DNA of 64,000 nt, from positions 2,356,001 through 2,420,000 of the forward strand of contig NZ_CP066339.1 of NCBI RefSeq assembly GCF_016406125.1, written 5' to 3'. Shown one piece after another: positions 1-64,000 of the stretch. Under the pieces are notes generated by a model that ran no database searches, was not told where the DNA came from, and worked only from the letters and a program-made list of their open reading frames with translations. How positions within the stretch are numbered: position 1 is the first letter of the stretch; each line of letters starts with the position of its first letter. This DNA is from Alicyclobacillus sp. SO9. GTDB taxonomy: Bacteria > Bacillota > Bacilli > Alicyclobacillales > Alicyclobacillaceae. The position numbers and the translations under genes are program-made.

Positions 1-150
1 GTGACGCTTTTGGCAGATGTCACGGAAGACTTTGACGATGCAGGGCAGGGAGAGGTCGAGCAGGCGAACTTTCAGCAGGTCTTTGCCAATGCGTTACAGG
101 TTGTGCGTAAGAAATACGGCCGGGATGACCGCAAGGAGGATACGCAGTAA
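1..150 (+). CDS. C-terminal end of a fla-operon protein, probably FliO/FliZ (partial)
   Basis: Frame 1 is open from the first base to a TAA at 148-150, giving the last 49 residues of a protein that starts outside the window. The tail is hydrophilic and charged (it ends KKYGRDDRKEDTQ). The stop overlaps the ATG of fliP by one base, so the two are translationally coupled, and the fliP ribosome binding site AAGGAGG lies inside this gene. In Bacilli the gene directly before fliP is fliO (called fliZ in B. subtilis), a small membrane protein that helps FliP assemble. The identity rests on position only, because the visible part has no diagnostic motif. Confidence 0.5.
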   Translation: MTLLADVTEDFDDAGQGEVEQANFQQVFANALQVVRKKYGRDDRKEDTQ

Positions 151-923
151 TGAAAGCTCGCTCTATCCGTTATCTGACCGGTTCCGTGTTGGGGGCTGTG
201 GGCACCTTTGCCGGGTTGTCTGTCATGACAGTCTCAGCAGCAACCAACAAAACTGCCAGTCTTATTCCGGGCATTCCGACTTCAAACTCACCACATGCTG
301 TAGACGGAACCCTTCAGATCATCTTTTTGCTTACTATCCTGTCCATTGCACCGGCTATCTTAATACTAATGACGTCGTTTACGCGCATTATTGTTGTGCT
401 GTCCTTTGTTCGCAATGCACTGTCACTGCAACAGTCGCCGCCAAACCAAGTCTTGATTGGACTGGCCCTGTTTATAACGCTGTTTGTGATGCAGCCAACC
501 TTTCAAACGGCCAATCAGCAGGCGTTACAACCCTATTTAAAAGGACAAATTTCGCAGACTGTGGCATTGCAAAGAGCCGAGGTTCCATTTAAGAAATTTA
601 TGGCCAAACAGACGCGTCAAAACGATTTGGAACTGTTTTTGCAGTATCGACATATGAAAAAGCCCAAGTCGGTAGCTAAGATACCGATGGCTGCATTGGT
701 GCCAGCCTATACCATCAGTGAACTGAAAACCGCCTTTCAAATCGGCTTTATGATATATCTGCCTTTTCTCATCATCGACTTGGTCGTCGCGACAACATTG
801 ATGTCCATGGGGATGATGATGCTTCCGCCGGTCATGATATCCCTGCCATTTAAGATTTTATTGTTTGTCATGGTAGATGGATGGTATCTGGTCGTAAAGA
901 GCCTGTTGGCCGGCTATACATGA
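150..923 (+). CDS. fliP: Flagellar type III export gate protein FliP
   Basis: 257 residues, the normal FliP length. It begins with an N-terminal hydrophobic signal-like segment (about residues 8-30), followed by four membrane segments. The family-typical stretch LTSFTRIIVVLSFVRNAL and the C-terminal pair of helices with MGMMMLPPVMISLPFKI are present. FliP forms the core of the FliP5-FliQ4-FliR1 export gate in the inner membrane at the base of the flagellum. It starts one base inside the preceding gene's stop, with AAGGAGG about 9 bases upstream. It is followed by fliQ after a short gap, in the standard fla/che operon order. Confidence 0.97.
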   Translation: MKARSIRYLTGSVLGAVGTFAGLSVMTVSAATNKTASLIPGIPTSNSPHAVDGTLQIIFLLTILSIAPAILILMTSFTRIIVVLSFVRNALSLQQSPPNQVLIGLALFITLFVMQPTFQTANQQALQPYLKGQISQTVALQRAEVPFKKFMAKQTRQNDLELFLQYRHMKKPKSVAKIPMAALVPAYTISELKTAFQIGFMIYLPFLIIDLVVATTLMSMGMMMLPPVMISLPFKILLFVMVDGWYLVVKSLLAGYT

Positions 924-981
924 GACCTGACTTGGTTCTGCGCAGTGGCAGCCGCCGCGGTTTTTGGAAAGGAGGGGCGAG

Positions 982-1251
982 ATGGACGCCAATTTTATTA
1001 TCGGTCTTGGACAGCAAATCATCTGGCTCGTTGTCAAACTTACAACCCCAATCCTCGGCTTTGGGCTGGCCGTTGGATTACTTGTAAGTGTCTTTCAAGC
1101 TACAACACAAATTCAGGAACAGACGCTGGCCTTTGTACCGAAAATTGCGGCTGCTATCGTCGCTATGTTGATTTTTGGACCTTGGATGCTAGCCTCTATG
1201 GTGGATTTCACACAGCATGTGTTGGGAAACCTGATGGCGTTCGTGCAATAG
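982..1251 (+). CDS. fliQ: Flagellar export gate protein FliQ
   Basis: 89 residues, two transmembrane helices (about 12-40 and 52-78). It starts MDANFIIGLGQQ and contains the FliQ-like VGLLVSVFQATTQIQEQTL in the loop between the helices. The ATG at 982 is chosen because the strong site AAAGGAGGGG ends about 4-5 bases before it; an in-frame ATG at 964 would place that site inside the gene. FliQ packs around FliP/FliR in the export gate. It is followed within 5 bases by fliR. Confidence 0.96.
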   Translation: MDANFIIGLGQQIIWLVVKLTTPILGFGLAVGLLVSVFQATTQIQEQTLAFVPKIAAAIVAMLIFGPWMLASMVDFTQHVLGNLMAFVQ

Positions 1252-1255
1252 CCCT

Positions 1256-2032
1256 ATGATTGCATATGCACTCAATCACGTTTATCTGTTTCTGGTGATT
1301 TTAAGTCGCCTGTTGGCGTTTGTCGCAACAAGCCCGGTTCTGTCTATCCGGATTTGGCCCGCATGGGGAAAGATTGGATTGGCCGCTGTAACTGCGATGT
1401 TAGTGGAGCCCACGTTAAGCGCGCATGTTGCGAGTCCATACACCAATCCGGGTGAGTTTGTCGTTCTCTTGCTCGAAGAAACCTCAGTAGGCATATTTAT
1501 GGGATTTTTCGCAAACATGATTTTTACCGCAATGCTGTGGGCAGGCCAAATGTTTGATTTGGAAATTGGTTTTAGTGTTGTCAGTGAGTTTGACCCGCAA
1601 ACCGGTCAAAACAGTTCTTTGACAGGAAACTTTCTTTCCATTCTATTTACTTTGTATTTCCTGGGGGTAAACGGTCTTGACGGACTCATGTTGGCCGTGA
1701 TGAGCAGCTATAAATTTATTCCCGTAGGCAGCTTACATTTTCCGTCAGATACATGGCAGTTTCTGTCTCATACAATTGCTCTCGTCATGACCTTTGCGTT
1801 GGAATTCTCAGCTCCCTTGTTGATAGCCATGTTGCTGAGCGACATCACCTTTGCCCTCTTGTCACGGGCTGTTCCCCAAATGAATGTGTTTGTTGTGGGG
1901 TTGCCGGCAAAGTTGTTTGTCGGCCTGACAATGTTTGTAGTGGTTATGCCTGGACTGGTTTACTTGTTTGGTCAGTTGTTTCAGATGCTGTTTTCGCATA
2001 TGGACACGATGATGAAGTGGCTCGGGGGGTAA
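1256..2032 (+). CDS. fliR: Flagellar export gate protein FliR
   Basis: 258 residues, six predicted membrane segments, usual FliR length. Recognisable features are the early RLLAFVATSPVLS segment, GFFANMIFTAMLWAGQMFDLEIGFSVV in mid-protein, and a C-terminal helix pair. It completes the FliPQR gate. The start at 1256 has only a weak ribosome binding site and probably depends on coupling to fliQ, whose stop is 4 bases upstream. The flhB GTG follows after 6 bases. Confidence 0.95.
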   Translation: MIAYALNHVYLFLVILSRLLAFVATSPVLSIRIWPAWGKIGLAAVTAMLVEPTLSAHVASPYTNPGEFVVLLLEETSVGIFMGFFANMIFTAMLWAGQMFDLEIGFSVVSEFDPQTGQNSSLTGNFLSILFTLYFLGVNGLDGLMLAVMSSYKFIPVGSLHFPSDTWQFLSHTIALVMTFALEFSAPLLIAMLLSDITFALLSRAVPQMNVFVVGLPAKLFVGLTMFVVVMPGLVYLFGQLFQMLFSHMDTMMKWLGG

Positions 2033-2038
2033 CGGACT

Positions 2039-3121
2039 GTGCTAGAACTGCAATTACAGCGCTTTGCCGGCGAAAAAACAGAACGTGCTACCCCGCAGAG
2101 ACGGCAAGAGGCTCGTCGTGAAGGTCAGGTAGCAAGAAGTTCGGAACTGACTTCGGCGCTGTCGTTGTTTGCCCTGATTGCTGGACTCCGGGTCTTCGGC
2201 GGACACATTTGGTCTGGGTGGGTCAGTGTCATGAAGACAGATTTGGGTAATGCTCAAAGACCTGATTTTACGCAAATACAGCTGGTTGGTCTCGTTGATG
2301 GACAAATCATCACCTTTTTAAAGTTGCTTTTGCCGTTGCTGGCATTAGCGGTCTTCGTGGGCGGGATAGCGTCTTTTGCACAGGTGGGTGTGCTGTTTGT
2401 TCCAAAGCATGTAATGCCTGATTTGAAGAGGATTGATCCCATTTCGGGTTTTAAGCGAATGTTTAGTTTGCGGTCCACGGTAGAGGCCATTAAGTCCATC
2501 CTCAAACTCGCTGTCGTAGGTTTGGTGGCATATTCAGTCGTACGCGGTGCTGTTGGTACTATTGAGCAGATGTATGAGGTCAGTATTACGGCTTATCCGC
2601 GCCTTGTCGGAGACCTCATATTTCGCATGGCAATTGAAATCGCAGCCTTGATGCTGGTACTCGGCGCACTAGATTTTTTCTACCAGCGATACGATTTTGA
2701 AAAAAGCATTCGAATGTCAAAGGACGATATTAAAGACGAACATAAGCGAGAAGAGGGAGACGACCAAATCAAAGGCCGGATTCGTCAACGGGGTCGGGCA
2801 CTTGCCACACAGAGAATGATGCAAGAAGTGGAAAAAGCGGATGTGGTGGTTACAAACCCAACGCATTATGCCGTCGCGATGGTCTACGATACGTCGCGAG
2901 CACTGGCCCCGTTGGTGGTGGCCAAGGGCCAGGATGACATGGCGAGGCGTATTCGAGAACGTGCCAAAGAGGCAAAGGTAGCTCTCGTAGAGAATAAACC
3001 CCTTGCACAGGCCCTGTACAGACTAGTTGATATCGGTGATGTGATTCCGGAAGACCTGTTTCAGGCTGTGGCGGAAGTGCTTGCGTATGTTTATCGCCTA
3101 AACAACAAGGCGGGGAGGTGA
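2039..3121 (+). CDS. flhB: Flagellar export switch protein FlhB
   Basis: 360 residues starting at GTG, preceded by GGGGGGT. It has an N-terminal basic segment (EKTERATPQRRQEARREGQV) typical of FlhB, four membrane helices (about 30-215) and a cytosolic C-terminal domain. The autocleavage motif NPTH is intact at residues 273-276. In this family cleavage between Asn and Pro switches the export apparatus from rod/hook to filament substrates. The gene lies between fliR and flhA, as in B. subtilis. Confidence 0.97.
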   Translation: MLELQLQRFAGEKTERATPQRRQEARREGQVARSSELTSALSLFALIAGLRVFGGHIWSGWVSVMKTDLGNAQRPDFTQIQLVGLVDGQIITFLKLLLPLLALAVFVGGIASFAQVGVLFVPKHVMPDLKRIDPISGFKRMFSLRSTVEAIKSILKLAVVGLVAYSVVRGAVGTIEQMYEVSITAYPRLVGDLIFRMAIEIAALMLVLGALDFFYQRYDFEKSIRMSKDDIKDEHKREEGDDQIKGRIRQRGRALATQRMMQEVEKADVVVTNPTHYAVAMVYDTSRALAPLVVAKGQDDMARRIRERAKEAKVALVENKPLAQALYRLVDIGDVIPEDLFQAVAEVLAYVYRLNNKAGR

Positions 3122-3125
3122 GGAT

Positions 3126-5162
3126 ATGAAAAGAACCGACATAGCAATTATGGCAGCTGTTATCGGAATTGTGGTTATGATGGTCGTTCCGATGAATACG
3201 ATGCTGTTGGATGTGCTTTTGATAATTAATTTGTTTGTCTCGATGACGGTGTTGCTTGTGGCCATGAGTACCAGTGAGCCATTGGACTTTTCAATCTTTC
3301 CGTCTTTGCTGCTCATTACTACGCTGTATCGGTTGGCACTGAATATCTCCTCCATGCGACTTATCTTGAGCCAGCACAACGCCGGTGAGGTGATTCACAC
3401 TTTTGGCAGTTTTGTCATCAAGGGAAACATTGTAATTGGTTTCATTGTCTTTGCTATTTTGGCTATCATTCAGTTTATTGTCATCACAAAAGGTGCAGAG
3501 AGGGTTGCAGAAGTGGCAGCGCGGTTCACACTGGATGCAATGCCTGGTAAGCAAATTGCTATTGATGCTGACTTGAACGCGGGTCTGATAACAGAGCAGG
3601 ATGCTCGAAACCGCCGTATTGCAATTGAACGTGAAGCTGATTTTTACGGTGCTATGGACGGTGCATCCAAGTTTGTCAAAGGAGATGCCATTGCCGCCAT
3701 CCTCATCATTATTGTCAATACGATTGGCGGCTTCATTATTGGAATGGCTATGAACGGCATGTCTTGGCAGGAAGCGGCTCATACGTATACCGTTCTTTCC
3801 GTCGGTGACGGACTGGTCAGTCAGATTCCGGCCCTGCTATTGTCTACGGCAACGGCACTCATGGTGACACGAGCAGCGTCAGAGGTCAATCTTGGACAGG
3901 ATGTCATCCAACAGGTGTTTTCGCAACCGACCAGCCTCTATGTCGTTGCAGGAGCCATTTCACTGCTAGGTATCTTTACACCCATCAGCATCTTCGTAAC
4001 ATTCCCTGTTGCGGGCGTTGCAGCTTTTATGGGCTGGCGTCGCCAACAGCGACAAGCTGCGGAAGTGGAAGAAAAGAAGCAGGAAGAAGTCAGGGCTCAG
4101 TCGGATAAGACAAAGAAGCCTGAAAGTGTACTGTCTATGCTCGGAGTTGATCCTATAGAATTTGAATTTGGCTACGCACTGATTCCACTGGTAGACAGCA
4201 AACAAGGGGGAGACTTACTCGACCGTGTCGTGATGATCAGAAGGCAACTTGCGCTCGAACTCGGCATGGTCATTCCCGTTATCAGGCTTCGAGACAATGT
4301 GGAGCTTCGGCCCTCCGAATACGCCATTAAGATTCGCGGCATTCAGGTGGCGGGAGGCGACTTGATGATGGGTCACTGGTTGGCGATGAGTCCAGGTACA
4401 GACGATCCCGCTGTAGTCGGAATCCCGACAGAAGAACCCACATTCGGCTTGCCTGCCGTGTGGGTGGACAGCGGCATGCGTCTCCGAGCCGAGGCCGCTG
4501 GGTACACTGTAGTCGACTTACCCACTGTAGTCGCGACACATATTACAGAGGTGCTGAAGTCACACGTACACGAGTTGCTGGGACGACAGGAGACCAAGAC
4601 ACTCATCGATCACATTCAAACCTCTGCTCCTGCTGTTGTAGACGACTTGATTCCCAACCTTTTGACTTTGGGCCAAGTCCAGAAAGTGCTGGCGAATCTG
4701 CTGGAAGAGAAGGTCTCCATTCGCGATCTCGTGACAATTTTAGAAACGCTGGCAGACGCCGGAAATGTGACAAAAGATACGGATGTCTTGACAGAACAAG
4801 TCCGACAGGCCCTGTCAAGACAGATTTGCCACCAGTTCTCAATTCCTGGAGAACCTCTCTCAGTCATCACATTAGCGCCTGCGATGGAAGAACAAATTCA
4901 AGCCTCTTTAGTTCAACAGGACGGCGGCCCCGCCTTCATTGGGATTGACCCGACTGAGGCACAGAAAATCTATCGTCGGTTGCGTGAGGAGACGGATAAG
5001 ATGTCCGCAGCAGGGAAAACCCCCGTTTTGTTGGCCCATCCGCAATTACGTCTGCCATTACGGCGCTGGCTTACACGATTTATACCGGAACTGGTTGTAT
5101 TATCTTATAACGAGTTAGATCCAACCATTGAAGTGGAAAGTGGAGGGGTGGTGAATCTCTAA
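3126..5162 (+). CDS. flhA: Flagellar export gate protein FlhA
   Basis: 678 residues. The N-terminal half carries eight membrane segments and the FHIPEP-family cytoplasmic loop (GAERVAEVAARFTLDAMPGKQIAIDADL). The C-terminal half, from about residue 330, is the soluble domain that forms the nonameric ring receiving substrate-chaperone complexes and the ATPase complex. A charged linker (RRQQRQAAEVEEKKQEE) joins the halves. The start ATG has GGGGAGGTG just upstream. The stop TAA overlaps the flhF ATG by one base. Confidence 0.97.
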   Translation: MKRTDIAIMAAVIGIVVMMVVPMNTMLLDVLLIINLFVSMTVLLVAMSTSEPLDFSIFPSLLLITTLYRLALNISSMRLILSQHNAGEVIHTFGSFVIKGNIVIGFIVFAILAIIQFIVITKGAERVAEVAARFTLDAMPGKQIAIDADLNAGLITEQDARNRRIAIEREADFYGAMDGASKFVKGDAIAAILIIIVNTIGGFIIGMAMNGMSWQEAAHTYTVLSVGDGLVSQIPALLLSTATALMVTRAASEVNLGQDVIQQVFSQPTSLYVVAGAISLLGIFTPISIFVTFPVAGVAAFMGWRRQQRQAAEVEEKKQEEVRAQSDKTKKPESVLSMLGVDPIEFEFGYALIPLVDSKQGGDLLDRVVMIRRQLALELGMVIPVIRLRDNVELRPSEYAIKIRGIQVAGGDLMMGHWLAMSPGTDDPAVVGIPTEEPTFGLPAVWVDSGMRLRAEAAGYTVVDLPTVVATHITEVLKSHVHELLGRQETKTLIDHIQTSAPAVVDDLIPNLLTLGQVQKVLANLLEEKVSIRDLVTILETLADAGNVTKDTDVLTEQVRQALSRQICHQFSIPGEPLSVITLAPAMEEQIQASLVQQDGGPAFIGIDPTEAQKIYRRLREETDKMSAAGKTPVLLAHPQLRLPLRRWLTRFIPELVVLSYNELDPTIEVESGGVVNL

Positions 5163-6472
5163 TGATGGTAAAGCGCTATGTGGTGAAGGACATGCCTGAA
5201 GCCATTGTGATGATTCGACGGGATTTGGGAAAGGATGCAGTCATTCTAAGTACTCGGCAAGTACATGAGAAACACTGGCTTGGCCTGCGCCGCAAAAAGC
5301 GTCTCGAAGTGTTGGCTGCGGCTGGAGAGGACATGCCTATTCAAACGAAGTACTCCAGGGACTATCAATCTGTTCCGAAAGAACCACCTGCAGCGGCTCC
5401 TGCTCCTGTCCTTGTATCCCCGTCAGTGCCAGCTGGTGTCGAGGGAGACAGCAAAGGAAGTTCTGTCAGCATGAGTCAGCAGCAGGAAAACATCCGAGCG
5501 TATTCCAATCAGGAAAAAATACTCTCCTCAACAGAGGAACATACGGCCCAGTTGCATGGAACTGCTGTGAATCAGTTTTCGGGTCCCAGTCTTCAACTGC
5601 TGCAACAGGAACTGATGCAGGTTCGAGAGACGTTGAACCATTTGGTTCAACAATCATCACTGTCGCGGGTGGTTACTCACGAAAACAGCGTTGCTGAGCA
5701 TACGCAATTTTTACGGAGACAAGGTTTGGAGAGTGACAGGCTTCTGTCAGCCCTTGAGGTTGTCTGGGGACAGAATGGGATTCACGATGGGTCCAATCTA
5801 AAGTCCGCTGTCTCTTCATCTCTGCTGAACTCAATCAAGGAAGTGTTGCCGCAGTGTACGTCTCATGCAGCCCTTAGCCCTTCATCCAGGGTCGTAGCCT
5901 TTGTCGGGCAGACCGGTGTCGGAAAGACGACAACAATTGCCAAGATTGCAGCGTTGCAAATGCTCAGCGGGAAGAAACGGGTAGGTTTGATTACGGCTGA
6001 TACGTTTCGCATTGCCGCCATCGATCAGTTGCACACTTATGCCCGTATTCTCGGTGTCCCTCTGGAAGTGATTAACAGCGCCGAAGATATGGACGGGGCA
6101 ATTGCAAAGTTGGCCGACCGAGACCTTATCCTGATTGATACCGCTGGGAGAAGCTTTCGGAGTCCCGAACACCTCGAAGATATAAGAAGGTTACTGGAGC
6201 TTCCCGTAATTGATGAAACGCACTTGGTACTGAGCCTTACTACAAAAGCTGAGGACTTGTTGCAATGTGCCAACTATTTTCAAGGATTACCCGTCGACAA
6301 GTTTCTGTTTACTAAGCTTGATGAGACGTCGAGTTATGGCACGGCTCTTGAGGTCCTGTACAGGTACCAGCGACCTGTGTCATATCTGACCAATGGTCAG
6401 AACGTTCCTGATGATTTGGAAATTGCAACCCTCGACAAGCTCCTGAAACTGATTTTTGAGGGGGCAGCATAA
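5162..6472 (+). CDS. flhF: Flagellar SRP-type GTPase FlhF
   Basis: 436 residues. An N-terminal B domain of low complexity (about 1-130, starting VKRYVVKDMPEAIVMIRRDLGKDAVIL) is followed by an SRP-like N domain and a G domain. The P-loop GQTGVGKTTT begins near residue 248, followed by TADTFRIAAIDQL, DTAGRS and TKLDE. FlhF sets flagellar number and position together with FlhG. Translation may begin at the first or the second of two adjacent ATGs (5162 or 5165). It overlaps flhA by one base and is followed by flhG after 2 bases. Confidence 0.96.
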   Translation: MMVKRYVVKDMPEAIVMIRRDLGKDAVILSTRQVHEKHWLGLRRKKRLEVLAAAGEDMPIQTKYSRDYQSVPKEPPAAAPAPVLVSPSVPAGVEGDSKGSSVSMSQQQENIRAYSNQEKILSSTEEHTAQLHGTAVNQFSGPSLQLLQQELMQVRETLNHLVQQSSLSRVVTHENSVAEHTQFLRRQGLESDRLLSALEVVWGQNGIHDGSNLKSAVSSSLLNSIKEVLPQCTSHAALSPSSRVVAFVGQTGVGKTTTIAKIAALQMLSGKKRVGLITADTFRIAAIDQLHTYARILGVPLEVINSAEDMDGAIAKLADRDLILIDTAGRSFRSPEHLEDIRRLLELPVIDETHLVLSLTTKAEDLLQCANYFQGLPVDKFLFTKLDETSSYGTALEVLYRYQRPVSYLTNGQNVPDDLEIATLDKLLKLIFEGAA

Positions 6473-6474
6473 AA

Positions 6475-7362
6475 GTGGATCAGGCGGAGCGATTGAGAAG
6501 TCTTGTGAATCAAGGGCCTATACAGACTGCTGCTTCGAAACAGATCATTGCTGTCGCCAGCGGGAAGGGGGGAGTTGGAAAAACAAACTTCTGTGTGAAC
6601 TTTGCCCTTGAACTGCAAAAAATCCACAGGTCACCGGTAGTGCTTGATGTTGACTTGGGATTTGCAAATGTAGATGTGATACTTGGGGAGCGGCCACGAC
6701 ACACTATTGAAGATTTGTTGAATGGATTCAGTATTTGGGATGTCCTTCAAGTCAGCGCCACCGGATTACCATACTTGTCCGGCGGGGCAGGTCTTACCGA
6801 ATTGCACACCCTGTCGAGGGCGCAAGTACTTCACTTGAAAGAGGAATTTAGCCGGTTGGATGACCGTTATGACACCGTCTTGTTGGATTGCAGTGCCGGA
6901 CATAGTACCAACAGCGAGCAGTTGATTGCCGCTGCTACACAACTTATCGTCCTGACAACGCCCGAGCCCACCTCCATTGCGGACGCATACGCCCTGCTGA
7001 AGATGCTCTCCGTAAATGGTCAACTGCCGCAAGTGGTGACCGTCGTAGTTAACCGTGCCAGCGGCATTGTCGAAGCGAAGCTTGCAGCAGATAAATTGAA
7101 ACTTGTTGCGGCGAAGTTTCTGGGTGTTAATATAGACATTCTTGGATTTATTTTGGAAGACGATGCTGTTCCTCAGGCTGTCATGGCGCAAACAGCCCTG
7201 CTGTTGAAGTATCCGCACAGTAAGGCTGCCAGTTGCATTCAACAAATTGCAAGAAACTACTTACATATTGATGAAAGGTCGGAGAGACGGGGTTTTTCAA
7301 AGTTCTTGGAACGTCTTTTCGGAGTATATTCGCATACGCAAAGCGAGAAATTCATATCGTGA
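6475..7362 (+). CDS. flhG: MinD-like ATPase FlhG
   Basis: 295 residues from a GTG start with GAGGGGG upstream. A deviant Walker A motif, SGKGGVGKTNF, lies at about residues 27-37, with the MinD-family LDVDLGFANVDV switch and the C-terminal amphipathic region. FlhG (YlxH) is a ParA/MinD-type ATPase that binds FlhF and regulates flagellar assembly and spacing. In B. subtilis cheB and cheA come next; here the next gene is cheW, only 12 bases downstream. Confidence 0.95.
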   Translation: MDQAERLRSLVNQGPIQTAASKQIIAVASGKGGVGKTNFCVNFALELQKIHRSPVVLDVDLGFANVDVILGERPRHTIEDLLNGFSIWDVLQVSATGLPYLSGGAGLTELHTLSRAQVLHLKEEFSRLDDRYDTVLLDCSAGHSTNSEQLIAAATQLIVLTTPEPTSIADAYALLKMLSVNGQLPQVVTVVVNRASGIVEAKLAADKLKLVAAKFLGVNIDILGFILEDDAVPQAVMAQTALLLKYPHSKAASCIQQIARNYLHIDERSERRGFSKFLERLFGVYSHTQSEKFIS

Positions 7363-7374
7363 CGGAGGTCCAAA

Positions 7375-7848
7375 ATGAGTGACATACAAGTTGTTTTGTT
7401 TACTTCAGCAGATGAAACCTACGGGGTTCCTGTGAACCAAGTTCAATCCATAGAGCGGCTTGAAGAAATCACACCGGTGCCAAATACCCTGGCCTTTGTT
7501 CAAGGCGTTGTGGAATTGCGCGGCGAAATTGTCCCAGTGATTAACCTGCGAATTCGAGTCGGGGCACAGGCGCTGGCGAAACCGTCAGATGATGCTCGCA
7601 TTATCGTTGTTGAAATTGCAGCAGTGCATGTAGGTCTGGTCGTAGATTCCGTGCTTGATGTAAAGACGCTGGATGAAGAATCGATTCAAGCACCGCCGCA
7701 GCTGATTGGCGGACTTGAGGCACGGTATTTGTCGGGCATTGCGAGAACTGATGAACGTACGCTGGTGCTTTTAAATCTGGAGAAAATCCTGTCAGAGGCA
7801 CAGGAACAGCAACTGCAGCAAGTTGAGAGGAGTATTCAGGGTGAGTGA
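7375..7848 (+). CDS. cheW: Chemotaxis coupling protein CheW
   Basis: 157 residues, a single CheW (SH3-like) domain: VLFTSADETYGVPVNQVQSIERL at the start, then PVPNTLAFVQGVVELRGEIVPVINL and a C-terminal TLVLLNLEKIL. CheW links chemoreceptors to the CheA kinase. The strong site GGAGG lies 7 bases before the ATG. The cheC start overlaps the end by 8 bases. The CheA kinase that CheW needs is not encoded here. Confidence 0.95.
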   Translation: MSDIQVVLFTSADETYGVPVNQVQSIERLEEITPVPNTLAFVQGVVELRGEIVPVINLRIRVGAQALAKPSDDARIIVVEIAAVHVGLVVDSVLDVKTLDEESIQAPPQLIGGLEARYLSGIARTDERTLVLLNLEKILSEAQEQQLQQVERSIQGE

Positions 7849-8452
7849 CGCACCAGAGTTTACGGATTACGTTGCAGATATCTTAAAGGAAGTGGGCAAT
7901 ATTGGTGCCGCTCATGCTGCAACGGCATTGTCTGAACTCATTCAGGAGCAGGTGAACATGACCGTACCGTCGGCCCGCATGGTTCCCTTCCGGGAAGTAC
8001 CAGAACTTCTGGGAGGCGAAGAGATGCTGAGCGCCGGGGTTATTACACAAATTAAAGGGAGTTTGTCGGGAAACCTTTTGCTTGTGATGGCAGCAGAGAG
8101 TGCTGTGCAACTTGTCACGAGACTGTTGCCAGCGGAGAGCAAAGGGGTTCAGGATTTTACGGCCATGGACTTTTCGGCACTGGCCGAAGTTGGGAACATT
8201 CTCGGGGGCTCATTTATCAATGCCATATCAGATTTGACAGGTTTCACGTTGCACGTGACCGTTCCCGGTGTTGCTGTTGACATGGCTGGCGCCATTCTGA
8301 GTATTTGCCTGTTATCGGCTGAACTCACGATGGATGAAGCTTTGCTGGTAGAAACAAGTATCTCCCAAGGAACGAGCAGTATTGATGCACATATCATCCT
8401 GATTCCCGAGCCTGACTCGATGGACCGGCTGCTGAAAGCCTTGGGGGCTTGA
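7841..8452 (+). CDS. cheC: CheY-P phosphatase CheC
   Basis: 203 residues. Both active-site helices of the CheC/CheX/FliY family are complete: DILKEVGN followed 22 residues later by Pro, and SALAEVGN followed 22 residues later by Pro. This matches the D/S-x3-E-x2-N-x22-P pattern. CheC removes phosphate from CheY-P and is stimulated by binding CheD. The GTG at 7841 is preferred because GAGAGGA lies about 9 bases upstream; a TTG at 7823 has no such site. It overlaps cheW by 8 bases. Confidence 0.95.
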   Translation: MSDAPEFTDYVADILKEVGNIGAAHAATALSELIQEQVNMTVPSARMVPFREVPELLGGEEMLSAGVITQIKGSLSGNLLLVMAAESAVQLVTRLLPAESKGVQDFTAMDFSALAEVGNILGGSFINAISDLTGFTLHVTVPGVAVDMAGAILSICLLSAELTMDEALLVETSISQGTSSIDAHIILIPEPDSMDRLLKALGA

Positions 8453-8454
8453 CA

Positions 8455-8952
8455 GTGCTAGATACTGGAAGACTGTCGGTCGTGCGAATTGGAATTGCGG
8501 ATGCGGGCCTCGCGAGCAAGCCGCAGAGAATTCGGACAAACGGGCTTGGCTCTTGCGTTGGTGTTGTGATTTATGATGAGCGTTCGGGGATTTGCGGCCT
8601 CGATCACGTTATGCTGCCTCACGCACCAAAAGGAAAACCTGTGACTCCCGCAAAGTTTGCCGATACAGGCCTACCATGGCTTGTAGAGAAGTTGTTGGAA
8701 TCTGGCGCCGAAAGAAGACATCTACAGGCAAAGTTGGCAGGGGGGGCGCAAATGTTCTCGTCTGCTTCGGGATCGGCGCTGCTTAGAATTGGTCCGAGAA
8801 ACGTTGAAGCAGTGCTCGAATCGTTGCAGGAGTTAAAAGTTCCAGTGGTGTCGCAGGACGTAGGGGGATCAGCAGGACGAACGATTGAGTTCGACCCTGC
8901 GACCAGTGTACTGCATGTTCATACGGCTCTCGAAGGTACATGTGAAATATAG
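8455..8952 (+). CDS. cheD: Chemoreceptor glutamine deamidase CheD
   Basis: 165 residues. The catalytic dyad is visible: Cys34 in GLGSCVGV and His51 in GLDHVMLPH, with the same 17-residue spacing as Cys27/His44 of Thermotoga CheD. CheD deamidates receptor glutamines and binds CheC to raise its phosphatase activity. The GTG at 8455 has GGGGG 7 bases upstream; an in-frame TTG at 8449 is too close to that site. It follows the cheC stop by 2 bases. In B. subtilis sigD follows cheD, but here it is absent. Confidence 0.94.
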   Translation: MLDTGRLSVVRIGIADAGLASKPQRIRTNGLGSCVGVVIYDERSGICGLDHVMLPHAPKGKPVTPAKFADTGLPWLVEKLLESGAERRHLQAKLAGGAQMFSSASGSALLRIGPRNVEAVLESLQELKVPVVSQDVGGSAGRTIEFDPATSVLHVHTALEGTCEI

Positions 8953-8990
8953 GAGAAACGCTTACTGCTATAGTTAAAGGAGTATTTAAA

Positions 8991-9677
8991 GTGGAAGAGG
9001 CCGTCTTGGTGACAGTGCTGCTTGTAAGCGGCATTGTGTATTACATGTACAAACGCATATCGAAGGTGCAAAAGGGTAGCACCCCGCCCGGGATTGGACA
9101 GTGGCTTCGAGGCCTATCCAATGCCCAAGCAGGTACTGAGTCTCATCTGGCCAAGCCTCGCCCGCCGGTTCAAGGGCAATCAGAGGATGGGTTTACGCCC
9201 GTCATTCAAGAGCAAATCACTTCCATGTTGGACGAGGTGTATGAAGAGTTTGTGTCTGAAACTGCTGAAGTTCGAACTCAATTCGCACAGGAACTGGAAC
9301 GGGTGCAGAAGGAATTGAACAGCCGGTTGGAGCAAATTGAAATGAAGCTGGATGAACTGAACAGCAAAGACTCTGCACCAATTGTCAACCCGCCTGAGGA
9401 ACAGGAGTTTTCCGCTGCAGGACGCGCCGACCGGACGAATCTCGGTGATTCGGTTTCCAACTTGAAACCTGAAGCGGACTCGGAAGACGAGCGTTCTTCG
9501 CTGCAGTCTCACCCGGTCAGTGAAATGCCTGCTGCCGCTGAGGCAGACAAATCGTTTCAAATACTGGAATACCTCTACAGTGGAAAGACTGTGGCTGAAG
9601 TCGCCTCAAGCCTGGAAGTGGGAGTGGAAGAAGTAGAACGCGTGAGGCGATTGCTGCAATCTCCACCGTCGAAATGA
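8991..9677 (+). CDS. SwrB-like membrane-anchored coiled-coil protein of the fla operon
   Basis: 228 residues from GTG, with AAAGGAG about 9 bases upstream. Residues about 3-18 form one transmembrane helix (VLVTVLLVSGIVYYMY). Residues about 65-125 are charged and helical (coiled-coil-like: EVYEEFVSETAEVRTQFAQ, then ERVQKELNSRLEQIEMKLDE). A low-complexity acidic linker follows. A C-terminal helix-turn-helix-like segment (ILEYLYSGKTVAEVASSLEV) occupies about 190-225. This layout and the position after cheD match SwrB/YlxL-type proteins, which activate flagellar export assembly in B. subtilis. Sequence conservation in this family is low, so the assignment depends on architecture and synteny. Confidence 0.65.
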   Translation: MEEAVLVTVLLVSGIVYYMYKRISKVQKGSTPPGIGQWLRGLSNAQAGTESHLAKPRPPVQGQSEDGFTPVIQEQITSMLDEVYEEFVSETAEVRTQFAQELERVQKELNSRLEQIEMKLDELNSKDSAPIVNPPEEQEFSAAGRADRTNLGDSVSNLKPEADSEDERSSLQSHPVSEMPAAAEADKSFQILEYLYSGKTVAEVASSLEVGVEEVERVRRLLQSPPSK

Positions 9678-9706
9678 ATGACTATGCGGACATAGGCAGA
9701 AATTCA

Positions 9707-9736
9707 TTGCTGTTGTACTGCCCGTTGTGGTATATT
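9707..9736 (+). promoter_or_regulatory. Probable sigma-A promoter of rpsB
   Basis: TTGCTG at 9707-9712 and TATATT at 9731-9736, spacing 18, with TGG before the -10 box (extended -10). It lies in the 181-base gap before rpsB and would give a leader of about 115 bases, in which no clear terminator is seen. The predicted transcript would serve rpsB and possibly tsf. Confidence 0.55.
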
Positions 9737-9858
9737 AAATGGCAGTGTAAAAGCCCACGCATTGTGGAGTACACACGTTTGTGGATAATGATTCTGGTGC
9801 CGTCAGGTGTGAATCGTTGCAGAAGCAAACGGAGGACTAACCAATTAGGAGGAACAGT

Positions 9859-10608
9859 ATGGCGATTATTTCAATGAAGCAGTTGTTGGAGGCAGGTGTT
9901 CATTTTGGACACCAGACACGGCGATGGAACCCGAAAATGTCAAGGTACATTTTCACAGAGCGAAACGGTATTTACATTATTGATTTGCAAAAGACCGTTC
10001 GTAAGGTGGAAGAAGCTTTTAACTTTGTGCGTGATCTATCGGCTTCCGGAAAAAAGGTTTTATTCGTCGGAACGAAAAAGCAGGCACAAGATGCGGTGCG
10101 CGAAGAAGCAGAGCGCTGTGATATGCACTTTGTCAACCAGCGTTGGCTGGGCGGTACGCTGACGAATTTCAAGACGATTCAAAAGCGTATTGAGAGACTT
10201 CTAAAGCTGGAGAAAATGGAAGACGACGGGACGTTTGATGTGCTGCCGAAGAAGGAAGTTGTTCTACTTCGGAAAGAAAAAGACCGTCTTGAGAAATTTC
10301 TCGGAGGCATTAAGGGCATGAATGGCCTGCCTGCGGCGATGTTCGTTATCGATCCCCGAAAAGAGCGTATTGCTGTGGCTGAGGGTCGGAAATTGGGTAT
10401 TCCCATCGTTGCGATTGTAGATACAAACTGCGATCCGGACGAGATTGACTATATTATTCCAGGAAATGATGATGCAATTCGCGCTGTGCGCTTGCTCACC
10501 TCAAAAATGGCTGATGCTGTGTTGGAGGGGGCTCAACAAGTGGAAGATGAGCCGTCTGAAGAAGCGGAAGCTGAGGCGGAAGTGGAGACAGAAACCACAA
10601 CAGCATAA
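9859..10608 (+). CDS. rpsB: 30S ribosomal protein S2
   Basis: 249 residues; begins [27 protein letters not shown] and carries the S2 signatures [13 protein letters not shown] and [16 protein letters not shown]. The tail from about residue 228 is acidic ([12 protein letters not shown]). S2 binds the 30S head/neck junction together with S1 or bS1-like proteins. TTAGGAGGA precedes the ATG. As in most bacteria, rpsB is directly upstream of tsf; the 149-base gap between them holds no gene and no convincing terminator. Confidence 0.98.
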
Positions 10609-10757
10609 TACTAGCGGGGTTGAAACGGGCGATGAGGCAGCGGAAGCGCGTTGCCTTATCTCCTTTTTTGTGTAAAGGCCTTGGTATGTAAGGCTCGCGT
10701 AAAATGCGCTTGCTCAAAGAAGGCTAAATTGAGAATCATCGAGATAAAGGAGGACCT

Positions 10758-11414
10758 ATGTCAATGCAGGTTACTGCACAGATGGTGAAAGATTTGCGAA
10801 CTCAGACGGGCGCTGGAATGATGGATTGTAAAAATGCGCTCAAGGATGCAGACGGTGATATGGAGAAGGCTCTGAAAGTTCTCCGTGAAAAGGGCCTTGC
10901 ATCTGCGTCGAAGAAATCCGGACGGGTGGCGTCTGAAGGGATTGTTGAGGCGTACATACACGGAGGCGGCCGCATCGGCGTTCTGCTCGAGGTAAACTGC
11001 GAAACCGATTTTGTAGCAAAGAACGATGATTTCAAGAATTTTGTCCGTGATATAGCGATGCATGTCGCAGCGGCAAATCCAACATATGTACGTCGAGAGG
11101 ATGTCCCGGAGGATGTCCTGACGCAGGAAAGAGAAATTGTCAGGCAGCAAACGCTAAATGAAGGCAAACCGGAGAAGATTGTGGACAAGATTGTCGAGGG
11201 TCGAATCGATAAGTATCTTTCCGAGATTTGTCTTCTGGAGCAAGCCTTTGTAAAGAATCCCGATAAAACGGTGGACCAACTGGTAAAAGAAGAGATTGCT
11301 CATATTGGTGAAAACATATCTGTTCGGCGATTTGCTCGCTATGTTGTTGGAGAGGGAATTGAAAAGGAAGAGAAAGATTTTGCAGAGGAAGTCATGGAGC
11401 AGGTCGGAAAATAA
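10758..11414 (+). CDS. tsf: Translation elongation factor Ts (short form)
   Basis: 218 residues. N-terminal UBA-like domain ([20 protein letters not shown]), then the EF-Tu-contacting TDFVAKN motif at about residue 80. B. subtilis EF-Ts is about 293 residues. This one is shorter because part of the dimerisation core is missing, as in Thermus-type EF-Ts. It exchanges GDP for GTP on EF-Tu. AAAGGAGGACC is directly upstream of the ATG. Confidence 0.97.
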
Positions 11415-11422
11415 TGTGCGGT

Positions 11423-11468
11423 GAGGGGACACTGATGGTGTTCCCTCTCTTCAAGTTTTTCTTGAAGA
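11423..11468 (+). terminator. Tandem hairpins between tsf and pyrH (possible terminator/attenuator)
   Basis: Two adjacent stem-loops. Stem 1 is GAGGGGACAC (11423-11432) with GTGTTCCCTC (11438-11447), 10 bp with one G-U. Stem 2 is TCTTCAAG (11448-11455) with CTTGAAGA (11461-11468), a perfect 8 bp stem closing a TTTTT loop. There is no long T-run directly after stem 1 except the loop of stem 2. Partial termination between tsf and pyrH is plausible but not certain. Confidence 0.45.
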
Positions 11469-11509
11469 CCGGTGTTTATTGAGGATTGGCTACATATGGA
11501 GGAATGCGA

Positions 11510-12241
11510 ATGGCAACGCCGAAGTATAAACGGGTTATACTCAAGCTTAGCGGAGAAGCGTTAGCCGGGCAACAAGGCTTCGGCATCGACCCGAACGTAA
11601 TTCACAACATTGCGCAACAACTTGCAGAAGTTGTTGAGTTGAAAGTTGAGGTTGCTGTCGTCGTTGGCGGCGGTAACATTTGGAGAGGTATTTCAGGAAG
11701 TTCCAAGGGGATGGACAGAGCAACCGCTGACTACATGGGCATGCTCGCTACGGTTTTAAACGCTTTGGCTTTGCAGGATGCACTTGAGCACCTTCGTGTG
11801 GACACACGCGTTCAGACGTCGGTGGAAATGCGACAAGTAGCAGAACCGTATATCCGTCGCAGGGCGATTCGTCACTTGGAAAAAGGCAGAGTTGTCATTC
11901 TCGCCGGCGGCACTGGGAATCCGTATTTTTCAACGGATACAACAGCTGCGCTGCGCGCGGCTGAAATTGAGGCAGAAGTGATTCTAATGGCCAAGAACGG
12001 GGTGGACGGCGTCTATAATGCGGATCCCCAGGAAGACCCTGATGCGGTGAAATACGATGAACTTGGGTTCTTCGATGTGCTGAGTCAAGGGCTGGGAATT
12101 ATGGATTCGACGGCTACATCACTGTGTATGGACAATGATATTCCTATCTTGGTGTTTGCGTTAAATGAAATTGGAAACATTCGACGCGCCGTCATGGGCG
12201 AATCGTTGGGGACAATTGTGAGGAGGAAAACTCGTGCTTGA
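11510..12241 (+). CDS. pyrH: UMP kinase
   Basis: 243 residues. Amino-acid-kinase-fold motifs are [40 protein letters not shown] and a C-terminal [13 protein letters not shown]. It phosphorylates UMP to UDP in pyrimidine nucleotide synthesis and is hexameric and allosteric in bacteria. The ATG at 11510 is chosen because GGAGG ends 7 bases upstream; the nearer in-frame ATG at 11504 is too close. The frr start overlaps the 3' end by 8 bases. Confidence 0.97.
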
Positions 12242-12791
12242 CAGTGTGATGAAGTCGGCTAAGGACAGAATGGAGAAAGCCGTTGACACATTGCGAAGAG
12301 ATTTGGTCACTGTGCGTGCAGGGCGCGCAACGCCGAACATGCTTGACAAGATTACAGTAGAGTACTACGGATCCCAGGTGCCTGTAAATCAAGTGGGCAA
12401 TGTTACCGTACCTGAGCCTCGACAACTGGTGATCACACCGTGGGAAAAGAGTATGCTGTCAGAAATTGAGAAGGCGATTCAGAAGTCGGACTTGGGCATC
12501 AACCCGACCAACGATGGCGTTGTTATTCGGCTCATCATACCCGCTTTGACTGAACAGCGCAGGCAAGAGCTGGTGAAACAGGTGCGTAAGATGTCTGAGG
12601 AGTCACGAGTTGCGGTCCGAAATATTCGTCGAGATGCCAATGACGATCTGAAGAAGGCTGAAAAGCAAGGTGACATTTCAGAAGATGAGAACCGCCGTGG
12701 CATGGAAAAAATTCAAAATCTAACCGATAAATACGTGTCGGAGATTGACAGCGTTACGCGCGGTAAAGAAGAAGAATTGACTGAAGTTTGA
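12234..12791 (+). CDS. frr: Ribosome recycling factor
   Basis: 185 residues, the standard RRF length, from a GTG overlapping pyrH by 8 bases with AGGAGG 8 bases upstream. Conserved stretches include [25 protein letters not shown] and the hinge/helix segment [19 protein letters not shown]. With EF-G it splits the post-termination ribosome. Confidence 0.98.
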
Positions 12792-12848
12792 GTTTTGGAC
12801 GCGGCTTTGTGAAACGCGAGTTATAGTGTATTGCTTGGGGGGGTTAAG

Positions 12849-13616
12849 TTGTTCAAGGCGATTCGACGCAGGTTCTCAAAATCGAACGATGCCCCGGCGA
12901 AACGCATTGAACAAGGGAACCTCCCTGTTCATGTAGCCATCATCATGGATGGAAACGGCCGTTGGGCAAGGCGTAGAGGACTGCCGCGCATAGCTGGGCA
13001 CCACGCAGGAATGCATAAGGTTCGAGACGTGATTCGTGCCTGCGACGACATTGGTATTCAGTGTTTGACGTTGTATGCCTTTTCAACGGAAAACTGGAAG
13101 CGGCCCGAAAGTGAAGTTGAGTACCTGATGAAGTTGCCGGAGGAGTTTTTTCGCACTGAAATTGATGAACTGGTCAGTCGGGGCGTGCGGGTAAACTTCA
13201 TTGGTGATACCTCTAAGTTGCCGTCCTTTACGCAGGAGACTGTCCGCAGAACGCTTGAAAAAACGGTTCACAATACGGGGATGCAGGTTACCTTTGCGCT
13301 GAACTACGGCGGGCGTTCGGATATTGTAAGTGCAGCACAGTCCATCAGCGGCCGAGTCAATGCAGGTGAACTGAACTGGTCAGAGGTAACAGAGTCTGTG
13401 TTTTCGAATTACCTGTCCACCGCGGATACGCCAGACCCGGACTTGATGATACGGACAAGCGGTGAGGTACGCCTGAGTAATTTTATGCTGTGGCAGGCTG
13501 CATATTCGGAGTTTTGGTTTACTGACGTATTGTGGCCGGACTTTGGCAGGGCGCAGTTGGAAGAAGCGATTGCAGACTATCAGCGCCGCAAACGACGGTT
13601 CGGCGGTTTAAAGTAG
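12849..13616 (+). CDS. uppS: Undecaprenyl diphosphate synthase (cis-prenyltransferase)
   Basis: 255 residues from TTG at 12849, placed 5 bases after an eight-G Shine-Dalgarno run. Motif HVAIIMDGNGRWARRRGLPR contains the catalytic Asp (Asp34), followed by GHHAGMHKV, TLYAFSTENWKRP and DLMIRTSGEVRLSNFMLWQ. It makes the C55 lipid carrier for peptidoglycan and teichoic acids from farnesyl-PP and isopentenyl-PP. It begins a lipid/isoprenoid cluster with cdsA, dxr and rseP. Confidence 0.97.
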   Translation: MFKAIRRRFSKSNDAPAKRIEQGNLPVHVAIIMDGNGRWARRRGLPRIAGHHAGMHKVRDVIRACDDIGIQCLTLYAFSTENWKRPESEVEYLMKLPEEFFRTEIDELVSRGVRVNFIGDTSKLPSFTQETVRRTLEKTVHNTGMQVTFALNYGGRSDIVSAAQSISGRVNAGELNWSEVTESVFSNYLSTADTPDPDLMIRTSGEVRLSNFMLWQAAYSEFWFTDVLWPDFGRAQLEEAIADYQRRKRRFGGLK

Positions 13617-13624
13617 GTGGAAGC

Positions 13625-14416
13625 ATGCTGAGGACAAGGGTTGTCACTGCTGTACTGGGTGTGGTTATCGTGCTAGCCTTGCTCTTATGGGGCAACATTC
13701 CGTGGAAAATCACGGTGTGGCTCGTTACCTTGGCCGGAGCAGCGGAATTTGCCGGAATTGTAGGCTTTAAGCGCTGGAGCGTTATGTCACTGTGGTCATA
13801 CTTTGTCGTCTCGTTGATTGAGTGGTGGCCAGCATGGCATATGCTGATTGTAGTACAAGTTATTGTTGGCGTTGCACTGGTGCTTCCGGTGCTGATGAAG
13901 AACCGCGTCACGGTGTCGCAGTCTGCGACAGTGTTAATAGGTTCCCTCTATATCGGTTACGGCGGTGAAAGTCTGACCTCAATTCGCGCTCTGTCACACG
14001 GATGGGCGTGGCTTCTCTTGTTATTAATTGTCATTTGGATGAGCGATACTACGGCTTATTTGGTTGGAGGTCGGCTGCAGGGACCAAAGCTGTGGCCGGC
14101 TATCAGTCCAGGTAAGACTGTCAGCGGTGCAATTGGCGGGATTGTTGGTTCTGTTGCGGGAGCCGTGATATTTGGATGGCTAGCGATTCGCGGGTTTGAT
14201 TTATTCGCATACGCGACCATGGGAGCGTTGATTTCTGTCGCTGGGCAAGTTGGAGATTTAGTGGAGTCAGCATATAAGAGGTCGGGAAATGTCAAGGATT
14301 CCGGCCATCTGTTACCTGGGCACGGCGGGATTCTGGATCGTATCGACAGTTTACTGTTCGCCGCTCCGTTAGCGTTGTATTTGATTACGTCCGGGGCTCC
14401 GACTTGGTTTCAATGA
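13625..14416 (+). CDS. cdsA: Phosphatidate cytidylyltransferase (CDP-diacylglycerol synthase)
   Basis: 263 residues, multi-pass membrane protein (about 7-8 helices). The C-terminal family signature KDSGHLLPGHGGILDRIDS is complete, preceded by GDLVESAYKR. It converts phosphatidic acid and CTP to CDP-diacylglycerol, the precursor of phosphatidylglycerol and phosphatidylserine. ATG at 13625 follows AGGTGG and lies 8 bases after the uppS stop; a longer in-frame reading would run into uppS. Confidence 0.96.
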   Translation: MLRTRVVTAVLGVVIVLALLLWGNIPWKITVWLVTLAGAAEFAGIVGFKRWSVMSLWSYFVVSLIEWWPAWHMLIVVQVIVGVALVLPVLMKNRVTVSQSATVLIGSLYIGYGGESLTSIRALSHGWAWLLLLLIVIWMSDTTAYLVGGRLQGPKLWPAISPGKTVSGAIGGIVGSVAGAVIFGWLAIRGFDLFAYATMGALISVAGQVGDLVESAYKRSGNVKDSGHLLPGHGGILDRIDSLLFAAPLALYLITSGAPTWFQ

Positions 14417-14447
14417 CTGAAGTTTGAACCGCAGTGAGGTGGATGGA

Positions 14448-15617
14448 GTGACTGTTAAGTTATCAATTTTAGGGTCCACAGGCGTAATCGGAACGAAAAC
14501 CCTTGAAGTTGTCCGGAACACACCTTCTGAGTACGAGGTAACTGCTCTCGCTGCTGGACGGAATGTTGAAGAACTTGCAAAGCAAATCCGTGAATTCTGT
14601 CCCGTCTTTGTCTCGGTACAGGACGAAGAATCACGGAGTCGACTCTTGGCATTACTGAAGGAGAGTAACGACATATCGGTGCCGGACATTGGCATAGGAG
14701 ACAGCGGATTGCTCACCGTCGCTGATGTCCCGGCGGATGTTATGGTGACTGGAATTGTCGGGGCAAAAGGACTTTTGCCTACTTGGCAGGCCATTTTACG
14801 CGGAACGACAATTGCACTCGCGAACAAGGAGACACTTGTAAGCGCTGGTGAGCTCATCATGCCCCTGGCCGTGGACAAAGGAGTCCCCATTATTCCTGTC
14901 GACAGTGAACACTCGGCTCTTCACCAAAGCCTTCGTGCAGGGAGCGCCAGTGAAGTGCATCGGTATGTGTTGACAGCTTCCGGAGGCCCTTTTCGTACTT
15001 GGTCACGAACACAGTTGGAAAACGCAACTGTCGAGCAGGCTCTGAAACATCCCAACTGGACTATGGGAAAAAAGATTACCGTCGACTCCGCTACAATGAT
15101 GAACAAAGGTTTGGAAGTCATCGAGGCGCATCATTTGTTTCAAGTTTCGTATGATAGAATAGAAGTGGTTGTTCACCCTCAAAGCGTCATCCACTCCATG
15201 GTTGACTTTGTGGATGGTTCGGTGGTGGCACAATTGGCTACTCCAGACATGAGGCTGCCGATTCAGTATGCCCTGACCTTTCCAAAACGGATACAGGCTC
15301 CATGGCCGAGATTATCGCTTCAGGAGTTGCAGACGCTTACTTTCGAACCACCTGATTTCGAAAGATTTCCAAGCCTGAAGCTGGCCTATGAAGCAGGTAA
15401 GATGGGCGGGTACGCGCCTTGTGTCCTCAATGCGGCCAATGAGGTTGCCGTGGGTGAGTTTCTTGAGGGAAGGATAACTTTTCTGGAGTTGGCAATCCTT
15501 GTAGAACGAGTCTTGGAAGCGCATCAGCCAGGAAGGCCTTCATCGTTGGAGGATGTTCTGGCTATGGACAAGTGGGCGCGCCAAACTGCTCGGACAATGA
15601 TAAGAAAGGGCGGGTGA
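14448..15617 (+). CDS. dxr: 1-deoxy-D-xylulose 5-phosphate reductoisomerase
   Basis: 389 residues. The NADPH-binding loop is GSTGVIGTKTLEVV (position 5 is Val where Ser is common). Other motifs are ANKETLVSAGELIM, PVDSEHSALHQSL (metal-binding Asp/Glu), MGKKITVDSATMMNKGLEVIEA and LNAANEVAV. It is the second enzyme of the MEP isoprenoid pathway, feeding uppS. The GTG at 14448 lies 5 bases after GAGGTGG. Its stop overlaps the rseP start. Confidence 0.97.
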   Translation: MTVKLSILGSTGVIGTKTLEVVRNTPSEYEVTALAAGRNVEELAKQIREFCPVFVSVQDEESRSRLLALLKESNDISVPDIGIGDSGLLTVADVPADVMVTGIVGAKGLLPTWQAILRGTTIALANKETLVSAGELIMPLAVDKGVPIIPVDSEHSALHQSLRAGSASEVHRYVLTASGGPFRTWSRTQLENATVEQALKHPNWTMGKKITVDSATMMNKGLEVIEAHHLFQVSYDRIEVVVHPQSVIHSMVDFVDGSVVAQLATPDMRLPIQYALTFPKRIQAPWPRLSLQELQTLTFEPPDFERFPSLKLAYEAGKMGGYAPCVLNAANEVAVGEFLEGRITFLELAILVERVLEAHQPGRPSSLEDVLAMDKWARQTARTMIRKGG

Positions 15618-16885
15618 GCAATTTGAGCATTGCCCTTGCCGGTATCTTACGTTCAGCCGTAGCGATTATCATCGTGTTCATGGTGAGTATTATCATTCAT
15701 GAGTTCGGACACTATTATGTCGCTAAACGTGCTGGTGTAGCAGTTCCGGCTTTCTCGATTGGCTTCGGACCAAAGTTGTTAAAATGGCAACGCCGCGGGA
15801 CTGAGTTTTCACTCAGGCTGTTTTTGATTGGCGGGATGGTTCAACTTGCCGGAGAAATGCCGCAAGATGCCCTCTTTAAAAGAGGGGAAGAGGTTGCGGT
15901 TCGTCTCAATGAGAGCAATGAGATTATTCAGGTTGGCGACAAGCGGGATGTTCCTGAGGGGATTGTGGGAACCCTGCGCGATTTGGATTTAAATGAACGC
16001 ATGATGATGACCCTTGAGACTGATGCTGGCGTTGAGACTTACCCTGTAAAATCCCACGCCAAGCTGATGACGAATGCGCGCAGTTCCATGCCGTTAGTGG
16101 AGAAGCATGAGCAGGTTTTGGGCAAGCCCTTGTGGCAACGAGCTGCGATTATTCTGGCAGGTCCGTTCATGAATTTTGTTCTGGCGGCGGTCCTGTTCAG
16201 CGCATTTTTCTGGCATACGGGTTTGCCGGTCAATCAACCTGTTTTGGGCTCCATTGTTCCTTCTTCACCTGCACAGCATGCGGGACTGCAAAAAGGTGAC
16301 AGAGTGCTGGCTGTGGATGGTCACAAGGTGACAAGCTGGAGCGGGCTGGTGACTCAGATACAGTCAGACAAAGGGAAGCCCCCGAATCCCATTCAGCTAA
16401 AGATTCAGCGCAACAATACAGTTCGAAACATCACTGTAACGCCTGAATTCAAACAAAACCGACCGATGCTTGGCGTAGAAAGTCCGCTCACTTATAATAA
16501 GTTCAAGGCAGTCGAGCACGGAATCAGTACGGTGTACGTCGGCAGTATTCAAACAGTTCATGCCTATGGCAACGTGATTGTCCATCATCAGTACAAGCAG
16601 CTCTCTGGTCCTGTGGGGATTGCAGATGTCATTAGCAAGGAAGCACAGGTCGGGGTATGGCATGTCGTGATGATAACGGCCATTTTGAGCTTGAATTTAG
16701 GGCTCTTCAATTTACTGCCCATTCCTGCATTAGACGGCGGAAGACTGCTGTTTATGGTCATAGAAGCCGTCCGGGGAAGAGCGGTTGACCCGAGCAAAGA
16801 GGGGTACATCCACCTTGTTGGATTCGCTTTATTGATGCTGTTTGCCGTGGTAATCACGTATCGCGATGTTACGCGGCTGTTTTAA
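15614..16885 (+). CDS. rseP: Site-2 metalloprotease RseP/RasP
   Basis: 423 residues. Zinc motif HEFGH at residues 29-33 in the first membrane helix, a PDZ domain in the middle (about 215-290, SIVPSSPAQHAGLQKGDRVLAVDG), and the third metal ligand motif NLLPIPALDGGRL in a C-terminal helix. It cleaves membrane-embedded substrates such as anti-sigma factors (RsiW in B. subtilis) and signal-peptide remnants. The GTG at 15614 overlaps the dxr stop (GTGA); an alternative TTG lies at 15623. An insert of about 60 residues between the first helices and the PDZ domain is longer than usual. Confidence 0.95.
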   Translation: MSNLSIALAGILRSAVAIIIVFMVSIIIHEFGHYYVAKRAGVAVPAFSIGFGPKLLKWQRRGTEFSLRLFLIGGMVQLAGEMPQDALFKRGEEVAVRLNESNEIIQVGDKRDVPEGIVGTLRDLDLNERMMMTLETDAGVETYPVKSHAKLMTNARSSMPLVEKHEQVLGKPLWQRAAIILAGPFMNFVLAAVLFSAFFWHTGLPVNQPVLGSIVPSSPAQHAGLQKGDRVLAVDGHKVTSWSGLVTQIQSDKGKPPNPIQLKIQRNNTVRNITVTPEFKQNRPMLGVESPLTYNKFKAVEHGISTVYVGSIQTVHAYGNVIVHHQYKQLSGPVGIADVISKEAQVGVWHVVMITAILSLNLGLFNLLPIPALDGGRLLFMVIEAVRGRAVDPSKEGYIHLVGFALLMLFAVVITYRDVTRLF

Positions 16886-16903
16886 ATGTAGCTGGAACCT
16901 AGG

Positions 16904-16931
16904 CACGCCGGGAGTAAATCTGCCCGGCGTG
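16904..16931 (+). promoter_or_regulatory. GC-rich hairpin before proS
   Basis: CACGCCGGG (16904-16912) pairs perfectly with CCCGGCGTG (16923-16931) around a 10-base loop. No T-run follows, so it is not a standard terminator. It could slow transcription, stabilise the downstream message or affect proS translation, whose ribosome binding site lies 17 bases further on. Confidence 0.4.
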
Positions 16932-16959
16932 TCCGTTGAAAGATGTGAAGGAGGCAGTC

Positions 16960-18654
16960 ATGCGGCAATCACAACTCTTTTTGAACACATTGCGCGAAGT
17001 ACCTGCTGAAGCAGATGTTGCCAGTCATCAACTGATGCTTCGGGCCGGTCTCGTGAGGCAACTGACAGCAGGGGTTTACTCATACCTGCCGCTTGGGTAT
17101 CGAGTTTTAAACAAAGTCGAGAGTATCGTTCGTGAAGAAATCAATGAGACGGGTGCTCAGGAGGTATTGCTTCCGACAATACAACCAGAGGACCTGTGGA
17201 TTCGGTCTGGCAGAACGTATGATTATGGAGACGACATGTTCCGCTTTAAGGACCGGCACGACCGGGCAAGTATTCTCGGTCCAACACATGAAGAAGTCGT
17301 CACGATGTTGGTACATAACGAAGTCAAGTCCTATCGCCAACTGCCTCAGGTTCTGTATCAAATTCAGACGAAGTTTCGTGACGAAGCGCGCCCTCGGGCA
17401 GGTCTGCTTCGGGGCCGTGAGTTTCGGATGAAGGATGCCTACTCGTTTGAAACGGATGTAGAGGCATTGGATAAGACATACAGAGCCATGTACGACGCCT
17501 ATTGCCGCATTTTTGAACGGATTGGTGTAAAATACAAGGCAGTTGAAGCCGACGCAGGAGCTATTGGAGGCAAAGGGGGCACACATGAGTTCATGGTGCT
17601 TTCCGATGCAGGCGAAGATACTATCGCTGTTTGTACAAGCTGTGAATATGCCGCAAACCTTGAAAAGGCATCGACAAATCCTTTGCCGGTGCCCGATACG
17701 ACGACAGAATTGTCTCCCGAAACAGTTCCGACGCCTGGAACCAAGTCGATTGAAGACTTGACATCTTATCTTGGCGCTGAACCTGCACAAATTATAAAAG
17801 TTGTCGTCTATGAAGCAGATGGACAAGCTGTAGCCGTGTGCCTTCGAGGAGACCACCAGGTTAACGAAGTGAAACTGAAAAACGTTCTGGGAGCGAGTCA
17901 TGTAGAGTTGGCTTCGGCTCAGGTGGTTCTGGAAAAGACAGGGTGCCAAGTTGGATTTGTACCTCCCACTGTGGACATTCCGGTCCTTTTCGATCGCGAT
18001 ATCGTCACGGTCACGGACGGCGTCATGGCGTCAAGGGAGCAAGATACGCATGATATTCATGTTGTCCCCGGCAGAGACTTTGAGGTGAAGCGAGTGGAGG
18101 ATTTGCGGGATGTGGCCGACGGCGACACATGTATGTACTGCAAAGCCCCCTTAAAGTTCCAGCGCGGGATTGAAGTTGGCCACGTTTTTAAACTTGGAGA
18201 TAAGTACAGCAAAGCATTCAATGCAACATATCTGGACGAAGCGGGAAAGGCACAAACGATTTTAATGGGGTGTTACGGACTCGGGACGTCCCGTTTGCTG
18301 CCGGCAATCATTGAACAGTGTCATGATGATGAAGGTATCATCTGGCCCATTGCCGTAGCGCCGTTTCATGTACACATCATTCCTGTCAGCGTGAAAGACG
18401 AAGAGCAAATGGGAACCGCCAGTGATTTGTATCGACGGCTCACTGCGGCAGGCATTGAGGTGTTGCTGGACGACCGCAACGAACGTCCGGGAGTAAAGTT
18501 CAAAGATTCAGACCTCTTGGGTCTTCCCGTGCGTCTAACGGTTGGACGGAAAATAGTAGACGGTCAGGTGGAATTGAAGACGCGTAAAAATGGTCAGGTT
18601 GATGTTTTGTCTGTGGAAGAAGCATATGAGGCAATTTTGAGGATTGTAAAGTAA
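16960..18654 (+). CDS. proS: Prolyl-tRNA synthetase
   Basis: 564 residues, same as the bacterial-type (ProS with editing insertion) enzyme of B. subtilis. Class II motifs are visible: QLTAGVYSYLPLGYRVLNKVE, TKFRDEARPRAGLLRGREFRMKDAYSF (split here, motif 2) and GCYGLGTSRLLPAIIEQ (motif 3). The editing domain lies at about 225-400. It charges tRNA-Pro and clears mischarged Ala. ATG at 16960 follows AAGGAGG; an upstream in-frame TTG at 16936 has no comparable site. It is followed by polC after 12 bases. Confidence 0.97.
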   Translation: MRQSQLFLNTLREVPAEADVASHQLMLRAGLVRQLTAGVYSYLPLGYRVLNKVESIVREEINETGAQEVLLPTIQPEDLWIRSGRTYDYGDDMFRFKDRHDRASILGPTHEEVVTMLVHNEVKSYRQLPQVLYQIQTKFRDEARPRAGLLRGREFRMKDAYSFETDVEALDKTYRAMYDAYCRIFERIGVKYKAVEADAGAIGGKGGTHEFMVLSDAGEDTIAVCTSCEYAANLEKASTNPLPVPDTTTELSPETVPTPGTKSIEDLTSYLGAEPAQIIKVVVYEADGQAVAVCLRGDHQVNEVKLKNVLGASHVELASAQVVLEKTGCQVGFVPPTVDIPVLFDRDIVTVTDGVMASREQDTHDIHVVPGRDFEVKRVEDLRDVADGDTCMYCKAPLKFQRGIEVGHVFKLGDKYSKAFNATYLDEAGKAQTILMGCYGLGTSRLLPAIIEQCHDDEGIIWPIAVAPFHVHIIPVSVKDEEQMGTASDLYRRLTAAGIEVLLDDRNERPGVKFKDSDLLGLPVRLTVGRKIVDGQVELKTRKNGQVDVLSVEEAYEAILRIVK

Positions 18655-18666
18655 TGGAGGGGGATT

Positions 18667-21600
18667 ATGGCTGAGTCTGAACTGCCCCAGGCAGAACCTG
18701 CTCATGAGCCTGAAGCTAGCAAAACGTCACTTCCTGTAGACAGCATCGAGAGAGTTACCGTAAAATTGCGTTCCAAAAGAGTGGAGGTACATGCAGTACC
18801 CCCTTTTTTGTCTCTTGACAACGCTATTGAAAGCGGTGATTCCAATCTGCTTTCTCAAGCACAGTTGGCCATAGAGAACTATGGCTTGATAGAAGCCGTG
18901 TGCAGTGAAGTGTTCCCAGAGGGAACTGCCAATGTCCAGATTCTTCCGCCGAAGTGGCCCTACCCGGTCACGGACGCACATGTCAAGGCAGTTCTTGAGG
19001 GAATCATCGACTGGTACGCAAAGGAGGAAGCCATTGCTAGCAAATGGCTTCAACAAGCGGATCGGACAGTCGTTCGTGATGACAGTCGAATAAACGTGGA
19101 ATTTATGTTGTCGAATCAGTCTGAGGTCAATGCGCTCGAGAAAAAACGGACTGGTATGCGGTTGTCGCGAAAATGCGAGGAGGCCTTTGGTCTCCATCTC
19201 AGCTGTAAATTTAGTGTCGCCGCGGCCTCAGAGGAACTGTCAGAAGCACTGCGGCAGCAGTTGGCTGAGCAAGAGCGAAAAGAGGTAGAACAACTGATGC
19301 AGGAGCAGGAAAGCATCAGTTCCAAAAAATCCGCGGCTGCCGAACAAGCGCCGCAAAAAGAGTATGAGGGTCGGCGACGGCGCCAGGATAGCGGTCCGGC
19401 AGTTCCCCTCACTCTGGGGCGCGGTGTTAACAGCGAAATTCAGCCAATCCACGAAATTGTCGATGAGATGCGCCGGGTGGCCGTAGAAGGCAGAGTGTTT
19501 GGTCATGAGGTGCGAACGCTTCCGAGCGGCCGGGTGTTGGTGCAGTTTAATATAACCGATGAAACGGATTCGATTGCTGCGAAGACCTTCATCAAGAATG
19601 ATAAACAGATTGCAGCCCTGGAACCCTTGAAGGACGGCGTTCATATACGCATTCAGGGGAGCGTGCAGTTTGATACTTACGCTAAAGAACTGGTCTTTAT
19701 GATTCAGGACATGGAGCCTGCGCGCGCTGCAGCACGGGTGGATGAAGCCGATGAAAAGCGCATAGAGTTGCATATGCATACAACCATGTCGTCTCTCGAC
19801 GGCGTCGCATCTGTGGACACGCTCATCGAACAGGCTGCCAAATGGGGCCACAAGGCCGTTGCCGTCACCGATCACGGTGTCGTTCAATCGTTTCCGGAGG
19901 CATACGATGCCGGCGCAAAACACGGAGTAAAGGTCTTGCTTGGAGTTGAAGCCTATGTTGTGGATGACGGCACTCCAATTGTGTATCGTTCCACAGACCA
20001 AACTCTTGCAGCTGCCGAATACGTTGTCTTTGATACAGAAACGACAGGACTGAACGCTCGCGAAGATACTTTGATTGAAATTGCGGCAGTACGCGTGAAA
20101 GAGGGCCGCATTATCGACAGCTACACTACCCTGATTGATCCGGAGCGGATGCTGCCGAAGAAAATTACTGAGGTAACGGGAATCTCCTCAGACATGCTTC
20201 ACGGACAACCGAAGCTTGAGACAGCGTTAAATGAGTTTCGAGAGTTTACGGGAGACGCTGTGCTCGTTGCTCACAACGCAGAATTTGACATTGGCTTTCT
20301 GGCACAGTGTGCGAAAAGAATCGATATGGCGCCGTGGGAGCAGCCGGTTATCGATACATTGTCTCTTGCCCGTGCACTGTACCCTGGCATGAAGAACTAC
20401 AAATTGAAGACACTGACCAACAAGTTCTCAATTGAACTGGAGAATCATCACCGCGCTCTGGCAGATGCTGAAGCAACTGGAAAGCTTTTTATGAAAATGT
20501 TGATGGATGCCCAGGAGCAGGATATCACCAACCTAAGTGAATTAAACGGCCTCTCAGCCGATATGGACGTGAGCCGAGTTAGACCGTTCCATGCCACAAT
20601 TTTGGTGCAGAACCAGACAGGTCTGAAAAACTTATACGAACTTATCTCTCTTTCTCATACGAAGTACTTGTTCCGAAATCCAAGGATTCCCCGAAGTGAA
20701 TTGGTTCGGTTTCGTGAAGGACTCTTGGTAGGGACGGCTTGCCGTCAGGGTGAACTCATTGAATCGTTTATACGCGGTAAATCGGAAGAAGAGATTGAGG
20801 AAATTTGCCGTTTTTACGATTATTTGGAGTTGCAGCCGTTGGACCACTATGAATCTCTCGTTCGAGATAATATTGTTCAAAGCATGCAAAGCATTCGTGA
20901 TATCCAACGTCAAGTGGTTGAAATCGGAAAGAAGCTGGAAAAGCCGGTAGTGGCGAGCGGAGACGTACACTACGTGAATCCCGAGGACAGCATCTATCGG
21001 GAGGTCTTTCTTCAGTCTCTAAGCAGCTCGACTGGCGTGCAACAGCCGTCTCTCTACTTCCGCACCACTGCTGAGATGATGTCAGAGTTCGAACACCTGG
21101 GCGAGGATGCAAAGGCTGTGGTTGTCGATAATCCTAGTCGTGTGTGTGGACTAATCGATGATGTTAAGCCGATTCCCGACGACTTGTTTACTCCTGTTAT
21201 TGAAGGTGCAGAAGAGGAGATGACCCGTCTTTCCTACGAAAAGGCTAAGGAGTGGTATGGAGACCCGTTGCCGGAACTTGTGGAAGCTCGTCTGAAGAAG
21301 GAATTGGATTCCATTATCTCCAATGGATTTGCTGTCATTTATCTCATTGCTCACAAGTTAGTGGTCAAATCGCTGTCAGACGGCTATTTGGTTGGAAGCC
21401 GAGGCTCGGTTGGGTCCTCGCTTGTGGCGACAATGTCAGACATCACAGAGGTAAATCCTCTCCCGCCCCACTACCGCTGCCCAAATTGCAAGCACAGTGA
21501 GTTTTTTGAGGCCGGTGAATATGGTTCTGGATACGACCTGCCGGAAAAAGAATGCGATGTCTGTAAAGTTCCGATGATTAAAGACGGTCAGGATATTCCG

Positions 21601-23064
21601 TTCGAAACGTTTCTTGGTTTTAAGGGAGACAAGGTACCTGATATTGATCTCAACTTTTCTGGAGAATACCAACCTAGAGCTCACAAGTTTACAGAGGAAA
21701 TGTTCGGGAAAGACCATGTGTTTCGCGCTGGTACCATCTCTACAGTTGCCGAAAAAACAGCATATGGCTACGTTCGCAAATTCGCGGAAGAACGCGGGTT
21801 GATATTGCGAAATGCTGAGATAGACAGGCTGGTTAAAGGGTGTACAGGAATCAAGCGCACGACTGGACAACACCCCGGCGGTCAAATGGTTGTACCAAGT
21901 CACTTGTCCATTCATGATTTTTGCCCTGTACAGTACCCTGCGGACGACAAAAATTCAGACACTTACACAACGCATTTTGATTATCACTCTATCAGCGGAC
22001 GTCTTCTGAAGCTGGACATTCTTGGACATGACGATCCGACTGTCATTCGTATGCTTCAGGATTTGACCGGAATTGAGCCAAAGACCATCCCCTTGGACGA
22101 CCCACGCGTGATGGGGTTGTTTAGCGGAACCGACACTTTGGGTGTGAAACCGGAAGAACTACGGTCCGCCACAGGAACCTATGCGATTCCGGAATTCGGA
22201 ACGAAATTTGTCCGACAGATGCTGGAAGATACCCGTCCAACCACATTTGCGGAACTTGTTCGGATTTCCGGCTTATCCCACGGTACCGACGTGTGGCTCA
22301 ATAATGCCCAAGAGCTGATTCGCAGTGATACTGCAACCTTGTCAGAAGTTATCTGTGCCAGGGATGACATTATGATTTATTTGATTCACAAGGGTCTGGA
22401 TCCGTCCAAGGCGTTCAAAATTATGGAGTCTATTCGAAAGGGCCGGGGTGTCAAGCAAGAGGAAGAGGACTACATGAAGGAGCATGGAGTCCCGGACTGG
22501 TATATTGAATCAGGGCGCAAGATTAAGTACATGTTTCCAAAGGCTCACGCTGCTGCGTATGTGCTGATGGCAGTAAGAATTGCCTGGTTTAAGATTTACC
22601 ATCCACTGGCTTTTTACGCGACTTATTTTTCTGTGCGTGCAGACGACTTTGATGTCGAACTGATGGCTAAAGGTCGAGAGGCTATCCTCGAGAAAATCAG
22701 AGAGATTGAGGAAAAAGGAAACACTGCTTCGCCGAAAGAAAAGAGCCTGATGACCGTGCTCGAAGTTGCTTTGGAAATGGTTACGAGGGGGTACCGCTTC
22801 CTACCGGTAGACCTTTATGAGTCGGATGCTGTAAAGTTTCGAGTCATGGAAGACCAGAATGCTCTGTTGCCGCCTTTTGGAGCTATTTCTGGTGTTGGCG
22901 TGAACGCAGCAAAAAGTCTCTATGAAGCATGCAAGGAGGGGCCTCTGTTGTCCGTCGAGGACTTGCAGTCCAGAAGCAGGGCGTCTAAAACCGTCATTGA
23001 AATTCTCACATCGCTTGGCTGTCTCGAGGGACTTCCCGCGACAAACCAGTTGTCTCTGTTTTAA
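18667..23064 (+). CDS. polC: DNA polymerase III PolC-type alpha subunit with proofreading exonuclease
   Basis: 1465 residues. In order: N-terminal domain (about 1-260); an OB-like segment (about 275-350); first half of the PHP domain (HMHTTMSSLDG near 370); the inserted DnaQ-type exonuclease (VFDTETTGL near 454, ending near 620 with HHRALADAEATG); second PHP half; zinc-binding CPNC...CDVC (near 938-970); and the catalytic motif PDIDLNFSGEY near 993. It carries replicative synthesis with built-in 3'-5' proofreading, typical of low-GC Gram-positives. ATG follows GGAGGGGG. In B. subtilis rimP comes next, but here pheA does. Confidence 0.98.
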   Translation: MAESELPQAEPAHEPEASKTSLPVDSIERVTVKLRSKRVEVHAVPPFLSLDNAIESGDSNLLSQAQLAIENYGLIEAVCSEVFPEGTANVQILPPKWPYPVTDAHVKAVLEGIIDWYAKEEAIASKWLQQADRTVVRDDSRINVEFMLSNQSEVNALEKKRTGMRLSRKCEEAFGLHLSCKFSVAAASEELSEALRQQLAEQERKEVEQLMQEQESISSKKSAAAEQAPQKEYEGRRRRQDSGPAVPLTLGRGVNSEIQPIHEIVDEMRRVAVEGRVFGHEVRTLPSGRVLVQFNITDETDSIAAKTFIKNDKQIAALEPLKDGVHIRIQGSVQFDTYAKELVFMIQDMEPARAAARVDEADEKRIELHMHTTMSSLDGVASVDTLIEQAAKWGHKAVAVTDHGVVQSFPEAYDAGAKHGVKVLLGVEAYVVDDGTPIVYRSTDQTLAAAEYVVFDTETTGLNAREDTLIEIAAVRVKEGRIIDSYTTLIDPERMLPKKITEVTGISSDMLHGQPKLETALNEFREFTGDAVLVAHNAEFDIGFLAQCAKRIDMAPWEQPVIDTLSLARALYPGMKNYKLKTLTNKFSIELENHHRALADAEATGKLFMKMLMDAQEQDITNLSELNGLSADMDVSRVRPFHATILVQNQTGLKNLYELISLSHTKYLFRNPRIPRSELVRFREGLLVGTACRQGELIESFIRGKSEEEIEEICRFYDYLELQPLDHYESLVRDNIVQSMQSIRDIQRQVVEIGKKLEKPVVASGDVHYVNPEDSIYREVFLQSLSSSTGVQQPSLYFRTTAEMMSEFEHLGEDAKAVVVDNPSRVCGLIDDVKPIPDDLFTPVIEGAEEEMTRLSYEKAKEWYGDPLPELVEARLKKELDSIISNGFAVIYLIAHKLVVKSLSDGYLVGSRGSVGSSLVATMSDITEVNPLPPHYRCPNCKHSEFFEAGEYGSGYDLPEKECDVCKVPMIKDGQDIPFETFLGFKGDKVPDIDLNFSGEYQPRAHKFTEEMFGKDHVFRAGTISTVAEKTAYGYVRKFAEERGLILRNAEIDRLVKGCTGIKRTTGQHPGGQMVVPSHLSIHDFCPVQYPADDKNSDTYTTHFDYHSISGRLLKLDILGHDDPTVIRMLQDLTGIEPKTIPLDDPRVMGLFSGTDTLGVKPEELRSATGTYAIPEFGTKFVRQMLEDTRPTTFAELVRISGLSHGTDVWLNNAQELIRSDTATLSEVICARDDIMIYLIHKGLDPSKAFKIMESIRKGRGVKQEEEDYMKEHGVPDWYIESGRKIKYMFPKAHAAAYVLMAVRIAWFKIYHPLAFYATYFSVRADDFDVELMAKGREAILEKIREIEEKGNTASPKEKSLMTVLEVALEMVTRGYRFLPVDLYESDAVKFRVMEDQNALLPPFGAISGVGVNAAKSLYEACKEGPLLSVEDLQSRSRASKTVIEILTSLGCLEGLPATNQLSLF

Positions 23065-23123
23065 CAAATAAACAGAACGAGTCGACACGACCCATCGCGT
23101 CGCTTTGACAGGGGGTACAGCAG

Positions 23124-24041
23124 GTGGACATTTATTACTTTGGACCAGAAGGAACGTTTACACAACAGGCAGCCATGGACTTTGTCAACGTCTGTGGCTG
23201 GCCGCAGGCTCAATTAAGACCTGTTTCATCCATCGCGGATGCCTTGCTGACGGTACAACAGGCAATGGCGCAAGCACATCCAGCCTTTGCTTGTATCCCG
23301 TTGGAAAACAGCATTCAAGGCAGCGTAACGGCAAGCTGGGATGGACTCGGTCACAAAGCCTCGTCCGCATTGCCACATCCGAGCATCGTATCCGCATTAA
23401 AACTCTCTATTCACCAGAACTTAATGGTCAAAGATAGTTCTGTATCTCTGTCTGAGTTGAAGACTGTATATTCTCATCCACAAGCTCTGGCTCAATGTCG
23501 CGACTGGATTTCACAGAATCTTCCGCAGGCGGTTGCAGTGAGTGCAGAAAGCACCGCTGCAGCTGCACGGCGCGTGGCGGAAAGTCAAGACAAATCCGTG
23601 GCAGCCATCGGAGCGGCTGCGGCAGCGAAACTGTATCAGTTGTACCTAGCGAAGGAATCTATTGAGGACATTGCCAATAATACAACCCGGTTTGGATTGG
23701 TCGGTGATGCTGCCCTATTCGAGTCCGCTGCAGGCGGTTTTGTGGTGTCCTGCAAAAACCATTCAAACGGGAAACCGAAAGAGACACTCAGTTTGCTTTT
23801 AAGCCAGGTTGAAAACAGTCCCGGCGGACTGTCAAAAGTGTTGAAACCGTTCTCAGACAGCCATTTTAACTTAAATCGAATCGAGTCTCGTCCTGTTGGG
23901 ACCCATTTGGGGACTTATGTGTTTTATATTGACGTAGAGTACGATTCGGTGAATGGCAAACAGTACTGGTCTCAAGTGGAAGATGTATTGTATGACCTTG
24001 GCGTCGAGGTCAAGGTATTGGGTCACTTTTGCGAGTTCTGA
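23124..24041 (+). CDS. pheA: Prephenate dehydratase
   Basis: 305 residues from GTG, with GGGGGT 7 bases upstream. The catalytic domain (about 1-200) begins YYFGPEGTFTQQAA, with ENSIQGSV and the conserved NTTRF motif (IEDIANNTTRFGLVG). The C-terminal ACT domain (about 212-300) carries the phenylalanine-binding motif ESRP. It converts prephenate to phenylpyruvate, with feedback inhibition by Phe expected. The 3' end overlaps that of the reverse-strand gerAB-like gene by 19 bases. Confidence 0.96.
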   Translation: MDIYYFGPEGTFTQQAAMDFVNVCGWPQAQLRPVSSIADALLTVQQAMAQAHPAFACIPLENSIQGSVTASWDGLGHKASSALPHPSIVSALKLSIHQNLMVKDSSVSLSELKTVYSHPQALAQCRDWISQNLPQAVAVSAESTAAAARRVAESQDKSVAAIGAAAAAKLYQLYLAKESIEDIANNTTRFGLVGDAALFESAAGGFVVSCKNHSNGKPKETLSLLLSQVENSPGGLSKVLKPFSDSHFNLNRIESRPVGTHLGTYVFYIDVEYDSVNGKQYWSQVEDVLYDLGVEVKVLGHFCEF

Positions 24042-25129
24042 GCCGGTCGGACTGCAGTTCTGCGAAGGAGTGCGAGGGCTGCTCCTCCCATTGGAATTAA
24101 GAGAAGCGTGACAAAAAAGTAGGCAGGAGTAACAAACAGCATATAGGACTGGATGGCTGAGGCGTTTTTCCAAAACAAAATGCTGCCCGTCCAGACTAAC
24201 ATACCGGCCGGGAGTGTAATGTGTTTCATGCTGACAAGTCGGAGTGCAGAAGCGGTGTAGTTACACAAAGCATAAAAGAAGATGGAGATTTTAAGAAACA
24301 GTGTACCTACTGTCGTCAAGACAATAATGGTGTCTACGCGTTCTACGAATTGCCCGAATTGAATGCTGCGTGCAACTTCAACGCCTGGGAATGCCAGGTA
24401 GGCAGCAGCGGGTCCCAAGACCGTGGTCACTAGCAGAGTTCCAAACAGCAGAGTTGCGGTGACTACGCCGCCTGCTATCATTACATCCTGAGCAGCCTTG
24501 TCTGGACGCTTCAGAGAAGTGATGAATTGCAGTCCAACAATGAATTCCAAAGCAAAGGAAATGTCCGGCGTGATGGAGGCCCTTAAAACCGGTGTCCAAC
24601 CATTGGCAAGGATGGGGGTCAGTTGGTGAAAATCCGCTTTGGAAACGGGCATGACGATGACTGCCAAAATGGCAGCAAAGGCAATCAATGAGACGAGTTC
24701 TGCGGTCCGACCCATGACTTCAATCCCCGCGTAGGCAGCATACACCACGGCCACTATCATCGCTGCATTAATGAGGTACAGAGGCGACTTGGGAAGAATT
24801 GTCGTTTCAACGAACAGGTTCAGTTCTCTGACTAACATGGCTGTTGTGACGACAAACCAGACAATGATGAAAAAATGCATGAGGAAACCGATTGCTCTGC
24901 CGTACCCCTGCTCAATGGCGTCCGATAGTACTGCGTTTGGAAATACTTTCAGAAAGATGTAATACACTAGAGTTGCGACTGTGGTTCCAGCCATAAACAA
25001 CAGCGCTGCAATCCAACTGTCTCGAATGTCAAAGTGAGCAAACGCAAACGGAATGGTTACAAATCCGGTGCCTAATATGTTCCATATCATGAGGACCACA
25101 AACTGCAGCCGGGAAATCCGTTCAGACAT
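24023..25129 (-). CDS. Spore germination receptor B subunit (GerAB/YndE-type permease)
   Basis: 368 residues, ten hydrophobic segments, amino acid permease-like fold of the endospore germination permease family. It starts MSERISRLQFVVLMIWNILGTGFVTIPF, typical of GerAB proteins. B subunits sit in the spore inner membrane and carry the germinant-binding pocket. ATG at 25129 follows GAGGAG by 8 bases; an upstream in-frame TTG is not supported. It is the last gene of a four-gene reverse operon and converges with pheA. Confidence 0.92.
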   Translation of the reverse strand: MSERISRLQFVVLMIWNILGTGFVTIPFAFAHFDIRDSWIAALLFMAGTTVATLVYYIFLKVFPNAVLSDAIEQGYGRAIGFLMHFFIIVWFVVTTAMLVRELNLFVETTILPKSPLYLINAAMIVAVVYAAYAGIEVMGRTAELVSLIAFAAILAVIVMPVSKADFHQLTPILANGWTPVLRASITPDISFALEFIVGLQFITSLKRPDKAAQDVMIAGGVVTATLLFGTLLVTTVLGPAAAYLAFPGVEVARSIQFGQFVERVDTIIVLTTVGTLFLKISIFFYALCNYTASALRLVSMKHITLPAGMLVWTGSILFWKNASAIQSYMLFVTPAYFFVTLLLIPMGGAALALLRRTAVRPAQNSQK

Positions 25130-25141
25130 GTACAAGACTCC

Positions 25142-25366
25142 TCATACCGCTTGATAAAGCCATTCGGTCAATGGCATGAAAACAGCCTTAATCGGCCAGA
25201 GCAAGTCTACGCTTGACCACAGTCTCAGAGAGACCATACTGGAAAACACCAGTGCCAGCCCGAGGAGTGATAGTTCGACCAACCAGTCTTGAAGTTTTCG
25301 CTTCGGTTTTACGGCAATCCAGTAGACAACGGTAAACACTGTAAACACTGCTGCAATCCAAGTCAT
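25142..25366 (-). CDS. Small two-helix membrane protein of the germination operon (D-subunit-like)
   Basis: 74 residues: helix 1 at about 2-18, a basic loop KPKRKLQD, helix 2 at about 30-46, then a third weakly hydrophobic stretch. The ATG overlaps the gerAC stop as ATGA, which strongly supports translation, and gerAB follows 12 bases later. Several ger operons in Bacillus encode small two-helix D proteins (for example gerKD, gerUD) that modulate receptor activity. This protein matches in size, topology and context. Sequence identity to a named family cannot be judged here. Confidence 0.7.
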   Translation of the reverse strand: MTWIAAVFTVFTVVYWIAVKPKRKLQDWLVELSLLGLALVFSSMVSLRLWSSVDLLWPIKAVFMPLTEWLYQAV

Positions 25367-26589
25367 GTTGTCTCTCCCTTTCTACCTGCTTTTGGCGGAA
25401 GTTGCTGCGGCGTGTAGTCCTTGTTCGGGCTTGATGAACTCAGGCCGTTTCTGAGAATGTGGAACTTCACGTCATAGGTGACAGTCGCGGCTTGAAACGT
25501 TGTGTCCCAGTCTTTACTAAACCGGCGCCACGCCGTCGGATTATGCTGAAACAAAACTGTGCCGAATTTTACACCGTCAACCTTGCTGGCCTTGAGTTTC
25601 GCCATAGTGCTCTGCATTTCAAGTTTCACATCCTGAGCAAGGCTTTTTTCCAGTTGATTGATGGTTTCCGTCTTCATAGCCGTGTTCTGACAGACTCGCA
25701 GAACTTCTGCTTGTCCGTCCAAATGAACGGTGTAGTGAACATGGGTTCCGGATACAGCGGGTACAACCTTCACATGGGTTGAAAGAATGCGAAATGTGTT
25801 ACCTGTGTCTGCCGCGTGAGAATTTTTGCACGGGAAGTTCATGACAATGTTGTGCGTTGGGCCTCGAAACCAGATTAATCCCATCGTCTCTTCGTTGTTT
25901 AGCCAAGTTGTAACGCGTCCGCTGTGAAAAACACCAATCCCCGAGATCTTGACAGCACCGGCTTCTGTCTTCTTCAAATCCGTCATAATTGGGGACTTGG
26001 ACGCTGACAGAAACTCACGCATCACGCGGAGTTGAATGCTGTCCAATTGCTTTGAGCGCTCCCCGTATTGTTTGACGAGCTGTCGAATTCCCATTGCGTT
26101 TACGCTTTCCGGAGCCGTATCTGCTGTCAATAGGGTCCTAGCTGAACCTTGTGTCAACAAAAGCAACTGATTACGGCGGTAATTTCTGTCCCGTTCCAAG
26201 TAGTCGAACGCTCGGTCCAATCCTTTTTCTGCATAGGATTTCCCAAATACAAACATTGTATTGTGCGGCAGAAAGGTTTTTCTGGGCAATTCCAACTCAA
26301 ACTGTTGCATAGCATCTTCAATCGTTCTTCCTTGAACCGATTCCACCAGGCATTGGCTTTCGGACGATTTGTCCTGCTGTCCGGACTGACCCTGGGGACG
26401 CACAATTTGGGCTGTAACCTGAACGGTTTTGTCATCGATTTGATCGACTCCCACGGCAAGAACGATATTAATGTCATCTACTTCCGTCATGTCTGGTGTA
26501 CAGCCCGTCACAAAGGCCAGTAGCAAAAGGCCCAGGAGAGCAACAGAGGCAGCCTTTCTCGGTTTCTGTTTGCTGTGTTTGGGCATCAT
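25363..26589 (-). CDS. Spore germination receptor C subunit (GerAC-type lipoprotein)
   Basis: 408 residues. Lipoprotein signal: basic N-terminus (MMPKHSKQKPRK), hydrophobic core and lipobox VTGC with Cys30. The mature part begins PDMTEVDDINIVLAVGVDQ, matching the Ger(x)C family start (ErxDIxxIxxxxxxGiD). It is anchored on the outer face of the spore inner membrane and completes the A/B/C receptor. The ATG at 26589 overlaps the stop of the A-subunit gene (ATGA), so the longer in-frame reading upstream is not used. Confidence 0.92.
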   Translation of the reverse strand: MMPKHSKQKPRKAASVALLGLLLLAFVTGCTPDMTEVDDINIVLAVGVDQIDDKTVQVTAQIVRPQGQSGQQDKSSESQCLVESVQGRTIEDAMQQFELELPRKTFLPHNTMFVFGKSYAEKGLDRAFDYLERDRNYRRNQLLLLTQGSARTLLTADTAPESVNAMGIRQLVKQYGERSKQLDSIQLRVMREFLSASKSPIMTDLKKTEAGAVKISGIGVFHSGRVTTWLNNEETMGLIWFRGPTHNIVMNFPCKNSHAADTGNTFRILSTHVKVVPAVSGTHVHYTVHLDGQAEVLRVCQNTAMKTETINQLEKSLAQDVKLEMQSTMAKLKASKVDGVKFGTVLFQHNPTAWRRFSKDWDTTFQAATVTYDVKFHILRNGLSSSSPNKDYTPQQLPPKAGRKGETT

Positions 26590-28151
26590 TGTCCCGCCTT
26601 CGGACCTGGTTTCGGAGTGTTGGTTCTCTGCCTGTCTTGAAGGTGATACATGGCAGGTCGTGTCTTCATTGCCCACCAAGGTGCGCGAAATACCGCATCT
26701 CGCATATCTCCCAAAGTAGCCGGGGCAACCGGCGTCATATAGGGTACGCCGTAGGAGCGGAGGGAGACCAGATGCGTCACGAGGATTAAGCCGCCAATCA
26801 TAACTCCATACAGTCCCATCAATCCGGCTAATGTCAAAAAAGCAAACTGAAGAACGCGCGTCGTATTTACGAATGAATAGGATGCCAGAGTAAAAGAAGC
26901 GACACCCGTTGTGGCAACAACGATGACCATGCCGGGGGATACGATGCCAGCGTTGACAGCGGCATCTCCAATAACTAGACCACCCACAATACTTACAGAC
27001 TGGCCCACAGCCCGGGGCAGTCGTTGGCCGGCTTCACGCAGTGCTTCAAAGAAAAACTGCATCAAAAATGCTTCCACAACAGTGGGGAAGGGAATCCCTT
27101 CGTGCTGTCCTTCCAGACTGATAAGCAGCGGTGTGGGGATGAGGTCCTGATGGTATGACAGCAGTGATACGTACAACGACGGCAGAAGGATTGACGACCA
27201 AAACATCAGGTTGCGCAAGAACCGAACAGGGGTTGCCAGCCAGTAACTCGAATACATGTCTTCTGGTGAATTGATAAACTGCAAGAAGGTCGCCGGCACT
27301 AGCAGAGAGTGGGGTGAACCCTGTACCATAATCGCCGCGCGACCCTGAACCAGTGCAGAAATGGTTTTATCGGGCCGTTCTGTCGACTCCGTTGTTGGGA
27401 ATATAGAGAGCGGAGCGTCCTTTGTCATTTCGCGGATATAATTTATGTCAATGATTGCATCCACGTCAATGCGGGCGAGCCTTTGTCTGACTTCCGTGAC
27501 TAAGTCTTTGGAGACAACACTATCCACATATAAGAGTGTTACGGCGGAATGAGTCAGCGTCCCAATACTTGTACTTTCAATCTTCAAATGTGGTGTTCTC
27601 AGCTTTTTTCGAATCATTGCCAAATTGGTTTCCAGGCTCTCCGTGTATGCTTCTTGAGGTCCTTCAATAGTGGGTTCGCCTTGGGAGATCTCAATGGCTT
27701 TTCCCGGCATGTTGCTGACGTCAATGGCAAGAGCTTCGCTGTTGCCGTCGAGATAGATAGCAATGCGGCCATTGGTCAACGCGCGATGGAGGTCTGCCAT
27801 ATTCGCTAGGTGTTCCACTGGAGCGGAAGCCAGCACGTGTTCAACGTCTTCAAGGGAGTTCAGTGTATTGTGATATGTTGTTATTGGGCTGAGAATACCG
27901 TGCTGCATATTCTGGCGGTCTGTGAGTGCGTTGATCCAGGATACGTGGAGTTCTCCCCCGGACACAGTAATATGCGAGACCTTTACGTCACTGCAGTTGT
28001 CCCATGCATCATTAAACTCGGATTCAAACTCCTCCAGGCTCTCCGGAACTGGATTGTTTGGAAGTGAATCATCCAGCTTTGTTTCGAACTTACGGATGCT
28101 CTCATTTGACTTCCTGTTTCTTCTCGAATTTTCCTGACCGTCACGACGCAT
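26586..28151 (-). CDS. Spore germination receptor A subunit (GerAA-type)
   Basis: 521 residues. A cytosolic N-terminal domain (about 1-270) contains the conserved VSLLYVDS-like VTLLYVDSVVSKDLV and an ALVQGRAAIMVQGSP stretch. About five membrane segments follow (about 285-480), with PRAVGQSVSIVGGLVIGDAAV and SPGMVIVVATTGVASF typical of GerA proteins. Family members oligomerise into ligand-gated channels. ATG at 28151 follows a GGGGGG run; an in-frame extension to 28307 lacks a site. It is the first gene of the operon A-C-small-B. No convincing sigma-G promoter was found in the 157-base gap upstream. Confidence 0.93.
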   Translation of the reverse strand: MRRDGQENSRRNRKSNESIRKFETKLDDSLPNNPVPESLEEFESEFNDAWDNCSDVKVSHITVSGGELHVSWINALTDRQNMQHGILSPITTYHNTLNSLEDVEHVLASAPVEHLANMADLHRALTNGRIAIYLDGNSEALAIDVSNMPGKAIEISQGEPTIEGPQEAYTESLETNLAMIRKKLRTPHLKIESTSIGTLTHSAVTLLYVDSVVSKDLVTEVRQRLARIDVDAIIDINYIREMTKDAPLSIFPTTESTERPDKTISALVQGRAAIMVQGSPHSLLVPATFLQFINSPEDMYSSYWLATPVRFLRNLMFWSSILLPSLYVSLLSYHQDLIPTPLLISLEGQHEGIPFPTVVEAFLMQFFFEALREAGQRLPRAVGQSVSIVGGLVIGDAAVNAGIVSPGMVIVVATTGVASFTLASYSFVNTTRVLQFAFLTLAGLMGLYGVMIGGLILVTHLVSLRSYGVPYMTPVAPATLGDMRDAVFRAPWWAMKTRPAMYHLQDRQRTNTPKPGPKAGQ

Positions 28152-28308
28152 GTCGTTCCCCCCCGTTGGTTTTGTTATTCCCATGGAAAGACGCAAACTA
28201 TGCATAAATTGAAGGATTCTGGTGGCAAGATAAATCATCAGCATGAGAGATAAATTTTGGATAATATCTTGCCGGCTGTAACAAGTCGAACCTGCGGAGA
28301 GATACACG

Positions 28309-29697
28309 TTGAGGTTTTATCCTTTGCTCACTTCACTTTGGGTAGTCGTCCTGCAAGTGATATTGGCAGGACTCGCAATGGTTGTGACCTGGTACGTGCT
28401 TAAGTATCAACTGACCATGCGCTTAAAACGCTTGATGCAGGACAAATATGCGGAAAATCTCTGGGAAGGAATAACAGCACTGCGTCATGTGGGTATACAG
28501 ACGACCTTTGAAAACGAACTTCGTTCTGCGAACAGTGGAATTCTCTATAAGCCTCTCGGGTCGAGCAGGAATTTTCCCAATTTCGACGGACTGCTGTTTT
28601 CTCCCGTACAATTAACGGATTGCCCTTTGGATAGTTCTGTTCCTGTGTCTGTAAGGACTGTGCTTGGGAAGCATTGTTCCCGTCCAATGGTCTTGTCCAT
28701 GCCCATCATGTCTTCAGCCATGGGCTACGGGGTCGCACTGAGCAAATCCTTCAGTCTTGCGCTGGCGAAAGGGACGGGAGCCGCTGGTACGGCATTTAAT
28801 ACGGGGCAGGGACCCGTCCTGCCGGAACATCGGAGCAATTCCAAACGGATGATTGTTCAGTATCACGGCGGGTTTTGGCGGGCATCAGACGATATGTTGG
28901 CACAAGCGGATATGATTGAAATTCGTTTTGGTCAAGGGGCGAATGCTGGCGCAGGAACGCCAGTTCCCACAGATCGAATGCCTGAGGATGTATTTCGCGA
29001 CTTTGCTGCCATGGCTGACAGTACATTTGAACAGTTGTATATACCTGCCGGGATGCCCGATGCAAAAGACCGACGTGAACTGAAAGACCTTGTAGAGCAC
29101 TTGCGCGGGATTGGGAGAGGTGCGCCGATTGCAATCAAGTTGGCGGCGTCGAACAATTTGGAACAGGACTTGGAGGCGGTGGTGTATGCCGGTGCAGACG
29201 TGGTGGTGTTGGATGGAGCACAGGCCGGGACCCACGGTTCCCCTGCCATCCTGGTAGATGACTTCGGGTTGCCGACTTTGGCCGCCCTGTGCCGGGCCAC
29301 CCGGTATTTGGAGCATGTACCCTCGCGCAAGCGGCCGGACGTTGTTGTGTCTGGCGGAATCAGAACACCTGGTGATGTATTAAAGGCCGTTACCTTGGGA
29401 GCAACCGCTGTTTATATGGGGTCCGCTGTGTTATTTGCAACAACCCATACACAAATTTTAAAACCGCTGCCGTTTGAGCCTCCGACGCAAATTGCCTGGG
29501 CAGAAGGCGGTTTTGCGGATGACTTTAGCATAGAAGAAGGGGCCCGTAGTCTTGCCAATTTCTTAACAAGCTATCAGGAGGAGTTACAGGCAGGAATTCG
29601 GGCATTGGGGAAGACGTCGTTGTCAGAGTTATCAGAGTCGGATTTGGTTGCATGGGACAAAGAGGCAGCCAGAGTGACGGGTCTCACTCTGGTCTGA
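28309..29697 (+). CDS. FMN-binding glutamate-synthase-family protein (YerD-like)
   Basis: 462 residues from TTG with GGAGAG upstream. One N-terminal membrane helix (about 8-30), then a glutamate-synthase-type TIM barrel: GGFWRASDDMLAQADMIEIRFGQGA, IAIKLAASNNLEQD, VVLDGAQAGTHGSP and the FMN-phosphate motif GGIRTPGDVLKAVTLGATAV. It lacks the glutaminase domain of GltB, and the clustered cysteines of the 3Fe-4S site are not seen. Such stand-alone proteins (B. subtilis YerD) have no established reaction. The gene is divergent from the ger operon, with 157 bases between, and converges on typA. Confidence 0.85.
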   Translation: MRFYPLLTSLWVVVLQVILAGLAMVVTWYVLKYQLTMRLKRLMQDKYAENLWEGITALRHVGIQTTFENELRSANSGILYKPLGSSRNFPNFDGLLFSPVQLTDCPLDSSVPVSVRTVLGKHCSRPMVLSMPIMSSAMGYGVALSKSFSLALAKGTGAAGTAFNTGQGPVLPEHRSNSKRMIVQYHGGFWRASDDMLAQADMIEIRFGQGANAGAGTPVPTDRMPEDVFRDFAAMADSTFEQLYIPAGMPDAKDRRELKDLVEHLRGIGRGAPIAIKLAASNNLEQDLEAVVYAGADVVVLDGAQAGTHGSPAILVDDFGLPTLAALCRATRYLEHVPSRKRPDVVVSGGIRTPGDVLKAVTLGATAVYMGSAVLFATTHTQILKPLPFEPPTQIAWAEGGFADDFSIEEGARSLANFLTSYQEELQAGIRALGKTSLSELSESDLVAWDKEAARVTGLTLV

Positions 29698-29809
29698 ATG
29701 CGGGAGTGTTCTCTTTGCCTTTCACTGTGCCGTCCCTGTGTGCAAAAGGGGGAGGTGTGACGACCGCGTTTTCTGATGGATTCTTCGGCGGCTTACCTGG
29801 TTCATTGAA

Positions 29810-31639
29810 TTACGCTTGAACTTTGCGCTTAGCGAGTTTGTCGCGCTCGCCCTTGTTCAGGACACGCTTTCTCAAACGCACGTTCTCCGGCGTGATTTCA
29901 CACAGTTCGTCGTCTTCTATATAGGTCATAGCCTGCTCTAGAGACAACGTATGGGCCGCTTTCAGTCTGACGGTTTCGTCTTTTGTAGCAGAGCGCACGT
30001 TTGTCATATGCTTTTGTTTGACTACGTTGACGGTTAAATCATTTTCGCGGGTGTGTTCGCCTATTATCATACCCTCGTAGACGGTTGTTCCGGGAGTGAC
30101 AAACATGATTCCGCGATCTTCCAGGTTTTGCAGGCTGTAGCTGGTGGTGACGCCGCCTTCATTGGCAACCAGCACGCCCTGTCTGCGCGTAACCACATCG
30201 CCGCGCCAGTCTCCGTATTCCAAAAAGCGATGGTGGAGAATGCCGTATCCTTTGGTCATCGTCAGAAACTCTGTACGAAAGCCAATTAATCCTCGTGACG
30301 GTACGTGGAATTCAATCCGTGTAGTTTCACCTGACGCAGACGGCTCCATATGCACCATTTCACCTTTTCGTACCCCCAGTGCTTCTACGACAGAACCGAC
30401 ACTTTCAGAAGGTACGTCAACAACCATGAACTCAATGGGTTCTAAAACTCGAGAGCCTTCATTATGAAGGATAACCCGAGGCTTCGACACCTGCAGTTCA
30501 TAGCCCTCGCGGCGCATGGTTTCAATCAGAATGGACAAGTGCAGTTCGCCGCGGCTGGCCACGAGGAATGCGTCAGCATCATTGGTTTCGGTGACTCGCA
30601 GGCTGACATCCGACTCCAGTTCTGTCATGAGCCTCTCACGAAGTTTCCTGGATGTGACGTGAGTGCCTTCCCTGCCAGCGAGCGGGCTGTCATTGACCAT
30701 AAAAGTCATTTCCAAAGTGGGTTCATCGATGGTGAGCAGCGGCAGTGCTTCCGGATGCTCTGGATGACAGACCGTCTCACCTACAGTGATGTCCGCAATG
30801 CCGGCAACTGCCACAATATCACCGGCGTAAGCTTCGTTTACCTCGACGCGTTTCAGACCTTCAAAGGAGAACAGCTTGGCGATACGTGCCCGGCTCGGGT
30901 TGCCTTCGCGTTTCATGACAATGATGTTGTCACCCGTGCGAATGATGCCTCGGGCAACACGACCGACGCCAATTCTGCCCAGATAGTCATTGTAGTCGAG
31001 CATGGTCACCTGCCATTGCAGCGGGCCCTCGGTATCTACCTCTGGCTGTGGAATATGGTTGATGATGGCGTCAAACAAAGGCTTCATGTTTTCTCCCTTT
31101 GTGTCCACATCATTCGTAGCTACACCAGCAAGCGCGGAGGTATATACGACTGGAAATTCACATTGTTCCATGGAAGCGCCCAATTCAATAAACAAATCGA
31201 GCACCTCGTCAACCACTTCCGAAGGTCTGGCATTGGGACGGTCCATTTTATTGACAACAACGACAGGTACAAGTCCTTGCGCCAATGCCTTTTGCAGGAC
31301 AAACTTTGTCTGCGGCATAACCCCTTCAAAAGCATCCACGACCAAAAGTACTCCGTCCACCATTTTCACAATCCGTTCGACTTCGCCGGAAAAGTCCGCG
31401 TGTCCCGGAGTGTCAACTATGTTGATGCGGGTGTCTCCGTAGGGAATGGCGGTGTTCTTGGCGAGAATAGTAATGCCTCGTTCCCGCTCCAGGTCATTGG
31501 AGTCCATCGCCCGCTCTGCCAAATGTTCATGTTGATGAAACAAGCCGGATTGTCGTAACAGTTGATCGACTAGGGTGGTCTTGCCGTGATCGACGTGTGC
31601 GACAATGGCAACATTACGAAGGTTAATACTTGCTTTCAT
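29810..31639 (-). CDS. typA: Ribosome-associated GTPase TypA/BipA
   Basis: 609 residues. Translation-factor GTPase domain with P-loop [28 protein letters not shown] and NKMDR; EF-G-like domains III and V follow, with FRTEFLTMTKGYGI and the BipA-specific C-terminal domain (TYIEDDELCEITPENVRLRK). It acts in ribosome assembly and in cold or stress adaptation. The start ATG has AAAGGAGC 7 bases upstream. It is transcribed divergently from rimP. Confidence 0.97.
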   Translation of the reverse strand: MKASINLRNVAIVAHVDHGKTTLVDQLLRQSGLFHQHEHLAERAMDSNDLERERGITILAKNTAIPYGDTRINIVDTPGHADFSGEVERIVKMVDGVLLVVDAFEGVMPQTKFVLQKALAQGLVPVVVVNKMDRPNARPSEVVDEVLDLFIELGASMEQCEFPVVYTSALAGVATNDVDTKGENMKPLFDAIINHIPQPEVDTEGPLQWQVTMLDYNDYLGRIGVGRVARGIIRTGDNIIVMKREGNPSRARIAKLFSFEGLKRVEVNEAYAGDIVAVAGIADITVGETVCHPEHPEALPLLTIDEPTLEMTFMVNDSPLAGREGTHVTSRKLRERLMTELESDVSLRVTETNDADAFLVASRGELHLSILIETMRREGYELQVSKPRVILHNEGSRVLEPIEFMVVDVPSESVGSVVEALGVRKGEMVHMEPSASGETTRIEFHVPSRGLIGFRTEFLTMTKGYGILHHRFLEYGDWRGDVVTRRQGVLVANEGGVTTSYSLQNLEDRGIMFVTPGTTVYEGMIIGEHTRENDLTVNVVKQKHMTNVRSATKDETVRLKAAHTLSLEQAMTYIEDDELCEITPENVRLRKRVLNKGERDKLAKRKVQA

Positions 31640-31686
31640 GATTTAGCTCCTTTAGGTTCCGCATTCGCGCGGTCTATGCGATACTC

Positions 31687-31715
31687 AAAATACCATGGGG
31701 AACGGGAATCTGCAA
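31687..31715 (-). promoter_or_regulatory. Promoter of typA
   Basis: On the reverse strand: TTGCAG (31715-31710), 17 bases, TATTTT (31692-31687), with TGG before the -10 (extended). It lies 48 bases upstream of the typA start, back to back with the rimP promoter; the two -35 boxes are 9 bases apart. Confidence 0.65.
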
Positions 31716-31724
31716 GAACAGGAA

Positions 31725-31753
31725 TTGCAGGTTTGCTCATCGAGTGCTATAAT
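31725..31753 (+). promoter_or_regulatory. Promoter of the rimP-nusA-infB operon with an inverted repeat over the -10 box
   Basis: TTGCAG (31725-31730), 17 bases, TATAAT (31748-31753), with TGC before the -10 (extended). The perfect inverted repeat GTGCTAT-A-ATAGCAC (31744-31758) is centred on the -10 hexamer. This may be a repressor operator, or simply favourable sequence around an extended -10. Transcription is expected to start near 31760. Confidence 0.8.
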
Positions 31754-31787
31754 AGCACTGTTAGGCTTCGGATAGGTTGTGACGACA

Positions 31788-31819
31788 AGAGTGGGGAACA
31801 AACCCACTCTTTCATTTTT
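31788..31819 (+). terminator. Leader hairpin with T-rich tail (probable attenuator of rimP-nusA operon)
   Basis: AGAGTGGG (31788-31795) pairs perfectly with CCCACTCT (31803-31810), loop of 7, followed by TTCATTTTT. It lies about 30 bases after the predicted transcription start and 86 bases before rimP, so it would end transcripts before the operon. It fits an attenuator for the transcription-factor operon. A leader hairpin upstream of rimP-nusA is a known theme in proteobacteria, but no specific family is claimed here. Confidence 0.65.
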
Positions 31820-31905
31820 GAAAAAGGCGATTTACGTCTTCAAAAGGTAACCGAAGCAATGGTAACCGAAGCAGAATATTGTATCAACAGCGAGGAGGAA
31901 CACCT

Positions 31906-32379
31906 GTGCCCAGTGAACGCGTAACTGACATCGTGGAACGAATGGCACTGCCAATCCTGGAGCAGGAGGGGCTGGAACTGGTTGACGTCGAGTACAAGAA
32001 AGAAGGTCCAAACTGGTATCTGCGTGTCTTCATTGACAAAGACGAGGGTATCGACATAGACGATTGTACCCGTGTCAGCGAGCAGCTCTCAGATTTACTT
32101 GATGAGGCTGATCCCATTCAAAATGCCTATTTCCTCGAGGTCTCGTCTCCTGGCGCTGAGCGTCCTCTAAAGAAACCGGCTGACTTTGAGCGTGCTGTTG
32201 GCAAGAAGGTTTTTGTCTCCCTTTATGAGCCGCTTCAAAAACAGAAAAACTACGAGGGAAAATTACAACAGTTCGATGGTCAGCGACTAGAACTCGCCTA
32301 TTTTCAGAAAGGCGTGCCAAAACAGATTGCAATACCATTGGAAAAGGTAGCAGCGGCAAGGTTGGCCGTAGACTTATAG
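31906..32379 (+). CDS. rimP: Ribosome maturation factor RimP
   Basis: 157 residues from GTG with GAGGAGG upstream. N-terminal domain with LELVDVEYKKEGPNWYLRVFIDK and DDCTRVSEQLSDLLDE; SSPGAERPLKKPADFER marks the junction to the C-terminal SH3-like domain. It assists 30S assembly. It heads the operon rimP-nusA-ylxR-ylxQ-infB-rbfA-nrnA-truB-ribF. In-frame sequence further upstream includes two copies of GGTAACCGAAGCA (from 31846 and 31862) and is judged to be leader. Confidence 0.96.
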   Translation: MPSERVTDIVERMALPILEQEGLELVDVEYKKEGPNWYLRVFIDKDEGIDIDDCTRVSEQLSDLLDEADPIQNAYFLEVSSPGAERPLKKPADFERAVGKKVFVSLYEPLQKQKNYEGKLQQFDGQRLELAYFQKGVPKQIAIPLEKVAAARLAVDL

Positions 32380-32462
32380 CAAATGAGCCTGTGTCGAACA
32401 GAGGCCGTGCGGTATCTTGACTGAGTATTGTTGCGGAATCAGAAAGGGGGAGACAAAACTTC

Positions 32463-33587
32463 ATGAACGTCGATTTTATTGAGGCGTTAGATCAACTTGA
32501 GAAGGAAAAAGGCATTGACAAGGACACCTTGTTGGAAGCCATCGAGGCAGCGCTCATTTCCGGGTACAAAAGGAACTTCAACTCTGCACCCAATGTCAGG
32601 GTGGAAATTGGCAGAGACAGCGGTGAAGTTCATGTGTATGCTCGCAAAAATGTGGTGGAGTCTGTCAACGACAACCGCTTGGAAATTTCGTTAGACGCGG
32701 CCGTGGATATTGATGGTTCTTATCAGGTCGGAGATGTTGTGGAGATTGAAGTAACACCTCGGGAGTTTGGACGAATTGCTGCGCAAACGGCTAAACAGGT
32801 GGTGACGCAGCGCATTCGAGAAGCTGAGCGGTCCATTATTTATACGCAGTTCAGTGACAGGGAAGAAGAAATTGTCACGGGTGTTGTGCAGCGTGTTGAC
32901 TCGAGAGTGGCCTATGTCGATCTCGGTCAGACAGAAGCGGTCATGCCCTCTGCGGAACAAATGCCGACAGACAAGTTTCGACCGGGAGACAGGGTGAAGG
33001 CTTTCATTACCCGGGTTGAACGGACGACAAAAGGACCGCAGGTGGTCTTATCGAGGACACACCCCGGACTATTAAAGCGGTTGTTTGAACTGGAAGTGCC
33101 CGAAATTTTCGAGGGTGTGGTCGAGGTCAAGTCTGTGGCTCGGGAAGCGGGGCACCGTTCGAAGATTGCTGTGTACTCGGCCGATCCCGATGTCGACCCA
33201 ATTGGAGCCTGCGTCGGTGCCAGAGGCATTCGCGTTCAAACGGTGGTAGGCGAGCTTCACGGAGAGAAAGTGGATATCATTAAGTGGAGCGACGACCCGG
33301 CTGAGTATGTCTCGAGTGCCCTGTCTCCTGCCAAAGTTACCGAGGTGCATATTCAGGAAGAAGAGAAGACCGCTCGTGCTATTGTACCGGACCATCAGTT
33401 GTCTCTTGCTATCGGCAAGGAAGGCCAAAATGCACGTCTTGCGGCCAAGTTGACCGGATGGAAGATTGACATTAAAAGCGAAGCCCAAGCTGCTGAAATT
33501 GGCATGTTTGGCCGGATTTCAGACGATGCAGATGATGAAGACGACGGTTTTGGTACATTGGCAGACGACTGGCTGAGCGAGCCGTAG
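32463..33587 (+). CDS. nusA: Transcription termination/antitermination factor NusA
   Basis: 374 residues. N-terminal RNA-polymerase-binding domain (about 1-125), S1 domain (about 135-200, VTGVVQRVDSRVAYVDLGQTEAVMP), then two KH domains (GACVGARGIRVQTVV and LAIGKEGQNARLAAKLTGWKIDI). The acidic tail is short and lacks the C-terminal AR repeats of E. coli NusA, as usual in Firmicutes. It modulates pausing, intrinsic termination and antitermination. GGGGGAG is about 10 bases upstream. Confidence 0.98.
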   Translation: MNVDFIEALDQLEKEKGIDKDTLLEAIEAALISGYKRNFNSAPNVRVEIGRDSGEVHVYARKNVVESVNDNRLEISLDAAVDIDGSYQVGDVVEIEVTPREFGRIAAQTAKQVVTQRIREAERSIIYTQFSDREEEIVTGVVQRVDSRVAYVDLGQTEAVMPSAEQMPTDKFRPGDRVKAFITRVERTTKGPQVVLSRTHPGLLKRLFELEVPEIFEGVVEVKSVAREAGHRSKIAVYSADPDVDPIGACVGARGIRVQTVVGELHGEKVDIIKWSDDPAEYVSSALSPAKVTEVHIQEEEKTARAIVPDHQLSLAIGKEGQNARLAAKLTGWKIDIKSEAQAAEIGMFGRISDDADDEDDGFGTLADDWLSEP

Positions 33588-33636
33588 CATGAAAATGCTC
33601 CATCTGCATCTGGCTTTAGTGAGGAGGTGAGGCTCC

Positions 33637-33918
33637 ATGCCGCGCGTAAAAAAAGTGCCGCTTCGCAAGTGCGTAGGGTGTCAAAACATGTTTGAAAAGC
33701 GTGGACTGCTTCGAGTGGTGTTGACGCCGGAAGGCAGCATTGAACTCGATGATACGGGAAAGCGCAATGGACGGGGTGCCTACCTGTGCAGGAACGCAGA
33801 TTGCCTCAAGCAGGCGCGCAAGCGAAAGGCGTTGGAGCGGGCCTTTAAGCAGTCGATTTCCAGCCAGGTGTATGAACAGCTTGAGCAGAAGCTTGGTACC
33901 TATGTGCAGAAGGACTGA
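33637..33918 (+). CDS. ylxR: YlxR/RnpM family RNA-binding protein
   Basis: 93 residues, DUF448 fold: KVPLRKCVGCQNMFEKRGLLRVV near the N-terminus, then NGRGAYLCRNADCLKQARKRKALERAF. In B. subtilis this protein (RnpM) binds and inhibits RNase P RNA. GGAGGTGAGG precedes the ATG. The position between nusA and ylxQ is conserved. Confidence 0.92.
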   Translation: MPRVKKVPLRKCVGCQNMFEKRGLLRVVLTPEGSIELDDTGKRNGRGAYLCRNADCLKQARKRKALERAFKQSISSQVYEQLEQKLGTYVQKD

Positions 33919-33926
33919 CGTGTGAA

Positions 33927-34244
33927 TTGGCTGCTGACTTTCGAAGTAAAAGTTTGTCTTTGATTGGATTGGCGCGAAAAGCGGGAAAAGTGTCCGTAGG
34001 CAGTACGGCAAGTTTTGCTGCAGTAACAAATCGCTCGGCAAATGCTGGTCTGTTGGCTGTGGATGCCGGCGGAAATACGTCAAAAAAATTCCGCGATAAA
34101 TGCGCTTTTTACAATATACCGCTTCTTGAAGTCTTCTCAAAAGAAGAATTGGGTCGAGCGTGTGGACGAAACGAAGCGACGTTGGTGACTGTGAATGACC
34201 CCGGGTTTGCAGCGAAACTCATCGAGTACTCTGGGGAGAACTAG
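33927..34244 (+). CDS. ylxQ: L7Ae-type ribosomal protein YlxQ
   Basis: 105 residues. It has an L7Ae/L30e-like fold with SLIGLARKAGKVSVGSTA at the N-terminus and LLAVDAGGNTSKKFRDKCAFYNIPLL in the middle, where kink-turn-binding members have a similar surface. The TTG start at 33927 is 8 bases after the ylxR stop, with only AAGGAC as a Shine-Dalgarno, so coupling is likely and the exact start is uncertain. Its role is not established; the gene is constantly found between ylxR and infB. Confidence 0.85.
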   Translation: MAADFRSKSLSLIGLARKAGKVSVGSTASFAAVTNRSANAGLLAVDAGGNTSKKFRDKCAFYNIPLLEVFSKEELGRACGRNEATLVTVNDPGFAAKLIEYSGEN

Positions 34245-34258
34245 TGGGGGTGTAGCCT

Positions 34259-37123
34259 TTGACGAAACTGAGGGTCTACGAGTACGCAAAGCAACTGAAC
34301 ATGTCGAGCAAGGAAATCATTACAATACTAAATCGATTGGAACTTCCTGTTGCCAATCATATGAGTGTGATGGATGACAACATGGTAGATAAGGTCGAGC
34401 AGTTTTTTAAAGATGTAAAAGCCAAGGCGGCACAACGCCATGCTTCAGAGGTGGAGAAAGAGCTGAAAGAAAAACAAAAGGCAAGGGAACGTGCGGCCAG
34501 AGAAGCGGCTGCGCAAGAGAAACGAGAACAGGCGCGCGCGATGCGGGATGCTCAGGCGGCGTCACGTCAACGTTCACAGACGCAATCTGGTGCTGCGGCT
34601 GCATCTACGACTACTGATAAGCCGGCACAAAGGTCTGTGCCTGCAACGGGGGTGAACAAAACGGCAGAGGTCTCATCCCATAACTCGGCCGCTGCAGCAT
34701 CTGCGACACCAAGTGCTGCCAGTCCAGTAAATCGGGAGCATTCGGGAGATACACAAGGTTCGAGTCAAGGGAGCCAAAACCAGAATCAGACCGCACCTGA
34801 AAACAGGGAGTCACAGCAAGGACAACGCCCGCAGCAGGGTCTGCAGAACCAAGCGGATCGGCAGGGGCAGCGTCCGTCGCAGTCAGGTCGCCCGTCACAG
34901 TCGGGTGGTCCGTCGCAGTCAGGTCGTCCGTCACAGTCGGGTCGTCCGTCACAGTCAGGTCGTCCGTCGCAGTCAGGTCGCCCGTCGCAGTCAGGTCGCC
35001 CGTCGCAGTCAGGTCGTCCGTCGCAGTCAGGTCGCCCTGACAACCGAAGAGACGGTGGACAGCGTCCGCAAGGCGGTCAAGACTATAGGAGCAATGGCGG
35101 CGCAAATGACCGAAACCGACAATCCCGACCCAATGCAGGAGGAACTCCGGCAAGAACTACAGCAACTGCCGGTCAGGCCGGTCAAGGAGCGCGCGGTGCC
35201 AGTGGTCAGGGCAGCAACGGCAAGCGTAAACCTGATAATCGAAACAAAAGTCAGTACCAAAAGAAAGAAAAATTTAATGAAGACAAGTTGATGAATCGCT
35301 CGGGTGGACGCCGCCGCGGACGGGGCAATCAGAATCAGCAGCAGCAAAGGCCGCAGAACAAACCGGCACCGCCGAAGAAGATTTCGGTGGAAGGTGCGCT
35401 TCCGGTGGGCGAATTTGCAAGAATGCTGCGCAGAGAAGCATCTGAAATCATTAAGAAACTGATGTTCCTTGGTATTATGACGACCATCAATCAGGAGATT
35501 GAAACGGACGCCATGGAGCTGATTGCCGGGGAGTACGGAGTCGAGATGGAAGTTGTGGAGCCGGTAGACGAAGAGGTCGTAGAGATGTTGTTCGTTGAGG
35601 ATAAGCCCGAGGACCTGGTGGCTAGACCTCCTGTTGTCACTATTATGGGCCACGTCGATCACGGTAAAACGACACTCCTCGACGCGATTCGCGACAGCCG
35701 TGTTGTAGCTTCCGAATCAGGCGGAATCACCCAGCACATCGGTGCTTACCAGGTAGAGGAAGACGGCCGCAAGGTAACATTCCTTGACACTCCAGGGCAC
35801 GAGGCATTTACAACCATGCGCGCGCGGGGTGCTCAGGTAACGGATGTAACGATTCTGGTTGTCGCGGCAGATGACGGCGTCATGCCACAGACTGTCGAAG
35901 CCATTAACCATGCCAAAGCAGCCAATGTGCCCATTATTGTAGCGGTGAACAAAATTGATAAGCCTGGTGCAAACTCCGACCGTGTAAAACAAGAGTTGAC
36001 CCAGTATGAACTGGTTTCTGAAGAGTGGGGCGGAGATACAATCTTCGTTGAAATTTCAGCATTGAAGCGCGAGGGCCTGGATACTCTGTTGGAAATGGTG
36101 CTGCTTGTGGCAGACGTTCAGGAGTTAAAGGCAAATCCTGCAGCGCGGCCGCGGGGTACGGTTATCGAAGCCGAACTGGATAAGGGCCGCGGTCCTGTTG
36201 CTACAGTTCTCGTCCAGAATGGAACACTCCGTGTGGGCGACGTTGTCGTAGCAGGGACCAACTTTGGACGCGTTCGTGCCATGGTCAACGATCACGGGCG
36301 GCGTATTCAAGAGGCCAGCCCGTCAACACCAGTAGAAATACAGGGTTTAAATACGGTTCCGAGTGCGGGCGACTTGTTTGTGGTTTATGACGATGACCGT
36401 TCTGCAAGAAACGTTGTTGACAGAAGGACAACCAGGGAACGAGCTGAGCAACTGGAAAACACCTCACGCGTTACGCTGGATGACTTGTATCAACGGATTC
36501 AGGAAGGAAATATGAAGGACCTCAACGTCATTGTGAAAGCCGACGTACAAGGGTCCGTCGAGGCCCTGGTTCAAGCCATCGAGAAAATTGAGGTGGAAGG
36601 GGTTCGCGTCAAAGTCATTCACAAGGGAGCCGGCGCTATTACAGAAAGTGACGTTTCTCTTGCCAGTGCGTCCAACGCAATTATCGTCGGTTTCCACGTG
36701 CGTCCGGATGTGAATGCCAAGCGTGCTGCAGAAGCCGAAAAGGTAGAAGTCCGGCTGCACCGTGTGATTTATAATGCCATCGAAGAACTGGAATCCGCCA
36801 TGAAAGGCATGCTTGACCCTGAGTACAAAGAAGTGGTTCTTGGTCACGCTGAAGTGCGTGAAGTCTTTAAGATTTCCCGGGTCGGGACAGTAGCCGGCTG
36901 CTTTGTCAAGGAGGGGAAAGTCACGCGTGACTCGGAAGCCCGGTTGATTCGAGACGGTGTGGTCATCTACGAAGGAGCGCTTGATACTCTGAAGCGCTTT
37001 AAGGACGATGCCAAGGAAGTCGCGCAAGGTTTTGAGTGCGGGGTTACATTGGAGAAGTTCAACGACATCAAGGTTGGAGATATTGTAGAGGCCTTTAAAA
37101 TGGAGGCCGTTAAGGCAACCTAA
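34259..37123 (+). CDS. infB: Translation initiation factor IF-2
   Basis: 954 residues from TTG with GTGGGGGT upstream. The IF2_N domain ([22 protein letters not shown]) is followed by a charged helical region (about 55-100), a long disordered region (about 100-370) rich in Gln, Ser, Gly and Arg with tandem repeats, and the second IF2_N domain ([19 protein letters not shown], about 380-440). The GTPase domain starts with GHVDHGKT at 464-471, and IF-2 domains II-IV end with the fMet-tRNA-binding C2 domain. B. subtilis IF-2 has 716 residues; the extra length here is the N-terminal linker. Confidence 0.98.
34871..35032 (+). repeat. Nine 18-bp tandem repeats inside infB
   Basis: Nine in-frame copies of an 18-bp unit encode RPSQSG (the third copy reads GPSQSG), within the disordered linker of IF-2. 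Copies differ mainly at third positions (CGT/CGC, TCG/TCA, GGT). Repeat expansion or contraction would keep the frame and change linker length by six residues. The reverse strand is also open across the array, a side effect of the repeat. Confidence 0.95.
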
Positions 37124-37159
37124 GCCAGTGACATCTCCAGTCTAAAGGAGGAATGACCA

Positions 37160-37516
37160 TTGGCTCGCCTGCGTGTACACAGAGTGGCGGAAGAACTGAA
37201 AAAAGAAATTGCACAGATGATCCGCACTGAAGTCAAGGATCCGAGAATCGGATTCTCCACCGTGACCCGAGTGGATTTGGCCAATGACTTGCAACATGCC
37301 AAAGTCTTTGTAAGTGTGTTTGGCAACGACGAAGAGAAGCAAGCAACGCTGACAGCTCTGCAAAAAGCTGCGGGGTTTATTCGCGGGGAAGTCGGCCGCA
37401 GACTAAGACTGCGGTTGACACCGGAATTAGTATTCAAATTGGACGAATCTGGGGAATACAGTGAACATATCAACACTGTGATTAAGCGACTCCATGAGCA
37501 TGACCAAAACGAGTAG
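37160..37516 (+). CDS. rbfA: 30S ribosome-binding factor RbfA
   Basis: 118 residues from TTG with AAAGGAGGA 7 bases upstream. KH-like fold with RVHRVAEELKKEIAQMIRTEVKDPRI at the start, VFVSVFG, then the family-typical LRLRLTPELVFKLDES. It helps mature the 5' end of 16S rRNA. In B. subtilis ylxP lies between infB and rbfA; it is missing here. Confidence 0.96.
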   Translation: MARLRVHRVAEELKKEIAQMIRTEVKDPRIGFSTVTRVDLANDLQHAKVFVSVFGNDEEKQATLTALQKAAGFIRGEVGRRLRLRLTPELVFKLDESGEYSEHINTVIKRLHEHDQNE

Positions 37517-37553
37517 AAGCATTGTGTCCAGTGTTGAGAAAGGAGGAGAGGGT

Positions 37554-38552
37554 GTGTCGAAATGGTTGCCTGTACCGAGGAACACGGAGGAAGTGGAAAC
37601 TGCGGCACAGAGACTCAAGGCATCTGATGACTGGCTGATTGTAACGCATGAGAGGCCGGACGGCGATGCCTTGGGCAGTGCTTTTGCTATGGCTCATATC
37701 ATGCAGGCTCTGGGAAAGCAGTGGACATTTATCGCGGCGGATCCACTTCCCATCCGGTTTTCTTACTTGCCTCTGTTTGAGAAAGCTGTCATTGCTTCTG
37801 ATAATGTGACGCGCACCTTTTCTCACGTCGTCTCACTGGACTGTGCGGATATGGAGAGATTTGAAGCACTGCACAAGTATTTAGATAAGGACGTCGAAAT
37901 TATCAATATTGACCATCATCGAACCAATCCACAATATGGAGCGGCTGCTATTGTGGACGCTGAGGCGTCAGCGACCTGTGAACTGGTATACCATGTCGCG
38001 CGTGAGTTGGAGATTACGCTCAGTAAGGAATTGGCCACCTGTTTGTACACTGGACTATTGACCGATACGGGCGGTTTTGCGCTGCCGAACACAACCCGGG
38101 TGGTTCACCAAATTGCCGCGATTCTGCTGGCATCAGGTGTACTGCCCTATGATGTGGCTGAGCCAGCCCTGGAATCTCGTTCATGGGAACAGATGCGTCT
38201 ATTGAAACTGGCCCTGATGAATCTGACTGTGTCCGAAGACGGACGCTATGCTGCGGTATACGCCACACAGGCGATGCTGAAGGAGTCCGGGGCGACACAG
38301 GATGATGCAGATTTACTGGTCGGTTTTGCACGGGGCATTGACACCGTAGAAGTTGGCCTGTTGTTTAAGGAACTTCCCGACGGTACAATCAAAGCTTCAC
38401 TTCGCTCTAAGCGCTATGTAGACGTGTCAAGGATAGCTCAGCACTTTGGCGGAGGAGGACACGTCCGCGCAGCTGGTTGTACGCTCGGGCATGACTTGGA
38501 AGAAGCGATGAACGCAATTATTGAGAAAGTAAAAGAGGCCCTCGATACGTAA
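37554..38552 (+). CDS. nrnA: DHH-family oligoribonuclease/pAp phosphatase NrnA
   Basis: 332 residues. DHH phosphoesterase motifs: HERPDGDALGSAFAM, SLDCAD, NIDHHRTN; the C-terminal DHHA1 domain has FGGGGHVRAAGC. NrnA degrades 2-5 nucleotide RNAs and 3'-phosphoadenosine-5'-phosphate in Firmicutes that lack Orn. GTG at 37554 is preceded by AAAGGAGGAG; an earlier in-frame ATG at 37494 lies inside rbfA without a site. The stop overlaps the truB ATG by one base. Confidence 0.93.
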   Translation: MSKWLPVPRNTEEVETAAQRLKASDDWLIVTHERPDGDALGSAFAMAHIMQALGKQWTFIAADPLPIRFSYLPLFEKAVIASDNVTRTFSHVVSLDCADMERFEALHKYLDKDVEIINIDHHRTNPQYGAAAIVDAEASATCELVYHVARELEITLSKELATCLYTGLLTDTGGFALPNTTRVVHQIAAILLASGVLPYDVAEPALESRSWEQMRLLKLALMNLTVSEDGRYAAVYATQAMLKESGATQDDADLLVGFARGIDTVEVGLLFKELPDGTIKASLRSKRYVDVSRIAQHFGGGGHVRAAGCTLGHDLEEAMNAIIEKVKEALDT

Positions 38553-39481
38553 TGGGAGAAGCAACTGGTGTACTGCTTGTCAACAAACCAAAAGGCATGA
38601 CTTCCCACGATGTGGTCAATCGTGTTCGAAGAGTATTTCGGCAGCGGAAGGTCGGACATGCTGGAACCCTTGACCCGGACGCAACCGGTGTCCTTGTCCT
38701 TTGTCTTGGCTATGCGACACGGGTACTCGAATACCTTACAGCTGACGACAAGGAATATGAGGCGCAAATCGTGTTTGGTACTGCCACAGATACAGACGAC
38801 GCCACTGGTGAAGTGATTGCGAGACGGGACGCTTCAGCCCTGACCGAAAGTGACGTCATGTCTGCCTTGGGAAAATTTCAGGGTGTGGTGGCACAAAGGG
38901 TTCCTGCGTATTCTTCCGTCCACATCCAGGGGAAGAGAGCGTATGAACGTGCTCGGGCAGGTGAGGACTTTACTTTGCCGGAGCGAACAGTGACGATTTA
39001 CTCCGTAGACTTACGTTCTTTTTCTTCGGGTGACAGCGCGACCGGGAACCTCCATGTTGCGTGCTCCAAGGGTACCTATATCCGGTCTCTTTGTCGGGAT
39101 ATTGGTGAAGCAGTGGGTGTGCCGGCGCATATGGGTGCGTTGAACAGAACGAGATCGGGCGTGTTTTCCATTGAAAAGACGGTAACGCTCGAGGAACTGG
39201 AAACCAGCGAACATCCTGAGCGGGCTCTGCAGCCTGTCGTATCGGCTCTTTCTCTATCTAAGATTTTTGTTGAAGAAGATGTTGCAAACCGTCTGTCCGT
39301 CGGGCAGCGCGTCTGGGTTTCGAGACCTTTCGAACCAAGCGGCAGTGAAGACAGAGTAAGTGAGGATAGAGTAGCAGTGGTGTACGATGGCGCGTTGGTT
39401 GCAATTTCCGAGGTGAAAGACAGCGAGTCGGACAACTGGCTGTTACAGCCTGTGAAGGTATTCTGGAAAAAGGATAGGTAG
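38552..39481 (+). CDS. truB: tRNA pseudouridine-55 synthase
   Basis: 309 residues. Catalytic motif HAGTLDPDATGVL holds the nucleophilic Asp; GVLLVNKPKGMTSHDVVNRVR precedes it, and SKGTYIRSLCRDIGEAVG follows. It makes pseudouridine 55 in the T-loop of all tRNAs. It starts one base inside the nrnA stop and is followed after 1 base by ribF. Confidence 0.97.
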   Translation: MGEATGVLLVNKPKGMTSHDVVNRVRRVFRQRKVGHAGTLDPDATGVLVLCLGYATRVLEYLTADDKEYEAQIVFGTATDTDDATGEVIARRDASALTESDVMSALGKFQGVVAQRVPAYSSVHIQGKRAYERARAGEDFTLPERTVTIYSVDLRSFSSGDSATGNLHVACSKGTYIRSLCRDIGEAVGVPAHMGALNRTRSGVFSIEKTVTLEELETSEHPERALQPVVSALSLSKIFVEEDVANRLSVGQRVWVSRPFEPSGSEDRVSEDRVAVVYDGALVAISEVKDSESDNWLLQPVKVFWKKDR

Positions 39482-39482
39482 C

Positions 39483-40430
39483 ATGGAGATATTTGAAATA
39501 TCTAAGATTCCGCCTGAAAGTACGACTGCGATGGTACTTGCTATTGGAAAATTTGATGGAATACATATAGGACATAAGGCTATCTTACAGCGAGCGAAGA
39601 CCTATCAAAGCCAGGCGGACGATTTGGCTGTGATGAGTTTGTGGCCCCATCCTGCTTGGGTGCTCGGGGGGCAGAAAGCGTATGAACGTTCCTTGACACC
39701 TTTTGGAGAAAAAGTACGGCGCTTGGAGGAGCAGGGCGTTGACAAGTTGTACAGCGTGCAGTTTTCCACAGAGTACGCGAAAATCTCGGCGCAAGAGTTT
39801 GTCAGGGAACATTTGTCTCGACTGAAACTGAAACGCGTTGTCGTGGGCGAGGATTTTCACTTTGGCGCCGGAGGCAAGGCAGATGTTGCAGACTTGACCC
39901 GGCTTTGCGAGGACATCGGCATTCCGGTGACGGTGGTCGATCACGTTGAAGAACACGGCATCAAAGTCAGCAGTTCCCAGATTCGTGAGCACATTACTGC
40001 AGGCCGAGTGGATGCGGCTGAAGCGCTGTTGGGACGGTCTTACTGTATCCACGGAAGAGTCGTGGAAGGAGATAAGCGAGGCAGGACCATTGGTTTTCCA
40101 ACAGCAAATTTGCAAGAAACGGACTTATACGTACTTCCTGGTTCCGGGGTCTATGCAGTCTCTGTTGCTCTGGTCCAGGAAGGCTATAATGAGCAAAACT
40201 GGTTTGGGGTCATGAACGTTGGGGTCAGGCCCACGGTGGACGGCACGAAGTTTCAAATGGAAGTTCATTTATTGGATTTCACGGGTGACCTATATGGTCA
40301 TATCATCGAGGTATCCCTTCTCGGTCGGGTTCGAGACGAACAAAAATTTGAGAGTATAGAGGCTTTGAAGGAACAGATTACGAGGGATGTAAAGACTGTA
40401 CGCGAGATGTTTGGCTTAGTTCAAGACTAG
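39483..40430 (+). CDS. ribF: Bifunctional riboflavin kinase/FAD synthetase
   Basis: 315 residues. N-terminal FAD synthetase (nucleotidyltransferase) domain with LAIGKFDGIHIGHKAIL and VVGEDFHFGAGG; C-terminal flavokinase domain with GRTIGFPTANLQ and MNVGVRPTVDGTKFQMEVHLLDF. It makes FMN and FAD. It is the last gene of the nusA-infB operon and overlaps the 3' end of reverse-strand ppx by 15 bases. Confidence 0.96.
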   Translation: MEIFEISKIPPESTTAMVLAIGKFDGIHIGHKAILQRAKTYQSQADDLAVMSLWPHPAWVLGGQKAYERSLTPFGEKVRRLEEQGVDKLYSVQFSTEYAKISAQEFVREHLSRLKLKRVVVGEDFHFGAGGKADVADLTRLCEDIGIPVTVVDHVEEHGIKVSSSQIREHITAGRVDAAEALLGRSYCIHGRVVEGDKRGRTIGFPTANLQETDLYVLPGSGVYAVSVALVQEGYNEQNWFGVMNVGVRPTVDGTKFQMEVHLLDFTGDLYGHIIEVSLLGRVRDEQKFESIEALKEQITRDVKTVREMFGLVQD

Positions 40431-41873
40431 CTTCACGCCGAAAATTTTCTTGAAATCCGATTCAATGTTTTCATCGGCGGAAATGTAGACTTGCTCACGT
40501 AAAGACGATTGATGGCTGATATTGACGGCTTTGCCCCCGTCAATGTAAAGCTGTAATTCATCCATGTTGACACCTACTTGCAGTGTGAGCAATTTGGCCA
40601 TTCGAATTAAGACATACATCTTTTTCAATCTGATGGGACCTTTGTTTTCCAGCAGGCTCGATATATCTACCAGTTCCGAATAAGTTAAACCGTACAAGTT
40701 GGACGAGAGAACGAGGTATGCCGAGTGTTTCGTCCATTTTTCTGTGTTTACGTAGGTTCCGCAACTTTCAATATTGGCTGTGACCCATATCAGTTTTCGG
40801 TCGGAGTCGGCTAACCCGTGGACTGCTTGCAGTTTGTCAAACAGCCACAGAGTGCTGGTCGCAACCGTGTCCGCAGCGCTCCGATTTACGCGAAAAATAC
40901 GGGAGAAGTTCTCCAGACTGCTGTGCAACACAGAGGGAACAACAGGGGGCGTGTACTGTTGCAGGTAGTGCTCAAAAAACAGACCTTCGCGAATGCCGTT
41001 GCGACTGATAAGAATGGATTTGGCACAGGAGATGTCTGTCAGAGCTGAAATACTAGCAACACCCGCGGTAATAATGTTAGCCCGGTGTTTGGACAGCCCC
41101 TTGATTTTCTCAATGTCTGCGAGGGGCATCTCTTTCAGGGCTGACAGGTGGTTCTTAACGGAGAGAGCATCAATTTCGTATCCATGTAATCCGCCTTGTG
41201 CCTTTTCTCCATTCCTTTGTAAGTCCAGCTTTGCCGATGCACGCGCCGTGCCGCCAAGCCCAATCAGGGTCTCACAGTTCAGTTCCTTTAACCAAGAAAT
41301 CTGGTCGAATTGCTGTTTCATGAACTTTTTCACCTTAGTGCCAATATTCGATTGAGACTCATTGAGAAACCTTTTTGTGAGACTGAGAGAACCGTGAGGA
41401 ATGCTGACAGCGTGTACCAACTCGCGGTTGTGCATGTACATCAATTCACTGCTTGCACCCCCGATATCAAAAATGAGTGCATCGGTCACATCCAGCGTGT
41501 TGACAGCGCCAAGGAAGCCGTAATACGCCTCTTCTTCGCCGGTCAAAACTTGAAAGTGAATCCCTGTCTCTTCATAAATGGTACTCAAAACATCAGATTG
41601 ATTGGATGCCTGCCGGACGGCAGCGGTAGCTACGGGGCGCCACGTGGTGACGTTGTAGAGTCGTCCTGTGCGAAGAAACAACTTTGTACAAGCGACAGCA
41701 CGCTTTATCCCCTCGTCAGTGATGGCATTTGTTTCGGTCATGCTCTGGGCCAATTGAAGACTTCGCTTCATTTCAAATACAGGCCGGTATGATTCATGCT
41801 CTGTATATTCATAAATCACAAGTCTGGATGAATTCGAACCTAGGTCGATGATACCAATGGTGTTGGTGGGCAT
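40416..41873 (-). CDS. ppx: Ppx/GppA-family exopolyphosphatase
   Basis: 485 residues. ASKHA-fold phosphate-binding loops: IGIIDLGSNSSRLVIYEY at the N-terminus and ALIFDIGGASSELMYM near residue 135-150, with GEEEAYYGFLG in between. The C-terminal half (from about 300) is helical and HD-like. It hydrolyses polyphosphate and/or pppGpp; the two activities cannot be separated from sequence alone. It converges with ribF. Confidence 0.88.
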   Translation of the reverse strand: MPTNTIGIIDLGSNSSRLVIYEYTEHESYRPVFEMKRSLQLAQSMTETNAITDEGIKRAVACTKLFLRTGRLYNVTTWRPVATAAVRQASNQSDVLSTIYEETGIHFQVLTGEEEAYYGFLGAVNTLDVTDALIFDIGGASSELMYMHNRELVHAVSIPHGSLSLTKRFLNESQSNIGTKVKKFMKQQFDQISWLKELNCETLIGLGGTARASAKLDLQRNGEKAQGGLHGYEIDALSVKNHLSALKEMPLADIEKIKGLSKHRANIITAGVASISALTDISCAKSILISRNGIREGLFFEHYLQQYTPPVVPSVLHSSLENFSRIFRVNRSAADTVATSTLWLFDKLQAVHGLADSDRKLIWVTANIESCGTYVNTEKWTKHSAYLVLSSNLYGLTYSELVDISSLLENKGPIRLKKMYVLIRMAKLLTLQVGVNMDELQLYIDGGKAVNISHQSSLREQVYISADENIESDFKKIFGVKLVLN

Positions 41874-42087
41874 GATAACAACAACTTCCCTACGTAGTTA
41901 TGATTTTCTTCCGCTCAAAAGGTTGCAAAGGAGCGGGGTTGCCGCCGAGCTGCTTCGGCAGAATGCGGCCGCGTGTCTCAGCCGTAACCCAAGGTCTGTT
42001 TCCCTGCTTTTAGAGTATAGACATATCACTTTCGTACCACAACAAAAAACAAATTCGATTTTCGCGAGCTATCTCCTTCAAACATCT

Positions 42088-42115
42088 TTGCTGGAGTTGA
42101 CGCTCTACATATGAT
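42088..42115 (+). promoter_or_regulatory. Probable promoter of rpsO
   Basis: TTGCTG (42088-42093), 16 bases, TATGAT (42110-42115). A second reading uses TTGACG (42097) with TATAGT (42115), but the 12-base spacing is too short. The resulting leader of about 120 bases before rpsO contains short pairing segments (CCGTA near 42153, TACGG near 42195) and could hold an S15-binding site as in other Bacilli; this was not verified. Confidence 0.45.
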
Positions 42116-42240
42116 ATAGTGTTCAGGTAGCTTACCCAAAGCCTGGTTTGATGAACCGTATCGTGGTGTTGTCGTTCCTCCGACGCATACTCCGGTACGG
42201 GAATTGACGGCTTAAATACTAGGGAGGATGACAACAGAGT

Positions 42241-42507
42241 ATGCTGACAAACGAACGTAAGAAAGAAATCGTCGAGAAGTTTCAGACGCACGAAGGTGAC
42301 ACTGGATCGCCGGAAGTACAGATTGCAATTCTGACGGAACGCATTACTTATTTAACAGAGCATTTTCGAACACACAAGAAGGACCACCACTCACGCCGTG
42401 GACTCTACAAGATGATTGGTCACCGCCGTAACCTCTTGAATTACTTGCGGAAAAAGGACGTAAACCGCTATCGCGATTTAATTCAGGCATTAGGTTTGCG
42501 CAGATAG
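42241..42507 (+). CDS. rpsO: 30S ribosomal protein S15
   Basis: 88 residues with [34 protein letters not shown] and the C-terminal [20 protein letters not shown]. It binds the 16S central domain early in assembly. AGGGAGGATG lies about 10 bases before the ATG. It is followed by a hairpin and then pnp, the usual pairing. Confidence 0.98.
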
Positions 42508-42522
42508 TCGTTGTTCTTTATA

Positions 42523-42553
42523 CAAGCGGGCTGCGGCCCGCTTGGTTTATATA
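42523..42553 (+). terminator. Hairpin after rpsO (partial terminator)
   Basis: CAAGCGGGC (42523-42531) pairs perfectly with GCCCGCTTG (42536-42544) around TGCG, followed by GTTTATATA. The stem is strong but the T-run is interrupted, so partial termination or an RNase processing site between rpsO and pnp is likely. Confidence 0.6.
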
Positions 42554-42621
42554 TTGAGGCAAACTGCGAAAGACGGAACTATTGTGCATCAGTTTGATGC
42601 TAAGGAGGAATTTGGACAAGC

Positions 42622-44721
42622 ATGGTTAAAAGACACGAATTCATGCTGGCGGGCAGGCCTGTAGTCCTGGAAACAGGGAAGCTCGCAAAACAAGCAACAG
42701 GAGCCGTATCAGTGCGCTATGGAGACACAATGGTGCTGGCAACGGTCACCGCTTCAAAGGACCCGAAAGACCTTGATTTCTTTCCCTTAACCGTGAATTA
42801 TGAAGAGCGGTTTTACGCTGTTGGAAAGATTCCAGGCGGTTTTATCAAGCGTGAAGGCAGACCCAGCGAAAGGGCAATTTTGGCGTCGAGGCTGATTGAC
42901 CGTCCAATTCGTCCGCTGTTTCCGGAAGGCTTTCGAAATGACGTTCAGGTTGTTGATATTGTGATGTCTGTCGACCAAGATTGTCCACCGGAAATGGCGG
43001 CCATGATGGGTACGTCCGCAGCGCTGACAGTCTCAGATATTCCGTTTGACGGACCCATCGCCGGAGTGATTGTCGGTCGTGTTGATGGAGAGTTTGTGAT
43101 TAATCCAACGGTGGAACAAACGGGAAAGAGCGACATTCATTTGACTGTTGCGGGAACTGAAAAGGCGATTGTCATGGTTGAAGCAGGTGCGGATGAAGTT
43201 CCCGAAGAGACGATGCTTGAAGCGATTTTGTTCGGACACGAGACAATCAAGTACATAATCTCTGAAATTCGCAAATTTGCGGAAGATGCTGCTGTGGAAA
43301 AGCGCGAAGTCCAGCTTCATCAGGTGGATGCAAATTTAAACGAGGCTGTGCGTACTCATGCAGCAGAGGCCATTAAAGCAGCGGTCAGGAATCCGGATAA
43401 GCATTCTCGCGATGAAGCAGTGGCCGCTGTCGGTGCGGAGGCACAGGCAGCGTTGGCTGAACAATTCCCCGAACAGGAAGCAGCAATCGACGAGGTTTTG
43501 CACGATATCTTGAAAGAAGAAGTGCGGCGAGCCATCATCCACGAAGGCATGCGTCCAGACGGACGTAAACTGGATGAAATCAGGCCAATTTCTTGTGAAG
43601 TTGATTTGTTGCCCCGAGCTCACGGGTCAGGTTTATTTACCCGCGGTCAGACTCAGGCACTGTCAGTATGCACGCTCGGTGCTCTCGGTGACGAACAGAT
43701 GCTGGACGGACTCGGCACGGAAGAGTCAAACCGCTACATGCACCATTACAACTTTCCTCCGTTCAGCGTCGGTGAAGCCCGTCCGCTTCGCGCTCCGAGT
43801 CGCCGCGATATCGGCCATGGTGCATTAGGAGAGCGCGCACTGGACCCGGTTATTCCTGGACCAGATAAATTTCCTTATGCAATTCGAGTCGTTTCAGAAG
43901 TGTTAGAGTCCAATGGTTCAACTTCTCAGGCAAGTATTTGTGGAAGCACTATGGCTCTTATGGATGCAGGGGTACCGATTAAAGCACCTGTCGCCGGAAT
44001 CGCAATGGGGCTGGTTGAAGAGGGCGGAGATGTAGCAGTTCTCACGGACATTCAAGGTTTGGAAGACCATTTGGGCGATATGGACTTCAAAGTGGCGGGA
44101 ACGGCCGCTGGTGTTACTGCTCTGCAGATGGACATCAAGATTGCAGGCATTAACCGCGAGATTCTTGAACGGGCTCTGACGCAAGCCAGAGAAGGCCGCT
44201 TGTTTATCTTGGACAAGATGATGGCTGCAATTGGCCAACCGCGTACGGAATTGTCTCAATATGCACCAAAGGTCATTGCTCTTGAAATTAAACCGGATAA
44301 AATCCGTGATGTCATCGGACCCGGGGGCCGAGTTATCAATAAAATCATTGAAGAAACCGGCGTGAAAATTGACATTGAACAAGACGGACATGTCTTTATC
44401 TCAGGCGTGGATGCAGCCATGGCTGATAAGGCGAAGGAACAAATTATGAATATTACGCGCGAAGTTGAAGTGGGCGTGACCTACTTAGGAAAAGTAACGC
44501 GGGTTGAGAAATATGGCGCTTTCGTAGAAGTCCTTCCTGGAAAAGAAGGATTAGTGCATATCTCCCAATTGGATGAGAATCGAGTGAACAAGGTCGAAGA
44601 CATCTGTAAAGTAGGAGACCAAATTACAGTGAAGGTAACCGAGATTGATAACCAGGGCCGTGTCAACCTTTCACGCAAACAGGCTCTGAAATCTGGGGCA
44701 AACGTCCACAGTAAGAGCTAA
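42622..44721 (+). CDS. pnp: Polyribonucleotide nucleotidyltransferase (PNPase)
   Basis: 699 residues. Two RNase PH domains (about 10-145 and 310-540, with [12 protein letters not shown] and [23 protein letters not shown]) around a helical linker; a KH domain ([20 protein letters not shown], about 560-600); and an S1 domain ([20 protein letters not shown], about 615-690). It degrades RNA 3'-5' by phosphorolysis. AGGAGGA is 12 bases before the ATG, a somewhat long spacing. A strong terminator follows. Confidence 0.98.
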
Positions 44722-44798
44722 GTTCGATGCGTGACTTGCAATGCAGCGGTGTTTGAGATGGACACTGAACATGGCACCACACTCCATATTGGTTTTTG

Positions 44799-44825
44799 AA
44801 TCCTCCTTTTCAAGGAGGATTTTTG
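44799..44825 (+). terminator. Intrinsic terminator after pnp
   Basis: ATCCTCCTT (44800-44808) pairs perfectly with AAGGAGGAT (44812-44820), loop TTC, followed by TTTTG; flanking A/T pairs extend the stem. Confidence 0.85.
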
Positions 44826-44911
44826 TATGTTTGGGCACGCTATCAGAAGACAAGTACGACGTGAAAGTCGAACTGAAACAGACTTTCTACAACAAGGAGG
44901 AATGATATGGT

Positions 44912-45886
44912 ATGAGGACACGTTTCAGAACAAGGCAACGCATCGGATTGGGACTCGGCCTCGCTGTCAGTCTTGCTCTTGTTCTCACACTTGTTTTACA
45001 GCAATGCGGCGCGGGAGCGGTTCAGGGAGCGGTCAGGTCCAATAAGACGCCTGATTGGGCAGATATTGCCGAGGAACTCAACCAGCAGCCCGTCAATGCG
45101 AAGTTCGATAGAATCTGGCAGGCTGTTCCCGGTCTAAACGGCTGGAAACTGGAGATCGATAAGAGCCGCGCGCTGACCCAAAGGGACAAAGACGGTCGTG
45201 TTCACCTTGTCTGGGCACCTGTGATGCCCGAGACAGACTTGAACGATATTCAGACGGCGCCTATTTACAGGGGTCCAAAGCAGGAAAAGTCGGCAACACT
45301 CATGTTTAATGTATCTTGGGGTGAAGAACATGTGCCGCAAATTCTCAGCGTTTTGAAAGAAAATGGAATCAAGGCAACGTTCTTTCTCGACGGGGCGTGG
45401 GTGAGAGACAATCCTACATTGGCTGCGCAGGTAGCAGAGTATGGAGAGGATATTGGGAGTCACGGAATTGGACACAAAGACTTCAAGAAATTGTCCAACG
45501 TCCAGCTAGGCAACCAACTGGACACTTCTGCGAAGGTCATTGCTGACAAAACTCACGCGAAAGTGCGTTTGATTGCTCCACCTGCAGGCTCTTATGACCA
45601 GCGGCTGGTAAAGGTTGCGTCTGCGCGTCACATGAAAGTGATTTTATGGACTGTGGATACTATCGACTGGCGGCGTCCTCCGTCGGCTCAAATTGTTCAC
45701 AGGGTGGACAGGCGGATTCAACCGGGGTCTCTCATCTTGATGCATCCGACTGCTTCTACGGCAAGGGCTCTTCCACAAGTTATTCATGATTTAAAAGAGA
45801 AGGGTTATGTGTTTAAGACGGTTTCTCAGGTAGTATCTGAGCAATCTGTTATCCACCCGCCTTCGGTCTTGAAAGATCCATTGTAA
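44912..45886 (+). CDS. YlxY-like polysaccharide deacetylase family protein with altered catalytic motifs
   Basis: 324 residues. N-terminal signal/anchor helix (about 10-30), a linker to about 125, then a NodB-like domain. Motif 1 reads FNVSWGEE at 132-139 instead of the usual TFDDG, so the catalytic Asp pair is missing. The metal-type SHGIGH (His184, His188) is kept. Motif 3 reads APPAG rather than RxPxG, and ILWTVDTIDW and LMHPT follow. Position between pnp and the M16 peptidase matches B. subtilis ylxY. Deacetylase activity is doubtful; a cortex or cell-wall role during sporulation is inferred from family context. AAGGAGG is 9 bases upstream of the ATG. Confidence 0.85.
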   Translation: MRTRFRTRQRIGLGLGLAVSLALVLTLVLQQCGAGAVQGAVRSNKTPDWADIAEELNQQPVNAKFDRIWQAVPGLNGWKLEIDKSRALTQRDKDGRVHLVWAPVMPETDLNDIQTAPIYRGPKQEKSATLMFNVSWGEEHVPQILSVLKENGIKATFFLDGAWVRDNPTLAAQVAEYGEDIGSHGIGHKDFKKLSNVQLGNQLDTSAKVIADKTHAKVRLIAPPAGSYDQRLVKVASARHMKVILWTVDTIDWRRPPSAQIVHRVDRRIQPGSLILMHPTASTARALPQVIHDLKEKGYVFKTVSQVVSEQSVIHPPSVLKDPL

Positions 45887-46009
45887 TGACGGTATTGTAT
45901 ACTCATAGAAAAGAGGATAGAATGTGAAAAGATTTCCACGCCATTGCTTGAGACAATTCAACACTTTGAGTTTGCATACAAGTAACGGATAGGTTAAGGG
46001 GGATAGCAA

Positions 46010-47263
46010 GTGACTTACCGTCGTCAGCTTAGAAACGGAGTACGCATTGTGGGTGAACATATTCCCAACTTGCGTTCAGTCAGTATAGGGGTCTGGATAG
46101 GAACGGGATCGCGGTATGAAACTCGTGAAAATAACGGCATCAGCCATTTCCTTGAACACATGCTGTTTAAAGGAACCGAACGGCGTTCTGCGAGGCAGTT
46201 AGCCAGTGCTTTCGATGCAATTGGCGGCCAAGTCAACGCTTTTACTGCGAAGGAATATACCTGTTTTTACGCAAAGGTGCTTGATGAGCACTTTGATACT
46301 GCGGCAGATACGCTGTCGGATATGTTGTTTCAGTCGACCTTTGACAATATGGAAATGGATAAGGAGAAAAAGGTCGTCATTGAAGAAATTAGGATGTATG
46401 AAGATACACCTGATGAGTTGGTCATGGACTTATTGGCAGAGAACGTTTACATGGATCATCCTTTAGGCTATACCATTCTTGGGCAAGAAGACAATCTCAA
46501 AGGATTCTCGAGAAGCGACATACTGCAGTATGTTGCAGACAGGTATCGTCCAGAAAACGTAGTCATTGCGGTGGCAGGAAATGTTTCCGAAGCGGATACC
46601 ATGGAGATTATGGAGCGGTATTTTGATAGAGATTTCCCACAACCGCACATCACATTGTCTTCCCGGATTGAGAGGCCCAGCTTCAAGACGGGTGTCAATG
46701 TCCGCATAAAGGACACGGAACAAGTCCATCTGTCCTTGGCTTCACAAGGAATCGAAGCAGGCGACCCGCGGTTATATGCACTGATTCTACTAAACAATGC
46801 TCTCGGCAGCGCCCCTAGTTCACGCCTGTTTCAGGAAATTAGAGAAGAACGAGGGATGGCATACTCGGTATTTTCGTTTCATTCCGCTTACCGGGACTGC
46901 GGAATGTTCGGTGTCTACGCCGGAACGTCCCCCGAGTACGTTGACGAAGTCTTGTCGTTGATTCACTCCTCATGTGACGACGTGGCAAAAACAGGTCTCA
47001 CAGATGAGGAACTGAAGCAAGGTAAAGAACAGGTGAAGGGCTCAATGATGTTGAGTCTGGAAAGTACGAGCAGCCGAATGAGTCGTCTCGGTAAAAATGA
47101 ACTCGTGCTCAACCGAGAGATTACATTGGACGAAACGCTAGCGGGGATTAATGAAGTGACAAATGAGGACATTATTTCTGTGGCAAGAGACGTACTTGGC
47201 AAAAAGTTTGCTATTGCTGCTGTAGGTCCTGTTGACAATGTGGAGTTTAACAAGTGGCAGTGA
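46010..47263 (+). CDS. mlpA: M16-family zinc peptidase (MlpA/YmxG-like)
   Basis: 417 residues from GTG with AAGGGGGA upstream. The inverted zinc motif HFLEH is at residues 46-50 in GISHFLEHMLFKG, with the downstream Glu in EIRMYEDTPDELVMDLL; the second, inactive M16 half includes SSRLFQEIREERGMAYSV. It is an active-type single-chain processing peptidase. In B. subtilis the homologue lies directly after ylxY. The dut start overlaps its last 10 bases. Confidence 0.93.
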   Translation: MTYRRQLRNGVRIVGEHIPNLRSVSIGVWIGTGSRYETRENNGISHFLEHMLFKGTERRSARQLASAFDAIGGQVNAFTAKEYTCFYAKVLDEHFDTAADTLSDMLFQSTFDNMEMDKEKKVVIEEIRMYEDTPDELVMDLLAENVYMDHPLGYTILGQEDNLKGFSRSDILQYVADRYRPENVVIAVAGNVSEADTMEIMERYFDRDFPQPHITLSSRIERPSFKTGVNVRIKDTEQVHLSLASQGIEAGDPRLYALILLNNALGSAPSSRLFQEIREERGMAYSVFSFHSAYRDCGMFGVYAGTSPEYVDEVLSLIHSSCDDVAKTGLTDEELKQGKEQVKGSMMLSLESTSSRMSRLGKNELVLNREITLDETLAGINEVTNEDIISVARDVLGKKFAIAAVGPVDNVEFNKWQ

Positions 47264-47736
47264 ACCGTGACGCTACGATGCGAGTGAACTATAAGATTGT
47301 ATCGGATAATTTCAGAGACAGCTTTTTGCCCGCATATAAAACGTCAGGTGCGGCAGGAATGGACCTTCATGCCTGCATCGATGAAGCACTCGAAATCTCT
47401 CCAATGCAGCGAGTTCGCATTCCGACAGGCATTGCTCTGCAACTGCCAACCCCGCAGACGGTAGGCCTTGTCTACGCCAGAAGCGGCCTCGCCTGGAAGC
47501 ATGGTGTAGGACTGCCAAACGGGGTTGGTGTGATTGACAGTGACTACACAGGGGAGATTCAAGTGCTGTTGGTCAATTTCGGAGAGAATACGGTGCAGAT
47601 TTCACCAGGGGACAGAATTGCACAAATTGTCTTTGCTCCGGTCCACACTGTGTCTTTGGTGCAGACTCCTGAGTTTTCCAAAACGGAACGAGGAAGTCGC
47701 GGTTTTGGTTCAACGGGGGTCGGTGCAGAGGACTGA
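47254..47736 (+). CDS. dut: dUTP diphosphatase
   Basis: 160 residues. Trimeric dUTPase motifs: GAAGMDLHA, ARSGLAWKHGV, GVIDSDYTGEIQVLL, GDRIAQIVF and the C-terminal arm RGSRGFGSTGV. It removes dUTP and supplies dUMP for thymidylate synthesis. The start could be GTG 47254 (GGAG 8 bases upstream), GTG 47260 or ATG 47278; the first is used. A long noncoding, repeat-rich stretch begins right after it. Confidence 0.94.
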   Translation: MAVNRDATMRVNYKIVSDNFRDSFLPAYKTSGAAGMDLHACIDEALEISPMQRVRIPTGIALQLPTPQTVGLVYARSGLAWKHGVGLPNGVGVIDSDYTGEIQVLLVNFGENTVQISPGDRIAQIVFAPVHTVSLVQTPEFSKTERGSRGFGSTGVGAED

Positions 47737-47766
47737 GATCAAGCTCAGGTTGCTGGCGCTGATTGC

Positions 47767-47894
47767 GAATTGACGAATTGACGAATTGACGAATTGACGA
47801 ATTGACGAATTGACGAATTGACGAATTGACGAATTGACGAATTGACGAATTGACGAATTGACGAATTGACGAATTGACGAATTGACGAATTGAC
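47767..47894 (+). repeat. 8-bp tandem array, 16 perfect copies of GAATTGAC
   Basis: Sixteen uninterrupted copies of GAATTGAC begin 30 bases after dut and end in GAACGG. Because 8 is not a multiple of 3, the reverse strand reads through all frames with a 24-base (8-residue) period, producing a spurious open frame. Perfect identity of all copies suggests recent slippage expansion. Confidence 0.97.
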
Positions 47895-48445
47895 GAACGG
47901 CAGCGACTTTTGCAGCCATTAGAAGGCTGTGGCTCCATGGCACCGCTTTTGAAGGACAGGCTGTTGAGTTTGGTGAGTTTGGCACATGACGCCATTCCGA
48001 GCAACTTAGGCGCGGTTGCGCAAGGGACTGGCTTTACGCAGGTCCCTCGGTTTGACTGCAATGCCCCTTGGCGGGTTGAGTCCCCATCATCAGGTAAATT
48101 TGCCGGCCGTCAAGCTGGCCCCGTCCAACATTAGATTGGGTGACGGGCTGAGGCTCTCGGGCGGGGGGCGGTCCAAGGGGGGACCCTCCGCCACGTCTGT
48201 TAGGGATCCCTATGCACCTTATTACGACGCTCGCCAACTGATAGTGATCAATTCGATCATTATTGCCGACAGGCCATTTCCAATAGGGATCCCGTTGATC
48301 CTTATCACCCACGTCCCGCCTTGCCCCCACCCACATTAGTGATCCTTGATGACACTAATGTCGTGGGCTAGGTTGGATTAGTGACCGTTGCGATCACTAA
48401 CTCCGGGCCCTTCACCTAATAGGGATCTTTCCAGACACTAACAGC
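47895..48445. other. Noncoding stretch with repeated short words and palindromes
   Basis: No gene with a plausible start and ribosome binding site is seen here. It contains the 12-bp palindrome TAGGGATCCCTA at 48201-48212, two more copies of the word TAGGGATC (near 48284 and 48420), and several copies of TTAGTG or its complement CACTAA. TTAGTGATC (48336-48344) and GATCACTAA (48392-48400) form a 9-bp inverted repeat around a 47-base spacer. Confidence 0.6.
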
Positions 48446-48497
48446 CTTACAACTACCTCTTACAACTACCTCTTACAACTACCTCTTACAACCACCG
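48446..48497 (+). repeat. 13-bp tandem array, about 4 copies
   Basis: Three perfect copies of CTTACAACTACCT (48446-48484) and a fourth degenerate copy (48485-48497). The stop codon of the reverse-strand broken frame lies inside the array, so the array makes up the 3' end of that frame. Confidence 0.9.
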
Positions 48498-48825
48498 GCC
48501 TCACTAATTGTTGTACGTCTGTCGTGCTGACCTCAATCTGGCAGAGAGGACCCGCATTATCACCGTCATCAGTGTCCAGGTGAGCGAGTGCCATAGCGTA
48601 AAACTGTGAGAGGTGAACAACGGAAAGGGAACGTAGTACAACCTGTTGGTTCAAACCCTGTTCTGTGAAGGACAAAATACGCATTCTCTCTGAGTTGACC
48701 CGGTGTACGCTGATTTCGATTGGAAATCTCCCTGTAGCATCTCCGATAACTCCCTCTATTTAATGTTGCTCTCCTTGCATGTAATGGACGAACGGATTCT
48801 CCTTTCCATTCACCCAGTCTGCCAT
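48466..48825 (-). pseudogene. Small protein-like reading frame broken by one in-frame stop
   Basis: On the reverse strand, ATG at 48825 begins MADWVNGKENPFVHYMQGEQH, then a TAA (48762-48760) at codon 22. The same frame continues for 97 more codons (IEGVIGDATGRFPIEIS, ... MRILSFTEQGLNQQVVLRSL, ... HLDTDDGDNAGPLCQIEVST) to a TAG in the 13-bp array. Codon use and amino-acid composition look coding throughout, on both sides of the stop. A GGCGGG site precedes the first ATG. Restart at the internal ATG 48684 would give a 72-residue protein. The family is not recognised. It is either a pseudogene by point mutation or a shorter intact gene from 48684. Confidence 0.5.
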
Positions 48826-48960
48826 CCCGCCATCCCGCCAGCACCCAACTGCCTTATGCCTTTTTGCCTCTTTCGATGCCTTCCAAACATACTGCATCAG
48901 TACCCCGTCAGTTACCTTTTCGGTTCAAGTCTTGTATTCGATTTCTGAGTATTCCGGTCT

Positions 48961-49005
48961 TTATGATCCTTATGATTTTTATGATCTCTATGATCCTTAT
49001 GAGCT
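48961..49005 (+). repeat. 9-bp tandem array, 5 imperfect copies
   Basis: Five copies of a degenerate 9-bp unit, TTATGATCC and variants, just upstream of the dpaA promoter region. It makes a hydrophobic Ile/Met-rich open frame that is judged spurious. Confidence 0.8.
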
Positions 49006-49112
49006 GTCTGCTCATCGCAATCGGCACAACCCAACCCCCTTGGCGCTTGCGCAGCGATTTTCTGCAAGTGATTGCCCCTGAGGAAATGGGAACGAATTCA
49101 CTCAAAATACTC

Positions 49113-49140
49113 ACAGCTGTGTCTCTAGGCACATAGGCTA
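49113..49140 (+). promoter_or_regulatory. Sigma-K-type promoter of dpaA
   Basis: AC at 49113-49114, 17 bases, then CATAGGCTA at 49132-49140, which matches the sigma-K -10 consensus CATAnnnTA exactly. The expected start near 49147 is about 30 bases before the dpaA GTG. In B. subtilis the dipicolinate synthase operon is transcribed by sigma-K in the mother cell, so motif and gene agree. Confidence 0.7.
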
Positions 49141-49176
49141 CAGCAAATTGCAGGTTGAGAAAGGAGGGGTGTGCTC

Positions 49177-50061
49177 GTGTTGACTGGACGGCATTTACTG
49201 TTTGTGGGCGGCGATGCGCGACAATTGGAGGTCATTTCCCAAGTTAGTGACTACGACGCAACGGCCACACTCGTAGGGCTTGATGATGCTGATTTTCCCT
49301 TTGCAGACGGTGTCAGCCATTCGGAGTTAAACCCAGAAGTGTTTGCTCAGGCAGATGCACTGGTTTTACCTGTGGCTGGCACTGATGATAAAGGGAGTGT
49401 TAGCAGTCAATTCTGTTCTGAACCTATTGTATTGAGAGAAGCACACTTTGCAGCGATGCGGCCTGGTAGTTTTGTGTTTTCTGGGATTGCCAGACCGTAC
49501 CTGGAGGAACAATGTCAATCTCACGGTCTCAACCTGATTAAACTGATGGAACTGGACGAAGTTGCCATTCTAAACTCCATCCCCACCGCCGAAGGTGCCT
49601 TATGTATGGCGATGAAGGAGACTGACATTACAATCCACAGTGCTTTGTGCACAGTGCTAGGGTTTGGACGGGTAGGTCAAACACTGGCTCGCACGCTCCA
49701 TGCACTAGGCGCCAAGGTGCAAGTTGTGTCCAACTCTCCAGCTCAATTAGCTCGCATTAAGGAAATGGGTCTGCGGCCAATACCGATTGAAGAACTGGAA
49801 CACGAAGTCGACACAGAAGATGTGATTTTCAATACAATTCCTACTCTGGTCTTGACGGCTAGCGTGCTCCGCGTCATGAAGCAGAGTGTTGTCATCATTG
49901 ACATTGCTTCAAAACCTGGCGGTACAGATTTTCGCTACGCGGAACGGCGAAAACTGAAGGCGCTTTTGGTGCCGAGTTTACCGGGCCAGGTGGCCCCGAA
50001 GACGGCGGGCAAAATTATTGCCAAGACGCTGTCGAGAATTCTGAGCGTATCTGATTTTTAG
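49177..50061 (+). CDS. dpaA: Dipicolinate synthase subunit A
   Basis: 294 residues. N-terminal domain (about 1-140) with LLFVGGDARQLEVISQ and DALVLPVAG; C-terminal NAD(P)-binding Rossmann domain with VLGFGRVGQTLARTLHALGA (about 155-175) and IDIASKPGGTDF. With DpaB it oxidises dihydrodipicolinate to dipicolinic acid, which fills the spore core. The GTG at 49177 is 7 bases after GGAGGGG; a GTG at 49171 is too close. The gene is complete, but an IS110-type element follows where dpaB is expected. Confidence 0.95.
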   Translation: MLTGRHLLFVGGDARQLEVISQVSDYDATATLVGLDDADFPFADGVSHSELNPEVFAQADALVLPVAGTDDKGSVSSQFCSEPIVLREAHFAAMRPGSFVFSGIARPYLEEQCQSHGLNLIKLMELDEVAILNSIPTAEGALCMAMKETDITIHSALCTVLGFGRVGQTLARTLHALGAKVQVVSNSPAQLARIKEMGLRPIPIEELEHEVDTEDVIFNTIPTLVLTASVLRVMKQSVVIIDIASKPGGTDFRYAERRKLKALLVPSLPGQVAPKTAGKIIAKTLSRILSVSDF

Positions 50062-50092
50062 GAGCCATTCCTGTAATGAATTAATTTCGGGT

Positions 50093-50122
50093 TTGTAACA
50101 AAAAGAGCGCCTCCTGTATGCT
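50093..50122 (+). promoter_or_regulatory. Possible transposase promoter
   Basis: TTGTAA (50093-50098), 18 bases, TATGCT (50117-50122). A start near 50129 would omit the left arm of the hairpin covering the transposase ribosome binding site. Confidence 0.4.
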
Positions 50123-50169
50123 GGGTTCCGAATGCAGACACATTCATTCCCTAATTGAGGAGGACGCTC
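50105..50169 (+). promoter_or_regulatory. Inverted repeat that can sequester the transposase ribosome binding site
   Basis: GAGCGCCTCCT (50105-50115) pairs with AGGAGGACGCTC (50158-50169): 11 base pairs with a single bulged A. The right arm contains the Shine-Dalgarno GAGGAGG of the transposase. Read-through RNA from dpaA would contain both arms; RNA from the internal promoter would not. Confidence 0.6.
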
Positions 50170-50172
50170 AAC

Positions 50173-51471
50173 GTGAAGTATAAGATCCAACAGAAGCAAA
50201 ATCAACGAATTCAACAAATTACCGACGCTACCATCATTGTGGGAGCCGACATTGCGAAGCAAACCCATGTGGCGAGAGCCATTGACTTCCGTGGAATTGA
50301 GCTCGGTAAAGAGTGTGTTTTTAACAATGACGATGAGGGCCTGACGAAACTCGTAACGTGGATGAAGGAGTTGCAACGGCTGCACGGCAAGACGGATGTC
50401 GTCTTTGGTGTTGAGCCGACCGGACACTACTGGTTTCCGTTAGGTGCCTTCATGCAAGGCTTGAGCGTTCGATTCGTGCTAGTGAATCCGCACCACGTCA
50501 ACAAGAGCAAAGAGTTGGAAGATAACTCGCCAACGAAGAACGACTACAAGGATGCCAAGGTTATTGCGAATCTCGTCAAGGACGGCAAGTACACCGAGCC
50601 TAAACTCCCAACAGGTATCTATGCGGATTTACGAATCCTCATGAACCTGAGAGAGAAGGTCGTGGTGAATCTGGGGCAAGTGCAAATGCGGATTCAGAAC
50701 TGGCTCGACCGGTTCTTTCCGGAATACACCCAGGTGTTTAAGGACTGGGAAGGTAAGACGTCACTCATCACACTGCGTAAGTCTCCGTTTCCACAGGACC
50801 TCGTCTCACTCGGCGCCAGCGAGATTGTGGGTCAGTGGAAAAGGGGCGGTGTGAAGCGGGCTGTCGGTATGAAGCGAGCAACACGGCTTGTGAGTACCGC
50901 TAAAAAGTCTATTGGTCTGAAAGAGGGGCTTACGGCAGCTCGGTTGGAACTAATGGCTTTGCTAGAACAGTATGAGATGTTCACTCGGCAGCGTGATGAA
51001 ATCATGGCTCAGGTGGAGCAACTGCTGAACCAGATTCCAGGCACTGAAGAGATGCTGAGCGTACCAGGGATGGGTGTCACCACACTTGCCGGATTCCTGG
51101 CTGAAGTGGGCGACCTACGGGGATACGACCATGGACAGCAGATTATCCGGCTCGCTGGACTGAATCTGAAAGAGAACAGTTCTGGCAAGAGGAAAGGGAA
51201 AACAGGAATCTCGAAGCGGGGTCGCTCCCGGCTCAGGGCACTACTCTTTCGAGCCATATTGCCGATGGTTGCCAAGAACGCCGAGTTCAAGGCGTTGCAC
51301 GATTATTACACGACCCGAACGTGCAATCCCTTGAAGAGGAAACAGTCACTGATTGCGCTGTGTGGAAAACTCATTCGTGTTCTACACACATTGGGGACAA
51401 AGCAAGTTCAGTACAACGCTGAGGATTTACTGGGGCCACTTCGGAGGTCCCAACTACAGGTGGCAGCTTAA
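50173..51471 (+). CDS. IS110-family DEDD transposase
   Basis: 432 residues, uninterrupted. N-terminal RuvC-like DEDD domain: Asp26 (GADIAKQTH), Glu81 (GVEPTGHYW), Asp124 and Asp127 (KNDYKDAKVIA). A coiled-coil linker (about 245-290) is followed by the C-terminal Transposase_20-type domain with IPGTEEMLSVPGMGVTTLAGFLAE, GLNLKENSSGK (candidate catalytic serines 336-337) and KRGRSRLRALLFRAI. Family members recombine using a structured RNA encoded in a noncoding end. GTG at 50173 follows GAGGAGG by 7-8 bases. Confidence 0.95.
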   Translation: MKYKIQQKQNQRIQQITDATIIVGADIAKQTHVARAIDFRGIELGKECVFNNDDEGLTKLVTWMKELQRLHGKTDVVFGVEPTGHYWFPLGAFMQGLSVRFVLVNPHHVNKSKELEDNSPTKNDYKDAKVIANLVKDGKYTEPKLPTGIYADLRILMNLREKVVVNLGQVQMRIQNWLDRFFPEYTQVFKDWEGKTSLITLRKSPFPQDLVSLGASEIVGQWKRGGVKRAVGMKRATRLVSTAKKSIGLKEGLTAARLELMALLEQYEMFTRQRDEIMAQVEQLLNQIPGTEEMLSVPGMGVTTLAGFLAEVGDLRGYDHGQQIIRLAGLNLKENSSGKRKGKTGISKRGRSRLRALLFRAILPMVAKNAEFKALHDYYTTRTCNPLKRKQSLIALCGKLIRVLHTLGTKQVQYNAEDLLGPLRRSQLQVAA

Positions 51472-51539
51472 CCGATTTGATTCAAACTCGTCAGTTCGAT
51501 TTACTCGCTTGTACACGATGAATCGCCAAGACAAACAGA

Positions 51540-51700
51540 AGCACGGATAAGCCGTAGTATCTACACCATAAGGGCAACGACCCAGTAAAGGAGCAAGAAA
51601 CGGCATCCACCCCTTGAGAGGTAGTACGAAGGAATGTGAGGGCATAGACCCAGTGTGACATGGGAGGGTAAACCGCAAGGGAACGTGTGGACATCCAAAT
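51540..51700 (+). ncRNA. Candidate guide (bridge/seek) RNA region of the IS110-type element
   Basis: The noncoding region after the transposase has no open frame with a start site. It carries a 15-base imperfect direct repeat: GGGCAACGACCCAGT (51572-51586) and GGGCATAGACCCAGT (51640-51654), 13 of 15 identical, 68 bases apart. GTAGTA also recurs (51554, 51621). A repeated module fits the two-loop design of IS110/IS1111 guide RNAs, which recognise target and donor DNA. The location downstream of the gene is as in IS1111-type members. No structure was computed. Confidence 0.4.
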
Positions 51701-51887
51701 GTGCGAACATAATTATGTTCCATGTATTGGTAAAATAGCACCAATCTCTGTTCCTGCTACGGACTACCCGTTTGAAAATTGGCACATCTAGCATTCTGGT
51801 AATCTCTCTCAAATTGTCAAGGTACGTAATCGTGAGAATAAGAGAGTAAATAGGAGAAAACATTAATTTATAGTGGGAGGTATCCTA

Positions 51888-52490
51888 ATGGATTTTACAG
51901 GAAAGACTATCGGTTTTGCGATGACGGGATCACATTGTACGTATGCGGAAGTGGTCCCGGAAATAGAGAGGTTGGTCAGTCTGGGTGCTGATGTTGTGCC
52001 AATTTTCTCCAGCACCGTCATGAGCGTGTCGACTCGTTTTGGCGAGGCAGGAGAATGGGCTGATAAAGTTGAAAAAATTACAGACAAGACCGCCATCTGC
52101 ACGATTCCGGAAGCCGAGCCGCTTGGACCGTCAAAGCAACTGGACGCCCTCATCATAGCGCCGTGTACCGGCAGTTCCTTGAGTCGCCTGGCGAATGCCC
52201 AAACCGACTCTGCTGTTTTGATGGCGGCGAAAGCAACCATGAGAAACAACCGCCCGGTCATTTTGGCCATTTCTACAAATGACGCGTTGGGTCTCAACTC
52301 TTATAACCTGGCAAAGCTGCTTAATATGAAAAATATTTTCTTTGTTCCGTTTGGCCAGGATTCACCTCATGTTAAAATGAACTCATTAGTCTCACTCATG
52401 CGTCTGATTCCAGACGCGTGTGAAGCGGCCATGACGGGACAGCAACTTCAGCCTCTATTGATTGAACGGTGGCGTGAAGAGCGCAAATAG
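51888..52490 (+). CDS. dpaB: Dipicolinate synthase subunit B
   Basis: 200 residues, same as SpoVFB of B. subtilis. Flavoprotein-like fold: GKTIGFAMTGSHCTYAEVVPEI at the start, IIAPCTGSSLSRLANAQTDSAVLMAAKATMRNNRPVILAIS-type core (in pieces) and a C-terminal KNIFFVPFGQDSP. It is the second subunit of dipicolinate synthase. ATG at 51888 is 7 bases after GGGAGG. The coding sequence is intact, but the insertion separates it from dpaA and its sigma-K promoter; no CATAnnnTA motif was found between the insertion and the gene. Confidence 0.95.
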   Translation: MDFTGKTIGFAMTGSHCTYAEVVPEIERLVSLGADVVPIFSSTVMSVSTRFGEAGEWADKVEKITDKTAICTIPEAEPLGPSKQLDALIIAPCTGSSLSRLANAQTDSAVLMAAKATMRNNRPVILAISTNDALGLNSYNLAKLLNMKNIFFVPFGQDSPHVKMNSLVSLMRLIPDACEAAMTGQQLQPLLIERWREERK

Positions 52491-52710
52491 TTGCATATGA
52501 AGTGCTCTGAGTAGTCTTCATAAAGTCGTTCGCACACTGCTTCAAGTCGTGCTGTTGATAAGTTGCGGAGTTCTGATTCGTTGCGGTTGCTTTGCTTTGC
52601 ACAGCCTTTCAATTAGTTGTTTTGGTTTACGTGCAGGTAAGGGAGCTAGACTTCCTTGTTAAATAAATTGCGGTCAAAGAGACGCCGTGGGAAAAGGAGA
52701 TGAAGGATTT

Positions 52711-53745
52711 TTGAAAAAGAAGCAGGAGTATACTGTTGCCGTATTAGGAGCGACGGGAGCGGTCGGCAGAGCAATGATCCAAACACTGGAACGGCGTGAT
52801 TTTCCCGTTGGTAAACTTGTTTTGCTGGCGTCTCCGAGATCGGCGGGTGAAACAATTACTTTTTGCGGTGAGGAACTAACCGTTGAAGCAGCAGGCGAGA
52901 CGTCCTTTCAGGGTGTCGACATTGCCTTGTTTAGCGCCGGGGCAACAGCGAGCAAGGAGTTTGCACCGATAGCTGTCAACAGCGGCGCAGTTGTGATTGA
53001 TAACAGCAGCGCTTTTCGGATGGACGCAGAAGTACCGCTGGTTGTCCCAGAGGCCAATTCTCAGGAGGCTTTTCACCACAATGGCATTATTGCCAACCCC
53101 AACTGTTCCACAATCCAACTGATGGTTGCTGTCAAGCCGTTATTAGACTTGGGACTCGAACGAATCGCTGTGTCGACGTATCAAGCTGTAAGCGGGATGG
53201 GACAAAAGGGGATATCCGGCCTCGAAGACGAGTTGGCAGGAATGAAGGAGACAACGGCTTTTCCGGTAGCATCGTTGCCATATCACTACCCCATGGCTGG
53301 CAATGTTCTCGCACAATGTGATGTGTTTTTGGACAATGGCTATACCAAAGAGGAAATGAAACTTGTCAACGAGTCACGCAAAATACTTTCTCTTCCAAAT
53401 CTTGAAGTTGTGCCGACGGCTGTCCGAGTACCTGTGGTCTACGGTCATGCGGAAAGCGTGGAACTCCGGTTTAAAGACGCGGTGACGGCAGCGAGTGTAC
53501 GGGAACGGCTTCAGGATGCTCCTGGAGTTGTGGTGGCGGACAATCCTGGTGAGGGTGTGTTTCCTCATCCCAAGATGGCACAAGGGAGCACAGATACCTA
53601 CGTGGGCCGGATACGCCAATCACTTGGAGACGACAAGACGGTTCTGATGTTCGTAGTGGCTGACAACCTGTTAAAGGGAGCTGCCTGGAATGCGGTGCAG
53701 ATTGCAGAGTTACTAGCAGGTCTTCCTTTTACTTCTAGAGCATAA
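52711..53745 (+). CDS. asd: Aspartate-semialdehyde dehydrogenase
   Basis: 344 residues from TTG at 52711 (AAAGGAGA 10 bases upstream). NADP loop VLGATGAVGRAM, catalytic Cys132 in NPNCSTIQ, and the substrate-binding PVVYGHAESVELRF. It converts aspartyl phosphate to aspartate semialdehyde, the branch point to lysine/DAP/dipicolinate and threonine/methionine. The 220 bases between dpaB and asd hold no recognisable feature. Confidence 0.97.
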   Translation: MKKKQEYTVAVLGATGAVGRAMIQTLERRDFPVGKLVLLASPRSAGETITFCGEELTVEAAGETSFQGVDIALFSAGATASKEFAPIAVNSGAVVIDNSSAFRMDAEVPLVVPEANSQEAFHHNGIIANPNCSTIQLMVAVKPLLDLGLERIAVSTYQAVSGMGQKGISGLEDELAGMKETTAFPVASLPYHYPMAGNVLAQCDVFLDNGYTKEEMKLVNESRKILSLPNLEVVPTAVRVPVVYGHAESVELRFKDAVTAASVRERLQDAPGVVVADNPGEGVFPHPKMAQGSTDTYVGRIRQSLGDDKTVLMFVVADNLLKGAAWNAVQIAELLAGLPFTSRA

Positions 53746-53757
53746 AGGAGAGACATC

Positions 53758-54966
53758 ATGAACATTGTTGTACAGAAATTTGGCGGTACTTCACTGGCTA
53801 CTCCACAAACGCGAACGGCCGCCTTGGAACATGTCGAAGACGCTGTTCAGAATAACAAGCAAGTCGTAGTTGTCGTATCAGCTATGGGAAGAAAAGGTGA
53901 TCCCTATGCGACCGATTCCCTCCTCGGTGTACTGGATGAGTCGTTAGGGACATCGCCGCGCGACAGAGATATGCTGATGGCTTGCGGTGAATCCATTTCG
54001 GCTGTGGTATTTGCGGGTATGCTGCGGTCCAAAGGTCATGAAGTCACAGTACTGAGCGGGCCTCAGGCTGGTATTATTACGAACAATGACTACGGTAATG
54101 CACGAATCCTAGAGATTCGTACAGCACGTATTCTTGATGCCGTAAAAGAGGGCCAAATCGTTGTGGTAACCGGCTTTCAGGGAATGACGCCGGATGGAGA
54201 TACCACCACTCTGGGGCGCGGCGGCAGCGATACTTCAGCTACGGCTTTGGGCGTGGCTTTGGACGCAGAATATGTGGACATTTTTACAGATGTAGACGGG
54301 ATTATGACAGCAGATCCTCGGATTGTGAACGAAGCGCAGAAAATTAAACGAATGACCTATACAGAAATCTGCAATCTCGCGTATCAAGGGGCAAAAGTCA
54401 TCCATCCGCGGGCTGTAGAAATCGCTATGCAGAAAAACATTCCAGTGCGTGTTCGGAGTACGCGATCGAAGGATTTGGGGACACTCGTCACCAGCGGCTT
54501 TGAAGCGCTTGAACACAATGTACTTTCAGACCGACAGGTGACCGGTGTGGCTCATACAGCTCCTGTCACGCAGATTCAACTGCGTCAAGAAGGCATTGGC
54601 CAAGTGGACGTCTTCTCGCCCTTAGCGGCTCATGGAGTCAGCCTGGACGTGATTTTGGTGTCACCTGACTTAATCATGTTTACGGTTGGCCAAGCAGAAA
54701 CTGAGGAAGCAGAAAAGGTACTCTCCAGTATGAATTTGAGTCCCGTGATTGTCAGGGACTGTGCCAAGATAAGTGCAGTGGGTGCGGGTATGGCAGGTGT
54801 CCCAGGTGTTATGGCGAGGATTGCAGAAGCCCTTAAAACCTATGATGTCCAAATGCTGCAGTCATCTGACTCTCACGCAAGTATTTCTGTAATTGTTCCC
54901 CTGGCAAAGCTGGAAGCAGGCATTCGGGCTTTGCATGAAGCGTTTGGCTTAAGCGCTAACCATTAA
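53758..54966 (+). CDS. dapG: Aspartate kinase (DapG-type, DAP pathway)
   Basis: 402 residues. Kinase domain with VVQKFGGTSLATPQTR, TLGRGGSDTSATALG and DVDGIMTADPRIV; two C-terminal ACT domains (about 265-400). It is a single-polypeptide type with no internal translation start evident. By context with asd and dapA it is the DAP-sensitive aspartokinase I orthologue. AAAGGAGAGA precedes the ATG. Confidence 0.95.
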   Translation: MNIVVQKFGGTSLATPQTRTAALEHVEDAVQNNKQVVVVVSAMGRKGDPYATDSLLGVLDESLGTSPRDRDMLMACGESISAVVFAGMLRSKGHEVTVLSGPQAGIITNNDYGNARILEIRTARILDAVKEGQIVVVTGFQGMTPDGDTTTLGRGGSDTSATALGVALDAEYVDIFTDVDGIMTADPRIVNEAQKIKRMTYTEICNLAYQGAKVIHPRAVEIAMQKNIPVRVRSTRSKDLGTLVTSGFEALEHNVLSDRQVTGVAHTAPVTQIQLRQEGIGQVDVFSPLAAHGVSLDVILVSPDLIMFTVGQAETEEAEKVLSSMNLSPVIVRDCAKISAVGAGMAGVPGVMARIAEALKTYDVQMLQSSDSHASISVIVPLAKLEAGIRALHEAFGLSANH

Positions 54967-54981
54967 AATGAGGTGGTCTTT

Positions 54982-55872
54982 ATGGATTATGGGCGACTGG
55001 TAACTGCAATGGTAACGCCCTTTACGGAAAGCGGGGAATTGGATGAGTTGGGCATCAGAAGGATAGTAAACCACCTTCTGGAGACTGGAACCACAGCCAT
55101 TGTTGCTGCTGGTACGACGGGAGAATCCCCGACCCTTACTCATTCGGAAAAACTGCGTCTGTTTCAACTGACGGTTGAAGCGGTCAACAAGAGAGTACCT
55201 GTGATAGCCGGGACTGGCAGTAATGACACGAAATCAGCGGTCGAATTGTCACAGGAGGCTGCAGCGGTGGGTGTGGACGGTTTGCTGCAGGTCTCACCGT
55301 ACTATAATAAGCCTTCACAAGAAGGGTTGTATCAGCATTTTAAGACGGTGGCGGAAGCTGTCAATCTACCCATCATGCTCTACAACATCCCGGGCCGCTG
55401 CGGCGTAAATATTGACGTTGATACGGTCTTGCGTTTGGCTCAGATACCGAATATTACGTCCATTAAAGAAGCCAGCGGGAACTTCTCCTACATCGCCGAA
55501 CTGGCCGCCAAGAAGTCTGATGATTTCTTGATGTACAGCGGAGATGACAAGTTCACACTCCCGATTATGTCGCTGGGAGGTTACGGTGTCGTCAGTGTTG
55601 CTGCTCATGTTGTTGGCCAAGAGATGACAGCAATGATTGATGCGTTCCTGACAGGCGATACTGCAGAGGCTGCAGTCTGGAACGGTCGTTTGATGCCAAT
55701 GTTTACAACGCTGTTTAAGACAAGTAACCCCAGCCCCTTGAAAGCCGCTTTAAGGATGATGAATGTGGATGCAGGTCCTTTACGTCTGCCCTTGGTAGAG
55801 GCTCCTGTTGAAGTTCAGAACTTGCTCAAGGAAGAACTGGAGCGACTCGGGAAGATGCAGCTACCCGTGTAG
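54982..55872 (+). CDS. dapA: 4-hydroxy-tetrahydrodipicolinate synthase
   Basis: 296 residues. GTTGESPTLTHSEK loop, Tyr134 in YNIPGRCGVN and Schiff-base Lys162 in SIKEASGN, with spacing as in E. coli (133, 161). It condenses aspartate semialdehyde and pyruvate; its product feeds both DAP and dipicolinate. ATG at 54982 follows GAGGTGG. A strong terminator ends the asd-dapG-dapA unit. Confidence 0.97.
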   Translation: MDYGRLVTAMVTPFTESGELDELGIRRIVNHLLETGTTAIVAAGTTGESPTLTHSEKLRLFQLTVEAVNKRVPVIAGTGSNDTKSAVELSQEAAAVGVDGLLQVSPYYNKPSQEGLYQHFKTVAEAVNLPIMLYNIPGRCGVNIDVDTVLRLAQIPNITSIKEASGNFSYIAELAAKKSDDFLMYSGDDKFTLPIMSLGGYGVVSVAAHVVGQEMTAMIDAFLTGDTAEAAVWNGRLMPMFTTLFKTSNPSPLKAALRMMNVDAGPLRLPLVEAPVEVQNLLKEELERLGKMQLPV

Positions 55873-55913
55873 CGGTACAGGAGAATTTTTAAAGTTGTAG
55901 AACCACGCTTACG

Positions 55914-55946
55914 AGGTGCTTTAGCATTGGCTGAAGCACCTTTTTT
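55914..55946 (+). terminator. Intrinsic terminator after dapA
   Basis: GGTGCTTTAGC (55915-55925) pairs with GCTGAAGCACC (55930-55940), 11 bp with one G-U, loop ATTG, followed by six T. Confidence 0.92.
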
Positions 55947-55966
55947 GTTGACTTTCGTTGGGGAAG

Positions 55967-55995
55967 TTGTAGAGGGTGACGGAAAGCTGTATAAT
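55967..55995 (+). promoter_or_regulatory. Promoter upstream of the RNase J gene
   Basis: TTGTAG (55967-55972), 17 bases, TATAAT (55990-55995). The leader to the TTG start at 56232 is about 230 bases and otherwise shows no feature. Confidence 0.65.
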
Positions 55996-56231
55996 GACAA
56001 CTAAGTGAATGGTGCGGCGGCTTTGAAAACGGATTGAATCAACCTACCCTTACTTGGACGGACCGGAAGTATGGGACCTGGGATTTGTATGTCTTGAAAA
56101 GGGCATCCTGAGACCGTTTAGTGTGCGAGTCTGTTATGAACGCGCATCAGGAACGGCAGCACATTCATATGTAAAAATCGTTGTTTTTGTATTTCAGAAA
56201 CAATGCTTCAGCAAATCGCGGAGGTGCAATT

Positions 56232-57887
56232 TTGGCAAAGAGGAAGAAATTATCAATAATTCCACTAGGTGGGGTTGGCGAGATCGGGAAAAACATGACC
56301 GCCTACTGCTACGGGAATGACATTATTGTTGTGGATGCAGGTCTGAAGTTTCCAGAAGAAGAAATGCTTGGCATTGATATAGTGATACCGGATATTTCCT
56401 ATCTGTTGGAGAACAAAGACAAGGTTCGCGGCATCTTTCTGACACATGGTCATGAAGACCATATCGGGGGACTGCCATATGTTCTGAAAAGCTTGAACGT
56501 GCCGGTTTACGGCACCAAGTTGACGTTGGGTCTCGTTTCCGGAAAGCTGAAGGAACACGGCTTGTCTGATACAGTGCAGTTAAACGAGATTGACAGTAAA
56601 TCGAGAATTCAGGTTGGTTCCTTTACGGTGTCGTTTTTTTACGTTAATCACAGCATCCCGGATTCTGGCGGGTTTGCGATTAATACGCCGGAGGGTCTGG
56701 TGGTGCACACGGGTGACTTCAAGGTGGACCATACGCCTGTTGACGGTCGACACGCAGATTTAAACAAATTAGCCGAATATGGGGACAAGGGTGTTCTTGC
56801 ACTAGTTGCCGACAGTACGAATGCAGAACGTCCCGGGTTTACGCCTTCTGAACGATCCGTTGGCAAAACCATTGATGACATTGTCGCAAAGACGGACGGC
56901 CGCCTTATTTTGGCAACATTTGCGTCGAACATTCACAGGTTGCAACAGGTTATCCTGTCGGCGGAAAAGTATGGGCGTAAAGTTGCGGTCATTGGTCGCA
57001 GCATGGTGAATAACATCCAGACAGCCATCGATTTAGGGTATTTGGAAATTGAGCCAAGCACTTTAATCGACCCTGACGACATCAACAAGGTTCCAGCTGA
57101 AAAGCTGATTATCCTTTCAACGGGATCGCAAGGCGAACCGATGTCTGCGTTGACTCGGATGGCGAGAAATGCGCACCGGAAGGTGGAGATTTACCCCGGA
57201 GACACAGTGGTTTTGGCAAGTTCGCCAATCCCCGGAAATGAATTGTCGATTTCTCGCACAATCGATCAATTATTCCGGATTGGTGCAAACGTCATTTATC
57301 AAGGTGTTCACGTATCGGGTCACGGCAGCCAGGAAGAACTGAAACTGATGCTGAATTTGGTCCGTCCTCAGTATTTCGTTCCGGTTCACGGTGAATTTCG
57401 CATGCAGCGCAGACATGCAATGCTGGCAGAAGAAACCGGGGTTGAGCCTGAGAACGTATTTATTCTCGACTTGGGCGATGTCCTGGAGTTCGAAAATAAG
57501 GAGGCTCACCTGGGTGCCAAGATTTCAGCCGGTATGGTGATGATTGACGGTCTGGGTGTGGGCGATGTTGGAAATATCGTCTTGCGGGATCGGAAGTTAT
57601 TGTCACAGGATGGCATCTTGGTAGTCGTTGTCACTCTAGGGAAGACGACCGGCGCGATTCTTTCCGGGCCAGACATTATCTCTCGCGGATTTGTCTATGT
57701 TCGTGAATCTGAAGCGCTTTTGGAAGAGGCAAGCAAACTTGTTGAAAATACCCTTGGCAAACTGGTTGCTGAAAACGTCAGTGAGTGGTCATCCTTGAAG
57801 ACAGCGGTCAGAGACACCCTGGGGCGCTTCTTGTATGAGCAAACGCGTCGGCGGCCTATGATTCTGCCGATTATCATGGAAGTTTGA
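56232..57887 (+). CDS. Ribonuclease J
   Basis: 551 residues from TTG at 56232, 6 bases after CGGAGGTG. Metallo-beta-lactamase core with complete zinc motif HGHEDH (residues 72-77), HTGDFKVDHTPVDG, the beta-CASP insert and VHVSGHGSQEELKLM, then the C-terminal domain. It provides 5'-3' exonuclease and endonuclease activity in mRNA turnover. The locus (between dapA and tepA) is that of B. subtilis rnjB, whose product has a degenerate zinc motif, whereas this one has an intact J1-like site. Either name could apply, so no symbol is given. Confidence 0.93.
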   Translation: MAKRKKLSIIPLGGVGEIGKNMTAYCYGNDIIVVDAGLKFPEEEMLGIDIVIPDISYLLENKDKVRGIFLTHGHEDHIGGLPYVLKSLNVPVYGTKLTLGLVSGKLKEHGLSDTVQLNEIDSKSRIQVGSFTVSFFYVNHSIPDSGGFAINTPEGLVVHTGDFKVDHTPVDGRHADLNKLAEYGDKGVLALVADSTNAERPGFTPSERSVGKTIDDIVAKTDGRLILATFASNIHRLQQVILSAEKYGRKVAVIGRSMVNNIQTAIDLGYLEIEPSTLIDPDDINKVPAEKLIILSTGSQGEPMSALTRMARNAHRKVEIYPGDTVVLASSPIPGNELSISRTIDQLFRIGANVIYQGVHVSGHGSQEELKLMLNLVRPQYFVPVHGEFRMQRRHAMLAEETGVEPENVFILDLGDVLEFENKEAHLGAKISAGMVMIDGLGVGDVGNIVLRDRKLLSQDGILVVVVTLGKTTGAILSGPDIISRGFVYVRESEALLEEASKLVENTLGKLVAENVSEWSSLKTAVRDTLGRFLYEQTRRRPMILPIIMEV

Positions 57888-57910
57888 TGATTCACCCCAA
57901 ACACATGTGG

Positions 57911-57937
57911 AGCCTGCCTACTGAGGCAGGCTTTTTT
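57911..57937 (+). terminator. Intrinsic terminator after RNase J gene
   Basis: GCCTGCCT (57912-57919) pairs perfectly with AGGCAGGC (57924-57931), loop ACTG, followed by six T. Confidence 0.93.
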
Positions 57938-57967
57938 GTATGCTTGCGCGATTGTCTCCTCATACTA
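57938..57967 (+). promoter_or_regulatory. Sigma-G-type promoter of tepA
   Basis: GTATG (57938-57942), 18 bases, CATACTA (57961-57967). Both boxes and the spacing fit the forespore sigma-G consensus GHATR-N18-CATnHTA. It starts right after the terminator and ends 29 bases before the tepA GTG. tepA acts in spore outgrowth, so forespore expression is expected. Confidence 0.7.
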
Positions 57968-57996
57968 CATCTGTGAGTCTGAGAGGAGATGGGAAT

Positions 57997-58734
57997 GTGC
58001 CTAATGGAAATGAACCTGATACACAGCAGCAATCCCCGGAGGCCAAGGAAGATTCCGCGATACGGGGGATTGAAGCTTTGGGGCAACCGCAGCCTGCAAA
58101 GCCTCAATCAAAGCTTTATACGGTTTCCATCATTGGTCAGATAGAAGGACATGTGGTGCTGCCGGCTCAGAACAAGACCACTAAATATGAACACATTATT
58201 CCCCAACTGGTCGCGGTAGAGCAGAACAAGGACATTGAAGGTCTTCTGCTCATACTGAACACCCTTGGCGGCGACGTTGAGGCTGGGTTGGCCATCGCTG
58301 AGATGGTTGCCAGCCTGAGTAAGCCTACAGTGGGACTCGTGCTCGGGGGAGGCCATTCGATTGGCGTTCCGATTGCTGTGAGCACTGACTACACGTATAT
58401 CGCTGAGACGGCCTCTATGACAATTCACCCGATTAGACTGACCGGAATGGTCATTGGAGCGCCTCAGTCTTTTGAATACATGGAAAAGATGCAGGAGCGT
58501 GTGATTCGTTTCGTCGTCGGCCACTCACGGATTACGGAGCACACATTTCGCAATTTAATGTTGAACACCGGTGAACTTGCACGTGATATTGGGACGAATA
58601 TTGTGGGGATAGATGCAGTCAACTACGGGCTCGTGAATGAAATTGGCGGCCTAAACAAAGCGTTAGCTAAACTTCAGTCAATGGTGACACAGACAAAGCG
58701 TCAGCAGCAGATGGGAGTGGGGCTCACACAATGA
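57997..58734 (+). CDS. tepA: ClpP-like protease TepA (spore outgrowth)
   Basis: 245 residues from GTG, 8 bases after GAGAGGAG. A hydrophilic N-terminal tail (about 1-40) is followed by a ClpP/crotonase-like fold. [23 protein letters not shown] (Ser121) and MTIHPIR (His144) correspond to the ClpP-type active site. The B. subtilis homologue (YmfB/TepA) contributes to breakdown of small acid-soluble spore proteins. Its stop overlaps the start of the ylzJ-like gene (ATGA). Confidence 0.9.
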
Positions 58735-58952
58735 CACTGTTTTGGAGTCTTAGGTCTTTTGAACAGGTGATGGAAGGCTGTGACAAGGATTACGAACTTG
58801 AGGAACTGAACGTGGGGTCAGCTATTATGCTGATTGAAAATGTGGGAGGCCAGAGGCGGATTTCTCGGCTGATCAGCCCCGATGCAAATGACTACTTAAA
58901 CCCCGACTGGCAGCCTGGAACTATACTCGGTGAGCGGGCTAAAAACAAGTAG
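58731..58952 (+). CDS. YlzJ-like small protein
   Basis: 73 residues. The pattern [30 protein letters not shown] and PDWQPGTIL resembles the YlzJ family (in B. subtilis ylzJ sits between tepA and spoIIIE). The ATG overlaps the tepA stop by four bases, so it is translated with tepA and probably belongs to the same forespore transcript. Function unknown. Confidence 0.82.
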
Positions 58953-59039
58953 CTTGGCCTTCCCGGCAGGAATGGTGCGCCTTGCCTCGAATTTATCATA
59001 CGGAGTATGCTGTGTTCGAGACATGTAGGAGGCGCACCA

Positions 59040-61520
59040 ATGGGAAAGAAGCAACACAAGCAACATGTACTTCGGTATGAATTAACTGGGCTGGGATTGC
59101 TTGCTCTCGCAGCTTTGGCTTTAGGTCGCCTAGGAATTGTCGGACGGTCTATTGATGTAGCGTTCATTTACCTGACAGGAAGCTGGAGTTTTCTTGTCCC
59201 GCTGTTTATTGGGTACGCTGCAGTTTACATCATGATACAGCGCAGTGCATTTCCGTGGAACAGTCGACATATGGGACTCTTGATTTTATTTCTGAGTTTG
59301 CTGACCTATCTTGAAATGTGGTTTTTTCAACAGGTGCTGCCGTATTATCAAGGGAATCCGCCCTTGTTTCACGTCACACTGACGGCGGTCAAAAACATGG
59401 GCGTAGCAGTCTTACATCCCGCCAAGGCGCCCCCGGGCAGTGTATCCGGTGCAGGCGGGGGGCTCGTCGGGTATGCGTTGTTCAGCGTATTCTACAAGCT
59501 GTTCGGCGGACCTGGAGCACACCTGTTAGGTGTGAAGGTGATGCTGGTATTTGTTGTGATTATCGGAGCTGCACTTCTGACTCAACAGTCCCTGGTTGCC
59601 GGTATTCAAAGAGGCACCAGTTGGATGGAAAAGCGGCTGGACAGTCTATGGACTGGCAGTAAGCAGTACATAGATGTGTTGTTTGGGGCGGGTGACAGCG
59701 GGCGGAAGGATAAAAAAAGCGAAGGGAAGAAAAGCGCCAAGAAACGGTCTGCGCCGGACAGAGGACGGGACAAGTCTGCAGGCCTCGTCTTGGATGCAGA
59801 GTGGTCAGAATCCCATCATTCAGAGGTTGAGACGCCGGTGGTGAGAGATTTTGCTGCAGGAGCAGGGGATACGTCCGGTGTAGAAGAGCAAACATCATCG
59901 GATGCTCCAGACGCAGCGAAGGGGCATTTGCAGCAGGTAGGAAACCAGTTGACAATGAAGTTTCCGGATGCTCCTTCTTCCCGCCCAAAAGATGCGCCTG
60001 TGAAAAGTGCAAAAAAGGCAACAGAAGAAGGGCCGATAGAGCCGTACACAGTAGGAGTTCCTGTGCGAGACGAAAACTACCGGCTGCCGTCCGTCCGGAT
60101 GCTGAGCGTCCCGAAAGGCGGAAGAAGTGGTTTTGACCATAAAAGCGCTCAGGAGAACGCACGAAAGCTGGAACAAACCCTGGAGAGCTTTGGTGTTAAG
60201 GCAAAAGTGCTAGAGATTAGCCGCGGCCCGACTGTAACTCGTTATGAACTGCAACCGGCCATCGGTGTCAAGGTATCCCGCGTCGTTAATTTGACCGACG
60301 ACATTGCTCTTGCCTTGGCAGCTCAAGACATACGTGTAGAAGCACCGGTGCCTGGGAAATCGGTCATCGGTATTGAAGTGCCGAATGCAGAGGTTTCCGT
60401 TGTGACACTGCGCGAGGTGTTGGAGTCACCGGAGTTTACCAATGGGCAAAGTAAGCTGTCTCTTGCCTTGGGGCGCGACATTAGCGGCGCTGCCATTGTT
60501 GGGGACCTCCAAAAAATGCCGCACTTGTTGGTGGCAGGGGCAACGGGATCGGGAAAGAGTGTCTGTATCAACGGCATTATTACGGCCGTGCTGATGAAGG
60601 CTAAGCCGCATGAAGTGAAGTTCTTGATGATTGACCCGAAAATGGTGGAATTAAGCGTATATAACGGTATCCCTCACTTACTGGCACCCGTGGTAACGGA
60701 CCCGCGTAAGGCTGCATTTGCATTGAAGAAAGTCATCCAGGAGATGGAATCTCGTTACCGTTCGTTTGCAGAGCGTGGAGCGCGTGACATCGAAAGGTAC
60801 AACCAAATGCTTCGGTCTGACGGACTCGATGAGCTTCCGTATATCGTTGTAATTGTTGATGAATTGGCAGACTTAATGATGGTGGCACCTGGAGACGTGG
60901 AAGACGCGATTTGCCGAATTGCCCAAATGGCAAGAGCGGCTGGAATTCACCTAATTGTGGCGACACAGCGTCCGTCTGTCGATGTAATTACGGGTGTCAT
61001 CAAGGCAAACATACCTAGCAGAATTGCCTTCTCTGTGTCTTCTATGGCCGACTCGAGGACGATTCTGGACTCGGGCGGTGCAGAAAAACTGTTAGGTCGC
61101 GGCGACATGCTCTACGTCCCCGTCGGTGCATCGAAACCTACGCGTGTTCAGGGTGCATTCATTTCAGAGGATGAGATTGAGCGTCTGGTGGACTACGTGA
61201 AGACACAGCAAGATGCAGTGTATACAGTTGACTTAAATCACGTGGGAGAAACGCAAGAAGAGAGTGCTGCGGCGGAATTGGACCCGCTCTTTTCTGATGC
61301 TGTGGATTTGGTCATTGACAATGGACAAGCTTCCGTGTCCATGATTCAACGCAGGTTCCGAGTAGGGTATGCGCGTGCGGCAAGAATTGTTGACCAAATG
61401 GAGTTGCAAGGGATGGTTGGACACTTCGAAGGCAGCAAACCGAGAGAAGTCCTTGTTGCGAAAGAACAGTGGGAACAAATAAAACAGGGACACCCGGGAG
61501 ACGGTCCTGTGTCAGAATGA
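59040..61520 (+). CDS. spoIIIE: FtsK/SpoIIIE-family DNA translocase
   Basis: 826 residues. Four N-terminal membrane helices (about 20-185), a charged linker (about 210-360), and the motor: alpha domain from about 370, Walker A GATGSGKS at 500-507, Walker [12 protein letters not shown], and the gamma DNA-recognition domain ([33 protein letters not shown]) at the C-terminus. It pumps the chromosome into the forespore and/or resolves DNA at the septum. Synteny behind tepA-ylzJ argues for SpoIIIE. ATG at 59040 follows TAGGAGGCG. Confidence 0.93.
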
Positions 61521-61755
61521 TGCGGGAGGAGTGTCTGTTTCAATGAAAGCAGCTGCAGTTGTGCGAAGATGGCCATTGCTCTGCTTTGAGACGACCTGGC
61601 ACGAGGTGGATAATGGAAGGAGCGGCGCAAGCCAAAAAGTTCGTGTGAAGCAAAGAAGTTCATGTGAAATAGATATGAAATCTCCTTGCGAATCATAGAG
61701 TAAAACAGGACAAGTTGGTCCATCTATGCTCATAGATTCGCAGGGGGTGAGACCG

Positions 61756-62328
61756 TTGTTTGCAGTGAGAGGGAAGTCGAATAAAGGCGGTTTGTTGATG
61801 ACCGTCATCGCATTTGGCGCTATGGCGTATGCTGTTGTCATGCTAGTCATGTCTCACACTGGCATCTTGAATCGGCCGTCTTCCCAGACGGTTTCTGGTC
61901 AGAAGGCTACACAAGCAGCCGCTGGCAATGTGCCCAACGGTATTTTGCATCAAGTTGCAAAGCAATTGAACAATGTATCGGCGGTAAATGAACTATATGT
62001 ACAAGCTGCTCCCACTGGTGGGTATATCGTGTCCGCCACTGCCCAAGTCAACTCAAAAGCGACGAATCAGCAGATTAAGACGGTGATTAACAATTACTTG
62101 CAAGGATTGTATGGTGGAAGTGTAAATGTGAGCGATGCACAGATATACATCCTCCAAAACGGCATAATTGTCGCTGGGGCCGGTCTGGGGAGAAGCGCAT
62201 ACAACAAGCTGGCAAGTACAACGGAGACAAAACCCTTTTCGCTCACTCAGCAATTGAAGACGCCCGGTATCACCAGTCAGGGGGTTAATAACGATTGGCT
62301 GGAATCCCAAGTCCCGGCATCACCGTGA
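61756..62328 (+). CDS. Membrane-anchored protein of unknown function
   Basis: 190 residues. TTG at 61756 lies 5-6 bases after GGGGGTGAG; an ATG at 61726 has no ribosome binding site. One membrane helix at about 14-34 (LMTVIAFGAMAYAVVMLV), then an extracytoplasmic region rich in Ala, Gln, Asn and Val that alternates polar and hydrophobic residues (YIVSATAQVNSKATNQQIKT, ... VNVSDAQIYILQNGIIVAGAG). This suggests a small alpha/beta domain. The family is not recognised. The 235-base gap upstream contains a 13-bp imperfect direct repeat (61637, 61656). Confidence 0.75.
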   Translation: MFAVRGKSNKGGLLMTVIAFGAMAYAVVMLVMSHTGILNRPSSQTVSGQKATQAAAGNVPNGILHQVAKQLNNVSAVNELYVQAAPTGGYIVSATAQVNSKATNQQIKTVINNYLQGLYGGSVNVSDAQIYILQNGIIVAGAGLGRSAYNKLASTTETKPFSLTQQLKTPGITSQGVNNDWLESQVPASP

Positions 62329-62368
62329 GTTGTCGGGAATTGGGCTGCTAATGACATATTTGTCAATG

Positions 62369-62713
62369 TCAGCGACGGCGGTGAGACCCAATCATATAGG
62401 CATGGGTAAAACCAATATCACGCCTGCGCACTTCTCTGATGAGTGAGCGAACAATAGGTTCATGTCCGGTCTTCATGAGAACTTCAATAATTGTGTGAGA
62501 AGTGAAGGGTTCGTCTAGAGAATTTACGACTTCCGGGTTATCTGCCAAGTAGTCCAGCCACCGATCATCGTAAGCTTCTCCTCGGCGCCGCTTATATGCA
62601 GCCTCATACAAATCGCGGACAGAGACCGGTAGATTGAGCGTATTCAGGTAAAAGTCCAATTGATACAATGCTTTTGCCACGGACAGATGTTCTCCATGGG
62701 GTTGCCCTTCCAT
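62369..62713 (-). CDS. Small protein of unknown function
   Basis: 114 residues, soluble, strongly charged, probably helical. ATG at 62713 follows GAGGTGG by 7 bases; upstream in-frame codons to 62737 are not needed. It contains YKRRRGEAYDDRWLDYLADNP and ends with a basic tail (GSHRRR). Paired acidic and basic blocks and aromatic residues suggest a structured protein, but no family is recognised. It converges with the membrane-anchored gene (40 bases apart) and is divergent from the lipoprotein gene. Confidence 0.7.
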   Translation of the reverse strand: MEGQPHGEHLSVAKALYQLDFYLNTLNLPVSVRDLYEAAYKRRRGEAYDDRWLDYLADNPEVVNSLDEPFTSHTIIEVLMKTGHEPIVRSLIREVRRRDIGFTHAYMIGSHRRR

Positions 62714-62860
62714 ATCAGTACCACCTCTTAGCTTCATTATTCACTGTTCTCGTTTGAAAGGCAAGGTGAGTATTCCCTCTTTAACCATGGTACAATATAC
62801 TTTGGTTGAGGAAAATATACAATGTCTCTGCAGACAGGCTGTTGAATAGGAGAAATCCCC

Positions 62861-63907
62861 GTGTACTTTTACCGTTTTCACCATGCTCGAAAAATAGTAC
62901 TCTTTACACTGATGACTATGACTGTTTCTGGGTGTGGCGCTCCAGATTTCGGTTCAATGAAACCGACTGTTTCGAAACCTGCGGCGGAGATCTTGGTAGT
63001 GAACAAAGCCGCTGGTTGGAGTGAGTCTGCACTAGCCAAACTGCGGCAAACAAATGCATCGCTGTCTTCGTTAGCAGTGTCTGTTCAGTCTGTTACAAGC
63101 AATGAGTTGCAGAGTCGGATGGATAAGTCGTCCATTCACAACAACGTGAATCTCTGTATCGTGGTATTCCCAGGAGATATTCCGGAGAGTGCCGTTCAAA
63201 TTGCCAAACAGCACACACAGACGGACTTTGAGTTTGTGGGAACATCTCCGGCACAAGGTTCGTCAAATAATATTGCACAGGTCGTACCAAATGACCTCAT
63301 TCCTGCCTACATTGCGGGTTGGCTTGCTGCTTCTGTCAATCCACCCAAGGCGGCCCACTTGATTGGCATGCTTACCAACGGACGTCAGAGCCTGAGCAAA
63401 CCTGAAATAGAGGCGCTCTTTGGCGGTATTTACAGCGCGGATCCGACCGCTGTATTAAAACCAGATACGAAGTTCACTTCGTCCGGAACTAATCTCACTG
63501 GCAATAGTTCTACGTCTTCTGGTGCACCTAAGCTTGGTGTACCTTCTGTAAGTGTGGAAGTGTCGCCCATATCCGCAAACAACGCCACTGTTTTGCAGGC
63601 TGCACATGCCGTTGTCTTCTCTGCTGTCAGCGCGACTGGGCCTGTTGTCTTGCAGCCGGGCCCCCCGTATCCCAAGGCAGTTCTGGGTGACCTTGAGTCT
63701 GTTGTGTCGAAACAGTGGAAGCCGGGTGTGAGAACCGTTGATAGCAGTCCGGCCTTAGTCTTAGCCGGCTCCGCGCTACCCAAGGGAACGAAGCAGGCGC
63801 TTGCACAATTAAATCCATCGAACGTTACGTCTAAATATGTGACGACAGCCTGGAAGGCGATTCCTAAGAACATACAAAAGAAGTGGCTGGCGCAGGTAGG
63901 GTTGTAA
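62861..63907 (+). CDS. Lipoprotein, possibly BMP/Med-like substrate-binding family
   Basis: 348 residues from GTG with AGGAGA 7 bases upstream. Lipobox VSGC with Cys25. The mature protein has IVVFPGDIPESAVQIAKQH, then DFEFVGTSP and DLIPAYIAGWLAA, HLIGMLTNG, reminiscent of basic-membrane-protein (BMP/Med) folds, where a solute-binding protein is common behind spoIIIE in other Bacilli. A Ser/Thr/Gly-rich insert lies at about 205-225. Homology to BMP proteins is weak by eye; it may be a diverged, non-transport member. Confidence 0.7.
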   Translation: MYFYRFHHARKIVLFTLMTMTVSGCGAPDFGSMKPTVSKPAAEILVVNKAAGWSESALAKLRQTNASLSSLAVSVQSVTSNELQSRMDKSSIHNNVNLCIVVFPGDIPESAVQIAKQHTQTDFEFVGTSPAQGSSNNIAQVVPNDLIPAYIAGWLAASVNPPKAAHLIGMLTNGRQSLSKPEIEALFGGIYSADPTAVLKPDTKFTSSGTNLTGNSSTSSGAPKLGVPSVSVEVSPISANNATVLQAAHAVVFSAVSATGPVVLQPGPPYPKAVLGDLESVVSKQWKPGVRTVDSSPALVLAGSALPKGTKQALAQLNPSNVTSKYVTTAWKAIPKNIQKKWLAQVGL

Positions 63908-63985
63908 CTACTTTATTCCTGAGTCGGAAATGTTTGTATCGTTACGGCTGGAACGCGGAAAGATAGTAGGAAAGGAGACCCTAAT

Positions 63986-64000
63986 ATGGGACGAGAGCAG
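63986..64000 (+). CDS. Start of a further gene, cut by the window end
   Basis: ATG at 63986 follows AAAGGAGACC by 5 bases; only MGREQ is visible. Identity cannot be judged. Confidence 0.5.

Follow-up and report, generated by a model that had tools for sequence, protein, structure and literature searches.

A conserved attenuator in the rimP-nusA-infB leader of Alicyclobacillus sp. SO9, through which NusA probably limits its own operon

How is the operon that encodes NusA controlled at its own 5' end in Alicyclobacillus sp. SO9? We analysed a stretch of 64,000 nucleotides (hereafter the window) of this 5.29 Mb genome, in which the promoter and leader of the operon lie between typA on the minus strand and the rimP operon on the plus strand (Table 1). 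Pfam assignments gave the plus-strand order rimP-nusA-ylxR-ylxQ-infB-rbfA and three more genes, with ylxQ assigned through its L7Ae domain. The NusA product is closest to that of Alicyclobacillus pomorum (81% identity, the highest among the 80 loci returned), with A. shizuokensis (80%) and A. kakegawensis (79%) next among them. Within infB, the region encoding the N-terminal part of IF2 (about 34880-35040) contains a run of GRPSQS-type repeats, and its opposite strand also has open frames. We argue below that the leader is probably an attenuator through which NusA limits the expression of its own operon; the attenuator itself is already known, and the new detail is a possible two-part design of the leader.

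Table 1. Features of the typA-rimP intergenic region and its flanking genes (window positions).
Feature	Position	Strand	Basis
typA (bipA), divergent neighbour	29810-31639	-	Pfam BipA_C 2.6e-46
-10 of typA promoter, TGG-TATTTT on minus strand	31687-31692	-	sequence
-35 of typA promoter, TTGCAG on minus strand	31710-31715	-	sequence
-35 of rimP promoter, TTGCAG	31725-31730	+	sequence and family columns
palindrome AGTGCTAT-A-ATAGCACT over -10	31743-31759	.	only this genome among those compared
extended -10 TGCTATAAT	31745-31753	+	TG-extended in 41/41 family loci, window included
conserved 5' element GTTAGGCTTCGGATAGG, core 31760-31774	31760-31776	+	column identity, fixed spacing
terminator (attenuator) hairpin AAGAGTGGG-GAACAAA-CCCACTCTT, rimP-leader	31787-31811	+	pattern, fold, conservation
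interrupted T-run TCATTTTTG after hairpin	31812-31820	+	sequence
Shine-Dalgarno-like GAGGAGG of rimP	31892-31898	+	read from sequence
rimP, GTG start, first gene of operon	31906-32379	+	Pfam RimP_N 1.2e-31
nusA	32463-33587	+	Pfam NusA_N 5.6e-45, KH_5, S1
infB	34259-37123	+	Pfam IF-2 8.9e-42

The original prediction had placed a near-consensus promoter, TTGCAG-17-TATAAT, in front of the operon. Its elements and spacing are present, with the TATAAT at 31748-31753 and a TG at 31745-31746, one base before the -10, but "near-consensus" was too strong: the -35 matches TTGACA at just three of six positions, and the promoter is for this reason better called an extended -10 type. It was absent from a generic promoter scan, which demands four of six matches in each hexamer. 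Among 38 distinct family sequences, the first four columns of the -35 are invariant and the last two have identities of 0.53 and 0.47. On the minus strand, typA has an equivalent arrangement of its own, TTGCAG-17-TATTTT with a TG before the -10, and the inverted repeat CTGCAA..TTGCAG (31710-31730) consists of the two back-to-back -35 elements of typA and rimP. A minus-strand TTGnnn-16..18-TAnnnT with a TG before the -10 was identified in 32 of the 41 family loci, and six of the nine loci without it have no typA within the fetched stretch.

The same prediction had noted a perfect inverted repeat, GTGCTAT-A-ATAGCAC, centred on the -10 of the rimP promoter, and had proposed it as a possible operator. 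The repeat is present at 31744-31758, and its arms even extend to eight bases when A31743 and T31759 are counted. Such symmetry around a single central base is what a repressor blocking the promoter might be expected to bind, and around a fixed TGnTATAAT, given random flanking bases, arms of at least seven would arise with a chance of about 0.0009, a figure for a site that had been picked by eye out of 64 kb. Half of the palindrome, however, is merely the extended -10; the window is alone among the 41 family loci in having arms of at least seven, with arms of at least five in only three (window included); and the genome holds one perfect copy, its 12 sites in all at up to two mismatches equalling the 12 of a reversed-pattern control. 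Neither conserved nor repeated above the control, the palindrome is most improbable as an operator. A second reading takes the palindrome as a bidirectional promoter, in which TGCTATAAT is joined by TGCTATTAT on the opposite strand, the latter directing RNA towards typA. TGnTATnAT can indeed be read on both strands, and bidirectional promoters with a common -10 are reported, in the accessible text of PMC12825309, from all prokaryotes; against this, the symmetry is absent in relatives, and since the minus strand offers typA a separate promoter-like arrangement, in 32/41 loci as given above, the palindrome need not serve it. We regard this reading as distinctly unlikely and the palindrome, judged by its sequence distribution, as a private oddity of this genome.

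Downstream of the promoter, the original prediction of an 8-bp perfect hairpin about 30 bases past the expected start was right in substance and place, the stem beginning 27 bases past the expected RNA start at 31760, although its size is nine pairs rather than eight. Because a pattern scan of 10 kb returned fewer terminator-like sites than shuffled sequence (6 vs 9.7, sd 3.3), pattern matching alone would not make this hairpin significant. Folding does: the segment 31780-31822 reaches -15.9 kcal/mol (z -4.33, none of 200 shuffles as good), and its reality is settled by conservation. The pattern GAGTGGG N2-10 CCCACTC has a single occurrence in the host genome, at the rimP leader.

To place the hairpin among its relatives, DNA upstream of rimP was compared from 41 genomes of the family (all those searched, window included), 14 of the sister family, six further class members and 79 named Firmicutes loci, the last being the 80 returned without L109, which gave no rimP hit. 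The motif [AG]GAGTG[GA]G is present in the 450 bases that precede rimP in 41/41 family, 14/14 sister-family and 6/6 other class genomes and in 76/79 named loci, a set that partly overlaps the others (L032-L036 belong to the same family, and L043, L049 and L050 seemingly to the sister family). Only one of the three misses, L096, is genuine; the sequences of L093 and L099 extend 15 and 0 bases upstream. Thus, of the two elements whose conservation in relatives the original prediction had proposed as a check, the hairpin is kept and the repeat is not, and the leader attenuator that it had suggested gains support from a hairpin motif present in every family genome. Once three duplicates are removed, 38 distinct family leaders remain, in which the stem arms AAGAGTGGG and CCCACTCTT are 97-100% identical in each column (window included), with a mean identity of 0.997 over both arms and 0.41 in the loop. 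Eight of the nine stem pairs never vary in 29 distinct sequences from the 41 loci, indicating that sequence, and not only pairing, is held in the stem. This near-invariance exceeds the needs of a plain terminator, so the stem may have a reader beyond NusA-assisted hairpin formation. In three sister-family leaders (L124, L126 and L127), about 75 extra bases separate the promoter from the same hairpin.

Across the class, AGAGTGGG N2-10 CCCRCTCT matches 129 of 151 genomes. The exact pattern is missing in the other 22, including all ten sampled from family f17, all six from f27 and all four from f6, in which one leader (L142) has the variant GAGTGAG. Of 40 class-wide matches, hand-picked and fetched, 37 are followed by rimP, and each of the three without rimP is one of two matches in a genome that has two. 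These three hairpins (L156, L157 and L161), of the form AAAGAGTGGG...CCCACTCTTT, are perhaps ordinary terminators, and their genomes also have a rimP-leader. The T-run is more variable than the stem, reading CGATTTATG or TGATTTATG in many relatives, with a mean column identity of 0.84. A criterion of a hairpin with at least five T around the stem end was satisfied in 32/41 family loci, among them L118 by way of another hairpin, and returned nothing in nine of the 41; these nine and L118 fail at the stem because their T-runs are poor. Judged by sequence, such leaders may terminate weakly or may need more than NusA.

These features match a known element. Naville and Gautheret (2010, PMC2965389) called the rimP-leader the most ubiquitous of attenuators and NusA its best candidate regulator, and the accessible text gives a stem GGGc...gCCC and mentions no larger conserved element. 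As in that description, the hairpin studied here lies in the 5' leader of a Pfam-identified rimP-nusA-infB operon, with GGG in its 5' arm, CCC in its 3' arm, a T-stretch after it and no visible antiterminator, and its distance of 94 bases from rimP falls within the 4-130 bases given there. The weaker positions differ (the lower-case c that follows GGG and the g that precedes CCC are g and a in the window) and were not counted as required for membership; a further difference is the conserved 5' element at a near-fixed distance described below. Its sequence identifies the hairpin as this rimP-leader attenuator, in a further genome. The Rfam family RF01770 (rimP; 102 model positions), by name the leader of the same operon, gave no match at its cut-off in the window or the host genome, and matched only E. 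coli among 14 control genomes.

Two experimental systems resemble this leader. According to the accessible text of a 2025 review (PMC12288461), B. subtilis NusA is autoregulated by NusA-stimulated termination in its own 5' leader; the terminator here lies in the leader of the same operon, and by analogy would depend on NusA likewise. In S. agalactiae, as far as the accessible text of PMC4448216 reports, RNA-seq of rimP-nusA found a short and a long RNA from one start, with termination 31 bases downstream, and the authors proposed NusA feedback. As in that gbs0413-gbs0418 leader, a short RNA would be expected here to end at an intrinsic terminator before rimP-nusA-infB, although about 60 bases after the start as opposed to 31.

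Three other readings of the leader were considered. A terminator/antiterminator switch could operate if CTTCG near the 5' end paired with CGAAG in the 5' arm, and in 17/29 distinct leaders the arm is involved in the optimal fold of the 5' part. However, these structures do not outscore shuffled sequence (z -1.38 to 1.05 over the 29), CGAAG is lacking from the window and from one genus (g5), both of which retain CTTCG, and RNAalifold finds the terminator alone. On account of the shuffles and the missing partner we rejected the switch, which we hold to be very unlikely. In the B. subtilis nusA leader, too, an antiterminator is reportedly not needed.

The second reading treats the 3' arm CACTCTTT as a boxA at which binding of NusB-S10 prevents the hairpin, and was tried because CTCTTTGA, which occurs in some family leaders, resembles boxA. 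The bases after CTCTTT nevertheless differ between families, the window reading CTCTTTCA, and GGTTCCTTGAAAACT, which we take to be the boxA of the family's rRNA leaders, is common to seven of nine of these and differs from the 3' arm (the remaining two are G026, with a variant, and G002, whose stretch was anchored wrongly). The host's own rRNA leaders carry TGTTCTTTGAGA, closer to GYTCTTTAANA, the consensus that the accessible part of PMC5725501 assigns to gamma-proteobacteria; this leaves a little room for a reading that we would otherwise consider hardly credible. Thirdly, an ATG lies 27-32 bases after the start of the stem motif in 39/41 family and 10/14 sister-family loci. A leader peptide was set aside: the peptides share little outside one genus, and the window itself lacks this ATG.

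Two further observations concern the stretch between the attenuator and rimP. A frame of ten residues, TTG AAA AAG GCG ATT TAC GTC TTC AAA AGG TAA (31818-31850), overlaps the T-run close to where those 39/41 family loci have their ATG, and a short direct repeat, GGTAACCGAAGCA-AT-GGTAACCGAAGCA, occupies 31846-31873; GAAGCA-type repeats are present in the leader L008 too.

We identified a second conserved part of the leader, GTTAGRCTTCGTATA, which the original prediction had overlooked. It lies at the expected 5' end of the RNA, which in the family would begin with GTTAGRCTTCGTATAGG. The gap from the -10 to this 5' element is six bases in 36/41 family loci and seven in 5/41, and the distance from the element to the stem motif is 27-30 bases in 41/41, and 28 in 34. 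Its mean column identity over the 38 distinct family leaders is 0.91, compared with 0.41 for the six preceding bases, 0.67 for the ten that follow and 0.38 in the region upstream of the -35. A genus that reads CC in the last two columns lowers these to 0.61 and 0.66. GCTTCGT, a stretch of the element that also occurs in the host's own rRNA leader, was discarded as a link between the two, being absent from the other properly anchored rRNA leaders of the family.

A pre-stem region was obtained from 111 of the 114 loci that belong to neither the family nor its sister family, and 74 distinct leaders were left once near-duplicates had been removed. In 19 of the 74 leaders, from other Bacilli, the 45 bases preceding the stem contain GGNAATACT, compared with a mean of 0.085 and at most one in 200 shuffled sets; the pattern was chosen after viewing the sequences and its exact form is missing in 55/74, making its breadth uncertain. 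In these Bacilli it is a likely counterpart, by sequence, of the family's 5' element. The related pattern TTGGWAATACTN2-4RATA has 40 matches in 37 of the 151 class genomes, at least 12 of which lie 27-36 bases before a rimP-leader stem. A class-wide regulon was not seen among the other matches (28 at most), which are near the reversed-pattern control (23), nor was one seen in the host genome, where the 5' element has one full match and, that one included, 22 at up to three mismatches against 62 in the control. Among these near-matches GCTAAGCTTCGGACAGG recurs 11 times, for example at C1:60603-60619, perhaps as part of a mobile element. No description of the 5' element was found in the literature searched, a search that had most subscription papers outside its reach.

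Because RNAalifold found no consensus fold for the 5' element among 29 distinct leaders, we read it as the contact for a protein, most likely NusA. It presumably resembles the NusA-bound boxC RNA of M. tuberculosis (ACU...AUA), a likeness that we did not use as evidence. The parts described above, in this order and at these spacings, conserved and with a hairpin core present once in the host genome, compose a leader that would work as follows. RNA polymerase would start near 31760 from the extended -10 promoter and, about 60 bases on, would meet the hairpin and its interrupted U-run, a suboptimal terminator at which NusA would raise termination. With NusA plentiful, most transcripts would end near 31820, giving a leader RNA of about 60 bases; with NusA scarce, the polymerase would read through into rimP-nusA-infB. 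No competing antiterminator would be needed. Just upstream of the hairpin, the 5' element would provide the contact of the nascent RNA with the S1 and KH domains of NusA. NusA-dependent terminators are said to have an interrupted U-run, and the one found here accordingly counts in favour of NusA.

Alternatively, the hairpin could set a fixed level of readthrough by attenuation without NusA feedback, the 5' element serving initiation or RNA stability. The element does begin at the expected +1 and keeps a near-constant distance from the -10, as such a role would have it, but its distance to the stem is kept as well (27-30 bases, as above), and NusA feedback on this operon is, in the accessible literature, reported for B. 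subtilis and E. coli and proposed for S. agalactiae. Fixed readthrough is therefore, in our view, unlikely. The autoregulatory loop that the original prediction called plausible gains support from the conservation of the hairpin and from what has been published on the leader in other bacteria, and by analogy with these systems NusA feedback very probably acts at this leader.

A more specific, and tentative, proposal concerns how NusA would find this RNA. The rimP leader of Bacilli could be a two-part RNA, in which the 5' element and the near-invariant hairpin together form a docking site for NusA that raises termination above that at ordinary weak terminators. We think it possible, if somewhat doubtful, that GUUAGRCUUCGUAUA in the family and GGWAAUACUnnnGAUA in several other groups, starting at the first transcribed base, are forms of one such part. 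NusA positioned at the RNA exit channel might then recognise its own message, the distance between element and hairpin being nearly fixed, although here too we lean slightly against rather than for the idea. If the 5' element is a NusA site, it would answer the question left from 2010 of what protein recognises this unusually conserved leader, and would explain how an essential general factor singles out its own transcript. It would also provide a natural RNA target for the KH domains of NusA in Bacilli and a compact reporter of NusA activity.
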